A stretch of 60,936 nucleotides of DNA from an uncultured Bacteroidota bacterium. GTDB taxonomy: Bacteria > Bacteroidota > Bacteroidia > Bacteroidales > P3. Where the stretch lies: assembly GCA_902771735.1 (NCBI GenBank), contig CACXXO010000014.1, positions 1 through 60,936 of the forward strand, read 5' to 3'. This document shows, in pieces, positions 1 to 60,936 of the stretch; position 1 is the first letter of the stretch; each line of letters begins with the position of its first letter. Both the position numbers and the translations under genes were made by a program. The notes beneath the pieces were generated by a model. The model was not told the origin of the DNA, searched no databases, and saw only the letters and a program-made list of their open reading frames with translations.

Positions 1-425
1 GGTTGTGAAGTGCGACATCGCTATGCCCTGCGCCTTCCAGAACGAGCTCGCCGAGGAAGATGCCAAGATGCTCCTCGCCAATGGCGTGAAGTATGTTGCT
101 GAGGTCTCCAACATGGGCTGCCAGCCTGGCGCTATTGCCGCCATCCAAGCCGCCAAGGTTCCCTTCGGCCCCGGTAAGGCTGTCAACGCCGGTGGTGTTG
201 CCACCTCTGGCCTCGAAATCTGCCAGAACGCTGAGCACCGCAACTGGACTGCCGAAGAGGTCGACAAGAACCTCCACACCATCATGAACAACATCTACGA
301 CATGTGCGTTGAGCACGGTCGCGAGGCTGATGGCCACATCAACTACGTGAAGGGCGCCAACGGGCGCCAACATCGCCGGCTTCATGCGTGTCGCCAAAGC
401 TATGGTTGCTCAGGGTATTATCTAA
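1..425 (+). CDS. gdhA: NADP-type glutamate dehydrogenase, 3' part, frameshifted near the end
   Basis: Cut by the window start. Reductive amination of 2-oxoglutarate by ammonia (nitrogen assimilation), cytoplasmic. The visible part carries family landmarks: PCAFQNEL, NAGGVATSGLE and, near the end, INYVKGAN. After KGAN the frame is lost: ten bases (352-361) are repeated in tandem (362-371). If one copy is removed, the frame continues as IAGFMRVAKAMVAQGII and stops at 423-425, the usual C-terminus of this family. As written, translation would run out of frame to 577. This is either a real loss of the last residues or an assembly error; the intact codons downstream suggest a recent or artefactual event. 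Confidence 0.9.
352..371. repeat. 10-bp tandem duplication inside gdhA
   Basis: GGGCGCCAAC occurs twice back to back. Ten is not a multiple of three, so it shifts the gdhA frame 18 codons before its expected end. Confidence 0.9.
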
Positions 426-458
426 GTTTTAACCTCCAAAAGTTTAAAACTATGAATG

Positions 459-490
459 AAGGCCGCCCATTCGGGCGGCCTTCTTGTTTT
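459..490 (+). terminator. Rho-independent terminator after gdhA
   Basis: A perfect 10-bp GC-rich stem (AAGGCCGCCC with its complement) and a 4-base loop, followed by a T-rich run. Confidence 0.85.
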
Positions 491-584
491 CGCCGTGCGT
501 ACATCTGCCTTGTCCGCAGTGGGTCGCATGGTGGAAGGAGGGAAGCATATACAATAAAACAATTATTTTGCCGTTAATGGTCAC

Positions 585-1001
585 ATGAAACACATTGAAA
601 TTATTAACGGACCCAACCTTAACCTCACTGGCCGTCGCGAGCCCGAGGTCTACGGCACAACCACCATGGAGGAAGTCATCGACAGTCTCCAAAAAAAGTT
701 CCCCGACGTGGAAATTGGCCACTATCAAAGCAACGTTGAGGGGGAACTTATTGATCATATCCAGCAAGCGGGCTTCTCTGCCGATGGTCTCATTGTCAAC
801 CTTGGCGGCTACAGCCACACTTCTGTCGCCCTGCGTGACGCCCTCCTCGCTGTCCCTGCCCCCAAAGTCGAAGTCCATATCTCCAACATTTTCGCCCGCG
901 AGGACTACCGTCACCACTCACTCATCACCTCCGCCTGCCGTGGCATGATTTCTGGCCTCGGCCTCAAAGGCTACGAGTTGGCACTCCGTGCTCTCCTCTA
1001 A
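585..1001 (+). CDS. aroQ: Type II 3-dehydroquinate dehydratase
   Basis: Third step of the shikimate pathway: removes water from 3-dehydroquinate to give 3-dehydroshikimate; soluble dodecamer in the family. The 138 residues match the usual 140-150. Visible are the start NGPNLNLTGRREPEVYG with the catalytic Tyr at about 23, the substrate-binding stretch NLGGYSHTSVALRD (usually NPGAYTHTS) around 72-84, and EVHISNIFAREDYRHHS with the active-site His at about 98. It begins at ATG after the gdhA terminator and is probably transcribed alone. I saw no clear TAnnTTTG box upstream. Confidence 0.96.
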   Translation: MKHIEIINGPNLNLTGRREPEVYGTTTMEEVIDSLQKKFPDVEIGHYQSNVEGELIDHIQQAGFSADGLIVNLGGYSHTSVALRDALLAVPAPKVEVHISNIFAREDYRHHSLITSACRGMISGLGLKGYELALRALL

Positions 1002-1032
1002 AGAATGTTCTCACATTAGGTCTAAAAATGGA

Positions 1033-1070
1033 GGCAAAAACAGGTCTGGAGAAGGCTGTTTTTGCCCTGT
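1033..1070 (+). terminator. Probable terminator after aroQ
   Basis: Perfect 11-bp inverted repeat (GGCAAAAACAG at 1033-1043 and its complement at 1056-1066) with a 12-base loop. The T-tract behind it is short, so the call is moderate. Confidence 0.55.
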
Positions 1071-1093
1071 TTCTAATTGCTTGATTCTTAATA

Positions 1094-1180
1094 CCAACTC
1101 CGTATCAAGTCCGACTGAAGTCCGAGTCAACTCCGACCCATCTCCGACCGCGGTCGGAGATGGACCGGAGTTGACTCGGT
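1094..1180. repeat. Intergenic 11-bp-period array with mirrored arm (copy A)
   Basis: TCCG recurs at 1099, 1110, 1121, 1132 and 1143, exactly 11 bp apart. Then the complement CGGA recurs at 1155, 1166 and 1177 at the same spacing. Together they form arms of 27 bp with two mismatches around a CGCG centre. Bases 1099-1163 are identical to the reverse complement of 42104-42168. It ends about 20 bp before the -33 box of the next gene. Confidence 0.9.
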
Positions 1181-1198
1181 GATAGTACGCATAAAATA

Positions 1199-1230
1199 TT
1201 TGTAATTATTCAAGAATTTATATATCTTTG
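1199..1230 (+). promoter_or_regulatory. Bacteroidetes-type promoter for the 1329 gene
   Basis: TTTG at 1199-1202, a 20-base spacer, TATCTTTG at 1223-1230; the start codon lies about 95 bases further on. Confidence 0.75.
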
Positions 1231-1328
1231 CAGATGTACTGTTTCTGTGGGAATTGTATGTAAGGTGTTGTGTCTGTAATGGTTGTGTGTGAAAAACGTT
1301 GGGAAATGAATTAAAAAACAATATAGTT

Positions 1329-3419
1329 ATGGCAAAGATTGACAAACTTATCTCCAAAGGGAACTACAATTGGAAGTTCAGCACAGTTGGCGGCGTGACG
1401 CGCGTCAATATTGAGACAGGTGACGATGTGGCCCACCTCAACGAGCTGGACCAAAAACTGTGGACCGTGTTGAGCTGTCCTGTGAAAGGTCTCGAATTCG
1501 ACGAGAAGACCCTCGCACTGCTCGACTCCAACAACGACGGCCGCATCCGTGTGGGCGAGGTGGTCGCTGCCTCGCAGTGGCTCACCAAGGTGTTGAAAGA
1601 CATGAACTACCTGCTCGAAGGCAAGGACACCATTGACTTTGCCCAGGTGAAAGACGACACCGACGAGGGCAAAGAGGTGCTGGAGAGCGCCAAGCTCATC
1701 CTCAAGCAGTTGGGCGTTGAGAAGGAGAGCATCACGCTGGGCGATGTCGACGAGTATATGGCTGGATATGAGGAGAAATGCAAGGCTGAGTATACTGCCG
1801 CCAATCCCGACCCCTTCGAGCCCCCCTACGGCGAGAAGAGCGACGACGCCGAAGCCGCCGTGAACGCCCTGCGCGCCAAGGTGGCCGACTACTTCATGCG
1901 TTGCAAGCTTGTCCAGTTTGACGAGGCGGCCACCGCAGCCCTCGATGTGCAGGTGGAAAAGATTGCCGCTATCAGCGACAGCAACCTTGCCGACAATGCT
2001 GCCGAGATCTCCAACTATCCCTTGGCTCGTCCCGTCAAGGAGGCCCTGCTGCCTTTGACGGGCGGCATCAATCCCGCCTGGCAGGCGTCGTTCGCCACGC
2101 TGAAGACGCTGGTGCTGGATGTGGACTTTGCCGGCAAGGAGAGCATCAGCGAGGAGGAGTGGAACGGTGTGCTGGCCAAGGTGGACGCCTATACGGCTTG
2201 GAAGGCCGCCGGCGAGACCGCCATGAATGAGGCTGTGGCCGAGATGCTGAAGACTCACGGCGCCGCCATCGAGCCTGTGGAGAAGCTGCTGCGCCTCTGT
2301 CGCGATTTCTTCAAGCTGCTGCGCAACTTTGTGGTCTTCAAAGACTTCTATAACCGCACTCCCGGAACGGAAGCCATCTTCCAGGCTGGTGTGCTCTATA
2401 TCGACCAGCGGAGCTGCGAGCTCTGCGTGAAGGTGAGCGATATGCCCAAACACCTGGCCACCGCCGGCAAGAGCGGCCTCTACCTGCTGTACTGCCATTG
2501 CGTCAGCAAGGTGCTGGGCAAGGAGATGGACATTGCCGCTGCGTTGACCGACGGCGACGTGAAGGATCTCCACGAGGGCAAGAACGCCGTCTTCTACGAC
2601 CGCGCCGGCAACGACTGGGACGCCACCATCACCAAGATTATAGACAACCCCATCTCCATCCGTCAGGCTTTCTGGAGCCCCTACCGCAAGTTTGGCAACT
2701 GGGTGACCGAGAAGATCAACAAGAACGCCCAGGAGAAAGAGGCCAAGCAGTTTGAGAACATGACGGCCAAAGCCGACGAGACGAGTGCCAATATCACTAC
2801 CAAGCAGGACGAGGCCGCCGCTGCCGCCGCCAAGACGGAAGAGAAGAAAGCCCAGATGTTCGACATCGCCAAGTTTGCCGGTATCTTTGCCGCCATCGGC
2901 TTGGCCCTTGGTGCCATCGGCGCCGCATTGGCCACGCTGGGAGGCTTCATCACCGACAAGTGGTACAACATCATCCTGCTCATCGCCGCCGTTGTCATCT
3001 TCATCTCCGGCCCGTCGATGCTGCTTGCCTGGCTGAAGCTGCGCAAGCGCAACATCGGCCCCCTGCTGAACGCCAACGGATGGGCCATCAACTCGATGGT
3101 GAAGATCAACACCACCTTCGGCCAGACGCTGACGGCTATGGCCAAGTATCCCAAGGTGGTGGGCAAAGACCCGCTGGCCGACAAGAAGATGGCTTGGTGG
3201 AAGAAATGCCTCATCTGGCTCGTCATTCTCGCCGCCCTGTTCGTCCTCGGCTTCAAGCTGACGCAGCACCGCTGGGTGTGGGAATCCAAGCCCGTCGAGG
3301 TGGAAGAGGTGGTCGCCGAAGAGGCGGTTGTCGAAGAGGCCGCCGCAGTCGAGGAGGTCCCCGTGGTTGTGGACGAGGCTGCCGAAGAAGCTCCAGTGGA
3401 AGAAGTTGCCCACGAATGA
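1329..3419 (+). CDS. Large membrane protein with EF-hand-like loop, unknown function
   Basis: I do not recognise the family. The 696 residues (from ATG 1329; an upstream TTG at 1299 is in frame but lies in the leader) have four parts. The first is a soluble N-terminal region of about 500 residues with a DSNNDGRIRVGE loop (around 67-78 from ATG 1329), which fits a calcium-binding EF-hand or dockerin-like loop. The second is an Ala/Lys/Glu-rich coiled-coil-like stretch. The third is three hydrophobic segments: two close together (roughly 510-570) and one near 635-650. The last is a C-terminal tail of about 45 residues made almost only of Glu, Val and Ala. There is no signal peptide, so the N-terminal domain is probably cytoplasmic. 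Its stop overlaps the next start (ATGA), so the two genes are likely co-transcribed. Confidence 0.8.
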   Translation: MAKIDKLISKGNYNWKFSTVGGVTRVNIETGDDVAHLNELDQKLWTVLSCPVKGLEFDEKTLALLDSNNDGRIRVGEVVAASQWLTKVLKDMNYLLEGKDTIDFAQVKDDTDEGKEVLESAKLILKQLGVEKESITLGDVDEYMAGYEEKCKAEYTAANPDPFEPPYGEKSDDAEAAVNALRAKVADYFMRCKLVQFDEAATAALDVQVEKIAAISDSNLADNAAEISNYPLARPVKEALLPLTGGINPAWQASFATLKTLVLDVDFAGKESISEEEWNGVLAKVDAYTAWKAAGETAMNEAVAEMLKTHGAAIEPVEKLLRLCRDFFKLLRNFVVFKDFYNRTPGTEAIFQAGVLYIDQRSCELCVKVSDMPKHLATAGKSGLYLLYCHCVSKVLGKEMDIAAALTDGDVKDLHEGKNAVFYDRAGNDWDATITKIIDNPISIRQAFWSPYRKFGNWVTEKINKNAQEKEAKQFENMTAKADETSANITTKQDEAAAAAAKTEEKKAQMFDIAKFAGIFAAIGLALGAIGAALATLGGFITDKWYNIILLIAAVVIFISGPSMLLAWLKLRKRNIGPLLNANGWAINSMVKINTTFGQTLTAMAKYPKVVGKDPLADKKMAWWKKCLIWLVILAALFVLGFKLTQHRWVWESKPVEVEEVVAEEAVVEEAAAVEEVPVVVDEAAEEAPVEEVAHE

Positions 3420-4411
3420 AACGTTTAGCCCTTGCTTTCATATTGATGCTTACGGCTACAGCACAATCACAAGAGACACAACAACAGTTCTCCACGTTCA
3501 CCGCTGCCTGGTGGAACGTGGAGAACCTCTTTGATACACGCGACGACCCGAAGACTAACGACGACGAGTTCACACCCGAAGGAGACAGGCACTGGACGCG
3601 CAGAAGGTTGAACAAGAAAATCAACGGCATCTACAAGACCCTCGCCATGATGGACCTCCCCGATGTCGTTGGACTCGGTGAGGTGGAAAACAAGTATGTG
3701 CTGCGCGAACTCTGCCAGGGCACCCCGCTGGCACAGGTGCCGTATCGCTACGTACATTACGACTCTCCCGACCGCCGTGGCATCGATGTAGCCCTCATCT
3801 ACCGCACCGACCGCTTCACTGTCACCGCCTCGCGTACCGTCAATGTCAGCGACAGCATCGAAGGCTTCTTTACCCGCGATATTCTTGTCGTCGAAGGTGT
3901 TACCGCCACTGGCGACAGTGTCTGCGTCGTGGTCAACCACTGGCCTTCCAAGCGCGGCGGCGAGGAGGCCGACGCCCGTCGGCTGCAGATAGCACAAACC
4001 CTGCGTGCGCTGATGCTCGAACTCCACAGCAAGCATCCCACCGCCGCCGTCATCGCCATGGGCGACATGAACTCCATGGCCGACGAGGAGGCCATCGCCA
4101 AGGGCATGGGATTTGTGGGCGACACCGTCAGCCCCGACGGCATCCGCTTGCTCACCCAACGACTCCCCAGCGACCTCGGCAGCCACAAATACCAGGGCGA
4201 GTGGCGCTACATAGACCATATTTTCTTCCTATCCGACGAGCAATGGCAGGTCAAGAAGCTGAAACTGTTGCGCTTCGACCACCTTCTCACAGACGACGGC
4301 AATCGCCCTGGACAGCGCCCCAAGCGCACCTACCAGGGTCCGCGCTACGAGGCTGGCCTCTCCGACCATCTGCCGCTGTTGCTCCGTCTGTGGCACCAAA
4401 CACAATTATAA
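3416..4411 (+). CDS. Secreted endonuclease/exonuclease/phosphatase-family protein
   Basis: A hydrolase of the DNase I-like superfamily, acting on phosphodiesters or phosphate monoesters; the substrate is unknown. 331 residues. The N-terminus MKRLALAFILMLTATAQSQ is a signal peptide, so it acts in the periplasm or outside. Fold motifs are present in order: WWNVENLFDT, GLGEVEN (metal-binding Glu), VVNHWPSK, AMGDMNS (Asp/Asn) and SDHLPLLL (catalytic Asp-His). The ATG overlaps the stop of the upstream membrane protein by four bases, so translation is probably coupled. Followed by a terminator. Confidence 0.9.
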   Translation: MKRLALAFILMLTATAQSQETQQQFSTFTAAWWNVENLFDTRDDPKTNDDEFTPEGDRHWTRRRLNKKINGIYKTLAMMDLPDVVGLGEVENKYVLRELCQGTPLAQVPYRYVHYDSPDRRGIDVALIYRTDRFTVTASRTVNVSDSIEGFFTRDILVVEGVTATGDSVCVVVNHWPSKRGGEEADARRLQIAQTLRALMLELHSKHPTAAVIAMGDMNSMADEEAIAKGMGFVGDTVSPDGIRLLTQRLPSDLGSHKYQGEWRYIDHIFFLSDEQWQVKKLKLLRFDHLLTDDGNRPGQRPKRTYQGPRYEAGLSDHLPLLLRLWHQTQL

Positions 4412-4456
4412 CTCTGTCTTCTGCAACTACCTGAGAACTAATTCTGTATAAAGTCC

Positions 4457-4497
4457 AAAAAAGCCACGAACCTCGTCGTTCGCGGCTTTTTTCTTGT
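4457..4497 (+). terminator. Rho-independent terminator
   Basis: Stem around AAGCCACGAAC and its complement (one A-C mismatch), flanked by A and T runs; ends the two-gene unit above. Confidence 0.8.
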
Positions 4498-4533
4498 TTT
4501 GTAAATAAAAGCAAATCAGCACCTGAGAGCCAT

Positions 4534-4609
4534 CAACTCTTACTCCCCTCTTACTTCTCTCTTACTCCTCCCTTAGTCCTCCCTTTTTCTGGTAAGAGTT
4601 AGGAAGGGG
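4534..4609. repeat. Intergenic 11-bp-period array with mirrored arm
   Basis: CTTACTCC-like units occur with the central A at 4542, 4553, 4564 and 4575, exactly 11 bp apart; a fifth degenerate unit follows. An inverted arm (GGTAAGAGTTAGG) begins at 4591. It lies between the terminator above and the aspS promoter. Unit sequence resembles the 20056 array in reverse orientation. Confidence 0.8.
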
Positions 4610-4712
4610 AGAGGAGACCGATAACAGGTGGTTTTGACCGGTGGGGTTGTAGTCGGATAGGTAGGGCCGGGAGAAAAAAAAATAATTGTTCGCCGGGTTG
4701 TTGTACTTTTCT

Positions 4713-4744
4713 TTTGGCCATGTCGTGGATTATTCGTATTTTTG
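4713..4744 (+). promoter_or_regulatory. aspS operon promoter
   Basis: TTTG at 4713-4716, a 20-base spacer, TATTTTTG at 4737-4744, 35 bases before the aspS ATG. Confidence 0.8.
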
Positions 4745-4779
4745 CATTCTGTTTTTTGTGAAAAATAAACATCATAATA

Positions 4780-6537
4780 ATGTATAGGACTAATACTTGC
4801 GGCGAGCTCCGCCTCGCCAATGTGGGTCAGACCGTGACCCTTGCCGGATGGGTGCAGCGTTCGCGCGACCTTGGCGGCATGACTTTTATCGACCTGCGCG
4901 ACCGCTACGGTATCACGCAGCTGGCTTTCAACATGGAGACCAATGCTCCGCTCTGCGAGCAGGCCCGAAAGCTGGGACGCGAATACGTCGTCCAGGTGAC
5001 CGGCAAGGTCATCGAGCGCAGCTCGAAGAACACAAAGATTCCTACGGGAGAGATTGAGATTGAGGTGGCCGGGATGACCATCCTCAATGAAGCCAAGGTG
5101 CCTCCTTTCACCATAGAGGACCAGAGCGACGGTGGCGATGACCTCCGCATGAAGTACCGCTACCTCGACATCCGCCGCAACCCCGTGAAGAACAACCTCG
5201 TGATGCGTCACCGGATGGCTATGTTGGTACGCAACTACCTTAGCGACCGCGATTTTTTGGAGATTGAGACCCCCATGCTCATCAAGAGCACCCCCGAGGG
5301 AGCCCGCGACTTTGTCGTCCCCAGCCGCATGAATCCCGGCGAGTTCTACGCCCTGCCGCAGAGTCCGCAGCAATACAAGCAGCTGCTGATGGTGGCCGGA
5401 ATGGACCGCTACTTCCAGATTGTGCGCTGCTTCCGCGACGAGGACCTGCGTGCCGACCGTCAGCCGGAGTTCACGCAGATCGACTGCGAGATGAGCTTTG
5501 TCCATCAGGAGGATGTGCTCAACATGTTTGAAGGTCTGGCCAAGCACCTCTTCAAGGAGATGAAAGGCATCGAGTTCGACAAGTTCCCCCGCATGACCTG
5601 GCACGACGCCATGCGCCTCTACGGCTCCGACAAGCCCGATATCCGCTTTGGTATGGAATTCAAAGAGGTGACCGATGTGGTGAAAGGTCACGGTTTCGGC
5701 CTCTTCGACGGCGCCGAGCTGGTGGTGGGTATCGTGGCCCCCGGTTGTGCCGAATATACCCGCAAACAACTCGACGCGCTGACCGACTTCGTCAAGCGCC
5801 CACAGGTGGGTGCCGGCGGCATGGTCTATATTAAATACAACGCCGACGGCTCGTTCAAGAGCAGTGTCGACAAGTTCTATGACGCCGAGGCCCTCAAGTC
5901 CATCGCCGACAAGATGGGCGCCAAACAGGGTGACCTGATGCTGCTGCTCTGCGGCCCTGCCATGAAGACGCGCACGCAGCTCTGCGCCCTGCGCCTCGAG
6001 ATGGGTCAGCAGCTCGGCTTGCGCGACCCGCAGAAATTCGCCCCTCTCTGGGTCATCGACTTCCCGCTGCTGGAGTGGGACGACGAGACTCAGCGCTACT
6101 ACGCTATGCACCATCCTTTCACGGCTCCCAAACCCGAGGACGAGGCCCTGCTCGACGACCCCAGCCGCTGGGGCGACATCCGCGCTAACGCCTATGACAT
6201 CGTCATGAATGGCTGCGAGGTGGGTGGCGGCAGCATCCGTATCCACGACCGTGTGCTGCAGAACAAGATGTTCCACACCCTCGGCTTCACCGACGAGAGC
6301 GCCTACGCGCAGTTCGGCTTCCTGATGGATGCCTTCACCTACGGCGCACCGCCGCACGCTGGATTGGCCTTCGGTTTCGACCGTCTGTGTTCCATCTTCG
6401 CCGGTGCCGACTCGATCCGCGACTTCATCGCCTTCCCGAAGAACAACTCCGGACGCGACGTCATGAGCCAGTCGCCCTCACCCATCAGCCAGGAACAGCT
6501 CGACGAACTGCAGATCAAGGTAGACCTCAAGGGCTGA
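4780..6537 (+). CDS. aspS: Aspartyl-tRNA synthetase
   Basis: Charges tRNA-Asp; cytoplasmic class II synthetase. 585 residues, the bacterial length. The N-terminal OB-fold that binds the anticodon (about 1-110, with [15 protein letters not shown] and FIDLRDRYG) is followed by the catalytic core. The core shows motif 2, [21 protein letters not shown], a bacterial GAD insertion (about 290-415) and motif 3, GLAFGFDRL, near 560. The C-terminus is the usual [17 protein letters not shown]. It is first in a tight operon: menA begins one base after its stop. Confidence 0.98.
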
Positions 6538-6538
6538 T

Positions 6539-7438
6539 ATGTTAGAGGCTCTAATTAAATCTATGCGTCTCCGCACATTGCCTCTGTCGCTGGCAGGCGT
6601 GGTGTGCGGAGGCTTGCTTGCGGCAGCTCCACATTCCCCGTTAGAGGATGGTAAGGCTTTCCCGTATGCATCATTTATCCTCCTTTTGCTTACGGCCTGC
6701 CTGCTACAGATACTCTCCAATCTCAGCAACGAGATGGGCGACCACCTGAGCGGCGTGGACGGCGAGGGTAGGGAGGGCCCCAACTACGGGATGACTGACG
6801 GAGGACTCACCGTCAAGCAGATGTGGCATGCCATCAATGGTACGGTGGTAGCCTGCTGCGTGAGTGGTTTGGCAATGGTGCTTGTGTCGGGCTGTCCTTT
6901 GTGGACGCTGTTGGTGGGTGCTGCTGCGATATGGGCGGCCACGCACTATACGTTGGGGAAGACCCCCTATGGGTATAAAGGATTGGGAGACCTGTTCGTA
7001 TTCATTTTCTTTGGTCTTGTGAGCGTTGTGGGGGGCTTTTTCGTTATCTCGCACATCATCGTTTGGAAGATATGGCTTCTGGCTTCCGCTGTAGGGGTGG
7101 GGCTGCTGAGTGTGGCGGTGTTGAACGTCAATAATATCCGTGATGTCCAAAGTGATGAAGGACTCCGCAAGACAGTACCTCTCCGCATCGGCTTACGCAA
7201 TGCCCGCATATATCAGACGATATTGGTGGTGGCGGGAGTGGTGTTGATGAGCTTACAGGCATATCCCTGCTGGGTGCTTGCACCTTTGTTTATATGGCAT
7301 CTGGTTGGTGTTTGGCGACACAATGGACGGGCTCTCGACCCCATGTTGCCTCTATTAGTCATCAGTACTTTTCTGTTGGCTTTGTTGTATGCTTCTTCTT
7401 GGTATATGGAGTTTTGTCTGCAAGCGAAATATGGTTGA
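6539..7438 (+). CDS. menA: 1,4-dihydroxy-2-naphthoate polyprenyltransferase (UbiA family)
   Basis: Attaches the isoprenoid tail to dihydroxynaphthoate in the inner membrane, giving demethylmenaquinone. 299 residues with about eight hydrophobic segments. The two Asp-rich, Mg-diphosphate-binding loops of UbiA enzymes are visible: NLSNEMGDHLSGVD (about 61-74) and NVNNIRDVQSDEG (about 197-209). UbiA members can make other quinones or haem O, but the following menG gene points to menaquinone. One base separates it from aspS and three from menG. Confidence 0.9.
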   Translation: MLEALIKSMRLRTLPLSLAGVVCGGLLAAAPHSPLEDGKAFPYASFILLLLTACLLQILSNLSNEMGDHLSGVDGEGREGPNYGMTDGGLTVKQMWHAINGTVVACCVSGLAMVLVSGCPLWTLLVGAAAIWAATHYTLGKTPYGYKGLGDLFVFIFFGLVSVVGGFFVISHIIVWKIWLLASAVGVGLLSVAVLNVNNIRDVQSDEGLRKTVPLRIGLRNARIYQTILVVAGVVLMSLQAYPCWVLAPLFIWHLVGVWRHNGRALDPMLPLLVISTFLLALLYASSWYMEFCLQAKYG

Positions 7439-7441
7439 TGT

Positions 7442-8086
7442 ATGGCCTATGACTTCGACAAAATAGCACGCACCTACGACCGGCTGAACAGAGTGATGAC
7501 CCTCGGCCTCGACTGCCGTTGGAGGAAGCACGCTGTAAGAGGATTGAAAGGAGAGGTGTTGGATGTGGCCTGCGGTACAGGCGATATGATGGTAGAGTTG
7601 ACCAAACGAGGAGCCGTGGCAACGGGGGTGGATATTTCGGAAGAGATGCTGGCCATTGCCAAGCGTAAGTCGCCACAGTCTACGTTTTTGTTTGCCAATG
7701 CAGAGAACCTGCCTTTTGAGGATGCCACCTTCGACGCTGTCACCTGTGCCTTCGGTGTCCGCAACTTTGTGAATCTTGAAAAAGGCCTCGGCGAGATGAT
7801 GCGTGTCCTCAAACCGTCAGGATGTTTGGTGGTCCTCGAACTCGCCACACCTGACAATGCTTTGATAAAGCCTTTCTATAAGCTATACACCAAATTTATC
7901 ATACCCTTGTTTGGGGAAAAGATAGCTGGCAACCGCGAGGCTTATACATACCTTCCCGAGAGTATGGAATCTTTCCCCAAAGGTGATGCCATGGTTGAAA
8001 TACTGCGTTCTGTGGGAGCAAAAGATGCCTTTCATCGCAAATTTTCCTTTGGTGTCTGCCGTATGTATACTGTTAAAAAAGGTTAA
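7442..8086 (+). CDS. menG: Demethylmenaquinone methyltransferase
   Basis: S-adenosylmethionine-dependent C-methylation of demethylmenaquinone, the last step of menaquinone synthesis. 214 residues, slightly shorter than E. coli UbiE. The SAM-binding motif I, VLDVACGTGDM, is at about 40-50; the family signatures YDRLNRVMTLG near the start and FGVRNFVNLEKGL near 103 are present. It directly follows menA, so aspS-menA-menG form one transcript that supplies the respiratory quinone. Confidence 0.95.
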   Translation: MAYDFDKIARTYDRLNRVMTLGLDCRWRKHAVRGLKGEVLDVACGTGDMMVELTKRGAVATGVDISEEMLAIAKRKSPQSTFLFANAENLPFEDATFDAVTCAFGVRNFVNLEKGLGEMMRVLKPSGCLVVLELATPDNALIKPFYKLYTKFIIPLFGEKIAGNREAYTYLPESMESFPKGDAMVEILRSVGAKDAFHRKFSFGVCRMYTVKKG

Positions 8087-8160
8087 AGTTGCACCTCCCC
8101 TGTAGAGATTTGGCGTTTTTGCTGTTATATATATGTTATATGAAAGTGAATTTAATATAC

Positions 8161-8216
8161 AGAAAAAACAAAGAGGCCGCTGGCTTAAGCGACCTCAAAG
8201 TCATTAATCCTAAAAC
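8161..8216 (-). ncRNA. Candidate short RNA (promoter plus hairpin terminator)
   Basis: On the minus strand a TACTTTTG box (8222-8229) is followed about 20 bases into the predicted transcript by a stem GAGGTCGC / GCGGCCTC (8174-8197) and the run TTTGTTTTTT. No minus-strand gene lies between them, so the predicted product is an RNA of about 55 bases. A -33 box is not clear. It could also contain a tiny reading frame beginning ATGACTTTG. Inference only. Confidence 0.35.
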
Positions 8217-8300
8217 ACTGGTGCAAAAGTACGACCTTTTCTAATATTAGAGACTAACCATAAATGGTGATAATTGTAAATTAATGATAATAAAACTGAT

Positions 8301-11297
8301 ATGAAGAAATTTCTGTTACTCGTGATGCTTGCTGCCCCCATAATGGTAGGTGCGCAGCAGGTGGAGAAGCTGCAAAAGAAGGTCGCCAAGGGCGACACCG
8401 AGGCCATGCGCGAGCTGGCAGCACTCTATGAGGCGGGCTACGGCCTGCCTGTAGACACGGCGAAGGCCCTCGAGCTCTATCGCCAGGCCGATGCCGCCGG
8501 CAACAAGGATGCCAAGGGCGACCTCTCGCGCCTGACGCTCTACTATTCCGCCCTTGGGCACGACAGCACGGAGTGCTACCGTCTGGCCAAGGCTTCGGCC
8601 GACGCCGGCTCGCCCTACGGCACCTACCGCCTGGGTATCTGCTATCTGGACGGCGTGGGCGTGAAAAAAGATGTGCAGCGCTTCAAGGAGCTGAATGAAA
8701 AGGCCATCGCTATGGGGAGTGAAGAGGCTTTGACCCTCAAGGGCCGCCTGTTCCTCTCCGGCAGCACCGCCTATCCGCACGATGTGCAGCAGGCCTTCCA
8801 ATGCCTGAAGAAGCTGAAGGGCGGCACCTGTCACAGCCAGAAATACAGCCGGATGGCCACATACTATATGATGACGGGCGACGAGAAGACGGCCGTGAAG
8901 ACACTCCAAAAGGGCATCTCTTCTGGAGAAACAGCTTGCATCATGGACCTTCCTCGCTATCAGGCAGCCGGGATGGGTATGCCCCAAGACGAGCGTGCAG
9001 CCTTGGCAGAATACCGCCGTTTGAAAGAAAAGTATCATGGGGATGTATTATATAAGATGTATGAGGCCCGTCTCTTGGCCTATGCCACCGATACCACCCT
9101 CCGCGACAAGGCCCTCGCCCTGCGCCTCTTCGAAGAGATAGGGGATGAACCGGAATATGAAAACTACGACCACATCGCCACTTCGTACATCTATGGTGAG
9201 TTCACGCCTGTCGACACCGCTATGGCCGTCCGCTATTGGCATCGTGGTGCGCGCAAGAAGGACGTGGCCTCCATCAACAACCTTTGCCGCTACTTCTCCA
9301 TCAAAGGGAATGCCGACAGTATAGAATACTACAACAAACTGGCCTATGAGCTGGAGAGCACCCAGGCCGCCGGTTATTATGCCATGAAGGCTGCTGAAGC
9401 CGAGGACTACCAGGCGGCGTTACGCTATGCCCTGCAGGGCGCCGACTGGGGCGACGAGGAGCTCCGTGTGTCTGCCGGCCGCACTTATTTGGATATGGGA
9501 GATGTCGACAACGCACGCCGCTGCTTCCATATGGCTGTGGCCAACGGCAACAACGATGCCTACGTCTTCCTCTCGGCTATGTCCCGCCAGATAGACGGCA
9601 ACGAGAAACAGGCCGTCAAGTTCCTCGAGGAGGGCGGCCGCAAAGGCTCGTCCGACTGCTGGCTGACCCTCGGTTCATACTATGAATCCCTCGAAAAGCC
9701 CAACTACCGCAAAGCTGCCGAGTGCTACGAGAAGGCTGCCGTTCCGCAGGCCGACTACCAGCTGGGCCGTCTTTGCATCAACGGCTCGCTCGACACCCTT
9801 CCGGCTACCCTCGCCCGAGGACACCAACTCCTTCTGCGTTCCGCACAGGCAGGCAGTCGTGACGGCATGTACGCCCTCGGTTACACCTACCAGCAGGGTA
9901 TTGCCTGCGAGCAGAACCTCGACAGCGCCCTCTACTGGTTCCGCCAGCTGGCCGACCAGAACGACGGCGTCGCCCTCATGCAACTCGCCATCGCCTATGA
10001 GCACGGTCGTGGTGTGGAACCCGACACCGCGCTGGCCATGCAGTACTATCTGCGTGCCGGCGAGGCTGGCATCAGCGACGGCTATGCCTATCTTGGCGAC
10101 TTCTATCGCAATGGTACCTCTACCATCGAGGCCGACTCCGCCCGTGCCTTTGAGCTCTATCAGATGGCCGCCGCTATCGAGAACGACAATGCCGCCGGAC
10201 TCTACTATGTGGGCGACTGCTACCTTCGCGGTATCGGCGTGGCAAAGGACACTGTCACGGCTTTGCCCTATTTTAAGGAAGCGGCAGCCAAAGGTTCCTA
10301 TCGCTCTATGGGCGTCATCGGTGACTATTTCAACTATGGTTGGCCTGGTGTTATGATGGATGGAGACTCGGCTCTCTATTACTATTTTGAGGCATCGAAA
10401 GGCGATGACCCGCGTGGTGACTATATGATTGGTACTTGGCTTTTCGACCAACAGGCCTATGAAAAGAGCCTTGAATATATTGTTTCGGCTGCCAACAACG
10501 GCAATCCGGATGCCTATGTTTCCTATGCTCTTGCCATGACCTTCGGGCTCGGCATGGAAGCCAAGCCCACAGAGGGCTATTCCTTGCTTGAGGCCCTGGC
10601 GTCCAACAATAAAGATGGCCGTGCCTATCGTCTCCTCGCTATCGCCCGGTTTAATGGTGTCGGCTGCGAGGCAGATACTGCCATGGCAGTGCGCTATCTT
10701 GATACTGCTGCCAGTTTAGGGAATGTCGATGCTATGATGGCTCTTGGAAATATGTATGCTTCGGGTGAAGGAGTGGCAGTCGACACGGTGAAGACACTTG
10801 AGTATTATAACCGTGCTGTTGCTGCTGGCTCCACAAAGGCTATGCTCCGTCTTGCTGGCAGCCATCAGAACGGAGAGGCTGTTCCTCTCGACAAGAAACG
10901 TGCCGCTGAACTGTATCAGATGGCCGCCGACCGTGGCAGCCTTGACGCTATGTGCCGCCTCGGCCTATGCTATGAGGAGGGCGAAGGTGTCATCCTCAAT
11001 TCCCGCAAGGCCTATAATCTTTATATGCAGGCCGCGGAACGTGGCTCGGCCTATGGTATGTACCTTGTGGGGATGTGCTATGTCGAAGGAGTTTATGTCA
11101 AAGAGGATATGGAACAGGCTGCCCAATGGTTCCTCAAAGGCGCCGAGGCCGGCAGTGTACGCTGTTGCTATATCATTGGTCAAATGTATGCCAAAGGCGA
11201 AGGTGTGAAGAAAAGCAAGAAGGAAGCCAAGAAATGGCTCTCGGTTGCTGCAGAAAACGGTCTTGAAGCAGCCGAACAGTTGCTCCGCGAGTTGTAA
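8301..11297 (+). CDS. Exported Sel1-repeat (tetratricopeptide-like) protein
   Basis: 998 residues; signal peptide MKKFLLLVMLAAPIMVGA, then Sel1-like repeats (about 36 residues each) almost to the end. At least a dozen are clear, such as AMMALGNMYASGEGV followed by DTVKTLEYYNRAVAAGS. Sel1 repeats form superhelices that hold protein partners. No enzymatic domain, lipobox or sorting domain is visible, so it is a periplasmic scaffold by inference. The repeats after about residue 500 are the most regular, while those around 190-450 are degenerate. Followed by a strong terminator. Confidence 0.9.
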   Translation: MKKFLLLVMLAAPIMVGAQQVEKLQKKVAKGDTEAMRELAALYEAGYGLPVDTAKALELYRQADAAGNKDAKGDLSRLTLYYSALGHDSTECYRLAKASADAGSPYGTYRLGICYLDGVGVKKDVQRFKELNEKAIAMGSEEALTLKGRLFLSGSTAYPHDVQQAFQCLKKLKGGTCHSQKYSRMATYYMMTGDEKTAVKTLQKGISSGETACIMDLPRYQAAGMGMPQDERAALAEYRRLKEKYHGDVLYKMYEARLLAYATDTTLRDKALALRLFEEIGDEPEYENYDHIATSYIYGEFTPVDTAMAVRYWHRGARKKDVASINNLCRYFSIKGNADSIEYYNKLAYELESTQAAGYYAMKAAEAEDYQAALRYALQGADWGDEELRVSAGRTYLDMGDVDNARRCFHMAVANGNNDAYVFLSAMSRQIDGNEKQAVKFLEEGGRKGSSDCWLTLGSYYESLEKPNYRKAAECYEKAAVPQADYQLGRLCINGSLDTLPATLARGHQLLLRSAQAGSRDGMYALGYTYQQGIACEQNLDSALYWFRQLADQNDGVALMQLAIAYEHGRGVEPDTALAMQYYLRAGEAGISDGYAYLGDFYRNGTSTIEADSARAFELYQMAAAIENDNAAGLYYVGDCYLRGIGVAKDTVTALPYFKEAAAKGSYRSMGVIGDYFNYGWPGVMMDGDSALYYYFEASKGDDPRGDYMIGTWLFDQQAYEKSLEYIVSAANNGNPDAYVSYALAMTFGLGMEAKPTEGYSLLEALASNNKDGRAYRLLAIARFNGVGCEADTAMAVRYLDTAASLGNVDAMMALGNMYASGEGVAVDTVKTLEYYNRAVAAGSTKAMLRLAGSHQNGEAVPLDKKRAAELYQMAADRGSLDAMCRLGLCYEEGEGVILNSRKAYNLYMQAAERGSAYGMYLVGMCYVEGVYVKEDMEQAAQWFLKGAEAGSVRCCYIIGQMYAKGEGVKKSKKEAKKWLSVAAENGLEAAEQLLREL

Positions 11298-11313
11298 AAG
11301 GGTTATATAATGA

Positions 11314-11349
11314 AAGAGGGAGGTTCCAATCGGAACCTCCCTCTTTTTG
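11314..11349 (+). terminator. Terminator after the Sel1 gene
   Basis: A 13-bp perfect stem (AGAGGGAGGTTCC and complement), a four-base loop, then TTTTT. It lies between convergent genes; the T-run is on the plus side. Confidence 0.88.
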
Positions 11350-11366
11350 TTTTCATGTACTCTCGG

Positions 11367-11552
11367 TTACTCCTCGGCGTTCTTTTCGATTGCGAGTTTG
11401 CCTCTGTAGTATCCGCATTCGGGACATACATGGTGGTACATTACTTGTGCGCCGCAATTGCTGCAAGTTGTCAGCTGAGCGCTCTCCAACGCATCGTGCG
11501 TTCTTCTCTTGGCCGTTCTGGTCTGCGAGAATCTGTGTTTTGGATGTGGCAT
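11367..11552 (-). CDS. rpmF: 50S ribosomal protein L32
   Basis: 61 residues of the large ribosomal subunit. It starts MPHPKHRFSQTRTAKRRTHD, typical of L32, and has a zinc-ribbon pair CSNC (about 30-33) and CPEC (about 43-46), so this is the zinc-binding (C+) form. It follows the YceD-family gene in the usual arrangement and shares its promoter. Confidence 0.96.
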   Translation of the reverse strand: MPHPKHRFSQTRTAKRRTHDALESAQLTTCSNCGAQVMYHHVCPECGYYRGKLAIEKNAEE

Positions 11553-11574
11553 ATTATTACTTTTTTTTATTTAT

Positions 11575-12087
11575 TTATTTCAGCTTCTTTAATGCTTCCC
11601 AGCGAGGGTCAATTTCGTTGTCACTCTTCTCTTGTTCTTCCTTTTCCTCGATGATGTATTTGGTTACCTCGGGGTTGCATGCTCCGTCGGGGTGGATATG
11701 CTGCATCGGGATACGTACTGCCACGTATTCGTACAGCCATTGGCTGAGGTCGATTTCGAAAGCGCTTTCGGGCAACACCACGACATCTTCGTCGTCGGTG
11801 GTCTCGGTGTCGCTGAATCGTACGCAGAGATGTTCTTCTCCATCCACTGGCACTGTCAGGTCGCCAAGGCAACGGTCGCACATCGTTGTTACCTCACCCT
11901 TGAGGGCGAAAGTGAACATCAACATGTGCTCAAATCGCTCCATTTCGACGTCAATTTTTACCTTTCCTCCACGGATTTCGTCATTTTTCCACTCGTCAAA
12001 GAACTCGTCGGTTAGGGTGTAATCATAGGCGTACTTGCCTGGTTTTAAACCACTAAACCTTATTATTCTATCTTCTTTCTGACTCAT
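11575..12087 (-). CDS. YceD/DUF177-family protein
   Basis: 170 residues. The family is nearly always next to rpmF and is linked to 23S rRNA accumulation and plastid/bacterial ribosome assembly. Visible is the central signature MCDRCLGDLTVPV (about 70-82), typical of DUF177, and an acidic C-terminal half. The ATG at 12087 is chosen over an in-frame GTG at 12093, because AGGAG sits seven bases before the ATG but touches the GTG. Confidence 0.88.
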   Translation of the reverse strand: MSQKEDRIIRFSGLKPGKYAYDYTLTDEFFDEWKNDEIRGGKVKIDVEMERFEHMLMFTFALKGEVTTMCDRCLGDLTVPVDGEEHLCVRFSDTETTDDEDVVVLPESAFEIDLSQWLYEYVAVRIPMQHIHPDGACNPEVTKYIIEEKEEQEKSDNEIDPRWEALKKLK

Positions 12088-12109
12088 TTCCACGCTCCTA
12101 TTGAGTTTG

Positions 12110-12140
12110 CAAAAATACGAACTTTTTTGAAACTGACAAA
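12110..12140 (-). promoter_or_regulatory. Promoter of the yceD-rpmF operon
   Basis: Minus strand: TTTG (12137-12140), a 19-base spacer, TATTTTTG (12110-12117). The spacer begins TCAGTT and contains CAAAAAA, as in three other promoters of this window. Confidence 0.8.
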
Positions 12141-12147
12141 AAAAAGT

Positions 12148-12465
12148 TTATTCTTGACCACTTTTTTTCTTTTCCTCTTTGGGTTTGTCAGAGATGACTT
12201 TGGTTTCGTAGCCAATTTCTTTCATCGCCACTTGGATTTTTTCTACATTGGTTTTGGAAGCATTGTAGGTCACGGTGACTGTTTGCTCTTTGACGCTGGT
12301 TTCGATTTTCACTACTCCTTTCTCGAAACGGAGGTTCTTCTTGATTTTGTTCTCGCAGTTTTCGCAGTGCATCTTGGGCGTGGGTGTCATCACCAGCACG
12401 CGCAAATCCTTGGTGCCCGCTATCAGCAGCAGGCTGGTAATAATCATCAAAAGGGTCTTTTTCAT
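12148..12465 (-). CDS. Exported heavy-metal-associated (HMA) domain protein
   Basis: 105 residues: a hydrophobic N-terminal export segment, then one ferredoxin-like HMA domain (about 24-90) with the metal-binding motif MHCENC, and a Lys/Glu-rich tail. HMA domains carry Cu(I), Hg or similar soft metals. It starts nine bases after the stop of the TonB-dependent receptor, so it is the last gene of the same operon. Being exported, it may be a periplasmic metal chaperone for that receptor. The metal itself cannot be read from the sequence. Confidence 0.85.
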   Translation of the reverse strand: MKKTLLMIITSLLLIAGTKDLRVLVMTPTPKMHCENCENKIKKNLRFEKGVVKIETSVKEQTVTVTYNASKTNVEKIQVAMKEIGYETKVISDKPKEEKKKSGQE

Positions 12466-12474
12466 TTTGTTTTT

Positions 12475-14469
12475 TTAATGTTCATGTTTGGGTAAAGCGA
12501 GGTTCATCCGAATGCCAGCATATGCCATGATTCCGTGGACGGGTCCCCATACAAGAGTGGGGTCGAATGTGGTCGACCAAGGGTTCTCGGCGTTGATGAC
12601 CGGGTTCTTCTGGCGATAGTTGGTGAGGTTTTCTCCGCCGATATAAAGTGAGAAATGACGGAATTCGCGCATCACCTGTAGGTTGATTTGTGGGTACATG
12701 GGAAATTCTTCTCCGCTCACCAATACTCCGGTTGCATCGTAGTGGTCGGGGATGCGGCCACCACCGTTGAGTTGCACCGTCAGGTCCACCTGCCACAGCG
12801 CCAGCATGGGTCTCCAACTCAAGGTTACCAAGCCTTTGTATCGACTCTGCAGTGGTTTCTCCATCAATTTGCCACCGTAGGTGCACATCACATGGTTGTA
12901 GCGGAAGGCGGCCAAAAGGTTGAGGTCTTCCGTGAGGTCGTAGTTGGCATCCACCTGTACGGTGTGTGAGTATGACCGACCGTCGAGATTGCCAATGCTG
13001 ATTGTGGCGGGATCGCTGTCATAGTCCACCACGGCTTGGTTGATAAAGTCGGTATAGTAGTACTCGAAATTGACCGTTAGCGTGCGCTCCATTATCGGAA
13101 GGTAGAACACCAGGCTGGCCCCGCTGTTCCATGCTTCCTCCTGGTTGAGGTCTGCCAGTACAAGGTTCCGACCCGAGGTCAGCAGGTAGTGGTTTTCAGC
13201 GAGGGCATGGGGAGTGCGGTAGCCTTTGCCTGTGGAGGCTCGGAGGGTGATCCAGTCGACGGGTATCCATTTCACATGCAGGCGCGGTGTAAGGTATGTG
13301 CGGCCGTAGAGCGAGCTGCGGTCGGCGCGAAGGCCTGCCATGGCGGTGAGTTTGTAGGTGGGCTTGTAAGTATATTGCGCATAGACTCCAGGTGTGTACT
13401 CTGTCGTCAGTTGTGTCGGCATGAGGGACTGCGACTCATCCAATCGGTCGGCGTTGAGGCTGAAACCGGTGGAGAGGTTGTGCTCGTCGCTGAAGTCGTG
13501 TTCCAATACCATCTGGGCGTTGAGGCTGCGCTGCCGGTCGCCGTATTCTTTGAGGCCGAAAGTTCCGTCGAGGTTGTAGAGGCTGCCTGTGGCCAAGAAA
13601 GCAAGGTTGGTGTTGTGTACGTGGTCGAGTAGGAGGGCGTGCTTCATGTAGCCGTCCAAACGATTGGCCTTGATGTAAATCGGGTATGGATTCGTTGAAT
13701 AATCCTTCATCTGTCCGCCTTCACGTTTTTCGTGCAAATAGCCGACCCCGGCATGCATGATGTAGCGCCCCTTTTGGTATTTCCATCGGTTCTGTAGGTG
13801 CAGCTGTTCGAGTGCGGGCGAGTCCATCCAATGGTCTCCGTCCTCGTCCATGTGCATAAAGTCTTTCTCGTAATGTCCTAAAATTTCTGTACTTAGATTA
13901 TGGTTCAACTCAATGTTGCCCATGACGTTGAACTCGCTTTTGAGGCGGCTGTCGGTATAGAGGTTGAGCTTCAGTTCTGGGTCGTCGTCAGGTTTGAGAT
14001 ATTCCACATTGATCTGGCCAGTGATGCTTTGTGAACCATTCTTGACGCTCGAAGCGCCCTTGCTTACCGAGATGCTCTTCATCCAGGCCCCAGGCACGTA
14101 GCCCAGCGAGTAGGGCATGGCGGCTCCAAGGGTGACGGGCAGGTTTTCAAGGAGCATCTGTACATACTGACCGCTGAGTCCCAGCAGCTTGATTTGTCGG
14201 GCGCCCACGGCGGCATCGTTGTAGTTCACGTCGACCGACGGATTGGTAACGAAGCTTTCGCCCAGGTTGCAGCAGGCGGCGCGGAAGAGCTCGCCTTGCC
14301 CAAGTTCGGTGCCGTTGACGGCACCGCCCATGCGCGACACGCCTTCAACTTTGCGTTGTTCGATGGAAACTTCTCCCAAAGTGTGGGTTCGGGTGGTGGT
14401 GTCGGTTTGTGCCCCGGCACTTGCGGCTGCCAGCACCGTCAGTGCTGCAGCAATAAAATGTTTTATCAT
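12475..14469 (-). CDS. TonB-dependent outer-membrane receptor, probably for a metal
   Basis: 664 residues. Signal peptide MIKHFIAAALTVLAAASAGA, a plug domain (about 25-160) with FRAACCNLGESFVTNPSVDV and QIKLLGLSGQYVQML, then a beta-barrel with an aromatic C-terminal half. The ACCNLGESF plug type is common in Bacteroidetes receptors found beside HMA proteins. Two Cys in the plug and a His-rich end (PKHEH) would suit a metal ligand. Its neighbours are a small Cys-rich exported protein upstream and the HMA protein downstream. Substrate is inferred from context. Confidence 0.88.
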   Translation of the reverse strand: MIKHFIAAALTVLAAASAGAQTDTTTRTHTLGEVSIEQRKVEGVSRMGGAVNGTELGQGELFRAACCNLGESFVTNPSVDVNYNDAAVGARQIKLLGLSGQYVQMLLENLPVTLGAAMPYSLGYVPGAWMKSISVSKGASSVKNGSQSITGQINVEYLKPDDDPELKLNLYTDSRLKSEFNVMGNIELNHNLSTEILGHYEKDFMHMDEDGDHWMDSPALEQLHLQNRWKYQKGRYIMHAGVGYLHEKREGGQMKDYSTNPYPIYIKANRLDGYMKHALLLDHVHNTNLAFLATGSLYNLDGTFGLKEYGDRQRSLNAQMVLEHDFSDEHNLSTGFSLNADRLDESQSLMPTQLTTEYTPGVYAQYTYKPTYKLTAMAGLRADRSSLYGRTYLTPRLHVKWIPVDWITLRASTGKGYRTPHALAENHYLLTSGRNLVLADLNQEEAWNSGASLVFYLPIMERTLTVNFEYYYTDFINQAVVDYDSDPATISIGNLDGRSYSHTVQVDANYDLTEDLNLLAAFRYNHVMCTYGGKLMEKPLQSRYKGLVTLSWRPMLALWQVDLTVQLNGGGRIPDHYDATGVLVSGEEFPMYPQINLQVMREFRHFSLYIGGENLTNYRQKNPVINAENPWSTTFDPTLVWGPVHGIMAYAGIRMNLALPKHEH

Positions 14470-14527
14470 TGGTTTTGTTTGATTAATGTGTTATTGTTTG
14501 AATGAATCCGGTTGCAGACAAATTTAT

Positions 14528-14890
14528 TCAAACTCTCAGCACATCAATCGTATGCGCCAACTCCCCCGGGGGGAATAGATCACACTTCTTGTAGGGACAC
14601 AACGCGCTGTGTCCACGCAAAGCGGTGGAAACCACCGGTGGAAACACTGCAAATAGCACGGGCTGCACCGGGAGGTCGATACAGGCAGTTGTTGTCGGCA
14701 TATAGTCCGACAGATGCATCGATTTCATGGTCATACAGTCGCCTTCATCGGGACAGCAGTCGCTTTCTGTCGGCAATACCAGCGATATTTTCCCCGTACA
14801 CGAACACTTCTCTACCGATACCCCCATTGTTCCTAAGAGTATCATTGTCAACAGAATGGTTGAGGATAATATGTTCGTTGCCTTTTTCAT
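14528..14890 (-). CDS. Small exported Cys-rich protein, HYC_CC_PP-like
   Basis: 120 residues from the ATG at 14890. The longer frame to 14929 crosses the TATTTTTG box and is unlikely. After a membrane-spanning signal segment come KCSC, DCCPDEGDC and, near residue 90, FPP. This layout resembles the Bacteroidetes family named for HYC, CC and PP motifs, which often precedes metal-linked TonB receptors; the HYC part is changed here. The last 35 residues are encoded by a palindromic, repeat-like stretch (14591-14640) and may not belong to the ancestral protein. First gene of the metal operon. Confidence 0.6.
   Translation of the reverse strand: MKKATNILSSTILLTMILLGTMGVSVEKCSCTGKISLVLPTESDCCPDEGDCMTMKSMHLSDYMPTTTACIDLPVQPVLFAVFPPVVSTALRGHSALCPYKKCDLFPPGELAHTIDVLRV
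14591..14614. repeat. REP-like palindrome inside the 3' end of the Cys-rich gene
   Basis: GTAGGGACACAACGCGCTGT followed by GTCC: stem GGACACA / TGTGTCC around ACGCGC. A second small hairpin (GGTGG/CCACC) follows. Such GTAGGGACAC palindromes are widespread interspersed repeats in several bacterial phyla. Confidence 0.55.
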
Positions 14891-14899
14891 TTCCGATTG

Positions 14900-14907
14900 C
14901 AAAAATA
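14900..14907 (-). promoter_or_regulatory. -7 box of the metal operon
   Basis: TATTTTTG on the minus strand, ten bases before the ATG at 14890; no clear -33 box. Confidence 0.5.
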
Positions 14908-14982
14908 CAAAAAAAACGCCGTATTTCAAGCATTTTTGGGATGAAATATTGTTAATTTTTTTCTTATGTGATAAAAAAGTTG

Positions 14983-14990
14983 TAATTTTG
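14983..14990 (+). promoter_or_regulatory. -7 box for the LysE-type gene
   Basis: TAATTTTG, 19 bases downstream of a TTTC (14960-14963) that could serve as a weak -33 box. Confidence 0.5.
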
Positions 14991-15009
14991 CAATTTCAAA
15001 AAGGAGAAG

Positions 15010-15849
15010 ATGGAATTTCTGATTGGCATCATCTGTGGCGTTCTGCTGTCGCTGTTTTTCAGCCTCGGCCCTGCGTTCTTCTCGCTGATTCAGAATAGTA
15101 TACACCACGGGTTCCGCAAGGCCGTCTCCTTTGCAGCAGGTGTTAGTTTGAGCGATGTCATCATTGTCCTCTTGATGCTTACGGTGCTCTCAAATCTCGA
15201 TTTGAACGCCCTCCTTCACAATGTTTACGTTTCTATTATCGGTGGCGCTGCCACTTGTATTTTCGGTATTCTTACCTATCGCAGCAAGGTGAAGTCGGCT
15301 GCCAACGGCAATAGCCGTCTCAAGTTCAGCACCGAAGGCGTCACCCATCGTTGGCAACTCATGCTCAAGGGATTCTTCCTCAATATCCTCAACCCCCTCA
15401 TCTGGCTCTATTGGGTTTCTATCATCACCTTCCTCTCGGCCGAGATGAGCCTCTCTGTGCGCGACCGCTATTTCTTCTTCATAGGCATGCTGCTGGCAGT
15501 CTTCGGCACTGATGTGCTCAAATGCCGCCTCGCCGCCATGCTGCAGCACTGGTTCACCGCCCGCATCATGAATATCTTCAACAAAATTACGGGCATCATC
15601 CTCATCGCTTTCTCGCTCTATTTGGTCATCTCGATGATTCGCTATCAGACCGGACATGTACAGAAAGAGCCCAATCTGCAGAAGACAGGTCTGGTTCAGA
15701 AAGTGCACAACATTGTGAAACGCGACACTGCCGAGAAACTCTGCGACAGCATCAACGACAGTTTGGACGACAGCATAATCAAGAGCACCATAGTCATGCC
15801 TATCGACAGGACTCCTCTTGATTCTGTCTCTTTCGATACAATTCAGTAA
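15010..15849 (+). CDS. LysE/RhtB-type inner-membrane exporter
   Basis: 279 residues. The first 215 form about six hydrophobic segments in the LysE layout, beginning with FLIGIICGVLLSLFFSLGPA and including the conserved NPLIWLYW near 138-145. Members export amino acids, but the substrate is not predictable here. The last 60 residues are a hydrophilic, Asp/Ser-rich tail not usual for the family. Its stop overlaps the convergent BspA-like gene's stop by seven bases, with no terminator between them. Confidence 0.82.
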   Translation: MEFLIGIICGVLLSLFFSLGPAFFSLIQNSIHHGFRKAVSFAAGVSLSDVIIVLLMLTVLSNLDLNALLHNVYVSIIGGAATCIFGILTYRSKVKSAANGNSRLKFSTEGVTHRWQLMLKGFFLNILNPLIWLYWVSIITFLSAEMSLSVRDRYFFFIGMLLAVFGTDVLKCRLAAMLQHWFTARIMNIFNKITGIILIAFSLYLVISMIRYQTGHVQKEPNLQKTGLVQKVHNIVKRDTAEKLCDSINDSLDDSIIKSTIVMPIDRTPLDSVSFDTIQ

Positions 15850-16826
15850 ACCACCTTGACGGCTTTCATGCCGGGGGCGTTGACAAAGTAGATGCCATGC
15901 GACGGCAGCGCTACCCATCCGCCTTTGCTTTCTGCCACACGGCGTCCCATGGCGTCGCTGACGCAGAATGTCATTTCTTCGCTGCAAACAATTGCCAGGC
16001 CGCCATCAGTAGCGACGGCCGAAAATGTTGCTGCCATAGTCTCTGCAATTCCTTGGCCGTCGGGGCAGTTCTCCGCGATGTCGAGGCTGTTCCAGTTAGT
16101 GGTCGCTTGGTAGCTCCCGGCGCTGTGGCATGGCACGTAGGCAACCACGCCGTTGACATTGGTGAAGGCATTGGCTGCAAGAGTCGGCGGATTGGTCCCG
16201 AGCAGTTCCACGGTGTCGAGCGACATGCAATCCTGGAAGGCATTCTCGCCGATGAAACGCAGCCCTGCCGGCAGGGTGACACGCTCCACATGGGTGCTGT
16301 AGAAAGCCATGTTCCCCAATCCCTGTACATGGTCGGGCACGGCGATGCTGCCTGTGATGCTGGAACGCGAGCCAATGAGGTAGTTGCCCGCTATGAGCAA
16401 TCCGTCGTCGTTGAGGTGGCTGCTCGAGAAGAAGGAGGTGCCGGTGAAGGCCATGGTGCCGATCGACGTGAGTGTCGATGGCAGCGCCACGCTGTCGAGG
16501 GCGGTACAGTAGGCAAAGGCCATGCGGCCGATGGACGTAACCCCCTCGGGGATGACCACCGTGGTGATGTCGGCGCAATACTCGAAAGCCTTGGTGTCGA
16601 TGGCTGTCACGCTGAAGGTGGTGGCGCCGTTGATTACCGTGGCGGGGATGCGCAGCACTCCTGAAGGTTGTGTGAATGAATCCCAATCGGGGTTCACCAC
16701 CTTGACCTTGCTGTTGCCGTCATAAGAATAATACAGCCTTTTGCCGTCGGCATTGTCGGCCCAAAAATCGAATGCCCTCGCCGCGGTGGCGGCGAGGAGC
16801 ATTACTATTATGAGATATTTTTTCAT
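15843..16826 (-). CDS. Exported BspA-like leucine-rich-repeat protein
   Basis: 327 residues from the ATG at 16826; an in-frame TTG at 16841 overlaps mutB and is less likely. Signal peptide MKKYLIIVMLLAATAARA, then about five LRR_5/BspA-type repeats (around 55-225) such as ITTVVIPEGVTSIGRMAF and VERVTLPAGLRFIGENAF. The C-terminal 75 residues (VSDAMGRRVAESKGG ... GIYFV) look like a worn T9SS-type sorting domain. BspA-like proteins bind host or matrix proteins in some oral species. It may be co-transcribed with mutB, since its ATG lies 12 bases beyond the mutB stop. Confidence 0.85.
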   Translation of the reverse strand: MKKYLIIVMLLAATAARAFDFWADNADGKRLYYSYDGNSKVKVVNPDWDSFTQPSGVLRIPATVINGATTFSVTAIDTKAFEYCADITTVVIPEGVTSIGRMAFAYCTALDSVALPSTLTSIGTMAFTGTSFFSSSHLNDDGLLIAGNYLIGSRSSITGSIAVPDHVQGLGNMAFYSTHVERVTLPAGLRFIGENAFQDCMSLDTVELLGTNPPTLAANAFTNVNGVVAYVPCHSAGSYQATTNWNSLDIAENCPDGQGIAETMAATFSAVATDGGLAIVCSEEMTFCVSDAMGRRVAESKGGWVALPSHGIYFVNAPGMKAVKVVY

Positions 16827-16837
16827 ATGTGTGCCTA

Positions 16838-19009
16838 TCAAGCTTTGTCGATGTCCACACCGCGGGCGGCGAAGAGCAGCTCCATCATGCGGATGGCTGA
16901 GGTGCTGACGGGCGTGCCAGGGCCGAAGACGGCGGCAACGCCGGCTTTGAAGAGGAAGTCGTAGTCCTGCGGCGGGATGACACCGCCGGCAACCACCATG
17001 ATGTCCTCGCGGCCCAGCTTCTTGAGCTCCTCGATGACCTGCGGCAGCAGCGTCTTGTGGCCGGCGGCCAAAGAGCTGGCACCGAAGATGTGCACGTCGT
17101 TCTCCACGGCCTGCTTGGCGGCCTCGGCGGGAGTCTGGAACAGCGGTCCCATGTCCACATCGAAGCCCATGTCGGCGTAACCTGTGGCCACCACCTTGGC
17201 GCCGCGGTCGTGGCCGTCCTGGCCCATCTTGGCCACCATCACGCGCGGACGGCGTCCTTCCATCTTGGCAAATTTGTCGGTGAGTTCCTGTGCGCGCTTG
17301 AAGGCGTCGCTCTCTTTGGTCTGACTGCTGTACACGTTGCTGATGAGGTTGATTTTGGCTTTATAGCGTCCGTAGACTTTTTCCAGTGCGTAGCTGATTT
17401 CGCCCAGTGAGGCACGCTTGCGGGCGGCGTCGATAGAGAGCTCCAGCAGGTTGCCCTCGCCGGTGCGGGCACACTCGGTGAGGCGGTCCAGGGCAGCCTC
17501 CACGGCGGCGCTGTCGCGCTCGGCGCGCAGCTTCTTCAAACGCTCGATCTGGGCGTTGCGCACGGCGGTGTTGTCAATCTCGAGGGTCTCGATGGGATCC
17601 TCGTGGTCGAGGCGGTATTTGTTGATACCCACGATGGTGTCGACATTCGAGTCGATGCGGCTCTGCTTGCGGGCCGAGGCTTCCTCGATGCGCATCTTGG
17701 GCACGCCGCTCTCGATGGCTTTGGCCATGCCGCCCAGTTTCTCCACTTCCTGGATGTGGGCCCAGGCTTTGTGGGCTATCTCGTGTGTGAGGGTCTCGAT
17801 ATAGTAGGAACCGGCCCAGGGGTCTACCACGCGGCAGATGTTGGTCTCCTCCTGGAGGTAGATCTGGGTGTTACGGGCGATACGGGCGCTGAAGTCCGTC
17901 GGCAGGGCGATGGCCTCGTCGAGGGCGTTGGTGTGGAGGCTCTGGGTGTGTCCCAGGGCGGCGCCGAGGGCCTCGATGCAGGTGCGGGCCACATTGTTGA
18001 AGGGGTCCTGCTCCGTGAGGCTCCAGCCCGAGGTCTGCGTGTGGGTACGCAGGGCAAGGCTCTTGGGGTTCTTGGGGTTGAACTGGCTCACAATCTTGGC
18101 CCACAGCATACGTGCGGCACGCATCTTGGCAATCTCCATGAAGTGGTTCATGCCCGAGCCCCAGAAGAACGACAGGCGCGGTGCGAAGTCGTCGACACTC
18201 ATGCCCGCCTGCACACCGGCACGCAAGTACTCAAGGCCGTCGGCCAGCGTGTAGGCCAGCTCGATGTCGGCGGTGGCTCCGGCTTCCTGCATGTGGTAGC
18301 CCGAGATGGAGATGCTGTTGAACTTCGGCATGTGCTTCGAGGTGTACTCGAAGATGTCGGCGATGATCTTCATCGACGGCAGGGGAGGGTAGATGTAGGT
18401 GTTGCGCACCATGAACTCCTTCAGGATGTCGTTCTGGATGGTGCCCTGAAGCTGGTCCTGCGTCACGCCCTGCTCCTCGGCAGCGATGATGTAGAACGAG
18501 AGGATGGGCAGCACGGCTCCGTTCATGGTCATGGAGACGGACATCTTGCCCAGGTCGATCTGGTCGAACAGGATCTTCATGTCGAGGATGCTGTCGATAG
18601 CCACACCGGCCTTGCCCACGTCGCCCACCACGCGCTCGTGGTCCGAGTCGTAGCCGCGGTGTGTGGCTAAGTCGAAGGCGCAGCTCAATCCCTTCTGTCC
18701 GGCGGCGATGTTGCGGCGGTAGAAGGCGTTACTCTCCTCGGCAGTCGAGAAACCGGCATACTGGCGGATGGTCCACGGACGCATCACATACATCGTCGAG
18801 TAGGGTCCGCGCAGGAAAGGCGCGATACCGGCGGCATAGTTCAGGTGCTCCATGCCCTCGAGGTCTTTCTTGCCATAGGCGGGCTTCACATCGATCTGCT
18901 CTGGAGTCTTCCAGTTCTTCTCAATATGGTTCTCTTTTTCCCATTTCTCGAACGTTTCGCGCCCTTTTTCCACGGCGCGGATATCGACTTTTGAAAAATC
19001 AGGTCTCAT
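16838..19009 (-). CDS. mutB: Methylmalonyl-CoA mutase, large (catalytic) subunit
   Basis: B12-dependent interconversion of methylmalonyl-CoA and succinyl-CoA, used for propionate formation in Bacteroidales. 723 residues from ATG 19009 (an upstream in-frame TTG is less likely). The substrate-binding barrel has [20 protein letters not shown] (about 68-87) and [17 protein letters not shown]; the C-terminal cobalamin domain has the base-off motif DGHDRG near 600. All catalytic parts look intact. No small subunit (mutA) lies directly upstream, where it is normally found, nor is a MeaB-type chaperone in the window. Confidence 0.96.
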
Positions 19010-19051
19010 TATCAACTATTTATTGTTTAATCAATCATTAACTTTAGATTG

Positions 19052-19059
19052 CAAATATA
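19052..19059 (-). promoter_or_regulatory. -7 box of mutB
   Basis: TATATTTG on the minus strand, 42 bases before the mutB ATG; no convincing -33 box. Confidence 0.45.
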
Positions 19060-19129
19060 ATAAATATTTTCAATATAGGAAAATCTTTTTTCAAAAGCCG
19101 ACGAACCCGCCTTCGGGGCCACCTCCCTG

Positions 19130-19915
19130 TCAGGTCGCCGGCCGGCCGCCGGAACCCTGCTCCTCCGGGGCCGGAAGCCCCCTGGGGTCACAGTCCAATC
19201 CACCCCATCTGCCTACCATCGAATCGTTTTGCAAGTCATAGATGTCCAGATTGTTGAGGGTATCCCACTCGCTTGTGTCCAGGCCGCTGTCAGCATCGCC
19301 GTAGGCGGTGTTCGAGCAGTCGCCCTGCTCGTTCTGCGCGAAGGCGTAGACGTGCAGCTCCGTTCCCTCCAGATAGTCGGGGAGCACCGTGCTCAGTCGT
19401 TTCATGCGACGGTAGACGGGGTTGGTCAGGTAGCCCGCACCCACCTCCGGGCTCCACACCCAGACGTAGACGTTGTCGTGATTGTCGGCCGGCATGTGCA
19501 AGGGGTTCTTCTCGAACTTGACAGTCAGCACGTTGTGCTCGTCGCGTACCACCTCGGTGACGGCCACCGGCGCCACCGGCCCGGCGCTGACCTGCAGGTG
19601 GCGGTAGTCTACTGCGAAGTGGCCGTTCAAGGTCCTGAACGCCTGCTGGTTAGCCTTGACGAAGAGGTTCTGCGCCGTCATGTCCATCGCGTCGCTCAGC
19701 GTCTTGAAGCCGATGTTCACGGCCCACCGCATCTTGCCCGCCAGACGCACCTCCTCGCGGAACATTGCACGGTGCTCCTGCTGTGCTTCGGTGCGCGGGT
19801 TGTGTACCTTTCGCGGCTGCGACCGCACACACCACACCCCTTTCCATTGATAGCCCACCACGGGACCGACCTTCCCGATGTAGCCGCCCAAGAGTCCATT
19901 CGTTTGTTTTGCCAT
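19130..19915 (-). CDS. DUF6266-family protein (copy 1)
   Basis: 261 residues from the ATG at 19915. It begins MAKQTNGLLGGYIGKVGPVV, the hallmark of this family, followed by a basic stretch with RSQPRKVHNPRTEAQ. The middle (about 135-195) has NVYVWVWSPEVGAGY and DYLEGTELHVYAFAQ, which recur in the second copy at the window end. There is no signal peptide. Function is unknown; the N-terminal half resembles nucleic-acid-binding or phage-like small proteins only in its basic charge. The tail after residue 220 is low-complexity and GC-rich. Confidence 0.8.
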   Translation of the reverse strand: MAKQTNGLLGGYIGKVGPVVGYQWKGVWCVRSQPRKVHNPRTEAQQEHRAMFREEVRLAGKMRWAVNIGFKTLSDAMDMTAQNLFVKANQQAFRTLNGHFAVDYRHLQVSAGPVAPVAVTEVVRDEHNVLTVKFEKNPLHMPADNHDNVYVWVWSPEVGAGYLTNPVYRRMKRLSTVLPDYLEGTELHVYAFAQNEQGDCSNTAYGDADSGLDTSEWDTLNNLDIYDLQNDSMVGRWGGLDCDPRGLPAPEEQGSGGRPAT

Positions 19916-19920
19916 AATTG

Positions 19921-19951
19921 TTTGGTTTTTAATTGTTAATTCGTATTTTTG
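19921..19951 (+). promoter_or_regulatory. Strong plus-strand promoter with no obvious gene
   Basis: TTTG at 19921-19924, a 19-base spacer and TATTTTTG at 19944-19951: a consensus promoter that starts just outside the DUF6266 gene and reads away from it. The next plus-strand gene, thrS, starts 320 bases later and has its own promoter. Confidence 0.6.
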
Positions 19952-20055
19952 CGGTCCGGCCATTCCCGAACCGGTCTATGTAATATAAGGCCCATACCCC
20001 TGTTTTGGCGGTACTTCCCGATTTTTTAACTCTTTTTAACGCAAGATTTAACAAA

Positions 20056-20093
20056 TGGAGGAGTAGGAGAGGAGTAAGAGGGGAGTAAGAGGT
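20056..20093. repeat. Intergenic 11-bp-period array
   Basis: GGAGTA-type units with T at 20064, 20075 and 20086, exactly 11 bp apart. In reverse complement it closely matches the 4534-4575 array. The gap 19916-20272 otherwise holds the orphan promoter, this array and the thrS promoter. Confidence 0.75.
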
Positions 20094-20195
20094 GGTCGCT
20101 CTCCGAGCCTGGAAAATAGCCACTTGGGACGGCGGGAATTTTCGGCGAGATGAAAAATGCAAATCTGACGTTAAATAAATATAATTTCGCCTTTT

Positions 20196-20229
20196 TTTGC
20201 ACGCATGTGAAAATTAATTTGTATCTTTG
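20196..20229 (+). promoter_or_regulatory. thrS promoter
   Basis: TTTG at 20196-20199 and TATCTTTG at 20222-20229 with a slightly long 22-base spacer. The bases after it (CAGTTCGATT) are the same as at the infC promoter. Confidence 0.65.
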
Positions 20230-20272
20230 CAGTTCGATTAAGAGTGTAAATAAATAGATAAAATTTATAAAT

Positions 20273-22216
20273 ATGAACGTGAATATCAAACCGTTAGGCA
20301 TGTTCCAGAGCGAGGCTCCGAGCTCCATTATCGATATGATTCTGAAGCTTAAGCCCGAGGAACTGAACAACTACTGCGCTGCGAAAATCGACGGCAACGT
20401 GGTGGATCTGAGAGATGTTGTCGAGGCGGATTGCGAGATTGAACTTCTCGACAAGAACGCCCCCGAATCGCTTGCTGTCCTCCGCCATACCACTGCCCAC
20501 ATCATGGCCGAGGCCGTGAAGCACCTCTTCCCCGAGGCCAAGATCACCATCGGCCCCGCCACCGACAAGGGTTTCTTCTACGACTTCGACTTCCGTCCCT
20601 TCAACCGCGAGGACCTCGACGCCATTGAGAAGGAGATGAAATCCATCATCAAGAAAGCCACTCGCCTGGAGCGCAAGATTGTGTCGCGCGACGAGGCCCG
20701 CGCCATCTTCACCGAGAAGAACGAGCCCTACAAGCTGGAGCTCCTCGACGCCATCGCCCCCGACGCCCGCATCACCATCTACAGCCAGGACGACTTCGTC
20801 GACCTCTGCTCGGGTCCCCACCTGCTCAACACCCGTCTCATCAAGGGCTTCAAGCTCATTGCTAACTCGAACACCTACTGGCGCGGCGACCGCAACGGCA
20901 AGTCGCTGACGCGCATCTTCGGTGTGGCCTTCTTCAGCAAGGAGGACCTCGAGGCCCACATGGAATACCTGGAGAACATCAAGAACCGCGACCACAACAA
21001 GCTGGGCCGCGAGCTGGAACTCTTCACCACCGTCGACGTCATCGGACAGGGTTTGCCGCTGTTGCTCCCCAAGGGTGCCAAGATTGTGCAAACCATGCAG
21101 CGCTGGATTGAGGACCTGGAGGACAACGAGTGGGGCTATATCCGCACCAAGACCCCCTTCATGGCCAAGAAGGACCTCTACGAGATCTCGGGCCACTGGC
21201 AGCACTACCGCGACGGCATGTTTGTCATCGGCGACCCCGAGGATCCCGAGGTGCTTGCCCTGCGCCCCATGACCTGCCCGTTCCAGTATTTCGTCTACAA
21301 GGCCTCTCCCAAGTCGTACCGCGACCTGCCCAAGCGCTACAGCGAGACCTCGACCTTGTTCCGCAACGAGGACAGCGGTGAGATGCATGGCCTGACGCGC
21401 GTGCGCCAGTTCACCATCTCGGAGGGCCACCTCATTGTGCGCCCCGACCAGATGGTGGAGGAGTTCAAGAAGTGCCTGGCCCTGGCTAAATACTGCCTGA
21501 CGACCCTCGGTCTGCAGGACGACGTGACCTACCACCTCTCGAAGTGGGATCCCGCCAACACCAAGAAATACATCGGCACCGCCGAGGATTGGGAGGCCAG
21601 CCAGCAGCACATCCGCGACATCCTCAACGAGCTGAACATCCCCTTCGTCGAGGACGACGACGAGGCCGCCTTCTACGGCCCCAAGGTGGACATCAACGCT
21701 TCGAACGTCTACGGCAAGGAGGACACCATGATCACCATCCAGTGGGACGCCCTGCTGGCTCCGCGCTACGACATGTTCTATATCGACCAGAACGGCAACA
21801 AGGTACGCCCCTACGTCATCCATCGCACCAGCATCGGATGCTACGAGCGCACGCTCGCCTGGCTGGTGGAGAAATACGAGGGAGCCTTCCCCACTTGGCT
21901 CTGCCCCGAGCAGGTGAGGGTGCTCCCCATCTCGGAGAAGTTCATGGATTATGCCAACGCTGTCAACGCCGAGCTGGTGAAGGCCGGCGTGCGTTCGTCG
22001 GTCGACGAGCGCGCCGAGAAGATTGGCTACAAGCTGCGCGACCTGCGCCTGCAGCGCATCCCCTACGCCCTCATCGTGGGCCAGAAGGAGCAGGACGAGA
22101 ACGTCGTCTCCGTGTGGAACCGCAAGGCCGGCGACAAGGGTGCCACTAAGCTGGCTGACTTCATTGCCGAGATCAAGGAAGATATCGACACCAAGGCCCT
22201 CTCGCCCCGCGCTTAA
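20273..22216 (+). CDS. thrS: Threonyl-tRNA synthetase
   Basis: Charges tRNA-Thr and edits Ser-tRNA-Thr. 647 residues. Order: TGS domain (about 1-60), editing domain with HTTAHIMAEAVKHLFP, catalytic core, and C-terminal anticodon-binding domain (from about 545). Zinc ligands appear as Cys in MTCPFQYF (about 335), His in SEGH (about 386) and His in VIHRTSIG (about 516). The sequence MTCPFQ with EDSGEMHGLTRVRQF marks the variant class in which the usual MNCPxH is replaced. First gene before infC-rpmI-rplT, but infC has its own promoter. Confidence 0.97.
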   Translation: MNVNIKPLGMFQSEAPSSIIDMILKLKPEELNNYCAAKIDGNVVDLRDVVEADCEIELLDKNAPESLAVLRHTTAHIMAEAVKHLFPEAKITIGPATDKGFFYDFDFRPFNREDLDAIEKEMKSIIKKATRLERKIVSRDEARAIFTEKNEPYKLELLDAIAPDARITIYSQDDFVDLCSGPHLLNTRLIKGFKLIANSNTYWRGDRNGKSLTRIFGVAFFSKEDLEAHMEYLENIKNRDHNKLGRELELFTTVDVIGQGLPLLLPKGAKIVQTMQRWIEDLEDNEWGYIRTKTPFMAKKDLYEISGHWQHYRDGMFVIGDPEDPEVLALRPMTCPFQYFVYKASPKSYRDLPKRYSETSTLFRNEDSGEMHGLTRVRQFTISEGHLIVRPDQMVEEFKKCLALAKYCLTTLGLQDDVTYHLSKWDPANTKKYIGTAEDWEASQQHIRDILNELNIPFVEDDDEAAFYGPKVDINASNVYGKEDTMITIQWDALLAPRYDMFYIDQNGNKVRPYVIHRTSIGCYERTLAWLVEKYEGAFPTWLCPEQVRVLPISEKFMDYANAVNAELVKAGVRSSVDERAEKIGYKLRDLRLQRIPYALIVGQKEQDENVVSVWNRKAGDKGATKLADFIAEIKEDIDTKALSPRA

Positions 22217-22269
22217 CGGTGAATAGGCCTTTGATAATAAAAAAAATCTTCCAATTTGTAAAAAAGTTG

Positions 22270-22277
22270 TATCTTTG
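22270..22277 (+). promoter_or_regulatory. -7 box of the infC operon
   Basis: TATCTTTG followed by CAGTTCGATT, as at thrS. TTTG boxes nearby are at poor spacing, so the -33 element is unclear. Confidence 0.55.
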
Positions 22278-22343
22278 CAGTTCGATTGTATAGAGGAAAA
22301 AATATATAAAAATAAGAGAATTAATTAGTTGCTAATTTAAAAT

Positions 22344-22348
22344 AGGAG
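22344..22348 (+). promoter_or_regulatory. Ribosome binding site that places the infC start at ATA
   Basis: AGGAG ends nine bases before ATA (22358). The frame is closed upstream by TAG at 22343-22345 and has no ATG, GTG or TTG until GTG at 22460, which would cut into the conserved N-terminal domain. Confidence 0.7.
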
Positions 22349-22357
22349 AACAAAGTT

Positions 22358-22930
22358 ATAGCAGCACCTTTCAAACCCAGCTATCCCGCCGCCAATGCCG
22401 GCAGGAACCGCGGCCCGGTCCGCAAAGAGCCTGAACACATCATCAACGAACGTATCGACGTGCCGATGGTGCGTGTGGTAGGCGAGGGCATGGAACCCGC
22501 CATCATGAACACCAAGGAGGCTTTGCGCCGCGCCTACGACCAGGGTCTGGATCTGGTGATGATCTCGCCGCAGGCCAACCCGCCGGTGTGCAAAATCATC
22601 GAGTACCAGAAGTTCCTCTACGAACAGAAGAAACGTGAGAAGGAACGCAAGGCCAACTCGACCAAGATTGTCATCAAGGAGATACGCCTCAGCCCTCAGA
22701 CAGACGACCACGACTTTGAGTTCAAGCTCAACCACGCCATCCGCTTTCTCAAGGAGGGCAACAAGGTCAAAGTCGACGTCTTCTTCCGCGGCCGCTCCAT
22801 TGTCTACAAGGAGCAGGGCGAGCAGCAGTTGCTGAAGTTTGCCGAGGCCCTGCTGGAATACGGCAAGCCCGAGCAGATGCCGCGCCTCGAAGGCAAGCGC
22901 ATGCTCATGATTATCGCGCCGAAAAAGTAA
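22358..22930 (+). CDS. infC: Translation initiation factor IF-3, probable ATA start
   Basis: Binds the 30S subunit, prevents premature joining and checks the start codon. 190 residues if read from ATA at 22358. The N-terminal domain (IINERIDVPMVRVVG, ALRRAYDQGLDLVMI, NPPVCKIIEYQKFLYEQKK) and the C-terminal domain (IRLSPQTDDHDFEFK, VDVFFRGRS) are complete. Starting at the first standard codon (GTG 22460) would delete INERI and a basic N-terminal tail. In E. coli infC starts at AUU, and IF-3 represses its own synthesis by rejecting that codon; the same logic is inferred here. rpmI and rplT follow. Confidence 0.9.
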   Translation: MAAPFKPSYPAANAGRNRGPVRKEPEHIINERIDVPMVRVVGEGMEPAIMNTKEALRRAYDQGLDLVMISPQANPPVCKIIEYQKFLYEQKKREKERKANSTKIVIKEIRLSPQTDDHDFEFKLNHAIRFLKEGNKVKVDVFFRGRSIVYKEQGEQQLLKFAEALLEYGKPEQMPRLEGKRMLMIIAPKK

Positions 22931-22975
22931 ACCAAGTATATCAAAATATAGTCTAACAAAAAAAACAGTAAAGTA

Positions 22976-23170
22976 ATGCCTACAATGAAGACAAAAGCCG
23001 CTGCCAAGAAGCGTTTCACCTTCACCGGCACCGGTAAAATCAAGCGCAAGCATGCTTACCACAGTCACATCCTGACCAAAAAGGAGACGACCCAGAAACG
23101 CAACCTCGACCACACCGCCCTCGTGAGCCGTGACGACGAGAAGCGCGTCAAACGTATGCTTTTAGCGTAA
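22976..23170 (+). CDS. rpmI: 50S ribosomal protein L35
   Basis: 64 residues, highly basic, starting [20 protein letters not shown], with the family's HILTKK. Lies 45 bases after infC in the standard infC-rpmI-rplT order. Confidence 0.97.
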
Positions 23171-23273
23171 AAGAAACAGGAGTTATTAACCATTATTTAG
23201 AGCAAACAAGCGCAGCAGGTTAGCGCCACCGGCCACCGGGCTGCCGCCTAAATGAAAAAACAATTAAGAATCT

Positions 23274-23618
23274 ATGCCAAGATCAGTCAATGCCGTTGCT
23301 TCGAGAGCACGCAGAAAGAAAATCCTCAACCGCACCAAAGGTTATTGGGGCAGAGGTAAAAACGTATGGACCGTCGCCAAGAACAAGTGGGAGAAAGGTC
23401 AGACCTACGCCTACCGCGACAGAAAGAACAAGAAGCGCGAATTCCGTTCGCTGTGGATCAACCGTATCAATGCCGGTTGCCGCATCAACGGTATCTCGTA
23501 CTCCGTCTTTATGGGCAATCTTCACAAGAACAACATCGAGCTTAACCGCAAGGTGCTTGCCGACCTCGCCATGAACAATCCCGAGGCTTTCAGCGCCGTT
23601 GTGAAGATGGTAAAGTAG
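23274..23618 (+). CDS. rplT: 50S ribosomal protein L20
   Basis: 114 residues, the normal length. Starts [40 protein letters not shown] and RINAGCR follow. L20 binds 23S rRNA early in assembly and in many bacteria represses its own operon by binding the leader. The 103-base gap before it is GC-rich with short direct repeats (CCACCGG twice), but I could not fold a known L20-binding mimic. Confidence 0.97.
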
Positions 23619-23647
23619 TTTATTAACCTATAAAAAGTCTATTTGTC

Positions 23648-24013
23648 ATGGGAAAAACTGAATTAATGCAATTTGTAGAGAACCTGGTGGAGCGCAAGGA
23701 GTTCCCCGAGTTCAAGGCTGGCGATACCATCACTGTCCATTACAAGATTAAGGAAGGAAACAAAGAGAGAATCCAGAACTTCCAGGGCGTTGTGCTGCAG
23801 CGCAGTGGAAGCGGAGCCACTGAAACCTTTACTGTCCGCAAGGTCACCAACGGCGTCGGAGTGGAGCGTATCTTCCCCTTCGCCAGTCCGTTCATCGAGC
23901 AGATCGACGTCAACAAGCACGGTGCCGTGCGCCGCGCCCGCATCTTCTATCTGCGCGACCTCACCGGTAAGAAGGCCCGTATCAAGGAGAAGAAAATCCG
24001 CGTCAAAGAATAA
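23648..24013 (+). CDS. rplS: 50S ribosomal protein L19
   Basis: 121 residues at the 30S-50S interface. [34 protein letters not shown] and the end of the core, [20 protein letters not shown], are diagnostic. Here it sits directly after rplT (29-base gap) rather than with trmD/rimM as in Proteobacteria, and the operon ends after it. Confidence 0.97.
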
Positions 24014-24045
24014 ACGCCGGACGACAACCCCTTGCGATATACTTG

Positions 24046-24088
24046 GAAAAAGAGAGAGGCATTCAAACGGATGCCTCTCTCTTTTTTT
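24046..24088 (+). terminator. Terminator of the infC-rpmI-rplT-rplS operon
   Basis: A 12-bp stem (AGAGAGAGGCAT and complement) with A-run before and T-run after; overlaps the 3' end of the convergent dipeptidase gene. Confidence 0.88.
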
Positions 24089-24851
24089 ATAACTCGCGGA
24101 CGGGGAACTGGAAGTAGGTGTCGGGGTAGGGCTCGTTTTTGAGGGTGAAGTGCCACCACTCGCAGTCGTAGGGCTTAAAGCCGTGGGCCATCATGGCGCG
24201 GCGCAGGAGCATGCGGTTCTCGAACTGCTCGGCAGTGATGGTGTCGACGTTGTCATACGCGATATAGATGCCTTTGTCGAGGTCGCCCTGGCAGTCGGGA
24301 TGACTCTCTCGGCCGAACCAGTCGAAGGTGCCGCCCATGTCGACCTCCTTCTCCGTGTGCATGTCGAAGAGAGTTAGGTCGAGTGTCGAGCCACGTGAGT
24401 GGCCGCTCTGTGTGGCAATGTAGCCCAGACGGAAGAGGTCTTTCTTGTCCACTTGGGGGTAGAAGTATTGCTTCATGAGGGTGTCGTCGAGGTTCTTTCC
24501 CCAGCGCACGAAGTGGTCGACTGCCATCTGGGGACGGTAGGCATCGTAGATTTTGAGGCGGTAGCCCTGCTTCACGAGGTCGTCGTTGACAGCTTTCAGG
24601 CTGTCGGCGGCCTGGCGGGTGAGGAGAGCGGTAGGCTGGAGATAGCCGTCGATGCGGGCGCCGACGAAGTTGTAGGTGCCGAAGTAGCGTATTTCGAGGA
24701 TGACGTCGGGCACCACGTCGGTGATGTTGACAAAGTCGGCCGACTGCATCTCGGGCGACGGCTCGGCGACGGTCTCGGAGGTCTTGCTGCCGCATGCCAC
24801 CGTCATGGTGCTGAGGAGCAGGACGAGAAGGATGAATGGTAAATGTTTCAT
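24087..24851 (-). CDS. Lipoprotein D-alanyl-D-alanine dipeptidase (VanX/DdpX type)
   Basis: Zinc peptidase that splits D-Ala-D-Ala, in the peptidoglycan recycling or nutrient role outside vancomycin clusters. 254 residues. A lipobox TVAC ends at Cys 20, so it is a membrane-anchored periplasmic or surface lipoprotein. M15D residues are all seen: Arg 106 in DAYRP, zinc ligands His 151 and Asp 158 in SGHSRGSTLD, Glu 231 and His 234 in EWWHF. No vanH or vanA ligase is near, so this is not a resistance cluster. Confidence 0.92.
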   Translation of the reverse strand: MKHLPFILLVLLLSTMTVACGSKTSETVAEPSPEMQSADFVNITDVVPDVILEIRYFGTYNFVGARIDGYLQPTALLTRQAADSLKAVNDDLVKQGYRLKIYDAYRPQMAVDHFVRWGKNLDDTLMKQYFYPQVDKKDLFRLGYIATQSGHSRGSTLDLTLFDMHTEKEVDMGGTFDWFGRESHPDCQGDLDKGIYIAYDNVDTITAEQFENRMLLRRAMMAHGFKPYDCEWWHFTLKNEPYPDTYFQFPVREL

Positions 24852-24868
24852 GGGTGAGGTATATTATG

Positions 24869-25369
24869 TTAATATGCGATTTTGTCGGTTTTCAGGTCCC
24901 AGCGGCGGAAGGTATGGAGTGCTTCATCGCGCAGGAGGGGAGTGATGGGGAGGGTGCGTTGGTCGAGCGGACGAGCGAGCTCGTCGTAGATGAAGTCGTC
25001 GGCAAAGTGGATGTCGGCGGCGTCGCGGCGATTGTTGCCGTAGTAGATGCGGCTGATGCCGGCCCAGTAGATGGCTCCGAGACACATGGGACAGGGCTCG
25101 CAGGAGGAGTAGAGGACACAACCGTCGAGGCTGAAGGTGCCGAGGGCACGGCAGGCCTCGCGGATGGCTTTCACCTCGGCATGGGCTGTGGGATCGTTGT
25201 CGAGGGTGACGCTGTTGGTACCGCGGGCAACAATCTCGCCATTCTTGACGATGACGGCGCCGAAGGGACCGCCACCGCGCTCCACGCTCTCGTCGGCAAG
25301 CCGGATGGCCTCGCGCATAAATTGTTCGTCTTTTTCGGTCGGTAATGTCTGTCTTTCAATGTTTAGCAT
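24869..25369 (-). CDS. guaD: Guanine deaminase (cytidine-deaminase fold)
   Basis: Guanine to xanthine and ammonia; purine salvage/catabolism, cytoplasmic. 166 residues from ATG 25369; the in-frame start at 25393 lies at or before the likely transcription start. Zinc site: His 63 and Glu 65 in HAE, and Cys 93 and 96 in PCPMC. The C-terminal ADDFIYDELARP resembles the FDDSFIYDEI of Bacillus GuaD rather than tRNA adenosine deaminase TadA. It is 17 bases upstream of the dipeptidase and probably shares its transcript. Confidence 0.82.
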   Translation of the reverse strand: MLNIERQTLPTEKDEQFMREAIRLADESVERGGGPFGAVIVKNGEIVARGTNSVTLDNDPTAHAEVKAIREACRALGTFSLDGCVLYSSCEPCPMCLGAIYWAGISRIYYGNNRRDAADIHFADDFIYDELARPLDQRTLPITPLLRDEALHTFRRWDLKTDKIAY

Positions 25370-25395
25370 GGTGCCGAGATAGTTTATGTACAATG

Positions 25396-25403
25396 CAAAT
25401 ATA
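25396..25403 (-). promoter_or_regulatory. -7 box of guaD
   Basis: TATATTTG on the minus strand, 26 bases before the ATG at 25369; no clear -33 box. Confidence 0.5.
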
Positions 25404-25435
25404 CAAATAATGCATTAAATATAAAAAAAAAATCG

Positions 25436-25443
25436 TATTTTTG
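25436..25443 (+). promoter_or_regulatory. -7 box of the phosphatase gene
   Basis: TATTTTTG followed by CACC, 45 bases before the ATG at 25489. It lies back to back with the guaD promoter. Confidence 0.55.
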
Positions 25444-25488
25444 CACCATGAACAGAAAGTCGTGTATACCGTATAATAAGTTTATGCA

Positions 25489-25977
25489 ATGAGCAAAAGG
25501 ATACTTTTTGTCTGTCACGGAAACATCTGCCGTAGCCCGATGGCCGAATTCGTAATGAAGAAGTTTGTACGCACGGCAGGTCTGGAGGAGGTGTTCGAGA
25601 TAGCTTCGGCTGGCACGAGCGACGAGGAGGAGGGCAATCCGGTCTATCCCTTGGCCAAACGCGCACTGGCAGAGCATGGCATTGGTTGCCCCGGCAAGAC
25701 GGCACGCTGTTTGACGCCGGAGGACTATGGGCGGTGGGACATGATTGTAGGCATGGATGCACAAAACCTGCTCAATATGCGGCGACTCTTCGGTGGCGAT
25801 CCCGAAGGGAAACTTTCATTGCTGCTCGACCACACCCCCGAGAGCGATACACGGCACCATCACCGCGATGTCTCCGACCCGTGGTACACACGAAAGTTCA
25901 ACATTGCCTGGGATGATATCTATACCGGCTGCAAGGCCTTGTTTGAGAAGCTGAAAGATGAACGAGCCGACGATTGA
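25489..25977 (+). CDS. Low-molecular-weight protein tyrosine phosphatase
   Basis: 162 residues. The P-loop CHGNICRS has nucleophile Cys 9 and Arg 15, and the general acid Asp 130 sits in SDPWY. Members dephosphorylate tyrosine kinases of capsule synthesis, or arginine-phosphate in Firmicutes. No capsule genes are in the window, so the target is unknown. The next gene starts inside its 3' end (20-base overlap), so the two are co-translated. Confidence 0.93.
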   Translation: MSKRILFVCHGNICRSPMAEFVMKKFVRTAGLEEVFEIASAGTSDEEEGNPVYPLAKRALAEHGIGCPGKTARCLTPEDYGRWDMIVGMDAQNLLNMRRLFGGDPEGKLSLLLDHTPESDTRHHHRDVSDPWYTRKFNIAWDDIYTGCKALFEKLKDERADD

Positions 25978-26743
25978 TTTCGAGCAGGTGGAGGCTATGG
26001 GCATCTCGCGACAGGCTTTCGACGAGGTGCTTGACATCGTTGGCCGACAGCCCACCATCGACGAGCTGTCGACCCTCTTGGCCATGTGGGAGAGCAACGG
26101 CAAACAGCAAAGTCTTTACGGATGGTTGCGCGGCCAGCACCATGTGGTGGAGCGCAACGACTACCTCTACTCGGGCGATGCCGACCACAAGGCCATACGC
26201 GAACCCAAGGTTAAGGAATGCCTGAACGTGGCCCGCGATCTCTGCAAGAATTCTCAATTCTCAATTCTCAATTCTCAATTTCCCACCGGGATGCTCCTCT
26301 ACATGGTGGGCAATGTGAGCAGCGAGTTTGCCGACTCGGAGTATGCGCGGCGCTGCCTGCATTTGGTCAGCGAGCCTATGGCCGCTACAGGCCACAAAGA
26401 AGACTGCGAATATATCGAGATGATTCTGTCGGCATTGATTGCCAACGAGATGGTGCTGGCGGAGATGCCTGTGGGACAAGGGGGCGTTTTTTGCTCGCTG
26501 TTGCGCTTCACGGCTCCTTCGGGCTATGACATTCTGGTGCCGCGTGAGGTGCGCCTGGATGCTTTCCTCTTTGGCGAGGAGCCGGGACGTTATATTGTGG
26601 CATTGCCCGAGAGCCGGGACGACGCTTTCCTCCTCAAGATGGATGAGGCACGTCTCAACTGCTGCTTTCTTGGCCGTAGCACGAAAAACCGTGTAGTGGT
26701 CGACGGCTTCGACTTTGGCCCTGTGTCCCGGTACGTTGGTTAG
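25958..26743 (+). CDS. Protein with PurM/PurL C-terminal-like half, unknown function
   Basis: 261 residues. The N-terminal part has RQPTIDELSTLLAMWESNGK and LYGWLRGQHHVVERNDYLY, a signature I associate with small Bacteroidetes proteins annotated as FGAM-synthase-like. The second half (FTAPSGYDILVP, PGRYIVALPES, CCFLGRS) resembles the AIR-synthase C-terminal domain. It is far too short to be a PurL enzyme. The linker NSQFSILNSQF is encoded by a 7-bp tandem repeat (26249-26280), so a gain or loss of one unit would shift the frame. Its stop overlaps that of the convergent permease gene by four bases. Confidence 0.6.
   Translation: MNEPTIDFEQVEAMGISRQAFDEVLDIVGRQPTIDELSTLLAMWESNGKQQSLYGWLRGQHHVVERNDYLYSGDADHKAIREPKVKECLNVARDLCKNSQFSILNSQFPTGMLLYMVGNVSSEFADSEYARRCLHLVSEPMAATGHKEDCEYIEMILSALIANEMVLAEMPVGQGGVFCSLLRFTAPSGYDILVPREVRLDAFLFGEEPGRYIVALPESRDDAFLLKMDEARLNCCFLGRSTKNRVVVDGFDFGPVSRYVG
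26249..26280. repeat. In-gene 7-bp tandem repeat, (AATTCTC)4 plus AATT
   Basis: Four perfect heptamers and a partial fifth, within the reading frame of the PurL-like gene. Confidence 0.9.
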
Positions 26744-27918
26744 GGCTCGACGGTGCCGCGGATGGTTTTCAGGATGATATAATTATAGATGCCGATAAGA
26801 GCTGCCGTTAGCACGGCGGCGGCGATGACGATGGGCCACACAGAGCCTTCAAGGGTGAATACCGTCGACAGCTTTCCTACATACAGACTTCTAAGTATCA
26901 GAGCTATTGTTGTGGCTGCCACCATGTCGGCAACGGTGATGATGCCTACGGTGCGGCGGTAGAAGCGGGCCATCTGCTGCGGCGAGTAGCCAATGGCATA
27001 TAGGTTACAGAAGAGGTCGTGGTTTTTCTGCACGATGACGTTGAGGCTCATGACGATGAAAGCCACCGAGAGGGCGATGATGATAAGCGCCACGGTAAGC
27101 AGGAACGCCATCGCCGCACGGAAGAAGAAGACCATCTTGCTACTCTCCAGCTCGTCTTGTTTGATGCTGTAGTTGTGCTCTTCCATGAAACGGGGGATGC
27201 GTTCGTCGGAGGCGTCGGCGAGCTCTACAAGCAATCGTGAAGGAGGGTTGGTGGCGGCGCTGCCGAATTCCCGGTTGGCCCATTCGAGGAATTCCTCGGG
27301 GGCGAGGATGGTGTTGATTTTGCCCGAGAAGCCTACGATGCGGCTGCGGAATGAGCGGTGGCGGCCGTTGCCGTCGAGGTCGATGGTGAACGACACCTGC
27401 TCGACGGTACCCTTCGAGATGACGGGTAGCGACTGGCTCTCGGCAAAGCCGAAATTGTAGAGGCTCAGGTAGTCCTCGGGAATGATGACGGGGATAAAGT
27501 TGGAGGTGGAATCCCAACGCCATTCTTCGCTGCGCACATCGATATAGCGGTCGGGCACGCCTTCGAAAAAGAGGTCGGTATAGAGCCCCTGCCCGGCGAA
27601 GTTGATGGAAGCCTTGGTGTGGAATCCCGAGGAGGTGAAGCGCGCTACTTGGGCTACAAAAGGCTGCCGCTCAAGTTCCTCTATCTCGCGTTCGGTAAAA
27701 TAGATGCCGCGTTTGTTGAGCGACTGCAGGGCGCCGACATTTTTCGAGAGGGTGATGGCGTGGCCGCGGAAGACGTCGGTCTGCTGCGTGAGCAGCGGCC
27801 GCAGGTCGGCATAGAGCTGGCAGGCCAGCATGACGATGGCGGCGCCGACGAGCAACGTGGCGGCATAGCCGGCAATCTGGGTGGGGATGAGGGTCTTGCG
27901 TTGCAGTCGTTTCAGCAT
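26740..27918 (-). CDS. FtsX-like ABC exporter permease
   Basis: 392 residues. Topology of one N-terminal hydrophobic segment (about 14-36), a large extracytoplasmic domain (about 37-265) and three C-terminal segments (about 268-295, 315-345, 355-385), as in MacB/FtsX/LolC-type permeases that push lipoproteins or peptides through the envelope. ATPase and lipoprotein genes lie directly upstream with gaps of three and seven bases, so all three probably form one machine. Confidence 0.85.
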   Translation of the reverse strand: MLKRLQRKTLIPTQIAGYAATLLVGAAIVMLACQLYADLRPLLTQQTDVFRGHAITLSKNVGALQSLNKRGIYFTEREIEELERQPFVAQVARFTSSGFHTKASINFAGQGLYTDLFFEGVPDRYIDVRSEEWRWDSTSNFIPVIIPEDYLSLYNFGFAESQSLPVISKGTVEQVSFTIDLDGNGRHRSFRSRIVGFSGKINTILAPEEFLEWANREFGSAATNPPSRLLVELADASDERIPRFMEEHNYSIKQDELESSKMVFFFRAAMAFLLTVALIIIALSVAFIVMSLNVIVQKNHDLFCNLYAIGYSPQQMARFYRRTVGIITVADMVAATTIALILRSLYVGKLSTVFTLEGSVWPIVIAAAVLTAALIGIYNYIILKTIRGTVEP

Positions 27919-27921
27919 GGC

Positions 27922-28548
27922 TCAAAGGTTGAGTGTGACATCGAAGGGGAAGAGTCCGATGGGGTCGAGGGCGGTGACGATGAGCCCGGCGCCTTGCGAT
28001 TCTACCTCGCTGAGAACCAAGGCTGCCACGGCCTGTGAGCTTTCGAGGTCGAGATGGCTGAAGGGTTCGTCCATCAGCAGGAACTCGAAAGGCTGGCATA
28101 GTGCCCTCACCGCCGCCACCCTTTGGCGCTGCCCCAGTGAGAGGGTGGCTACAGGCTGATGCTTCTTCTCGGGTGACAGCACCTGGTCGAGCATGGCTTC
28201 AATCTGTGCCATGCTTTTGTATCCCGTTAAATTGTTTTTAATTTGCACATTTTCAAGTGCTGTGAGCTCGGGGAAGAGACGCAGGTCCTGAAAGAGGTAG
28301 CTCAACTTGCGGCGGCGGCGCTCCAGTGGCGTGCTGTCGTCGTCGTGGAAGAGGACGGCGCCGTCATAGGCGTTGTTGCTGCCGTAGATGAAGTTGAGCA
28401 GCGAGGTCTTGCCATGGCCCGAACGGGCGCAGACCATATATTTCCGACCACGCTCGAATTTTACTGTGGGCTGCAGATATATGTCGGAACCGGAAACCTC
28501 CAATTCCGACATATATTTCGGTTTCAGGTTGTGGAGCTCTATCAGCAC
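27922..28548 (-). CDS. ABC transporter ATPase
   Basis: 208 residues, single nucleotide-binding domain. Walker A ARSGHGKTS (about 42-50; the usual first Gly is Ala), Q-loop LFQDLRLFPEL, signature LSLGQRQRV (usually LSGGQ), Walker B FLLMDEPFSHLD. It pairs with the FtsX-like permease just downstream. The Gly-to-Leu change in the signature is unusual but the rest of the site is intact. Confidence 0.9.
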   Translation of the reverse strand: MLIELHNLKPKYMSELEVSGSDIYLQPTVKFERGRKYMVCARSGHGKTSLLNFIYGSNNAYDGAVLFHDDDSTPLERRRRKLSYLFQDLRLFPELTALENVQIKNNLTGYKSMAQIEAMLDQVLSPEKKHQPVATLSLGQRQRVAAVRALCQPFEFLLMDEPFSHLDLESSQAVAALVLSEVESQGAGLIVTALDPIGLFPFDVTLNL

Positions 28549-28555
28549 GGTGTGT

Positions 28556-30115
28556 TTACATCATTTTGTCGACCTCCTGGAGGATGAATGCCAGGCTGTT
28601 GACTTTGTCGTTGGTGAAGAAGATGCAGGCTTTGCCGTTCTGTTCGTCGATATTCTTGGCCTCGATGCGGTCGAGCATGGAGAAAATAGCCTCGACTATG
28701 GGATTGTTGTTCAGTCCAATGAGGTCAAGCAACTCGATGGGCCAGTTTTCGAGGTTGAGGTCCATATAAAGGTAGTTGCCTTTTTTGGCGTCGTCGGCAA
28801 TGGTCATCAGACCGTTGCTCTTGCCGCCGGCCTGGGCGTTGGCAATGACGGAGGGGTCGGTCGAGAGGACTGCCACTTTGTCGTTGAGAACCAGTTGCAT
28901 GGCGGGGAAGAAGTCGAAGGTGTAGACATTGCCGTTGTTGACGGCCAACTCGTTGAGAAGGTCGCGGGCTACTTTGTTGTCTTTTATGTCGACGGCGGCG
29001 GCAAAGTAGGGCGTGCCCTCCTGCATGCCGTAGAAGCTGGCGGCCAGGCTGCCACCGAGGGCGTTCATGAGGTCGCGGAGGGTGTATTCCTTGATGCCGA
29101 GGGGCTCGTCGAGGCTCAGGTCTTCGTCCTTCATGGCATCGAGGAATTTGGCCATCGCTTCCATGTCGACGCTAAAGGTGGCGGCGGCAAGGGTCTGGGC
29201 CGGCAGGTAGGCGAGGAGCCCGTCGTTGAACTTCTGTGTACCAAACTTTTGCAACTCCTCGGGAATACCGTAGCTCTTGCTGGTGATTTCAAGTCGTCCG
29301 TTCTCGAACGAGCCGTAGATGCACATCGAGGCCTCTTTGAACTGCTCGAGGGACTTCTCGTTGTAGAATTGCAGGAGGAGGTTGAACATCGGGTTGGCCG
29401 AGGTCAGTAGCTGGTTGCCGTAGCACATGAAATAGCTGAAATCCTTGCGCTCGGCGAGGTATTTGTCGAAATATTTGTTGCTGGCCATGCTCTCTTCTTT
29501 CTTGAGTTTCATCAGCTTGTCGACATATTGGATGGAGCTGAGCACTTTGCCGTCGAATTCGTCCATGTTCATGAGCAGCTCGGGATAGTTCTCGATAAAG
29601 AAGATTTTGTCGTCGTTGTAGGCAAGGAGTTCTGTTTCACCCAAATCAATGGTTGTCAGGCCGAGGGTGTCCTTCCGCTCGACCTTGTTGCCAAGAACCT
29701 CCTCAAGATTGGCCAAGAACTGTTCGAACTTGCTGCGGTTCTGCATCTTGGCGATGACTGCGCAGTAGTCGATTCCGGGAAAATCCTCGGCGGCAGGCTC
29801 GTGGAAGCTGCACACCGGTTGGCGGAAATCGATGCCGCACGACGAGGGGTCCTTGAGGATGGCTTCCAATAGCTTGTCCGAACCATTGTCGCTGCTCTGC
29901 AGGTGCTGGCGCAAACTCTTCACCATCTGCAGGTTGTCGGCATTGGAGAGGTCGCCTTTCTTCCACAGCGATGCCAGGTCGATGTGCATCACGTCGGTTG
30001 CATTTTTGGGAATGAAGGCCCCTTCGTCGGATGCCGACGAGCAGGAGACCATGAACATGGCGGCCGCCACCATTGCGGGCAGCATGCGCATAAGATAACG
30101 TTTCATCGTTTTCAT
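28556..30115 (-). CDS. DUF4836-family lipoprotein
   Basis: 519 residues. Signal sequence with lipobox (MVSC, Cys at about 25), then a long alpha/beta region typical of the Bacteroidetes DUF4836 family, opening FIPKNATDVMHIDLASLWKK. Function is unknown. It begins the three-gene unit with the ABC ATPase and permease, which suggests that it is the substrate-binding or substrate partner of that exporter. No clear promoter box was found upstream. Confidence 0.8.
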   Translation of the reverse strand: MKTMKRYLMRMLPAMVAAAMFMVSCSSASDEGAFIPKNATDVMHIDLASLWKKGDLSNADNLQMVKSLRQHLQSSDNGSDKLLEAILKDPSSCGIDFRQPVCSFHEPAAEDFPGIDYCAVIAKMQNRSKFEQFLANLEEVLGNKVERKDTLGLTTIDLGETELLAYNDDKIFFIENYPELLMNMDEFDGKVLSSIQYVDKLMKLKKEESMASNKYFDKYLAERKDFSYFMCYGNQLLTSANPMFNLLLQFYNEKSLEQFKEASMCIYGSFENGRLEITSKSYGIPEELQKFGTQKFNDGLLAYLPAQTLAAATFSVDMEAMAKFLDAMKDEDLSLDEPLGIKEYTLRDLMNALGGSLAASFYGMQEGTPYFAAAVDIKDNKVARDLLNELAVNNGNVYTFDFFPAMQLVLNDKVAVLSTDPSVIANAQAGGKSNGLMTIADDAKKGNYLYMDLNLENWPIELLDLIGLNNNPIVEAIFSMLDRIEAKNIDEQNGKACIFFTNDKVNSLAFILQEVDKMM

Positions 30116-30280
30116 TGGGGATTCTTGTTTGTGTTTAATAAATCTTTTTTTTGTATTTTATAATAACGCGCACGAAACAATAATATTGTCCGAGGGTTTA
30201 TTTTTCCCTCACCAAACGGCATTTTTTTAACATTTTGCCCCGAAATGATGAAAGAAAGCGTAACTCATTGTACCTGATAG

Positions 30281-30345
30281 GTGTTAACTACCTACCAACT
30301 CCTTACCAACTCCCTACCAACTCCTACCACGGTAGGTGTTGACAG
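30281..30345. repeat. Intergenic 11-bp-period array with mirrored arm
   Basis: TACCAACTCC starts at 30293, 30304 and 30315 (11 bp apart), then TACCAC at 30325 closes into a short palindrome CTACCACGGTAG. TAGGTGTTAAC before it recurs as TAGGTGTTGAC after it. The gap 30116-30455 otherwise holds only the mutS -7 box. Confidence 0.8.
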
Positions 30346-30424
30346 GGTGGGGAAGGGGTGTTGATTTTAACATTTTGTTTATAAAAACTTGAGAGGGTTC
30401 GACCGGCGTGTGAGAAAAAATGTG

Positions 30425-30432
30425 TACTTTTG
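30425..30432 (+). promoter_or_regulatory. -7 box of mutS
   Basis: TACTTTTG followed by CATTTTG, 24 bases before the mutS ATG; no clear -33 box. Confidence 0.55.
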
Positions 30433-30455
30433 CATTTTGAATTTTTGAACAGCAG

Positions 30456-33089
30456 ATGGCCAAGAAATCCGACACCGAATCGCCGCTGATGAAGCAGCAT
30501 GCCGAGTTGAAGAAGCGTTTCCCCGACGCGATGCTTCTCTTCCGCGTGGGTGACTTCTACGAGACTTTCGGCGACGACGCCCGCAAGGCGTCGCAGGTGC
30601 TGGGCATCACCTTGACGCGCAAGATGGCTGGCGGCGGCGAGTATACCGACCTGGCTGGAATTCCGCACCATGCTTTGGAACAATATCTTCCGCGATTGGT
30701 GAGGGCTGGCATGAGGGTGGCTATTTGCGAGCAGTTGGAGGATCCGAAGACTGCCAAAGGCCTCGTCAAGCGCGGCATCACCGAGCTGGTGACCCCCGGT
30801 GTGGCCTATAACGACATGGTGCTCGAGGTGAAGGAGAACAACTTCCTATGCGGCCTGCACTTGGCGGACAAGGTTCATGGTATCAGTTTTTTGGATGTCT
30901 CCACAGGCGAGTTCTATGTGGCGCAGGGCGACCTCGGCTACATTGACAAGCTGCTCACCAGCTTCAAACCCTCCGAGGTGGTGGTGCAAAGGAAGAAGCT
31001 GCGTTGGTTCCAGGAACAATTTGCTGAAAAATACTATACTAACACCTTCGATGACTGGGTTTTTGCTCCCGATTTTGCCCACGAGTTGTTGCTGAAACAG
31101 TTTGGCACCTCGTCGCTCAAGGGCTTTGGCGTGGAGGATCTGGACATGGGAATCATTGCCGCCGGAGCGGTGCTCTATTATTTGCAGGACACTCAGCACG
31201 ATAGGACACAAAATATCACACGGCTGAGCCGTTTGGAGCAGGATCGTTATGTGTGGCTCGACAAGTTTACGGTGCGCAACCTGGAACTCGTCTCGTCGCC
31301 CAACGAGAATGCACGCACGCTCTTTGATGTTATAGACCAGACACTTACTCCCATGGGTGGCCGGTTGCTGAAGCGCTGGGTGCTGATGCCACTGAAGGAG
31401 ATTGCCGCCATCGAGGAACGCCTCGGTGTGGTCGACGCCCTGCTGCGCGACGGTGAGTTGCGTCAGCGCCTGCAAGGGTTTGTCAAGGAGATCGGCGACC
31501 TGGAGCGATTGATTACCAAGGCCGCCGTGGGTCGCATCAATCCCCGTGAGATGCTGCAGCTGAAACGTGCACTCGATGCCGTGGCTCAGGTCAAGTTGTT
31601 GTGTGCCAATGGTTCCGGTCCTATAGCCGCTCTCGGCGAGCAACTCAACCCCTGTGCTTCGCTGGCCGAACGTATCGGTCGCGAAATCAAAGAGGAACCG
31701 CCTGTCAAGGTGGAGAAGGGCGGAGTGATTGCGAGTGGTGTCAATGCCGAGCTTGACGAGCTGCGCTCGATGGCCGGCTCGGGCAAGGAATACCTGACGG
31801 GCCTGCAGCAGCGTGAGAGCGAGGCTACAGGCATCCCGTCGCTCAAGGTGGGGTTCAACAATATCTACGGCTATTACTTCGAAGTCTATAACACCCATAG
31901 GGACAAGGTTCCCGAGGGTTGGGTGCGCCGCCAGACACTCACCAATGCCGAGCGCTACATCACGCCCGAATTGAAGGAATACGAGGATAAAATCCTCGGC
32001 GCCGAGGAACGTATGCTGGCCCTTGAGGCACAGCTGTTTGCCCAACTGATGGCCACAGTAACCGAATATGTGCAGCCTATACAATATGACGCACAGATAG
32101 TTGCGCGACTGGACTGCCTGCAGGGTTTTGCAGAAGTGGCACTGGTGGGAGGCTATTGCCGCCCCGAACTCACTGAGGAGAACAAACTCCTTATCCTCGA
32201 AGGACGCCACCCTGTCATCGAGACGCAAATGCCTCCGGGAGAACAGTATGTGAGCAACGACGTGACTCTCGACACGGAGACCAACCAGATTGTAATCATC
32301 ACAGGCCCCAACATGAGCGGTAAGTCGGCCCTGCTGCGCCAAACGGCACTCATTGTGCTGCTGGCACAGATGGGCAGCTATTGCCCTGCCAAGCGTGCCA
32401 CGGTGGGCATCGTCGATAAGATATTCACGCGCGTGGGCGCGAGCGATAACATAAGTAGTGGCGAATCGACCTTCATGGTGGAGATGAATGAGACGGCCAG
32501 TATCCTCAACAATGTGAGCGACAGGAGCTTGGTGCTTCTTGACGAGATTGGGCGCGGCACATCGACCTACGACGGAATCTCCATAGCCTGGGCCATCACG
32601 GAGTACTTGCACGAGAACAAGAAGGCTCGTCCCAAGGTGATGTTTGCCACCCACTACCATGAACTCATCGAGATGGAGCAGCAGTTTGAGCGCATACACA
32701 ACTACCATGTGAGTGTCAAGGAGATAGACGGGCGTGTCATCTTCCTGCGCAAGTTGGTGCCCGGCGGCAGCGAACACAGTTTCGGTATCCATGTGGCCCG
32801 ATTGGCAGGCATGCCGCCGCAGGTGCTCAACCGCGCCAGCGCCATGTTGCAGATGCTCGAGGAGAAAAATGCACGTGCAACGGAAGGCGACGGGAAGGGG
32901 TCGAAAAATGCAAAACTGATACAAAAAAATGACAATTTGGCTGGCTGCCAACTCAGTTTTATACAACTCGACGACCCGACGTTGCTCGAGATTAAGGATA
33001 AGATATTAAATATTGATATCGATACACTTACGCCTATAGAAGCGCTGCTGAAACTGAACGAAATTAAAAAAATTGTGACAAAAAAATAA
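30456..33089 (+). CDS. mutS: DNA mismatch repair protein MutS
   Basis: Recognises mismatches and small loops and signals with ATP. 877 residues, full length. The mismatch-reading motif VGDFYETF has the key Phe 34 and Glu 36; connector, lever and clamp domains follow. ATPase: Walker A GPNMSGKS (about 617-624), Walker B LVLLDEIGRGTSTYDG, and FATHYHEL. The C-terminal helix-turn-helix with FGIHVARLAGMP is present. A single gene with its own promoter. Confidence 0.98.
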   Translation: MAKKSDTESPLMKQHAELKKRFPDAMLLFRVGDFYETFGDDARKASQVLGITLTRKMAGGGEYTDLAGIPHHALEQYLPRLVRAGMRVAICEQLEDPKTAKGLVKRGITELVTPGVAYNDMVLEVKENNFLCGLHLADKVHGISFLDVSTGEFYVAQGDLGYIDKLLTSFKPSEVVVQRKKLRWFQEQFAEKYYTNTFDDWVFAPDFAHELLLKQFGTSSLKGFGVEDLDMGIIAAGAVLYYLQDTQHDRTQNITRLSRLEQDRYVWLDKFTVRNLELVSSPNENARTLFDVIDQTLTPMGGRLLKRWVLMPLKEIAAIEERLGVVDALLRDGELRQRLQGFVKEIGDLERLITKAAVGRINPREMLQLKRALDAVAQVKLLCANGSGPIAALGEQLNPCASLAERIGREIKEEPPVKVEKGGVIASGVNAELDELRSMAGSGKEYLTGLQQRESEATGIPSLKVGFNNIYGYYFEVYNTHRDKVPEGWVRRQTLTNAERYITPELKEYEDKILGAEERMLALEAQLFAQLMATVTEYVQPIQYDAQIVARLDCLQGFAEVALVGGYCRPELTEENKLLILEGRHPVIETQMPPGEQYVSNDVTLDTETNQIVIITGPNMSGKSALLRQTALIVLLAQMGSYCPAKRATVGIVDKIFTRVGASDNISSGESTFMVEMNETASILNNVSDRSLVLLDEIGRGTSTYDGISIAWAITEYLHENKKARPKVMFATHYHELIEMEQQFERIHNYHVSVKEIDGRVIFLRKLVPGGSEHSFGIHVARLAGMPPQVLNRASAMLQMLEEKNARATEGDGKGSKNAKLIQKNDNLAGCQLSFIQLDDPTLLEIKDKILNIDIDTLTPIEALLKLNEIKKIVTKK

Positions 33090-33096
33090 AAAATAT

Positions 33097-33127
33097 TTTG
33101 TCAGTTCCAAAAATGTTCGTACTTTTG
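33097..33127 (+). promoter_or_regulatory. Promoter of the tRNA cluster
   Basis: TTTG (33097-33100), 19-base spacer, TACTTTTG (33120-33127). The spacer starts TCAGTTCCAAAAA, nearly the same as at the tRNA-Gln promoter. Confidence 0.8.
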
Positions 33128-33188
33128 CACCCGCTTTCGAGGATAAAAAGAGAGCAAAAGAGTGAATTGAAATGGTGAAAAATGCGAT

Positions 33189-33261
<73 letters not shown>

Positions 33262-33286
33262 CAGGTCTCCAAAATCAGAGAGAAAG

Positions 33287-33369
33287 GCTCTGGTGGTGGA
33301 ATGGTAGACACGAGGGACTTAAAATCCCTTGCCCGCAAGGGCGTGTGGGTTCAAGTCCCACCCGGAGTA
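33287..33369 (+). tRNA. tRNA-Leu (TAA)
   Basis: 83 bases with the long variable arm (GCCCGCAAGGGC) of class II tRNAs, anticodon TAA, T-loop TTCAAGT. The terminal acceptor pair is G-T. Confidence 0.93.
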
Positions 33370-33389
33370 CCGAAGCGCAAGAACCGCAT

Positions 33390-33462
<73 letters not shown>

Positions 33463-33570
33463 CAAAAAAAGAGTAATTTGAAATGCTGCAGCAGCGGCAA
33501 AGCCCATGTCCGAAAAGATGCCTCCCCAGAGGCCGATGCACGTTGCTGGAACACAAGCGAAAGAGAAAAT

Positions 33571-33643
33571 GTCTTGGTAGCTCAGCTGGTAGAGCAATTG
33601 ACTCTTAATCAATGGGTCCAGGGTTCGAATCCCTGCCAGGACA
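33571..33643 (+). tRNA. tRNA-Lys (CTT)
   Basis: 73 bases, acceptor GTCTTGG/CCAGGAC, anticodon loop CTCTTAA giving CTT, T-loop TTCGAAT. The 108 bases before it hold no recognisable gene. Confidence 0.95.
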
Positions 33644-33650
33644 CTTATCG

Positions 33651-33724
33651 CGGGGTGTAGCGCAGTTGGCTAGCGCGCCACGTTCGGGACGTGGAGGCCG
33701 GAAGTTCGAGTCTTCTCACCCCGA
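33651..33724 (+). tRNA. tRNA-Pro (CGG)
   Basis: 74 bases, acceptor CGGGGTG/CACCCCG, anticodon loop TTCGGGA giving CGG. Confidence 0.95.
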
Positions 33725-33757
33725 CACAAACCCTCGCAATTGTGCGACCCGCCGAAG

Positions 33758-33830
<73 letters not shown>

Positions 33831-33840
33831 CAAAAGAAAA

Positions 33841-33867
33841 GACAGGACATGTGCCTGTCTTTTTTTT
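33841..33867 (+). terminator. Terminator of the tRNA cluster
   Basis: Stem GACAGG/CCTGTC with a seven-base loop and eight T residues. No TAnnTTTG box lies between it and rpsF, so rpsF may depend partly on read-through. Confidence 0.8.
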
Positions 33868-33908
33868 GTTTAAATAATAACAATTAACAAACAAAAACAA
33901 ACAAAGTA

Positions 33909-34268
33909 ATGGTAAAACAGTACGAAACCGTTTTCATTGCAACTCCCGTTTTGTCTGAAGAACAGATGAAGGAAACGGTAAAGAAGTACGTCGATCTGCT
34001 CACCTCAAAGGGTGCCGAGATTGTGTACGAGAACAACTGGGGCATGCGCAAGCTGGCCTATCCTATCCGCAAGAAGACCACCGGCTTCTATTATCTCATT
34101 GAGTTCAAGGCCGAGGGTAGCGTCATCAACGACCTCGAGGTTGCCTACAAACGCGACGAGCGTTTGCTCCGCTTCCTCACCGTGAGCCTCGACAAACACG
34201 CCGTGGCCTACAACGAGAAAAAGCGCGCCAAAAAGGCCGAAGCCGCCGAAGCTCCCGCCGAGGCATAA
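33909..34268 (+). CDS. rpsF: 30S ribosomal protein S6
   Basis: 119 residues. Starts MVKQYETVFIATPVLSEEQ; WGMRKLAYPIRKKTTGFYYL is diagnostic. The Ala/Glu-rich C-terminal tail is variable in the family. First gene of the rpsF-rpsR-rplI unit. Confidence 0.97.
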   Translation: MVKQYETVFIATPVLSEEQMKETVKKYVDLLTSKGAEIVYENNWGMRKLAYPIRKKTTGFYYLIEFKAEGSVINDLEVAYKRDERLLRFLTVSLDKHAVAYNEKKRAKKAEAAEAPAEA

Positions 34269-34297
34269 ATGTCTAACCAGTAAAGAAAAGAAGAATT

Positions 34298-34564
34298 ATG
34301 GCTAACGAGACCGAAATCAAATATTTGACCCCTATCGCTGTGGAGACTCAGCGTAAGAAATATTGCCGTTTCAAAAAGCTCGGTATCAAGTATATCGACT
34401 ATAAGGATGCCGACTTCCTGCTGAAGTTTGTCAACGAGCAGGGCAAGATCCTGCCCCGTCGCATTACCGGCACCTCGAACAAGTACCAGAAAAAAGTGTC
34501 GCAGGCTATCAAGCGCGCCCGTCACATCGCCCTGATGCCCTACGTCGCCGATTGTCTTAAATAA
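34298..34564 (+). CDS. rpsR: 30S ribosomal protein S18
   Basis: 88 residues; [35 protein letters not shown] and [10 protein letters not shown] are diagnostic. S18 pairs with S6 on the platform of the 30S subunit. The zinc-type Cys motif is reduced to one Cys at the start. Confidence 0.97.
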
Positions 34565-34582
34565 AATTAGGAGGAAGAATAG

Positions 34583-35026
34583 ATGGAAATCATACTTAAG
34601 CAAGATGTGGCCAACTTGGGCTACAAGGACGAAATCGTCAACGTGAAGAACGGCTATGCCAACAACTATCTTCTTCCCATGGGCATGGCTATCATCGCCA
34701 CCCCTGTCAACAAGAAGATCCACGCCGAGAACCTGCGCCAGCGCGCCCACAAGGAGGAAGCCCTCCGCAAGAACGCTGAGACCCAGCAGGCTGCCCTCAA
34801 CGGCAAGACCGTGAAGATCATCGCCAAAGTCGGTGAGAACGGACAGCTCTTCGGTGGTGTCAACAACATCATGGTTGCCGAGGCTCTCAAAGAGCAGCAC
34901 AACTATGACATCGACCGCAAGCAGATCACTGTCGACGCTATCAAGACTGTCGGTACCTATACCGCCAAGGTCAACGTCTACAAAGAGATCAAGGCCGAGC
35001 TGAACATTGAAGTTGTTGCCGAATAA
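34583..35026 (+). CDS. rplI: 50S ribosomal protein L9
   Basis: 147 residues. N-terminal domain MEIILKQDVANLGYKDEIVN and GYANNYLLPMGMA, long helix, then the C-terminal domain. Preceded by GGAGGAA nine bases before the ATG. Last gene of the unit. Confidence 0.97.
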   Translation: MEIILKQDVANLGYKDEIVNVKNGYANNYLLPMGMAIIATPVNKKIHAENLRQRAHKEEALRKNAETQQAALNGKTVKIIAKVGENGQLFGGVNNIMVAEALKEQHNYDIDRKQITVDAIKTVGTYTAKVNVYKEIKAELNIEVVAE

Positions 35027-35042
35027 GCAATTGACTGCTATC

Positions 35043-35081
35043 AAAAAAGCCCGCAGAATCAATTCTGCGGGCTTTTTTTGC
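35043..35081 (+). terminator. Terminator after rplI
   Basis: A 12-bp perfect stem (AGCCCGCAGAAT and complement) with a very short loop, flanked by A and T runs. Confidence 0.9.
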
Positions 35082-35156
35082 AAGAAATAGTGGAGGCCGG
35101 ATACTTAATTAGGAAAAGATAAGAAAAATATTTTTCTCCATGTCGGGAAAAAATCG

Positions 35157-35164
35157 TATTTTTG
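35157..35164 (+). promoter_or_regulatory. -7 box of the C10 peptidase gene
   Basis: TATTTTTG, 20 bases after TTTC (35133-35136), which may act as a weak -33 box. Confidence 0.6.
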
Positions 35165-35204
35165 CACCGCGAAAAATAAGAAATAATAAAAAAAACATAA
35201 AAAA

Positions 35205-36692
35205 ATGAAAAAACTAATTTCCTCATTACTAATGTTTGTGATGGCTTTCGGCATCAATAGCGCCAAGGCCGACAACATCAGCATGGAAGAGGCCAGAGCG
35301 GCTGCCGCCTACTTTATGAATTATTACAATAAGGTGGAGAAGTGGACGCCTGAAGACTTGACTCTTGTTTATCAAATCAACAACGAGACGCTGAACATTC
35401 CGGCCTCCTATTTCTTCAATTGCGCCGGTGCCGGCTGGGTGATTATGGCTGGTACTACCACCATCAATCCCATTATTGCCTACAATATCGAGGGTTCTCT
35501 CAATCCTGAGCTTTTCCACGATAATATGAGATGGTGGGTGGAAGGCTATTCCGACATGGTGAGCGAGATTCAGATGCTTGACGCCGAGAACAACTATGAT
35601 GACGACCCTGTGTGGACGGCTTTGAAGAACAATAACTACAAAGGCGACACCAAAGACCAGCAGCACAAGCTGATGATTGAGTCGTGGGGTCAGGGTAATG
35701 AATATGTTCCCACCTACAATCGCTATTGCCCCGTGTCCACCAATGGTTATACCGCTGTTGTGGGCTGCGTGGCTACCGCCATGTCCCAGATTTTCCATTA
35801 TTACCAATTCCCCAAAAAAGGTCAGGGCATGGCAAAATACTGGCTCCGTCGGGAGACAGACGACGAGACGATGCCCAATGTTCAGCTGAAGTACAATTTT
35901 GACGACTCGGCAGAGTTTAACTATGACATGATGCCCAATCGGGCTACCGACAAATATGGCAACCAGGTATCTTCCTGCTCCGATGAACAAATGAATGAAA
36001 TCGCCCACCTGTGCTATGCCGCAGGTGTCGCCGTGAAGATGGCCTATTCGCCTATCTCGAGCGGAGCATCAAGCTATGATGTGCCAGATGCTGCCTATAA
36101 TTATTTCAAATATAAGAAAGGCTATTTGGTTTCCCGTAATGGAGATGTCGATTGGGCGTACGTCGGCGCTATACGCAACAATTTAATGCAGAGCAATGTG
36201 ATCTACATGAGTGCTTGCTCTTCTACTAATCAGAGTGGTAATGACGCTTGCCACGCCTGGGTGTGCTGCGGCTACAAGGAAGAGGACACTTCCAGCTACT
36301 ATATGAACTGGGGCTGGGATGGCAGTAGCAATGGATGGTACAACCTTGGAACGAACTATATGCCCATCAGTGGTCAAGGTTATAACTTCAAACTTTCTCA
36401 GAAGTTCATCAATGGCATGGTTCCCGATTCGAGTTACCTTGATATCGCTGATGTTGATGGCAACTCCTATCTTGGCAAGCCTTATCCCAACCCCGCTGTG
36501 AGCTCTGTCGCGCTTCCCTATAGCACGGAGAATGCCACCGACCTCGTGATTTACAACATCGAAGGTAGCCCCGTGGCCACCTATCGTGTTCAGGCTGGCG
36601 AAGGCAAACTTGAGGTGCGTGTCGACGCCCTGCCTGCAGGCCTTTACATCTATCGCATGAACAGCCTGGCTGGCAAGTTTATTGTGAAATAA
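35205..36692 (+). CDS. Secreted C10-family cysteine peptidase with T9SS sorting domain
   Basis: 495 residues related to streptopain and interpain. Signal peptide (1-22), an N-terminal propeptide (about 23-150) that normally inhibits the enzyme, and the catalytic domain with nucleophile Cys 188 in VVGCVATAMSQI, His 350 in ACHAWVCCGY, and NWGWDGSSNGWY. The C-terminal 75 residues (YPNPAVSSVALPY ... ALPAGLYIYRM) are a type A T9SS sorting domain, so it is exported to the surface or medium. C10 peptidases degrade host proteins in related species. Confidence 0.95.
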   Translation: MKKLISSLLMFVMAFGINSAKADNISMEEARAAAAYFMNYYNKVEKWTPEDLTLVYQINNETLNIPASYFFNCAGAGWVIMAGTTTINPIIAYNIEGSLNPELFHDNMRWWVEGYSDMVSEIQMLDAENNYDDDPVWTALKNNNYKGDTKDQQHKLMIESWGQGNEYVPTYNRYCPVSTNGYTAVVGCVATAMSQIFHYYQFPKKGQGMAKYWLRRETDDETMPNVQLKYNFDDSAEFNYDMMPNRATDKYGNQVSSCSDEQMNEIAHLCYAAGVAVKMAYSPISSGASSYDVPDAAYNYFKYKKGYLVSRNGDVDWAYVGAIRNNLMQSNVIYMSACSSTNQSGNDACHAWVCCGYKEEDTSSYYMNWGWDGSSNGWYNLGTNYMPISGQGYNFKLSQKFINGMVPDSSYLDIADVDGNSYLGKPYPNPAVSSVALPYSTENATDLVIYNIEGSPVATYRVQAGEGKLEVRVDALPAGLYIYRMNSLAGKFIVK

Positions 36693-36695
36693 GAA

Positions 36696-37931
36696 TTAGT
36701 GGAGCGGCAGGGTGACGATGAAAGTCGACCCCTGTCCGAGTTCACTTTCAAGCGCTATGTGGCCCTGGTGGAGTTTTACCACCTGGGCCACATAGTTTAG
36801 TCCTATGCCGAATCCTTTAACGTTATGTACATTGCCAGTGGAGACACGATAGAATTTCTCGAACACGTGCTTCTGATCTTCCTTTGAGATGCCGATGCCG
36901 TGGTCGCTGACACGCAACTCGAGCTGATGGTCGACGATGGCTGTAGACACTTTGATGTCGGGTGCTTCGGTGGAATATTTGATGCCGTTGTCGATGAGGT
37001 TGTAGACAAGGTTTGTGAGGTGCAGCTCGTCGGCCACGATGACCGACGGGTCGGCTTCGAGATGCGTCTCCAACTTGCCGCCGCGATTGCTGAGCGTCAA
37101 GGCGAAACTTTGTGACACTTTCCCGATAATCTGGTGCACGTCAATTTCTTTGGGATTGATGTGGAAATTCTTGTTCGACATCTTGGCGCTTTGCAGGATT
37201 GTCTCTACGAGAACACGCATGCGCTGGTTCTCATCGTTGATGATGCCGATGAAGTTCTGTCGCGAGGCGCTGTCTTGCGAGATGGTTTCGTCGCGCAACA
37301 TCTCACATGCCAGGCCGATGGTGGCCAGCGGGGTCTTGATTTCGTGCGTCATGTTGTTGATGAACTCCGACTTCATCTGGTCCAGTTTGCGTTGGTTGGA
37401 CAATGCACGCAAAGAGATGATAAACATGGCAGCGATGATGAGCACCAGGAAGAAACTCATGTAAACGAAAAGGTTGGAGTTTCGTTGGAGGAACATTTGG
37501 GCACTGGGGAATGCCAGGGTGATGAAAAACTGGTTGTTGGATACCACTCCCACGGGGTGGAAGTTGTAGCGGTAGGGCGATTCTTCGAGTTGTTTTTCGT
37601 GCTGAGGGTCCGAACTGTAGAGAAACGACCGCTCGTTGCCGTTGTAAAGGCCAACGATGGGATGGATGTCGATGCCGTTGAGCAGCAGCTGCTCGGCGAT
37701 TAGGGAGTCAAGCTCCTGATAACTGAAAGAAGCCATGGATTGTTCGGAGGTCTGCTTGCCGTCGCCACCCAGCTGTTTGACAACTTCGTCCATGGCGTTG
37801 CCTACACCGATGTTGAACATGTTGTCGTTGATGGAGAAAGTGCGCCGCGTTTGGTAGAATTGTATAACCACCAAACTCACAGCCGCAATGGCAAAAACCG
37901 AGATGATGAAGATGCGTATCCAGCGTTTCAT
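36696..37931 (-). CDS. Membrane sensor histidine kinase, no partner regulator nearby
   Basis: 411 residues. Transmembrane segments at about 5-24 and 154-174 flank a 130-residue periplasmic sensor of unknown fold. Then the phospho-acceptor His 196 in MTHEIKTPLA, N box NLIDNGIKYS, G1 DHGIGI, F box FEKFYR and G2 GFGIGL: a complete, probably active kinase. Neighbours on both sides are unrelated, and no response regulator gene lies in the window. Convergent with the C10 peptidase gene, three bases between stops. Confidence 0.93.
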   Translation of the reverse strand: MKRWIRIFIISVFAIAAVSLVVIQFYQTRRTFSINDNMFNIGVGNAMDEVVKQLGGDGKQTSEQSMASFSYQELDSLIAEQLLLNGIDIHPIVGLYNGNERSFLYSSDPQHEKQLEESPYRYNFHPVGVVSNNQFFITLAFPSAQMFLQRNSNLFVYMSFFLVLIIAAMFIISLRALSNQRKLDQMKSEFINNMTHEIKTPLATIGLACEMLRDETISQDSASRQNFIGIINDENQRMRVLVETILQSAKMSNKNFHINPKEIDVHQIIGKVSQSFALTLSNRGGKLETHLEADPSVIVADELHLTNLVYNLIDNGIKYSTEAPDIKVSTAIVDHQLELRVSDHGIGISKEDQKHVFEKFYRVSTGNVHNVKGFGIGLNYVAQVVKLHQGHIALESELGQGSTFIVTLPLH

Positions 37932-38029
37932 GACTTTTCTGTAATGTCTGTTAGTTGTTAGTTCTTAACGATATAACGCGTGTTGAAAAAAATTATTTTC
38001 CATGATGACAATAATTCTCATTTTTTTAG

Positions 38030-38037
38030 TATTTTTG
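38030..38037 (+). promoter_or_regulatory. -7 box of mtnN-luxS
   Basis: TATTTTTG followed by CAAAA, 24 bases before the mtnN ATG. Confidence 0.55.
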
Positions 38038-38061
38038 CAAAAATATAAACTGTGAATTGAT

Positions 38062-38739
38062 ATGAAAATAGGAGTTATCATAGCCATGGATATCGAGTAT
38101 CGTCAGATGCACGACGCCATTGGTGGCGACACCGGTCGTTTGGGTAATAATGAAATAGTGCTGTGGCAATGTGGTATCGGCAAAGTGAACGCCGCCGTGG
38201 GTACCATGCGCCTCATCCAGGAGCATCATCCCGACGCCATTCTCAGCACCGGCCTTGCCGGTGGTATCGACCCCATGATGCAGCTGATGGATGTGCTCGC
38301 CGCCACGCAGGCAGTCTATCACGATGTGGACTGCGGTGGCATTGCCTCTGGCGGCGTCTGCCCACTTGGGCAGGTACAAGGGCTTCCCGCACGCTACGAT
38401 GCAGACCAGCATATGCTGGACACAGCCCTCGAGGTGGCTAAGAACTTCGACGGCCATTTGGTGACGGGCCTCATATGCACTGGAGACCAGTTCGTCACCG
38501 ACCGCGAGCGACAGAACACCATCAAGCGCAACTTCGTCGACGGTCTGGCTTGCGACATGGAGAGTGCTGCCATTGCCCAGACCTGTTACTTGATGAAGGT
38601 GCCTTTCCTCAGTCTCCGTGTCATCAGCGACACTCCCGGCCGCACCGACAACCATCAGCAGCAGTGGAAGGATTTCCTTGGCTCCATGTGCAACGAGTCC
38701 TTCAGATTCGTGAAGAAATACCTGGAAACAATAGATTAA
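38062..38739 (+). CDS. mtnN: 5'-methylthioadenosine/S-adenosylhomocysteine nucleosidase
   Basis: Removes adenine from methylthioadenosine and S-adenosylhomocysteine; the latter gives S-ribosylhomocysteine for LuxS. 225 residues. Catalytic Glu 12 (MDIEYRQM), glycine-rich STGLAGGID, GDQFV, the nucleoside-binding Met-Glu in CDMESAA (about 166-167) and catalytic Asp 190 in RVISD. It precedes luxS by 74 bases, so the two steps of the activated methyl cycle are encoded together. Confidence 0.96.
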   Translation: MKIGVIIAMDIEYRQMHDAIGGDTGRLGNNEIVLWQCGIGKVNAAVGTMRLIQEHHPDAILSTGLAGGIDPMMQLMDVLAATQAVYHDVDCGGIASGGVCPLGQVQGLPARYDADQHMLDTALEVAKNFDGHLVTGLICTGDQFVTDRERQNTIKRNFVDGLACDMESAAIAQTCYLMKVPFLSLRVISDTPGRTDNHQQQWKDFLGSMCNESFRFVKKYLETID

Positions 38740-38813
38740 CTAATGGTTTGGGTTTTATTGTGATGCTACGCAGTCCCGATGAGCCTTAACCTATAACTAC
38801 AAACACCTGAATC

Positions 38814-39308
38814 ATGGAAGTAATACAGAGTTTCACCATCGACCATACGCATCTGAAGCCCGGTATCTATGTGTCGCGAGTCGACAAGGGCTTCACGACC
38901 TTCGACCTCCGCATAACGGAACCCAACCGCGAGCCCGCTGTGGCCCCTTCCGCCATGCATAGCCTCGAACACCTCATGGCTACCTGGTTCCGCAACTCAA
39001 GCGCCAAAGACGATGTCGTCTATGTTGGCCCCATGGGATGCCTCACGGGCATGTATGTCATTATGACCGGCAGTTACAGCGTCGAGGATATGCGCCGCCT
39101 GACCATCGAGTGTCTCGAGTGGATACTAACGCAGCACGAGGTGCCGGCAACCACGCCCGAGACCTGCGGCAACTGCCTGCTCCACGACCTGCCCATGTGC
39201 CACTGGGAGAGCCGCCGCTATCTCGATCGCCTGAAGAACGATTTCCACTGCGAATACACCAAATTCCAAGTAACGCTGAGCGACGGCAAGGTTTTTGCCG
39301 ACGCCTAA
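38814..39308 (+). CDS. luxS: S-ribosylhomocysteine lyase (autoinducer-2 synthesis)
   Basis: Splits S-ribosylhomocysteine into homocysteine and the AI-2 precursor 4,5-dihydroxy-2,3-pentanedione. 164 residues, the usual size. Metal ligands His 49 and His 53 with Glu 52 (HSLEH), third ligand Cys 118 in ETCGN, and catalytic Cys 76 in VGPMGCLTGMY are all present. Directly follows mtnN, and a strong terminator follows. It may serve only methyl-cycle detoxification; no AI-2 receptor is visible here. Confidence 0.97.
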   Translation: MEVIQSFTIDHTHLKPGIYVSRVDKGFTTFDLRITEPNREPAVAPSAMHSLEHLMATWFRNSSAKDDVVYVGPMGCLTGMYVIMTGSYSVEDMRRLTIECLEWILTQHEVPATTPETCGNCLLHDLPMCHWESRRYLDRLKNDFHCEYTKFQVTLSDGKVFADA

Positions 39309-39321
39309 AGAGAAAGCAACA

Positions 39322-39359
39322 AAAAAAAAGGAGGGGCCTGCAGGCCCCTCCTTTTTTTG
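39322..39359. terminator. Bidirectional terminator between luxS and the barrel gene
   Basis: Palindrome AAAGGAGGGGCC / GGCCCCTCCTTT with A and T runs on both sides, serving luxS (plus) and the outer-membrane gene (minus). Confidence 0.9.
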
Positions 39360-39376
39360 TTTGGGTCAACTATGGT

Positions 39377-40048
39377 TTAGAGGTGATAGTTGAAGCCAAT
39401 GCTGAAGTTGTTCAGGTGGGCTTGGAGGTCCTGGGCTTCCATGTTGCACTGCAGACCCCAACCATGGGTGTTGTTGTCGTTGGCATCGGTGCGGGTGAAC
39501 CACACGAAGCTGAGGAGGTCAATATAGATGTCCATGGAGAACTTGTCGCTCAGAGAGTAGTTCAGGCCAGGGATGACACGGAGACCCATCTGGGTGTAGT
39601 TGTCACCATTCTTGACGGGAGAACCAGTCACTTCGCTACCATCGACGAAAGCGTGGGTTTTGCTCTCAAGACCCATTCTGAAGCCAAACTGAGCCTCGGC
39701 GAAAACGGTGAAGTTCTTCCAAGAGGCCACATTGTAGCGGAAGTAAGGATCGATTTCAATAGCGCTCTGGGGGTTGGAATTGTAGGTTTTGCTGTTGCCG
39801 GCGGGGTCGGTGTAGACACGGTTGTAGGTGTAGTCCCAACCGAGCTGGGCACCAATCTGCATGTTCTCGTTCAGCTGATAGCCGATTTTGGGCATGATGC
39901 TAATATCGGTGGTGGCGGTAGAACCAGCGGTGAAATCTTTGTCGTGGTTGCCCGCGTGGTTGACTCCGATGTTGCCACCAATAATGAACTGAGCATTAGC
40001 GGTCATGGCAAATGCTGCGAGAGCAAGGGTCAAAAGAATTTTTTTCAT
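39377..40048 (-). CDS. Small outer-membrane beta-barrel protein
   Basis: 223 residues. Signal peptide MKKILLTLALAAFAMTANA, then alternating amphipathic strands in the OMP_b-brl / porin-like style (QFIIGGNIGVNHAG, NMQIGAQLGWDY, FSIGFNYHL at the end), ending in an aromatic-rich strand. It is probably an 8-stranded barrel with a structural role. Strong own promoter. Related in style to the 42365 protein, though not obviously a duplicate. Confidence 0.85.
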   Translation of the reverse strand: MKKILLTLALAAFAMTANAQFIIGGNIGVNHAGNHDKDFTAGSTATTDISIMPKIGYQLNENMQIGAQLGWDYTYNRVYTDPAGNSKTYNSNPQSAIEIDPYFRYNVASWKNFTVFAEAQFGFRMGLESKTHAFVDGSEVTGSPVKNGDNYTQMGLRVIPGLNYSLSDKFSMDIYIDLLSFVWFTRTDANDNNTHGWGLQCNMEAQDLQAHLNNFSIGFNYHL

Positions 40049-40116
40049 TTTTTTAAGGTTTTAGTTAAACAATATGTTATTTGTCTTTTATTAAATTTTC
40101 TTAAAAATTGATGCTG

Positions 40117-40148
40117 CAAAGATACAACCTTTTTTTGTACTGACCAAA
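40117..40148 (-). promoter_or_regulatory. Promoter of the 40048 barrel gene
   Basis: TTTG (40145-40148), 20-base spacer, TATCTTTG (40117-40124). The spacer GTCAGTACAAAAAAAGGTTG resembles those of two tRNA promoters. Confidence 0.8.
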
Positions 40149-40201
40149 TTTTTTTTATATTTTAACATAATTTTCTTTCCTTTGAGACGCTGGAAATAAA
40201 C

Positions 40202-40237
40202 AAGTTGGGCTCCAATGTGAATATTGGAGTCCAACTT
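40202..40237 (-). terminator. Hairpin after hydG
   Basis: A 15-bp stem (AAGTTGG..CTCCAAT and complement, one G-T pair) with a six-base loop, 30 bases beyond the hydG stop. The T-tract on the minus side is weak. Confidence 0.6.
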
Positions 40238-40267
40238 AAAATATTGAAACAATGTTTGTTACATGTT

Positions 40268-41698
40268 TTAGAAGTAGAGGTCTCTTTCTCCGTCGCCGAT
40301 TTTGCAGAGGTTGCCCTCGACACGACGTTTCAATTCCTCTTTTGAGAAGGTTTGTGTCAATTCTTTCAGCAAGCGCAAGCCTTTTTCCTTGGTTTCGGGG
40401 CTGGCATAGTCCTCGAGGTATTCTCTAAAAGTGAACATGGCGTTGGGTTTGCAATACTCTTTGATGAGGCCGGGCTTGGCGAGGTCCATGAAGTCGGCAC
40501 CCACGCGGCCTTTGCGGTAGCAGCCGGTGCAGAAGCTGGGGATGTAGCCGCCGTCGATCATCATGGAGATAACCTCGTCGAGCGAGCGGTGGTCGCCGAG
40601 GGTGAACTGGGCACCGGTGTTGCCGGTCTTCTCGTAGGGCTTGGCCTCGTTGCTCTTGTTGTCCTCCTCATAGCCGCCGGGATTGGTCTCGGAGGCTGCG
40701 GAAATCTGACTCACACCGTATTTCACCAGTTTGTCGCGCATCTCGGGACGCTCGCGGGTGGAGATGATGATACCCGTGTAGGGCATGGCGATGCGGATGA
40801 TGGCGATAATCTTCATGAAGTCTTTGTCGGAGACGGGGTGGGGGATATTTTCCGGCAAGGAGAAGGGGGTGCCTTCGGCGGGCTCGATACGGGGGAAGGA
40901 GACGGTGTGGGGGCCGCAGCCATAGTCCTCCTCGAGGTGGCGGGCATGCTCCATCATGGCGAGGATTTCAAAACGGTAGTCGACCAGGCCGAAGAGCACG
41001 CCAATGCCCACGTCGTTGATGCCGCCTTCCTGGGCGCGGTCCATGCAGGTGAGACGCCAGAGGTAGTCGGCTTTGGGGGTGCCGGCGGGGTGGAACTTGG
41101 CATACTCGATGGGGTCGTAGGTCTCCTGGAAGCAGACGTAGGTGCCAATCTTCTCGGCCTTGAGCTTGGCATAGTCTTCGACGCTCATGGGAGCCAGCTC
41201 GACGTTGATGCGGCGGATGGTGCTGCCCTTCTCGTCCTTGGCGGCATAGGTGCGGCGGATGGCTTCGACCATGTAGTTGGCGTCGTTCCGTGGGCTCTCG
41301 CCGCAGATGAGCAGGGCGCGCTTGTGGCCCATGCGCAGCAACTGGAGGGTCTCGGCCTCGATTTCGTCGAGGGTGAGGATTTTGCGTTTTAAGGATTTGT
41401 TGTCCTTGCGGAAGCCACAGTAGACGCAGTTGTTCACACAGGCGTTGCCGGTGTAGATGGGGGCGAAGAGCACCAGGCGGCGGCCGTAGATCTCATCCTT
41501 GCAGTATTCGGCGGTGTCCAGTATCTTCTGGATGCCGGCCTCGTCCTCTACACTGAGGAGCTTGGCCACGTCCTCGAGGTTCAAGCCCTTGAGTTTGCGG
41601 GCTTTGTTGAGGATATCGTTCAGTTGGCTCTCGGAGGGAGCGTTGTTCTCCAGCATGCCGTAGAGCTTGTCGCGATCGATGAAATTTTGATTTCTCAT
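40268..41698 (-). CDS. hydG: [FeFe]-hydrogenase maturase HydG
   Basis: Radical-SAM tyrosine lyase that makes the CO and cyanide ligands of the H-cluster. 476 residues. The radical-SAM Cys 87, 91, 94 (CVNNCVYC) and the C-terminal cluster site CX2CX22C (Cys 390, 393, 416), which separates HydG from ThiH, are intact. Its presence implies an [FeFe] hydrogenase, so hydrogen production or uptake, elsewhere in the genome; hydE, hydF and hydA are not in the window. The TM1266-like gene lies 43 bases upstream in the same unit. Confidence 0.96.
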   Translation of the reverse strand: MRNQNFIDRDKLYGMLENNAPSESQLNDILNKARKLKGLNLEDVAKLLSVEDEAGIQKILDTAEYCKDEIYGRRLVLFAPIYTGNACVNNCVYCGFRKDNKSLKRKILTLDEIEAETLQLLRMGHKRALLICGESPRNDANYMVEAIRRTYAAKDEKGSTIRRINVELAPMSVEDYAKLKAEKIGTYVCFQETYDPIEYAKFHPAGTPKADYLWRLTCMDRAQEGGINDVGIGVLFGLVDYRFEILAMMEHARHLEEDYGCGPHTVSFPRIEPAEGTPFSLPENIPHPVSDKDFMKIIAIIRIAMPYTGIIISTRERPEMRDKLVKYGVSQISAASETNPGGYEEDNKSNEAKPYEKTGNTGAQFTLGDHRSLDEVISMMIDGGYIPSFCTGCYRKGRVGADFMDLAKPGLIKEYCKPNAMFTFREYLEDYASPETKEKGLRLLKELTQTFSKEELKRRVEGNLCKIGDGERDLYF

Positions 41699-41741
41699 AA
41701 TGTTTTATGTTTTAAGATTTTCAATTATCAATAATCATTTT

Positions 41742-41984
41742 TCAATTAGCCAGAGCCGTTTTGCAACTGAGCCCCGGCAGCCGGCCTAAGGGTCCTGTGA
41801 GGGCGTTAATTTGGTTCATGCTCCCTTCGACAATGAGCGACATCACGGCCACCGGACGGTCGTGGAAAGGGAGCCCCTGCCGGCACAATATGATGTCGGC
41901 GTGCTCAGAAAGAATCTGATTGACGGAAGGCGACACTTCGCGGTCGCGAATGAGTATGGTTATTGTCCCTATTCTCTTCTCCAT
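41742..41984 (-). CDS. TM1266-type iron-only hydrogenase system regulator (putative)
   Basis: 80 residues with an ACT/NikR-like fold in the family: MEKRIGTITILIRDRE, HADIILCRQGLPF, NALTGPLGRLPGLSCKT. The family accompanies hydrogenase maturation genes in Clostridia, Thermotoga and Bacteroidales; the regulatory role is putative. It heads the hydG unit. Confidence 0.8.
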   Translation of the reverse strand: MEKRIGTITILIRDREVSPSVNQILSEHADIILCRQGLPFHDRPVAVMSLIVEGSMNQINALTGPLGRLPGLSCKTALAN

Positions 41985-42024
41985 CAGGTGTTAGGCTTTT
42001 GGATTAGACATTGGTTTACGGCGA

Positions 42025-42055
42025 CAAAGATACAAAAAAAAATTGATACCGCAAA
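42025..42055 (-). promoter_or_regulatory. Promoter of the TM1266-hydG unit
   Basis: Minus strand: TTTG (42052-42055), 19-base spacer, TATCTTTG (42025-42032), 40 bases before the ATG. Confidence 0.75.
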
Positions 42056-42091
42056 AATATTTTTTTTGTCCGAAAACCATGTCATCACCGT

Positions 42092-42176
42092 ACCTCCTCC
42101 GACCCATCTCCGACCGCGGTCGGAGATGGGTCGGAGTTGACTCGGACTTCAGTCGGACTTGATACGGATTTGGTGC
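42092..42176. repeat. Intergenic 11-bp-period array with mirrored arm (copy B)
   Basis: CGG recurs at 42121, 42132, 42143, 42154 and 42165, exactly 11 bp apart. The left arm (CTCCGACCCATCTCCGAC) mirrors the right perfectly over 18 bp. Bases 42104-42168 are the exact reverse complement of 1099-1163. It lies between two divergent promoters; the gap 41985-42364 holds nothing else recognisable. Confidence 0.9.
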
Positions 42177-42320
42177 TAAGAATCAGTTAGTTATAAATGC
42201 TGTTTTTTGAAGTTGGGAAAGGGGTTCGATGGAGATGTGTAAAATACTGTATTCTATGCTGTTAGTGTAAAAAAAGAAAAAAAATCTCCTTTTTGGGGCC
42301 GATAGTTCATTTTTTCTTCG

Positions 42321-42328
42321 TATCTTTG
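42321..42328 (+). promoter_or_regulatory. -7 box of the 42365 gene
   Basis: TATCTTTG followed by CATTTCG; the nearest TTTG (42292-42295) is 25 bases away, longer than usual. Confidence 0.55.
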
Positions 42329-42364
42329 CATTTCGAAATGTTTTGTAAAAAAAGGTTAACTTAT

Positions 42365-43117
42365 ATGAAGAAAATAGCATTACTTGTTGTTGCAGTGGCT
42401 TTTGCCACGGTTTCGCAGGCCCAGTTCGTGCTTGGCGTGCAGGGCGGCTATTATTGGCAGCAGAATACTACGACGCTGAACGCCGACAAGACCACGTCGT
42501 CCTATATGGTGGGAGCCCTCCAGTTGGGATACAAGGTGTCGCCCAACCTCTATGTGGGTGTCATGGGCGGCTATGTGAACAGTGTGTTCGACACGCTGGT
42601 GGCCACCGATACCTATTTCTACCCTATGGTGGGTATGAACATCAATATCACCGACCACAAACTGCACAAGATGCGCAGCGGCTGGTTTGTCGCCCCGCAG
42701 GTGAAATGGGAGTTCCTCCGCTTCGGCAACATGCACTTCAACCTGATGCTTCAGGGTCAGTTGCGCATGCTGGGCGCCAACAAGTATACCGAGAGCTACG
42801 TCACCACCAACTATCCCAATCCCAACGAGTATCTCGAGGTGGAGCCTTATGACGACCACATCAGCGACATGACATGGGGAGTGAGTGTGCGCCCCACGCT
42901 CATCTATGAGTTCTCGGAGCACCTCAGCGCCGAGCTGATGCTCGACCTCCTGTCGGTTGGCTTTATCAGCGAGACCGAGACCTACGACCCGAAGGTTTCC
43001 GGCATCGACCCGGTGAAACACACCACTTCGATGTTCTACGCCGGCCTCAACTCGTTCTCCGACGTGTTGCGTTGGGAGAACACTCTGCTGAAGCTGGGCT
43101 TCAATTGGACCTTCTGA
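42365..43117 (+). CDS. Outer-membrane beta-barrel protein
   Basis: 250 residues from ATG 42365; the frame extends to 42293, but that crosses the promoter. Signal peptide [19 protein letters not shown], then about eight amphipathic strands ([43 protein letters not shown] at the end), ending in an aromatic strand typical of Bam substrates. No ligand or enzymatic motif is seen. Confidence 0.82.
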
Positions 43118-43169
43118 CGGCGAATCCCCTCTTTTCGTCGGCGAGTATAACGAATCAGGCGATTTTATC

Positions 43170-44768
43170 ATGTTTAGCAAAGAACAAGGACTTTATATAG
43201 CGCACTGTGACGATGGTGCGCTTTCCATTTGTGGCCGTATGGCCAACCGTCATGGCCTCATCGCCGGCGCCACGGGCACCGGCAAGACTGTCACCCTGCA
43301 GGTGATGGCCGAAACGTTCTGTCAGGCGGGGGTGCCGTGCTTCATGGCCGACATGAAGGGCGATCTCAGCGGTATCTCGCAGGCGGGTCAGATGAGCTCG
43401 TTCATTGAGAAACGCAAGGACTCCTTCGGTATTCCCAATCCCGAATTCCAGGCTTGCCCGGTGCGTTTCTTCGATGTCTTCGGTGAGCAGGGCCATCCCA
43501 TCCGCGCCACCGTGAGCCAGATGGGTCCGCAGCTGCTCTCGCGCCTGCTGGGATTGAACGAGACTCAGGATGGCGTGCTCAACATCGTCTTCCGCATCGC
43601 CGACGAGCGCGGCCTGCTGCTGCTCGACATGAAGGATTTGCGTTCGATGCTCGACTATGTGAGCAAGCATGCCAAGGAATACACCACCCAGTACGGCAAC
43701 ATCTCGGCCACCACCGTGGGCGCCATTCAGCGCTCTCTGCTGCAGCTCGAGAACCAGGGCGCCGAGAAGTTCTTCGGCGAGCCGAGTTTCGACATCTACG
43801 ACCTGTTGCAGACCGAAGGCGGCAAAGGCGTGATGAATGTGTTGGCGGCCGACAAGCTGATGATGCAGCCCAAACTCTACTCCACGTTCCTGCTGTGGCT
43901 CCTCAGCGAACTCTACTCCACGCTGCCCGAGGTGGGCGACATGGAGTTGCCGAAACTCGTCTTCTTCTTCGACGAGGCCCATATGCTCTTCGAGGACACC
44001 TCGAAGGCCCTGGTGGACAAGATTGAACAGGTTATCCGTCTCATTCGTTCCAAGGGCGTGGGTATCTATTTCGTCACCCAGAGCCCCACCGACATCCCCG
44101 AGAATATCCTTGGCCAGCTGGGAAACCGTGTGCAGCATGCCTTGCGCGCCTATACCCCCAAGGACCAGAAGGCCGTGAAAACCGCTGCCGACACCTTCCG
44201 TCCCAATCCGGCTTTCAAGACCGACGAGGCCATCACCAGCCTCGAGACCGGCGAAGCTCTTGTTTCGTTCCTCGACGAGAAGGGTGCCCCCGGCATCGTG
44301 CAACGTGCCAAAATCCTCTTCCCGTTGAGCCAGATTGGCGCCATCAGCGAAGGCCAGCGCAACGACATCGTCCGCAGCAGCCGTCTGGCTGGCAAATACG
44401 AAAAGATGGTGGACCGTGAGAGTGCCTTTGAGATGTTGCTGAAAGAGAGCGAGTCTCAACTGCAGGAGGTCCCGGAACCTCAGGAGAAGACGGTCAAACA
44501 GGAAAAGCCAGAGAAACCGGCCAAGGCCGAGGCTTCTTCCAAGAAGAAATCCGGCATCTTTTCGAAGGTCATCAAGGCTGTCATCACCGCCGTCACCGCC
44601 ACAGCGGCTACGGCATTGGGTACCGCCGTCAGCGACAAGGTGACGGGCAAGAAGACCAATAGCCGCACCTCGACCACCCAAAAGATTGTGAAAAACAGCA
44701 CCTCTGCCGCCACCCGCACCATTACCCGCGAGCTGACGCGCGACATTTTGGGCAACCTTATTAAATAG
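43170..44768 (+). CDS. YjgR/DUF853-family P-loop ATPase (HerA-like)
   Basis: 532 residues. Walker A GATGTGKT (33-40), ADMKGDLSG just after it (typical of the family), Walker [13 protein letters not shown] (about 260-271), and [10 protein letters not shown]. The C-terminal 90 residues are Lys/Glu/Ala-rich, then Thr-rich, as in E. coli YjgR. HerA/FtsK-type motors move DNA or proteins; the YjgR role is not established. It lacks the NurA nuclease partner of true HerA. Confidence 0.9.
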
Positions 44769-44787
44769 AATAAAAACTGTAATAAAT

Positions 44788-45195
44788 ATGAAACGCGCTT
44801 TGTTCTTCTCGCTCCTGATGCTGGCCGGCCTTATGGCTTCGGCTCAGACCTATATTGGAACCATGAAGGTGGGCAACGAGACCCATAAGGACGTCTATGT
44901 CAAGTTGACCGTCACGGGCGACACCGCCACCATCTTTGTCCACAATGTGTTCATGGACCGTCTGGGTCATTACAAGATTGATATTACCATCCCCGACATT
45001 CATGTCGATTTCGAGCCTCAGCGCGAGGTGCTTTGGTGCTACAACATCGTGCCTACATTCAAGGATGAAGCCTATCCGGAATATCTGGTGCGCAAGTTGC
45101 AAGGCACCATTGCCGTGGGGGTGCTCAGCTTTTCATGCACAATGGATGAAACACCGGTGACTTTCAGCGGTGTGATCAACAAGAGGCTGAGATAA
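44788..45195 (+). CDS. Small exported protein, possibly calycin-like
   Basis: 135 residues. Signal peptide MKRALFFSLLMLAGLMASA, then an all-beta sequence (TYIGTMKVGN, VYVKLTVTGDTATIFVHNVF, TPVTFSGVINKRL) that resembles the short calycin-like domains of Bacteroidetes. Ligand unknown. It starts 19 bases after the ATPase and probably shares its transcript. Confidence 0.55.
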   Translation: MKRALFFSLLMLAGLMASAQTYIGTMKVGNETHKDVYVKLTVTGDTATIFVHNVFMDRLGHYKIDITIPDIHVDFEPQREVLWCYNIVPTFKDEAYPEYLVRKLQGTIAVGVLSFSCTMDETPVTFSGVINKRLR

Positions 45196-45201
45196 GGGCA
45201 A

Positions 45202-45238
45202 AAAAAATCCCGCCGCGGTTGCGGCGGGATTTTTTTTT
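45202..45238. terminator. Bidirectional terminator
   Basis: A 10-bp GC stem (ATCCCGCCGC and complement), loop GGTT, long A and T runs on both sides; shared by convergent genes. Confidence 0.92.
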
Positions 45239-46757
45239 ATTTGGCTCTTAGCAATATTTTCTGTGTCTCGAAATTCTGCCAGGTGGCTATCAGTTGGCGG
45301 TAGCGGGCGTATTCGTCGGTGTCGATGACACTCTTTTCGATTTTGAGGTTGCGGACGACCTTGATTTTCTTTCCGCTCTGCTTGACGCTTATCTGAAGAC
45401 TGCCGATGCCGGGGAAATCGAGAGTCTGGCTCACTTCGCCACCTACCATCTTGAGACCCTTGGGAAGGACGTAGGTGATGTCGCTCTTGAGGTCGCAGGC
45501 CGAACCCACGAGGGGTGTGGTGCGGCTCATGGCCAGGTTGGAGGTGGATATCATAGGTTCGCCTGGAAGGGGGAAGTAGCCGTCGAGGGCGTAGAAGCCA
45601 TCCTCGAGGGTGTCGAGCTTGTCGGAGACATCGACGGTGTTGGTGAGGTCGTAGGTGGCTACCTCATCTTTGGCCTCGCCATTGATTTCGATGGGGCCTT
45701 TGCGACGCACGTCGAGGAGGTATTCCACAGTGTCGATCATCACTCCCACTTGGTCGTAGTTGTCGCCCATGACGCGGGCGGAGTAGCCTTCTTGGTTGAG
45801 CACGGCGGCGAGGAAGACGGCCTTGTCGATGGCGGTGCCGCAGCCCGTGGCCCACACCTCGAAGGGCGTGGAGTGGAGGTATCCGAGATGCGAGGGATGG
45901 ATGTCGTTGAGGTGGATGTTGTCAATCACATAGTCGCGGATATGGGCGATGTTCTCCTTGGCGTTGTCGCCGTTCATGAGAGTGCCAATCACGTCGGCGG
46001 CATCCTTGAAGGGCTCCTGGTTGAAAGCGGGAACGTGCTCGGGGTTGCCATTGAAGATACGCAGGATGGGGACGATGTCTGTGGGCATATAGGCCTCGCG
46101 CGGTGCCTGCGGCATATTGTTGAATGTATAGACGGTAGTGTTGGTCGATTGTCCGTCAACAGATTTGAAGCTTACGGTTTTGCTGAGGCCCGCCGTTGGC
46201 AGATACTGGCTGCCGAGGGTGTCGTATTTCACCTGGAAGGTGCTGCTGTTGTTGACCACAATCTCGAGTTTCTCCACAGGGCATTCGCGCTGCAGCGGAA
46301 CGCTGGTGTAGAGGAGGTTGTAGCGGCGATGGATGGTGTAGTCGACCACGATGACACACCCCAGCTCCATGCCGGTGTGTACCATGGCCAGTTCGCGCAT
46401 GTGGTTGAAGCGTCCGCAGTCGGCGCACTCCGACGGCAGCTGGTAGACGAAGGCGTTCTGCGGCATGTCGACGCGCTTGCCGTCGAGCTGCACGGTGTAC
46501 ACCTCGTTGATGGTCAGCTCCTCGAGGTCGGGATTGTAGACAACGAAGGTCTCGCCTTTGTCGGCATAGGCTGTCAGGGCGCGGTTGCGGAGTATCTGCA
46601 CCTCGTGGCGGTAGTGGTAGTCGCTGGTGCCGTCGGCATTGATGGTCCATTCATGGCGCAGCAGCTTGTAGATTGCGTCGGGCTGCTGGGCTTTCAGACT
46701 TGAAAACTGAAAACTGAAAATTGTAAATATCGCGGCGGCGAAAAATATCTTTTTCAT
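45237..46757 (-). CDS. Exported DUF3857/transglutaminase-like protein, active site incomplete
   Basis: 506 residues. The signal peptide (about 1-24) is partly encoded by a 7-bp tandem repeat (46701-46723). A DUF3857 beta-domain (about 25-250) precedes a transglutaminase-like domain with the expected Cys in EVWATGCGTAIDKAVFL (near 306). The His of the Cys-His-Asp triad is not evident: the matching stretch reads NYDQVGVMIDTVEYLLDV. It may therefore bind rather than cleave or cross-link. It follows its paralogue after 25 bases in one operon. Confidence 0.8.
   Translation of the reverse strand: MKKIFFAAAIFTIFSFQFSSLKAQQPDAIYKLLRHEWTINADGTSDYHYRHEVQILRNRALTAYADKGETFVVYNPDLEELTINEVYTVQLDGKRVDMPQNAFVYQLPSECADCGRFNHMRELAMVHTGMELGCVIVVDYTIHRRYNLLYTSVPLQRECPVEKLEIVVNNSSTFQVKYDTLGSQYLPTAGLSKTVSFKSVDGQSTNTTVYTFNNMPQAPREAYMPTDIVPILRIFNGNPEHVPAFNQEPFKDAADVIGTLMNGDNAKENIAHIRDYVIDNIHLNDIHPSHLGYLHSTPFEVWATGCGTAIDKAVFLAAVLNQEGYSARVMGDNYDQVGVMIDTVEYLLDVRRKGPIEINGEAKDEVATYDLTNTVDVSDKLDTLEDGFYALDGYFPLPGEPMISTSNLAMSRTTPLVGSACDLKSDITYVLPKGLKMVGGEVSQTLDFPGIGSLQISVKQSGKKIKVVRNLKIEKSVIDTDEYARYRQLIATWQNFETQKILLRAK
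46701..46723. repeat. In-gene 7-bp tandem repeat, TGAAAAC units
   Basis: TGAAAAC, TGAAAAC, TGAAAAT, TG in the signal-peptide codons of the gene that starts at 46757. Confidence 0.8.
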
Positions 46758-46782
46758 AACTAAATCTCTTTTTATCTCTTAA

Positions 46783-48786
46783 CTATTTCGTCAGAATGAC
46801 GGGTGTATTGGCAACCATTGTCTGAGCCTTTGCACTGGCGCGGAAGGCAGGCCAGTCGGAGGCTTCGTAGATGCGTTTGCTGAAGACGGCCTGTTCGCCG
46901 AAACTCAGTTTGTTGCCGTCCATCTGGAAGCCGCAGCCAAAGCTGGCGGCTGGGTCGGCAATGCCGTCTACCATGGGATAGTGGAACTGCTTCGGGGCGT
47001 AGGGAAGGGTGATGGTTTCACGTATGTCGACCAGACGCGAGCAACGGTCGCTGAAGGGCTGGGTGCGGGTTTCGGGAGCGAGGTTGAAGTAGAGGTGGCC
47101 CATGGCGCGGCTGAAGAGATTGCGGGCGCTCAGGGGGATGAAAGAGATGACGTTCTTGTCGACGGTGGCATAGTGGGGGATGCGGTAGTGATAGGTGATG
47201 GAGACGGGGTGGTCGAGGTAGCGGTCGGGGTCGGTATACTGGATGTCGAGAATCTCGGCCGTGGGAGCTACACGAAGCAGCTCGAGCTCGAGGTTCTGGC
47301 GCCACATGCTTTGTGGGGCGCTGAAGACGCCGCGCACAGCAGCGTCGCTTTGGCCTTCGGCGCTGACGGTGATGGTGCCGGTCAAGGTGCCTTCCATGTC
47401 GATGGCGCTCTCACCGATGATACGGATGTAGTGATTTGCGGCGGGTGAGATGGGTGTCTCCATGAGGTCGCAGCCCTCGGCCGTGCCGATGAGGTAGCCT
47501 TGCTGCTGCTCGGCGCTGCTCCAGAGTTCGCGTACGTTGGGCACCCAGGTGGGGTCGAGCATGACGAACTGGCCGTTGCGCAGTTGCACGGCGCAGACCG
47601 AGTGGTTGAACTGGTCGGCGGGGATGCGGTCGATGCGCTCGCCGGCCATCGTCATGGCGGCATAGGCTTTGAAGCCTGCGGCACGGAGGAATCCGATGAG
47701 CGTCGAGGCTTTGTCCTTGCACACGCCACAACGGTCGGTGTAGTTCATCTCCTGGTTGTGGAGGGTGAAACCTTCGCCGGGCCCCATCGAGATGCCGGCA
47801 TAGCGGATGTTGTCGGCCACCCAGTGGGTCAGACGGCTGATGCTGTCCATCTCGTCTTTGGCTCCGCGGAGCAGCTCGTTGACTTTCTTCTGCACCTCGG
47901 CGGTTGCCTTGAAGCTGCCATAGTCCTCGTTGACGCCGAAGAACCAGCGGCTCTTGGCCTGCCAGTCGGGGCTGGTGGAGAGGAGCAGCTTGCATTGTAT
48001 GTCGTTGTTGGCTAAGGCACGGGGCTCGCGCTTCAGCGGCATGATGTCTTCCTTGTTGGTGAAGGTGTAAAGGCTGCGGCCCTCCTCGTCGGCGGCCTCG
48101 CGCTTCACATCGAGTTCGCCGTTATAGACCTTGTATTGCAGCTTCTTACTGTCGAGGATATTAAGTTGGTAGACCTTGTGCTGCACGGGTTGATCGCTCC
48201 AGAAAGGCACGATGTCATAGTAGTGGCCCCGCATGGGCGGCACATAGCGATCGTCGTTGTCGGGCAGGGAGGCGAACACTCCATTAAGCCCATTTGTACC
48301 ATTTTCACCATCCGTCAGCAACGCATAGGTGTATCCTTTCTTGTAGGTCCACACCTCCAGTTTGTCACCGAGGCTGAGGTGCCCCACCTGGACCATCTTC
48401 TGGCTGGCGCCCCAGTAAATCATGCGGGCGGGAGCCACATAGTCGTAGACCTTGATGTTGCCGTCGCGGCCGGGCCACAGCAGAGTGTCGGTGCGGCCGC
48501 TCTCGGCGCGGTGGACGAGCACGCGCTCAATGTCGCAGTAGGCCGACAGCGGGTCGTAGTCAATCTTGTAGGTGCTGTTCTGTGCGCATCCTTCATAGGA
48601 AAACATCTCGATGCATTTATGGTTCATCACGTGGCTCAAGCCCGATTCCTCCATGTAGACACCGATGGAATCGAAGAGGGTGATGGTTTTGCTGCCGGCA
48701 TATTTGCCGGGGAGCGCATTGTGCTGGGCTGTGGCGAAGGCCACCGTAGCCGCTATCAGCGTGAATAATACGAATGCTTTTTTCAT
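46783..48786 (-). CDS. Exported DUF3857/transglutaminase-like protein
   Basis: 667 residues from ATG 48786; the open frame continues to 49014 through the promoter and a 7-bp repeat array and is not coding there. Signal peptide MKKAFVLFTLIAATVAFATA, a DUF3857 domain, then a transglutaminase core with Cys near 356 (RCGVCKDKASTL), His near 395 (FNHSVCAVQL) and Asp near 410 (MLDPTW), a complete triad. A C-terminal beta-domain follows. Bacterial members act as proteases or cross-linking enzymes; substrate unknown. First gene of a two-gene unit. Confidence 0.85.
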   Translation of the reverse strand: MKKAFVLFTLIAATVAFATAQHNALPGKYAGSKTITLFDSIGVYMEESGLSHVMNHKCIEMFSYEGCAQNSTYKIDYDPLSAYCDIERVLVHRAESGRTDTLLWPGRDGNIKVYDYVAPARMIYWGASQKMVQVGHLSLGDKLEVWTYKKGYTYALLTDGENGTNGLNGVFASLPDNDDRYVPPMRGHYYDIVPFWSDQPVQHKVYQLNILDSKKLQYKVYNGELDVKREAADEEGRSLYTFTNKEDIMPLKREPRALANNDIQCKLLLSTSPDWQAKSRWFFGVNEDYGSFKATAEVQKKVNELLRGAKDEMDSISRLTHWVADNIRYAGISMGPGEGFTLHNQEMNYTDRCGVCKDKASTLIGFLRAAGFKAYAAMTMAGERIDRIPADQFNHSVCAVQLRNGQFVMLDPTWVPNVRELWSSAEQQQGYLIGTAEGCDLMETPISPAANHYIRIIGESAIDMEGTLTGTITVSAEGQSDAAVRGVFSAPQSMWRQNLELELLRVAPTAEILDIQYTDPDRYLDHPVSITYHYRIPHYATVDKNVISFIPLSARNLFSRAMGHLYFNLAPETRTQPFSDRCSRLVDIRETITLPYAPKQFHYPMVDGIADPAASFGCGFQMDGNKLSFGEQAVFSKRIYEASDWPAFRASAKAQTMVANTPVILTK

Positions 48787-48811
48787 TGTCTGATGATACT
48801 GTTTTGAACTG

Positions 48812-48819
48812 CAAAGATA
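48812..48819 (-). promoter_or_regulatory. -7 box of the DUF3857 pair
   Basis: TATCTTTG followed by CAGTTC on the minus strand, 26 bases before the ATG; a TTTG at 48843-48846 is 23 bases away. Confidence 0.55.
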
Positions 48820-48914
48820 CGAATATTTTTTCACATGGGAAACAAAATTTTTGATTCTTCCTCCCATCCCTCCTATCCTCACCATCCAGCCGCCAAAGTC
48901 CCGATAACATTCTT

Positions 48915-48970
48915 GGTGAATAGTGATTAGTGATGAGTGAATGGTGAATAGTGAATGGTGAATGGCGATT
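48915..48970. repeat. Intergenic 7-bp array, eight degenerate RGTGAAT units
   Basis: Eight heptamers (GGTGAAT, AGTGATT, AGTGATG, AGTGAAT, GGTGAAT, AGTGAAT, GGTGAAT, GGCGATT) in register. The gap 48787-49062 also contains the promoter above and a palindrome CGGGTGA / TCACCCG at 48994-49018. Confidence 0.85.
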
Positions 48971-49062
48971 AGATGGGGGATTTGTTTGACTTCGGGTGAT
49001 GCGTCATGCGTCACCCGTCATTTTCGGTTGCAAATGTTTTTTTGGGCGGTTCGATGGGGAGA

Positions 49063-52000
49063 TTATTTCTTCAGCAGGCGGAGGGTGTGCTCGCTTCCAT
49101 CGGAGGCAATGAGCGTCAGGAGATATGTTGCGGGAGGGTAGGTGCTGATGTCGAGGGAATAGACACCAGCGCCCACGGCGGTGGGCGTCAACTCCTGCCG
49201 TCGTCCCAGCATGTCGGTCAGGTGGGTTGCTGCCAGCTGGGTTCCGGCGTCGACGGTGAGCTCACCGCTGGTGGGATTGGGGTATATCCTCCAGTTGTCC
49301 ACACTCACAACACCGATGCCCTCGACAGGCAGGAAGATGGCCGTTAACGAGGTGTCGCTGGTTACAACTACGTTTCTCGGATTGGTGGTGTCGCCATCGT
49401 CCCATTGGGAGAAGAGGTGTCCGGTGCGGGGCATGGCGACAAGTGTGGCGGTGTCGCCGTGATTGTAGAGGCCTCCGCCCGTCACAGTACCGTATTCGGC
49501 GTTGTTGACGCTGACGGTGACGATGTGGCTTGGAGGCGGAAGGGCTCCACCGCCCAACATGATGTTGATATTGTCGACGGCGGCAGGGGTTTGATAGTAG
49601 CCTCCCAAATTGTTGTGCCACAGGAAGACCAAGAGGTAGTTGCCGGGTGTGGTGATGTGGAAGGAACCCGCGAGGTTCTGCCAGGTGGTACTCTGGTTCA
49701 GGTAGCTTTGGTTGTCCAGGGCGATGCCTCCTTCGGGCACTTCGATGCCGTCGAAACCACAGAGGTCGCCCGCAGTAAGGACCATGTATGCCGGTACAAT
49801 GGCGGCACGAAGGTAGTCGTAGTGCATCTCCCCATTGCACCTCCAATCAAAGCTGTAGAGGTAGTCGCCTACGGAGTCGAAACGGAGGGCTCGGGTGGCA
49901 AAGACCGTGGAGGCCTGACCGCTATAGTTGTTGTGGATACCATTGTCGCTAATATAGAGCGAACGTCCAGGATGCCCCGTTGCTTCGCCTATCACCCAGC
50001 GGTTGTGCTGGTTGTTGCCCGTGAGGGTCCATCCGTCGGAGTTGTCGTCGTCGTCGAACCCTCCCGAGAAAGGCAGCGTATGAGGAGAAGAGTGGAGTGT
50101 GGAGGCGGCGAGATGGCGTGCGACGACGGAGTCGAAACAACTGGGATAGACATAGATGTGGTAGACGGTGCCGGAGGCGAGTCCCGTCAGGGTGAGCGAC
50201 GAATGGTGCCTGACGAGCGAGGAGCTGTCGATCTGGCCTTCGCCGCAGCCCACCATCACCAGGCCGCCGGCTCCCGAGCGGTCGGAGGTGCCGGGAATGA
50301 AGTCGATGGTGTCGTATTCGACATGCCAGAGGGTGCTGGAGCGGCTAGTGTCGCTCCAGGCGATGGTGAGGCTGTCGAGGGAGGCGTAGACGGCGTGCAG
50401 ATTGTCGGCAGGGGCGCAGGGCAGCTCGTCGAGGACGATGTCGTCGATATAGGGTCGGTTGGATTGCGGTATGTCATGCGGAGCCATGAAAGCCACATGG
50501 CCGTGGGGGCCGAAATAGCGGTCCAGCCGCACGGTGTGGCGCGAGTAGCCGTTGAGGGAGACGATACGGGCGGTGTCGACAGCCACGAAGGTGGCGGTGT
50601 CGGTGGGGTCGCTCATGACTCCTACCACGATGAACGAGTTGTAATAGAAGTGGGCCGTGCGCATCCAGAACGACACCTGCAGGCTCGACACAGGATACAG
50701 CGTCGAGTCGGTGAGGGGCATGATGGCCAGCTGGTCGGAAGAGGGACAGGGAGCATGGAAGCGCAAAGCGTTGGTGCCGCCATGGACGTAGGTGCTGTCG
50801 TTGTGTACCCAGGGACCACCGCCATAACAGGTGTTGTAATACAGCCAGCAGTCGGGCAGCGTGTTCTCGGGCGAGTGTGTGTCGTATGAGGGGATGCCTC
50901 TGACGCTTTCGAAGTCCTCCACGAAGGGCAGCGTGACAAGAGGGCCGCAAAGGGTGTGGAACGGTGCTGGGTAAGAGGGATACCCCTCGCTGCCACCACA
51001 GATGGCGATTACCACCAGCTCGTAGTCTCTGTTGGGGTCGAGACCGCCAATGGAGGCGCTGTTGTCATAGAAGATTTGAGGTTCAACGCTGCCGATGTCG
51101 AATCCCGGTGCGCCGACAAATACCAACCACTGGTCGGGGTTGGCGTTGCCATAGGCACCACAGGGATGCAGACCGCAATCCCAAGTGGCGAAGACGCTGT
51201 CGTCAGTGACGTGCGTCACGCGGACATGCTCAGGTGTAGGACAGGGTCTCGACAGCCTCAGTTCGATATTGTCAAGGTCGAAACCGTTGCTGGGCAAAGT
51301 ATCGCTTCCTGGTGATGGGGTATAGAAAACGATGTACCGGCCGCTGCCCGTGTAGTTCACAAACCGTACAGTGACAGAATGGAGCGAGGCGACGGGTTCG
51401 TCGCTGAGGTCGACGGTGTCGACAGGCACAAAGCCGGAATAGGTGTAGGCATGCGAGGGTGCGGAAAGCTCCATGCTGGCCGCAGGCAAGTACCCCGAGA
51501 ACCAGGTGACATCCTCGGCCACTCCTACAATCAGGCGCGAGTACGGAATCGGACTAACGCCACTGCCGGGACGCTCGATAAGGAAGTTTACCTCCAATTC
51601 GGTGATGTCTATCGAGGTATCCAGGCGTGGCAGGGCTGCCCAGCGGTAGTTATTCGAACCGGAACTCATATTGAATCCTACGGTATCCTCGCCGATATAC
51701 GTATGTGTGGCGTGCGGCCTGCTCGAGATGCGGGATGGCACCGAGCCCCTCCGCCAGCAGGGATTGATATCTTCCTCGTAGCCATATTCGTAGCTCTCGA
51801 AGTCCTCTCTAAACGGCAGGTCGTCGTAGGTCAACGGCGGGCACTCTGTCTGGATGCTCCCTGTCTGGAAGACACTGCTGAGACCTGTACACTCGGCAGC
51901 TACGGCATAGTTGTAGAGGGTGTTGTTGGCAAGGGGATGGAAAGTGTAGAAGGTGTCAGTGATTCCCCGCACGGTGTCGTTGCCGAGGACGGCAGTGAAG

Positions 52001-55000
52001 CTATTGTTGCCCTCGGGGCTCCACACAAGTGTCACCGAGGTGTCGGTACATGAGGCTCTGAGGTGCGAGACGGGGTAGCACAGCTGGTTGGTGAGCACCA
52101 CATCGTCGAGCAGCAGCTCGCGACCGTAGCTTGGTATAGAACCGCGAATCGCGACATAGTTGCCTGTGCCGTTATAGCAGGCGAAGCTGACCGTATAGAG
52201 TGCGGCGTCGATTGTGGGAGTGACGGTGTCGACGGGTATGAAATTGGCGGTGTCGCCGTCGTGGTCCATCACACCGATGATATAGGAACCTCTTATGTCG
52301 CTGTTGCTCAATGTCCGGGCGTAGAACATCAGGTAGAGGTCACGGATGTTGTAGGCACCCTTGTCGACCGGAGGCAGCACAACGTATAAGTTTTTGTATT
52401 CGGTGGTCAACTCCCAATACATACTGTTGTCGCCGTGGATGCCGCTGGTGCCGTTATGCCTGTTGTAGGGGCGACCGTTGTAACTATTGTTGGAGGGAAG
52501 GTCGTTGACACGCTTCCAGCAGGTGGGGAAGGCCTCGACGTAGGAGGTGGTGTGTAGAGAGTAGTAAGGCGTATTCTCGAAGTCGTTGATAAGTGGGAGA
52601 TTGCTGAGGAGATAGCAGGGAGTATGGAACGAACTCGACCAATAGCTGCTGGTGTCGCCTGCGCCGCAGATGGCACGGATGCTGACGGTATACACCGTGT
52701 CGGCTTCAAGTCCGTGGATATTAAATACGGTGTCGGTGAGATAGTATATGCTGTCGCCTATGGTGAGTTCCCACGCCGTCTCACTGCCGCCCCTTGTCCA
52801 ATAGACGGTGGCGCTGTCGGTGGTGACGTCGCGGAACCGGATATTGCCCACACGGCGGCACATCGGCTCGTAGCCAATCGTGATGTCGTCAATGGTGGCA
52901 GTCCAATCGGCCAACGAGGGACGGTTGGCACGGATGGCGATATACTGCCCGTCGCCGTTGTAGTTCTCGAACGAGACTTCATATCTGTCCCATACGCGAA
53001 TGGCGGGGTCGATGAAGACGGAGTCGACCGCCTGGAAGGTGTTGATGTCGTTCGGATTGGTCATCACGCCCACAATGAGCACCGGGTCGTCATTGCGGGT
53101 CGACGACTTCGCCCAGAAGTTGAGATACAGTGCGTTGATAGCGTCTATGCTGACATCCACCGGAGGAAGGACAATGGCCTGGTAGTTGCAATAATACATA
53201 CTTGCAGAGACACCGAAGCCAAGCCCCCGGTTACCCGTGTGGGCGCCGGATGAGATGACGGGGTGGCCGTTGTAGGTGGTGGCGTCGTTGAGGTGGTGCC
53301 AGCAATGTATGTTGGCAGGCACGGTGTTGCTGCCGGTGGGCAAGCCCTCAAAACCGTAATGGAAGGGGATGCTGAGGGGTATGCAAGGTGTGGTGACGGT
53401 GACCGACGAGGAGAGGAGGGTGTCGGTGCAGTTGGCGGTGACACGGAGCTCATAGATGGAGCCCGGTTCTAGGTCGGCAACGGAGAAGAGATGCTCGGTG
53501 GCTGTGGTCTCGGTGGCGACATTGACCCATTCGCCGGTGTCGGTAGGGTTGACGAGGCGATAGTCGACATCCCACGATGTTTCGTGATAGCCGGGAATCC
53601 ACAGAAGTCTGACGATGCCCGCGACGCTTGTGTCGACAAGTGTGACGGGAGGGATGCAGGTGGCTCTGCCTGTGCAATAGATGTCCTGGCCGCCGGTGAT
53701 GAGGCGCGTGTTGCTGCGCATATTGAGATTGGTGGTGCCCAGCGAGTATGACACATTGCGATTGGGTCGGCCGGCCCAGCGGGTTACGATGCGATCCGGG
53801 GTGTTCTCCTGGCGGAATGAACGGGGTGTAGGGATAGCCACACCATTGTTTTTGGTAATTACCACACACAGGTTGCTGATGCCGTCGTATTCGAAGGTGC
53901 CCTGGTTGAATGGGATGTAGTTCCAGCCTTCGGTGGTAAATCCAAGCGTGCCGGTGAATACGGGCTGTCCCATGACGATAAGGTTAGGGTTGGTGACATT
54001 CGACAAATCGGTGCTTGGGCTGTGATACAGATAGATTTCGCAGTTGCCGATTTGGTAGGGCTGATTGTCGGCATAGTCGAAGCCGATTCCGGTCAGCGTT
54101 GTCGGACCCGTGGCGGGTATCTCCGACGCCAGGAAAAGATGCTGCACTATGGAGAAAGGAGCATTCGCACAGACAGGATACTGGGTGTTGGTGGCTGTCC
54201 CGGGGTTGCCCAGCACGAGGGTGTCGGCCGAGCGTGCGATGGTATCCCAGCTGGAGCAGGGCAGTCCTTGGGTTCTGAAGACAATGGTGTCGGCGTCACC
54301 GTTCAAGCCTCCACATTCGGCGGTTACCGACAGCCAATAGGAGCTGTCGGGGGCGAGGCCTGTCAGCAGCATCTCGGGCTCGTAGGTGACGACGGTGGTG
54401 AGAAAGGTGTCTTCGACATTGCGGTAGTTGACCTCGAAGCTTGTGGGGGTGCCGAATTCGGTGTTGAACTCCCACGTCAGGCGAGCGGCGGAGGCGGTGG
54501 CTATGGTGTGTATGGCGCTGATGGGCGGGCATCGGTTGGGAATCTCCTCGAGGATGATGTCGTCGACAACGAACATATTGGACGACTCCGACTTGAGCGC
54601 CACGTGGCCGTGAGGGCCCTCGTAATTGGCGAAACCTATTGTGAAACGCTCAAAGAGCATAGCGCCGGAGACGGTGACGTTCCTTATCGGCACGAAGGTG
54701 CTGGTGTCGCTGGGGTCGCTCATCACGCCCACGGTGACATATGCTGTGCGTCCTGAGTTGTTGACGCGGAGGCTCTTTGTCCAAAACGACACTTGCAAGG
54801 AAGAAAGAGGATGGGCGGATGCGTCGGTGAGCGGCATGATGGCGTATTGGTTCATGCCGTTGAACAACATGGAGTTGGCACCGCTGTATACATACGACTG
54901 ATCGGAGTACACAGTGTACGGATTATCGGTGTACACAATAGGACCGCCGCTGACGTTCAGGGGGTAGCCGGTATTGTAGTAGAGCCAGCAGGGAGGCAGA

Positions 55001-56736
55001 TTGTTGACCCGCGAATAGGTGCCGTCGATTCCATTGACGCTTTCGAAGTCCTCCATAAAAGGCAGTGTGGCGAGGGGGGCGCACAGCGTGTGGAACCGCA
55101 CAGGATAGGAGGGGTCGCTCAGCCCCTCTCTGCAGTCGGCTTGCACCAGCAGCTCGTATTCGGTGTTGGGGGAGAGGCCGTTGACGGTGATGCTGTTGCC
55201 GTGTACATAATGCAGGGTGAAGGAGCTGATGTCAGCTCCCGGTGTGCCGATCAGCACAAGGTTGCTGTCGGAGCCGACCACGCCGTCCCATATGACCGAA
55301 ACGCTGTTGTGTGTGGTGTGCGTTATGCTGACGTGCTGCGGTGACGGGCAGGGATTCGCCACCTTGAGGACGACATTGTCAATGATGAAACTATTGTTAG
55401 TCGACGATGGCAAACTGTCGGGCAGCTGTGGGGCGAGGAAGGTGATGTATTTGCCGCTGTCCGAATAGTTTTCAAACCTCACGGCGACAGGATGTATGGA
55501 GTTGATTGCCTCGTTGCTGACATCTATCGTGTCGACGGGGACGAATGTCTGTAAACCGGATTGTTCGAAGGCCAGGATGTCGGAGACGACGCCCACGACG
55601 AGACGGCTTATGTAGTTTGTCTGGGTGCTGCGTATGATGAGGAAGTCGAACTCCAGGTTCTCGACCTGCACGTCGTCGTCGACCCGCGGCAGTGCGGCCC
55701 ACTCGTAGGCTGTGCTCGAGGAGCCCATACTCAGACCCACCGTGTCGTTGTCGACCACGCAATTTACAGGGTATGGATAGTTGACCGTCGGTCGGGAGTC
55801 ACCTTTACGCCAGCAGGGGCTGATGTCCCAAACATGGTAGCCGTAGCTGTATGCCTCAAAATCCTCAGTATAGGGCAGGTCTACATAGCTGAGCGGACGG
55901 CATTCGGTCCGTATGCTGCCTCTCAACCAAGGGCTGGTCTCTCCCCCACACTCGGCAGCGACAGCATATTCGTACTCTGTGTTTTCCGTAAGACCCGAAA
56001 AGGTATAGAATGTGTCAGTAACCCCAGCGACTATATTACTGTTTAGTACGATGGTGAAACTGCTGCCCCCGTTCCCTTCCCAGCTCAACGATACCGCGTT
56101 GTGAGAGGCGGTGACTGTCGGGTTTGCCGGAGGTTGGCACCATTGATCGGTCAGATAGACATCGTCGAGAAATGCACCGAATTGTGAAGGGATGCGCGGA
56201 CAGCGGAAGGCGATATACCTGCCAGTGTCGGTATAGTTGGCAAAACTCACAGAATATAACGTGGCATTTAGGGTAAGATATACCGTGTCTACAGGCACGA
56301 ATGTGGAGGTGTCGTCGGGAGAGTCCATCACTCCCACGATAAACATGGGAAACGGTGCCGACAAGACCGTCCCCTTTGCATAAAATGAGATATGAAGGTT
56401 AGAAATCGGGCCGAGTAAGTTCGTCTCTACAGCTGGCAGCACGGCGTACTCATTGTTTGCGTAGCCGTAATGCTGAAAACTCATACTCTTGCTGCCATTG
56501 ATAACATTCTCTCTCTCGTTGGTAATATATGGGTAATAGGCGCTTGACGTGCCATCGTTGATACGCGTCCAGCATTCGGGGAAAGCATTCCACATCGACG
56601 TCCCTCCTATCGAGTAATGGGGCTCATTCTCGAAATCATTATAATAAGGGAGGCTGCTGATGGTCTCGCACCCCAACTGCGCTTTCGCCACCTGCGCTAC
56701 CATCATCAAGAACAAAGGCAACAATAATCTTTTCAT
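49063..56736 (-). CDS. Giant modular surface protein (adhesin-like) with T9SS sorting domain
   Basis: 2557 residues. Signal peptide MKRLLLPLFLMMVAQVAKA, then eight units of about 255-300 residues starting near 23, 277, 550, 824, 1117, 1373, 1631 and 1928. Seven pair a jelly-roll 'choice-of-anchor J'/cleaved-adhesin module (LPYYNDFEN ... CW ... VGVMDSPDDTSTFVPVDTV) with a fibronectin type III module (NTEYEYAVAAECG). Unit 4 carries a different beta module. Units 6-8 repeat units 1-3 in the same order. The end has an InlB-like repeat (about 2400-2465) and a T9SS sorting domain (about 2479-2557, WRIYPNPTSGELTV). Cell-surface adhesion is the likely role; no catalytic motif is seen. Confidence 0.9.
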   Translation of the reverse strand: MKRLLLPLFLMMVAQVAKAQLGCETISSLPYYNDFENEPHYSIGGTSMWNAFPECWTRINDGTSSAYYPYITNERENVINGSKSMSFQHYGYANNEYAVLPAVETNLLGPISNLHISFYAKGTVLSAPFPMFIVGVMDSPDDTSTFVPVDTVYLTLNATLYSVSFANYTDTGRYIAFRCPRIPSQFGAFLDDVYLTDQWCQPPANPTVTASHNAVSLSWEGNGGSSFTIVLNSNIVAGVTDTFYTFSGLTENTEYEYAVAAECGGETSPWLRGSIRTECRPLSYVDLPYTEDFEAYSYGYHVWDISPCWRKGDSRPTVNYPYPVNCVVDNDTVGLSMGSSSTAYEWAALPRVDDDVQVENLEFDFLIIRSTQTNYISRLVVGVVSDILAFEQSGLQTFVPVDTIDVSNEAINSIHPVAVRFENYSDSGKYITFLAPQLPDSLPSSTNNSFIIDNVVLKVANPCPSPQHVSITHTTHNSVSVIWDGVVGSDSNLVLIGTPGADISSFTLHYVHGNSITVNGLSPNTEYELLVQADCREGLSDPSYPVRFHTLCAPLATLPFMEDFESVNGIDGTYSRVNNLPPCWLYYNTGYPLNVSGGPIVYTDNPYTVYSDQSYVYSGANSMLFNGMNQYAIMPLTDASAHPLSSLQVSFWTKSLRVNNSGRTAYVTVGVMSDPSDTSTFVPIRNVTVSGAMLFERFTIGFANYEGPHGHVALKSESSNMFVVDDIILEEIPNRCPPISAIHTIATASAARLTWEFNTEFGTPTSFEVNYRNVEDTFLTTVVTYEPEMLLTGLAPDSSYWLSVTAECGGLNGDADTIVFRTQGLPCSSWDTIARSADTLVLGNPGTATNTQYPVCANAPFSIVQHLFLASEIPATGPTTLTGIGFDYADNQPYQIGNCEIYLYHSPSTDLSNVTNPNLIVMGQPVFTGTLGFTTEGWNYIPFNQGTFEYDGISNLCVVITKNNGVAIPTPRSFRQENTPDRIVTRWAGRPNRNVSYSLGTTNLNMRSNTRLITGGQDIYCTGRATCIPPVTLVDTSVAGIVRLLWIPGYHETSWDVDYRLVNPTDTGEWVNVATETTATEHLFSVADLEPGSIYELRVTANCTDTLLSSSVTVTTPCIPLSIPFHYGFEGLPTGSNTVPANIHCWHHLNDATTYNGHPVISSGAHTGNRGLGFGVSASMYYCNYQAIVLPPVDVSIDAINALYLNFWAKSSTRNDDPVLIVGVMTNPNDINTFQAVDSVFIDPAIRVWDRYEVSFENYNGDGQYIAIRANRPSLADWTATIDDITIGYEPMCRRVGNIRFRDVTTDSATVYWTRGGSETAWELTIGDSIYYLTDTVFNIHGLEADTVYTVSIRAICGAGDTSSYWSSSFHTPCYLLSNLPLINDFENTPYYSLHTTSYVEAFPTCWKRVNDLPSNNSYNGRPYNRHNGTSGIHGDNSMYWELTTEYKNLYVVLPPVDKGAYNIRDLYLMFYARTLSNSDIRGSYIIGVMDHDGDTANFIPVDTVTPTIDAALYTVSFACYNGTGNYVAIRGSIPSYGRELLLDDVVLTNQLCYPVSHLRASCTDTSVTLVWSPEGNNSFTAVLGNDTVRGITDTFYTFHPLANNTLYNYAVAAECTGLSSVFQTGSIQTECPPLTYDDLPFREDFESYEYGYEEDINPCWRRGSVPSRISSRPHATHTYIGEDTVGFNMSSGSNNYRWAALPRLDTSIDITELEVNFLIERPGSGVSPIPYSRLIVGVAEDVTWFSGYLPAASMELSAPSHAYTYSGFVPVDTVDLSDEPVASLHSVTVRFVNYTGSGRYIVFYTPSPGSDTLPSNGFDLDNIELRLSRPCPTPEHVRVTHVTDDSVFATWDCGLHPCGAYGNANPDQWLVFVGAPGFDIGSVEPQIFYDNSASIGGLDPNRDYELVVIAICGGSEGYPSYPAPFHTLCGPLVTLPFVEDFESVRGIPSYDTHSPENTLPDCWLYYNTCYGGGPWVHNDSTYVHGGTNALRFHAPCPSSDQLAIMPLTDSTLYPVSSLQVSFWMRTAHFYYNSFIVVGVMSDPTDTATFVAVDTARIVSLNGYSRHTVRLDRYFGPHGHVAFMAPHDIPQSNRPYIDDIVLDELPCAPADNLHAVYASLDSLTIAWSDTSRSSTLWHVEYDTIDFIPGTSDRSGAGGLVMVGCGEGQIDSSSLVRHHSSLTLTGLASGTVYHIYVYPSCFDSVVARHLAASTLHSSPHTLPFSGGFDDDDNSDGWTLTGNNQHNRWVIGEATGHPGRSLYISDNGIHNNYSGQASTVFATRALRFDSVGDYLYSFDWRCNGEMHYDYLRAAIVPAYMVLTAGDLCGFDGIEVPEGGIALDNQSYLNQSTTWQNLAGSFHITTPGNYLLVFLWHNNLGGYYQTPAAVDNINIMLGGGALPPPSHIVTVSVNNAEYGTVTGGGLYNHGDTATLVAMPRTGHLFSQWDDGDTTNPRNVVVTSDTSLTAIFLPVEGIGVVSVDNWRIYPNPTSGELTVDAGTQLAATHLTDMLGRRQELTPTAVGAGVYSLDISTYPPATYLLTLIASDGSEHTLRLLKK

Positions 56737-56929
56737 GACCTGAAACTTAATATTACTATTTCATTATATATAAAACTGCCTTGAGCAGGGAAATTATTTC
56801 ATTCTCAGCACAAGTGAGGTTGTTTTTGGCAAAATAGAGCGTATAAGGACTTGTATGGGGATGTGATAGTGTTGGAAATCAATTGATTATATATGCTCGG
56901 TGCTCTAAAAACATAAATAATTACTTGTG

Positions 56930-56959
56930 CAAATATACAAAAATATTTACACATGCAAA
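56930..56959 (-). promoter_or_regulatory. Promoter of the giant surface-protein gene
   Basis: Minus strand: TTTG (56956-56959), 18-base spacer, TATATTTG (56930-56937). It would give an unusually long leader of about 185 bases, in which I recognise no riboswitch. The -33 box lies in the T-tract of the tRNA-Gln terminator. Confidence 0.55.
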
Positions 56960-56988
56960 AAAAAGAAAGCACCCTTTGTGGGGTGCTT
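56952..56988 (-). terminator. Terminator of tRNA-Gln
   Basis: Stem AAGCACCC/GGGTGCTT, six-base loop, then an eight-T stretch on the minus strand. Confidence 0.88.
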
Positions 56989-56992
56989 CTTG

Positions 56993-57064
56993 TTGTCCTA
57001 CCTGGATTCGAACCAAGACAAGCTGATCCAGAGTCAGATGTGCTACCGTTACACCATAGGACAA
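56993..57064 (-). tRNA. tRNA-Gln (CTG)
   Basis: 72 bases on the minus strand; acceptor TTGTCCT/AGGACAA, anticodon loop CTCTGGA giving CTG, T-loop TTCGAAT. The outer anticodon-stem pair is a T-C mismatch. CCA is not encoded. Confidence 0.93.
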
Positions 57065-57093
57065 TCGGTATTTTTTTCTCTCAAAAACGGGTG

Positions 57094-57124
57094 CAAAAGT
57101 ACAACCTTTTTTGGAACTGACAAA
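57094..57124 (-). promoter_or_regulatory. Promoter of tRNA-Gln
   Basis: Minus strand: TTTG (57121-57124), 19-base spacer TCAGTTCCAAAAAAGGTTG, TACTTTTG (57094-57101). Nearly identical to the promoter at 33097. A further TAATTTTG (57163-57170) upstream could be a second start. Confidence 0.82.
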
Positions 57125-57227
57125 ATTTTTTTTCAATCGGACATCCGTTGCTATGCTTAAAGTGCAAAATTACAAATGTTTGCCGGCTCTAAAAATTTCA
57201 TCTTCGGCTTCGGTTGTGACCCCTTTT

Positions 57228-58361
57228 TTACTCGTCGGGCAAGGTGAATTTCACCGGAATGTTGAATTGCACGCGCACCGCTTCACCGTGGTGCATGCCG
57301 GGAATCCAGCGTGGCATCATCTTCACCACGCGGACGACCTCTTGGCCGCATCCTCCACCGATATCACGCAGGAGGAGAGGTTTGGTGATGCTGCCGTCCT
57401 TTTCCACGACGAAGGTGACATACACCTTGCCCTCGATGCCGTTCTCCTTGGCCTGCTGGGGATATTCGATATGCTCCGCCAGCCATTTGTAGAGGGCGTC
57501 CATTCCACCGGGAAACTGTGGGTCTTCATCCACTGTCACAAATACATCGGCCATGTCGTCGTCAGGCATCGCTCCCGTTTCGCCTACGACGGTCAGCGCC
57601 ATGAAAGGTATCGTCACCGTGACAATCGACGCCACGGGTCCTTTGCCGGGGATGCCGGCGGGCTTCCATTGGGGCATGGTGTTGATGAGGCGACGGGCCT
57701 CGTTGTTGCAGCCCTCGAGGCCTTTGAGGATGCGGTAGCCCGACACGTGGCCGTCGCTTTCGATGCGCAGCGCCGTCACCACCTCGCCCACCACGCCGCT
57801 CTCCTGGAGCTGCGACGGGATCTGGGTGTGGCGATCGATCCAACGGGAGAGCTCCTGCTGTCCGCCGGGGAACTCCGCTTTGACGGGCGGGTCGGAATAG
57901 TAGCCGTCGTAGAAAGGGTCAGCCGAAGAGCTCTTGGGCGTGGGGAACTCCTCGGGGTAGTTTGGGTCGCCCAACGTCACGATGCCTTCGAGTTCGGGAA
58001 GGAGTGAGTCGGGGTAGGGAGGAGGCGGCGGGATGAGGGTGTCGTCGGGTCCCAGCTCCTCGAAGACTTCGTCGGACGGCAGGCTGTCGGCGTTCACCAG
58101 AGGGCCGTTGTGGTTGGCGTTGCAGGCCGCCAGAGAGAGACTGAGGCCGGCCACGGTGGCGGCTTTGCCGAGTTTGAGGCGGCTGGCCAGCGACTGCTCG
58201 AGGTATCGCACCTCGGCCTCGCAGCGCGGACAGGTGCCGCGGCAGGGCCCCTCGTAGGTGCACTCCCGCAGCTCCAGCGGGATATTGTTCTCCTCGGCGA
58301 TGTGCTGTCGCACCGCCTTGAGCTGCTTGCAGATGCTTTTCCCTCGGAATGACGGTTTCAT
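57228..58361 (-). CDS. TonB-family protein with two TonB C-terminal domains and a Cys-rich N-terminus
   Basis: 377 residues. The first 60 residues carry Cys 34, 40, 44, 47 (CTYEGPCRGTCPRC), a possible zinc or Fe-S site, and are probably cytoplasmic. A short hydrophobic segment (about 66-80, ending LSLAAC) comes next; it could be a membrane anchor or a late lipobox. A Pro-rich linker (IPPPPPYP) leads to two TonB_C domains (about 165-255 and 285-377), each with FPGG and a GxV-type core (VVGEVVTALRIESDG; IEGKVYVTFVVEKDG). TonB passes energy from the inner membrane to outer-membrane receptors; ExbB/ExbD are not nearby. Confidence 0.82.
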   Translation of the reverse strand: MKPSFRGKSICKQLKAVRQHIAEENNIPLELRECTYEGPCRGTCPRCEAEVRYLEQSLASRLKLGKAATVAGLSLSLAACNANHNGPLVNADSLPSDEVFEELGPDDTLIPPPPPYPDSLLPELEGIVTLGDPNYPEEFPTPKSSSADPFYDGYYSDPPVKAEFPGGQQELSRWIDRHTQIPSQLQESGVVGEVVTALRIESDGHVSGYRILKGLEGCNNEARRLINTMPQWKPAGIPGKGPVASIVTVTIPFMALTVVGETGAMPDDDMADVFVTVDEDPQFPGGMDALYKWLAEHIEYPQQAKENGIEGKVYVTFVVEKDGSITKPLLLRDIGGGCGQEVVRVVKMMPRWIPGMHHGEAVRVQFNIPVKFTLPDE

Positions 58362-58449
58362 AGGACAAAATGTTTTTCGGTCTCTATATACTATTATAAC
58401 AGAGAAAAAGACAAATCTCTACAAGCGGGGTAAAATTTAACAGTTTTTT

Positions 58450-59358
58450 TTAGAACTTGACGATGTCGATGAGGCGCACACCGTCGAGCCAGACGGCGAT
58501 GCAACCCACGGCGCCGAGGTCGCCAGCGGCCTCCCAGTTCTCGATGGGCTGGAGGGTGCGGGCGTCGACGATCTCGAAATATTCGGGCTCGAATTTCAGT
58601 CCGTCGGGGCAGAGGGAGGGGTTCACCTCGTGGAACGAGGCCAGGGTGTCGAGCACCCACTCCTTCACGTCGTCAACCTCCTCATATTCGGCCATCTCGG
58701 CGGCCTGCTCGAGGGTGGCGTTGATGGTGGGAGCGATGGCGCGGGCGGCAGGGGAGAGGCGCATGTTGCGGCTGCTGAGGGCCAGGCCGTCGTCGGCACG
58801 CACGATGGGGCAGGGGACGAGCTCGATGGGATACTTTATCTGTTCCAGCAGGGCGCGGATGACGGCAATCTGCTGGTAGTCCTTCTCGCCGAAGTAGGCG
58901 CGGCGGGGTTGTGCCAAGTCGAAGAGACGGCGCACCACCACGGCGACGCCGGAGAAGTGGCCCGGACGGCGCGGTCCTTCCATCACCTCCTCGACGGGAC
59001 CGAAGTGGTAGACCTCCTTGGGCTCGCCCTGGGGGTACATCTCCTCCACCGTGGGGGTGAAAGCCAGCAGCTCCTTGGCCTTGCGGCCTTCCATGCGGTC
59101 GATGAGGCCGGCGATGAGCTCGAGGTCGGCCTCGATGGTGCGGGGGTACTTCTCCAGGTCCTCTTTGTTGTTGAACTGGATGGGGTTGACGAAGAGGGAG
59201 ACGACGACGAAGTCGTTCTCCTTGAGGGCGCGCTCGATGAGCGAGAGGTGGCCCTCGTGTAGGGCTCCCATGGTGGGCACAAGGCCTATCTCGAGATTTT
59301 GTTTTTTAGCTTCTTTCACGGCCAACTCGAGGTCGGCGGCTTTGATAATCTGTTTCAT
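58450..59358 (-). CDS. panC: Pantothenate synthetase
   Basis: ATP-dependent joining of pantoate and beta-alanine; cytoplasmic. 302 residues. HIGH-type motif PTMGALHEGH (28-37), FVNPIQFN, FGEKDYQQ and the KMSKS-like SSRNMRLS are present. About 20 residues longer than most PanC, with the extra length in a Lys-rich stretch near 90-105. Last gene of the yciO-holin-like-panC unit (three-base gap before it); panB and panD are absent from the window. Confidence 0.97.
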   Translation of the reverse strand: MKQIIKAADLELAVKEAKKQNLEIGLVPTMGALHEGHLSLIERALKENDFVVVSLFVNPIQFNNKEDLEKYPRTIEADLELIAGLIDRMEGRKAKELLAFTPTVEEMYPQGEPKEVYHFGPVEEVMEGPRRPGHFSGVAVVVRRLFDLAQPRRAYFGEKDYQQIAVIRALLEQIKYPIELVPCPIVRADDGLALSSRNMRLSPAARAIAPTINATLEQAAEMAEYEEVDDVKEWVLDTLASFHEVNPSLCPDGLKFEPEYFEIVDARTLQPIENWEAAGDLGAVGCIAVWLDGVRLIDIVKF

Positions 59359-59361
59359 ATT

Positions 59362-59835
59362 TCAGTCTTTTATTTCTTCGTAAGGGGTGAATCCTTCGTC
59401 GTCGGTATTGTCGTCCTGCTGCTGCGGTTGCTGCTGCAACGGTTTGCGGTTGAGGTACTTGTTGGGCAGTTCGAGCAGGTAGTTGACGCCCATCAGCACG
59501 AGGCTGAAGAGCAGGGCCGAGCCGAAGGTGTCGACGTGGAATCCCTTCACCAGCTCGGAGGCCATGAGGATGATGAGGGCGTTGATGACAAAGAGGAAGA
59601 GACCCAGCGTGATGGCCGTCACCGGCAGGGTGATGACGATGAGGACGGGACGGATGATGTTGTTGAGAAGCGAGATGACGATGGCGGTGAGCAGCACCGA
59701 ACCCCAAGAGCTTACCTCCACTCCCGGCAGCAGCCAGGCGCCCACCATCACGGCAATCATCAGCAGCATCAGGCGTGTGAAGCATCCCGCCTGCCCGTTG
59801 TAGAACGTCCCTCCGTTGTTAATCGTGATTTTCAT
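59362..59835 (-). CDS. YvlD/phage-holin-IV-like membrane protein
   Basis: 157 residues with four hydrophobic segments (about 20-37, 45-70, 72-95, 103-125) and the family stretch NNIIRPVLIVITLPVTAITLG. These chromosomal proteins share a Pfam family name with phage holins but are housekeeping membrane proteins of unknown role. The tail is Gln/Asp-rich. It overlaps the upstream yciO stop by four bases (ATGA), so it is translationally coupled. Confidence 0.82.
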   Translation of the reverse strand: MKITINNGGTFYNGQAGCFTRLMLLMIAVMVGAWLLPGVEVSSWGSVLLTAIVISLLNNIIRPVLIVITLPVTAITLGLFLFVINALIILMASELVKGFHVDTFGSALLFSLVLMGVNYLLELPNKYLNRKPLQQQPQQQDDNTDDEGFTPYEEIKD

Positions 59836-60449
59836 AGGTTTAGCTCTCCTTTACCCTGGCGGACGACCTCGATGCCGTCCGAGCAGTCGACCACTGTCGA
59901 GGGCTCGGCGTCGGCAATGCCGCCGTCGACCACGAGGTCGACCCGCGACCCGAAGCGGTCGTGGATAAGTTCTGGGTCACAGTAGTTCTCGGGCTCGTCG
60001 TCTTCGCCCAGGGGACGTACCGAAGTGGCGATGAGCGGACAGCCCACCTCCTCGATGATGGCGCGCGCGATGTCGTTCTCGGGCACTCGTATGCCGATGG
60101 TCTTGTTGGCATTCTGATAGTTGCGGGGCACGCTGCCGCTGGCCTCCATGATGAAGGTGTAAGGTCCTGGAAGCGAGGATTTCAGCAATGCAAAGGTTTC
60201 TTTGTCCATAGCGCGGACGTATTCCGAGGCCTGGCTCAGCGAGGCACAGAGCATCGAGTATTTGGCCTGCTTCAGCTTGTAGCCTTTCAGCTGGGCAATG
60301 GCTTCGGCGGCCTTCTTGTGCTCCATGCTGCAGGCGAAACAATAGAGCGTGTCGGTGGGCAGGATGACGATGCCACCGTCACGCAGTGTGTCGGCTATCC
60401 TCCTCACTTCCCGCACGTTGGGATTCCCGTTATAGAGTTTTACGATCAT
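59832..60449 (-). CDS. YciO-type Sua5/YrdC-family protein
   Basis: 205 residues with the YrdC fold: ILPTDTLYCFACSMEHKKAA, PGPYTFIMEAS, KTIGIRVPEN and CPLIATSVRPLGEDD. The length and the PGPYTFI/PRNYQNANKTIG region are closer to E. coli YciO than to TsaC, which makes threonylcarbamoyl-AMP for tRNA t6A modification. Function could therefore be t6A synthesis or the unknown YciO role. First gene of the three-gene unit. Confidence 0.85.
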   Translation of the reverse strand: MIVKLYNGNPNVREVRRIADTLRDGGIVILPTDTLYCFACSMEHKKAAEAIAQLKGYKLKQAKYSMLCASLSQASEYVRAMDKETFALLKSSLPGPYTFIMEASGSVPRNYQNANKTIGIRVPENDIARAIIEEVGCPLIATSVRPLGEDDEPENYCDPELIHDRFGSRVDLVVDGGIADAEPSTVVDCSDGIEVVRQGKGELNL

Positions 60450-60472
60450 AGTTCCTCTCGAAAAAGAAAATG

Positions 60473-60480
60473 CAAAAGTA
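60473..60480 (-). promoter_or_regulatory. -7 box of the yciO unit
   Basis: TACTTTTG followed by CATTTTC on the minus strand, 24 bases before the ATG; no clear -33 box. Confidence 0.5.
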
Positions 60481-60509
60481 ACAAAATAATTTAATATAGT
60501 AGAAAATTT

Positions 60510-60936
60510 TTATAAAAACGGCCTCCCTCGCTGTCGAGTCTCATCCCTGTCGGCCATTGCTCCGTCGGTAGAGACGCCGCAGGGCGTATTTGCCTCGGTG
60601 ACTTCCATGTCGATGCTTTGCTCCTCACCCTCAGTCTCTTGCTGCGGGTTCGAGCCGCCGTAGGCGGTGTTCGAGCAGCGGCCGCGCTCGTCCTGCACGA
60701 AGGCGTAGACGTGCACCTCCTTGCCCGCCATGATTTGCGGCAGCACGGTGCTCATGTGCTTCATCCTGCGGTAGACGGCGTTGGCCAGATAGCCCACTCC
60801 CACCTCGGGGCACCAAACCCAGACATAGACATTGTCGAACTGGCTGCACGACAGGTGCAGCGGGTTCTTCTCGAAGCTGACTTCCAGCACGTTGTCCGCG
60901 TCGACGCCCCACTCCGTGATGGCCACCGGCGCCACC
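60510..60936 (-). CDS. DUF6266-family protein (copy 2), cut by window end
   Basis: The visible 142 C-terminal residues match copy 1 at 19130: VAPVAITEW, EKNPLHLSC, NVYVWVWCPEVGVGYL, VYRRMKHMSTVLP and EVHVYAFVQDERG. The start lies beyond the window. As in copy 1, the last 45 residues are unrelated low-complexity sequence, so the conserved part ends at CSNTAYG. Confidence 0.78.
   Translation of the reverse strand, partial: VAPVAITEWGVDADNVLEVSFEKNPLHLSCSQFDNVYVWVWCPEVGVGYLANAVYRRMKHMSTVLPQIMAGKEVHVYAFVQDERGRCSNTAYGGSNPQQETEGEEQSIDMEVTEANTPCGVSTDGAMADRDETRQRGRPFL

What the first reader, a model, noticed from the sequence alone, without database searches (positions are those of the whole stretch)
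1094..1180. Mirrored 11-bp-period array, with a 65-base identical copy inverted 41 kb away
TCCG recurs every 11 bp five times and its complement every 11 bp three times, around a CGCG centre. Bases 1099-1163 equal the reverse complement of 42104-42168 without a mismatch, although both lie between unrelated genes. An exact 11-bp (one helical turn) period on both arms suggests a site read on one face of the helix, or an RNA with stacked arms. I do not recognise it as a known REP, BIME or MITE.
Basis: seen in the sequence. Interest (0 to 1): 0.75.

Follow-up and report, generated by a model that had tools for sequence, protein, structure and literature searches.

The report
Evenly spaced mirrored 11-bp DNA arrays
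The odd repeat is one of about 120 intergenic DNA elements built from 11-base steps that lie roughly every 11,000 bases along the chromosome of an uncultured Bacteroidales bacterium; related species build theirs from quite different 11-base words, which suggests that the geometry rather than the letters matters.

Summary
A model of the element finds 121 places in the host genome. Anatomy: conserved head, five 11-nt units, a dyad, then inverted 11-nt units. (1) The period is fixed but the unit is not: species of the genus, and loci of one genome, use unrelated 11-mers, sometimes joined in one 11-nt register. No 11-nt array appeared in 20 kb from each of 20 genomes outside the genus. (2) Spacing is regular: of 92 neighbour spacings none is below 5 kb, and permutations over intergenic sites never reproduced this in 450 kb. 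It recurs in G021. In three further genomes arrays of unrelated units also keep apart. (3) Divergent gene pairs are favoured. REP/RAYT is not supported; Rho fits only part of the arrays. Best reading: an architectural or topological chromosome mark read by geometry. The reader protein is unknown: curvature, GC-phase and gyrase/HU tests gave no support. A separate heptamer repeat class also exists in these genomes.

The parts
1073..1194 (+). Array element 1 (type A): head 1073-1094, five TCCG units 1095-1150, dyad at 1150/1151, inverted units 1151-1180
   Evidence: (134.1 bits; it is also one of the 21 rows from which the model was built)
42073..42194 (-). Array element 2 (type A), holding the 65-base exact inverted copy 42104-42168
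   Evidence: (134.9 bits; also a row of the model)
30252..30373 (+). Array element 3 (unit CAACTCCCTAC / CAACTCCTTAC type), between divergent genes; not a row of the model
   Evidence: 50.3 bits; lag-11 score 30 of 44
4501..4622 (+). Array with another unit (about TTACTCCTCTC), lag-11 score 35 of 44 at 4531; the type A model scores it only 15.9 bits
20036..20091 (-). Array of the same other unit (TCTTACTCCCC/TCTTACTCCTC) on the minus strand, between divergent genes, lag-11 score 27 of 44
1033..1066 (+). Terminator-like inverted repeat (11-bp arms, 100% complementary) before element 1
   Evidence: I4

Best explanation
These are members of a genus-restricted class of intergenic DNA elements: arrays of 11-bp units, often mirrored about a dyad, laid along the chromosome at roughly 7-14 kb. 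SHOWN by computation: fixed 11-nt period, changeable unit sequence, frequent dyad, intergenic position, regular spacing that holds also between arrays of unrelated units in the samples examined, excess at divergent gene pairs. INFERRED: since unrelated sequences behave as interchangeable members of one spacing system, the elements work as architectural or topological marks of the chromosome that are recognised by geometry (period and dyad) rather than by one sequence motif. A wrapping or bridging protein, or cruciform extrusion under negative supercoiling, would then mark or limit loops or supercoil domains of about 10 kb. Units can drift or be replaced in register while position and period are kept. 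Which protein reads them is not known and no step of the mechanism was tested.
For: Period: among 122 intergenic regions of at least 90 nt in 450 kb of the host, 41 reach 26 of 44 at lag 11, 0-7 at lags 5-10 and 12-21 (lag 22, the harmonic, 27); at 24 of 33 all 33 lag-11 arrays are intergenic. Unrelated units in the genus: 20 arrays in 13 of 20 genomes (one N-run artefact dropped), 26 more in 400 kb of four genomes, 17 more in 385 kb of four further genomes. Different units in one register and mirrored in G022. Dyad score of at least 9 in 63% of 79 arrays, 1.3% after shuffling. Spacing: 0 of 92 below 5 kb, 25% expected below 4 kb; P=0 of 4000 in each of six intergenic-site permutation settings; G021 2 of 78 below 5 kb against 32% expected, minimum of 3000 simulations 15%. 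Unrelated-unit arrays: in the host, adding three such arrays lowers the CV from 0.43 to 0.33, two of them falling in long gaps; in G011, G022 and G046 minimum spacing 3.3 kb, pooled P=5e-5, mean CV P=0.009. Shape peaked, not just truncated: P=0.004 against a shifted exponential. Divergent pairs: 16 of 35 against 16 of 109 tandem, z=2.9 after adjusting for length. Orthologous intergenic regions hold arrays of unrelated units in different species, e.g. G011, G001 and G015; G022 and G046; G000 and G046.
Against: Units show no excess curvature (Fisher P 0.97) or GC first harmonic (P 0.99) over letter-permuted units, so a bend or GC-phase reading has no support. A weak common motif after free rotation and strand choice (P 0.017) and a TA excess (41 against 24.5) hint at some sequence reading. 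Not every genome fits well: G002 has only 44 model places and its exclusion is not significant alone (simulations also reach 0 below 5 kb); the CVs of G011, G022 and G046 are not significant singly (0.19, 0.06, 0.08). The window array at 4531 is only 3.5 kb from element 1. About 37% of arrays lack a strong dyad. Orthologous-site agreement is modest (7 both, 15 one, 38 neither of 60 pairs, Fisher P 0.03, pairs not independent). HU/IHF and GyrA C-terminal repeats do not differ between array-bearing and array-less genomes. Everything rests on draft genomes and a home-made gene caller.
Confidence: 0.42

Rival explanations
1. A self-propagating miniature element (REP- or MITE-like) whose insertion avoids targets near an existing copy (target immunity). 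The 11-bp arrays would be transposase binding sites and the spacing a by-product of immunity.
For: Dispersed, similar copies in one genome; presence and absence at orthologous sites (G000 against G045 and G021); conserved asymmetric head in type A; an exclusion zone of about 5 kb.
Against: PF01797 absent from the host and from G018 and G028, which have 56 and 58 model matches. PF05621 (TniB) gives in the host only one weak match (21 bits, 32.4 with neighbours) inside an 867-aa frame, with like matches in 8 of 10 genomes including array-less ones; I take these for AAA proteases (recalled). MuB, IstB and other transposase families were not searched. Arrays of unrelated units also keep apart. No clean target duplication was seen at the sites compared.
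Confidence: 0.25
2. Minisatellites made by slippage at hairpins, without function; 11 nt is set by the copying machinery.
For: Units within an array are alike, arrays grow and shrink by 11 (111, 122 and 133-nt matches; a long run of CGACCTYAACC in G015); mirrored arms fit hairpin-templated change; heptamer arrays also occur in these genomes.
Against: Does not explain regular spacing over many kb, exclusively intergenic position (33 of 33, while only 8 of 24 heptamer arrays are intergenic), or the excess at divergent pairs.
Confidence: 0.13
3. Rho-dependent terminators or transcription insulators: cytosines every 11 nt as rut site, the dyad as pause hairpin.
For: RhoTermPredict asks for a 78-nt C>G stretch with cytosines every 11-13 nt followed by a hairpin (passages), which type A fits by eye; in 12 of 16 tandem intergenic regions the C-rich strand is the transcribed sense; Rho is present in the host.
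Against: Units such as TATTACGGTAG or TTGTACGATAC are not C over G, and perfect hairpins hide a rut site. Highest frequency is between divergent genes, where no upstream gene reads in. Rho is found in 77 of 80 genomes of the order, while the arrays are not. RhoTermPredict itself was not run.
Confidence: 0.08
4. Uptake or packaging signal spread by molecular drive (as DNA uptake sequences are), even spacing reflecting the length of transferred fragments.
For: Species-specific dialects, intergenic inverted pairs and even spacing resemble what I recall of uptake sequences (recalled, not tested).
Against: Several unrelated units share one genome and one spacing system, which a single receptor would not give. 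No competence or transfer genes were searched.
Confidence: 0.07

Closest known systems
REP / BIME elements and REPINs (GTAG- and CGTC-tagged palindromes)
   Same: Intergenic, palindromic, over 100 copies in the genome, several families per genome
   Different: About 120 bp instead of 20-40; built of 11-bp units; no GTAG or CGTC tag in the conserved columns; PF01797 absent from the host; favours divergent pairs, whereas REPs lie mostly between unidirectional and convergent genes (abstract of PMC3733652)
BrickBuilt minisatellite MITE of Porphyromonas gingivalis
   Same: Bacteroidales, intergenic tandem short units between a leader and a tail
   Different: 23-nt unit, 19 copies, 84-991 nt long, terminal inverted repeats like those of insertion sequences (passages of PMC4596501)
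Gyrase cleavage motif / strong gyrase sites
   Same: About 130 bp, symmetric, arms periodic at 10.75 bp without fixed sequence; BIME-2 bound by gyrase (passages of PMC6379681)
   Different: Here the arms usually abut instead of flanking a 36-bp core, and GC phasing is not enhanced over permuted units
Rho utilisation (rut) sites
   Same: C-rich stretch with C every 11-13 nt and a following hairpin (passages of PMC6407284)
   Different: Many arrays are not C-rich; divergent regions preferred
DNA uptake sequences (recalled)
   Same: Short motif, dialects, inverted pairs, even spacing
   Different: Several unrelated words in one genome in one spacing system

Membership tests
REP / REPIN | RAYT (PF01797) transposase in the genome | tested here: not met
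   0 matches in the host; also 0 in G018 and G028 with 56 and 58 element matches; 40 of 59 genus genomes do have it. The host draft is 96% complete.
REP / REPIN | GTAG or CGTC tag at the foot of a 20-40 bp hairpin | tested here: not met
   By eye on the 21-row alignment: no conserved GTAG or CGTC beside the dyad
REP / REPIN | Mostly between unidirectional and convergent genes | tested here: not met
   16 of 35 divergent, 5 of 21 convergent, 16 of 109 tandem regions
MITE | Terminal inverted repeats and target duplication | tested here: inconclusive
   Head and tail differ in type A; at sites with and without an array the flanks are too diverged to define ends
BrickBuilt | 23-nt direct repeat | tested here: not met
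   Period 11, harmonic 22; 23 not raised
Rho rut site | C over G with regular C on the transcribed strand | tested here: inconclusive
   Met by type A by eye; not by several other unit families; the published program was not run
Strong gyrase site | Two symmetric arms with enhanced GC phasing around a central cleavage region | tested here: not met
   No excess W/S harmonic in 33 units; most dyads have no 36-bp core. Gyrase binding itself not testable here
DNA uptake sequence | Preferred uptake of DNA carrying the word | not testable with these tools
   Needs an experiment
Known RNA family | Match to Rfam | tested here: not met
   Only tRNAs match in the window at gathering thresholds

The most novel reading that the evidence does not exclude
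A bacterial chromosome carries a ruler: geometry-coded, sequence-free marks (11-bp-phased, mirrored arrays) set at about 7-14 kb, whose letters differ between species and between loci but whose period and spacing are kept, defining loops or supercoil domains.
Probability: 0.35. Interest if true: 0.92.

Novelty: categorically new. Interest (0 to 1): 0.82.

Why it matters
If true, it would be a DNA signal defined by helical period and symmetry instead of by sequence, repeated at a set distance along a bacterial chromosome. Bacterial supercoil domains of about 10 kb are known as statistical averages (recalled), not as fixed sites; here candidate boundary sites could be deleted or moved one by one. 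Even under the rival reading (an element with target immunity that acts across unrelated sequences), the mechanism would be unusual.

Tried and rejected
REP/RAYT: no PF01797 in the host. Mobile cargo: the G013 contig with two inverted copies 10 kb apart holds ordinary-looking chromosomal reading frames (by eye). Rfam: only tRNAs in the window. Rho: fits type A only. Intrinsic curvature, GC or purine-pyrimidine phase: no excess. Common motif: weak, P 0.017 with 120 permutations. HU/IHF: 2-4 copies in all 10 genomes tested. GyrA C-terminal repeats: 5-6 in 9 of 10, including array-less G020 and G026; none found in array-rich G011. TniB: only weak matches. Alternating orientation of neighbours: 35 of 61 (G000), 33 of 50 (G021), 4 of 7 (G002); together 72 of 118, about P 0.01 by my own arithmetic; G021 C16 alternates 10 of 10 but C39 is all minus; suggestive only. 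Phase of array to promoter: n=6, P about 0.03, too few. Degenerate arrays in the gaps of C1: none seen at 58-80 kb, one weak at 3.8 kb. Heptamer arrays: at 24 of 33 the 20 genus stretches hold 35 lag-7 arrays against 20 lag-11 arrays, and 7 against 0 outside the genus; in G035 lag 7 (13) and lag 9 (8) outnumber lag 11 (3). They are a different class, often inside called genes (16 of 24 in the host), and were not followed. One search examined lags 8-15 only.

Rows dropped or chosen: R1 was built from 21 of 25 oriented copies (L003, L004 missed by a pattern, L021 and L030 left out). One search scored 150 of 1048 first-look candidates, so weak places are not all listed; (full search of 450 kb) added five places to the list used. 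Places within 300 bp (400) were merged. Contig lengths not known were approximated in the simulations. In one search some weak opposite-strand rows were not typed. In one search one weak G011 array (87.7 kb) was left out, two arrays in one intergenic region were merged (G022, G046), and arrays seen but not were added. One lag-11 hit in G007 was a run of N. One search used 33 units and one search used 29, picked by hand. Literature searches; none showed such a system; most subscription papers are not held.

Full report
1. The observation. The two copies exist as described: five TCCG at 11-bp steps, two CGGA and one CGGT on the other arm, and a 65-base exact inverted block. TCCG at three 11-bp steps occurs 14 times in the window, up to one mismatch allowed, against 0.45 expected.

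2. A family in the host genome. A nucleotide search of the host draft (2.29 Mb, 37 contigs, 96% complete) gave 52 matches, both strands counted. I aligned 21 copies without gaps over 122 columns and built a covariance model, R1. It gave 150 matches in the host, the limit of what the search scores, out of 1048 candidates; with five weaker places from a full search of 450 kb these merge to 121 places. Consensus: head TAACTGnCTGATACTTAGTACCA, then units of the type CAASTCCGAYY at exactly 11 nt, a dyad ACC-NN-GGT, then inverted units. Changes of G in TCCG to T or C are matched on the other arm in several copies (both sides changed and paired in 5 of 15 pairs). Copies of 111, 122 and 133 nt differ by one unit.

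3. The period is fixed, the letters are not. In 450 kb of the host I called genes with a simple codon-usage script and scanned intergenic regions for self-match at every lag. Of 122 regions of at least 90 nt, 41 reach 26 of 44 at lag 11, 27 at lag 22, and at most 7 at any other lag tested (5-30). Apart from type A there are CAACTCCCTAC, TTACTCCTCTC (window 4531 and 20036) and CCTTCTATGAT arrays. In 20 other genomes of the genus, 20 kb each, 13 hold such arrays, 20 in all after dropping an N run, with many unrelated units. Longer stretches added 26 arrays in G011, G022, G046 and G035 and 17 in G014, G015, G017 and G040; G020 (100 kb) and G026 (80 kb) had none, nor any R1 match. In G022 different units follow each other in one 11-nt register and are mirrored (CCCTACGGCCG then TTCTTCAGTAG). 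Outside the genus, 20 genomes (19 other families of the order and one second genus of the same family, 20 kb each) gave none. With R1, 34 of 59 genus genomes (host included) have matches. An exact pattern of type A finds named relatives among uncultured Bacteroidetes/Bacteroidales MAGs: RUG12038, RUG11969, RUG12409, RUG156, UBA2939; the host itself carries no name here. Control against over-reading: heptamer arrays are more numerous than 11-nt arrays in the genus stretches when genes are included (35 against 20) and also occur outside it (7 against 0); in the host only 8 of 24 are intergenic, whereas 33 of 33 lag-11 arrays are.

4. The dyad. Of 79 arrays 63% have a strong dyad close by, 1.3% after shuffling letters. 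Centres differ between families (two free bases in type A, tetraloop-like GAAA or GATT in G046, longer in G011).

5. Spacing. The 121 places give 92 neighbour spacings. None is below 5 kb (smallest 5.1); uniform placement predicts 25% below 4 kb (5000 simulations, smallest 12%). In C1, C6 and the window, where I had genes, drawing the same number of intergenic regions at random never gave so low a coefficient of variation (0.43) or so few close pairs in 4000 draws, for six choices of eligible regions and weights. Adding the three arrays with other units lowers it to 0.33: two fall into long gaps (C1 178 kb, window 20 kb), one (window 4.5 kb) lies 3.5 kb from its neighbour. The distribution is peaked (46% at 9-14 kb, 15% at 5-8 kb) and differs from a shifted exponential (P 0.004). 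G021: 107 places, 78 spacings, 2 below 5 kb, median 11.8 kb. G002: 44 places, median 24 kb, smallest 5.0 kb, not significant alone for exclusion. In G011, G022 and G046, 30 spacings between arrays of mostly unrelated units (24 pairs unrelated) have a minimum of 3.3 kb; intergenic permutations reach this with P 5e-5, and the mean CV with P 0.009, though single-genome CVs are not significant. An AT-rich stretch of C1 (about 5-27 kb) has no array.

6. Position. All 38 places in C1, C6 and the window lie between called genes. Divergent regions hold arrays in 16 of 35 cases, convergent 5 of 21, tandem 16 of 109; the divergent effect holds after adjusting for remaining length (z 2.9), the convergent one not (1.4). 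In tandem regions the C-rich strand agrees with transcription in 12 of 16. Orthologous regions: at C6:104357 the array of RUG12038 has the same place and number of units with other unit flavours; at C6:10556 G035 has none and G046 has two arrays of unrelated units; at C1:80553 the host has an array while G046 and G022 carry theirs in the next region, 1.4 kb away. Over 60 region pairs 7 have arrays in both, 15 in one, 38 in neither (Fisher P 0.03, not independent).

7. Mechanism. What must be explained is a fixed 11-bp step with free letters, a dyad, and mutual spacing across unrelated letters. A sequence-specific factor or one transposase does not explain the last. I therefore favour a mark read by geometry. 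Cruciform extrusion between divergent promoters is an alternative that needs only complementarity. Neither is tested.

8. Known families. See the membership table. Papers: passages only of PMC4596501, PMC6379681, PMC12393610, PMC6407284; outline and abstract of PMC3733652; all others as search listings. The nine literature searches showed no such system.

9. Verdict. The descriptive finding (11-bp arrays, free letters, regular spacing) is strong for the host and G021 and supported in three further genomes. The architectural reading is an inference at 0.42; target immunity is the main rival at 0.25.

Noticed in passing
G000 C1 about 5-27 kb (loci L064, L065): AT-rich stretch (GC 0.36-0.45 against 0.54-0.59 around it) with poorly called genes and no array: probably a foreign island.
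   Followed up: partly
G000 C1, C6, window; G011, G022, G035, G046: Heptamer repeats (such as AATTCTC or GAAAATT) are a second, separate repeat class, often inside called genes; in the 20 genus stretches they outnumber 11-nt arrays (35 against 20).
   Followed up: partly
G021 C16 and C11; host C6 and C23: Neighbouring elements often alternate in orientation (G021 C16: 10 of 10 steps), but over all contigs the excess is small (72 of 118) and G021 C39 is all one way.
   Followed up: partly
L085 (G007), upstream of the orthologue of window gene 1329-3419: A 22-nt periodic array (CCGCCGTTTCGAAGAGAGTCAT-like), twice 11, read by eye.
   Followed up: no
L061 (G013 contig 29, 13.3 kb): The only 4 model matches of G013 (two places, both strands) lie on this one contig; it may be a foreign contig in that draft genome.
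   Followed up: partly
window 1329-3419: A 696-aa protein conserved in 48 of 59 genus genomes at E 1e-20 has no Pfam match at 0.001.
   Followed up: no
window 33189-33830: Six tRNA genes in a row.
   Followed up: no
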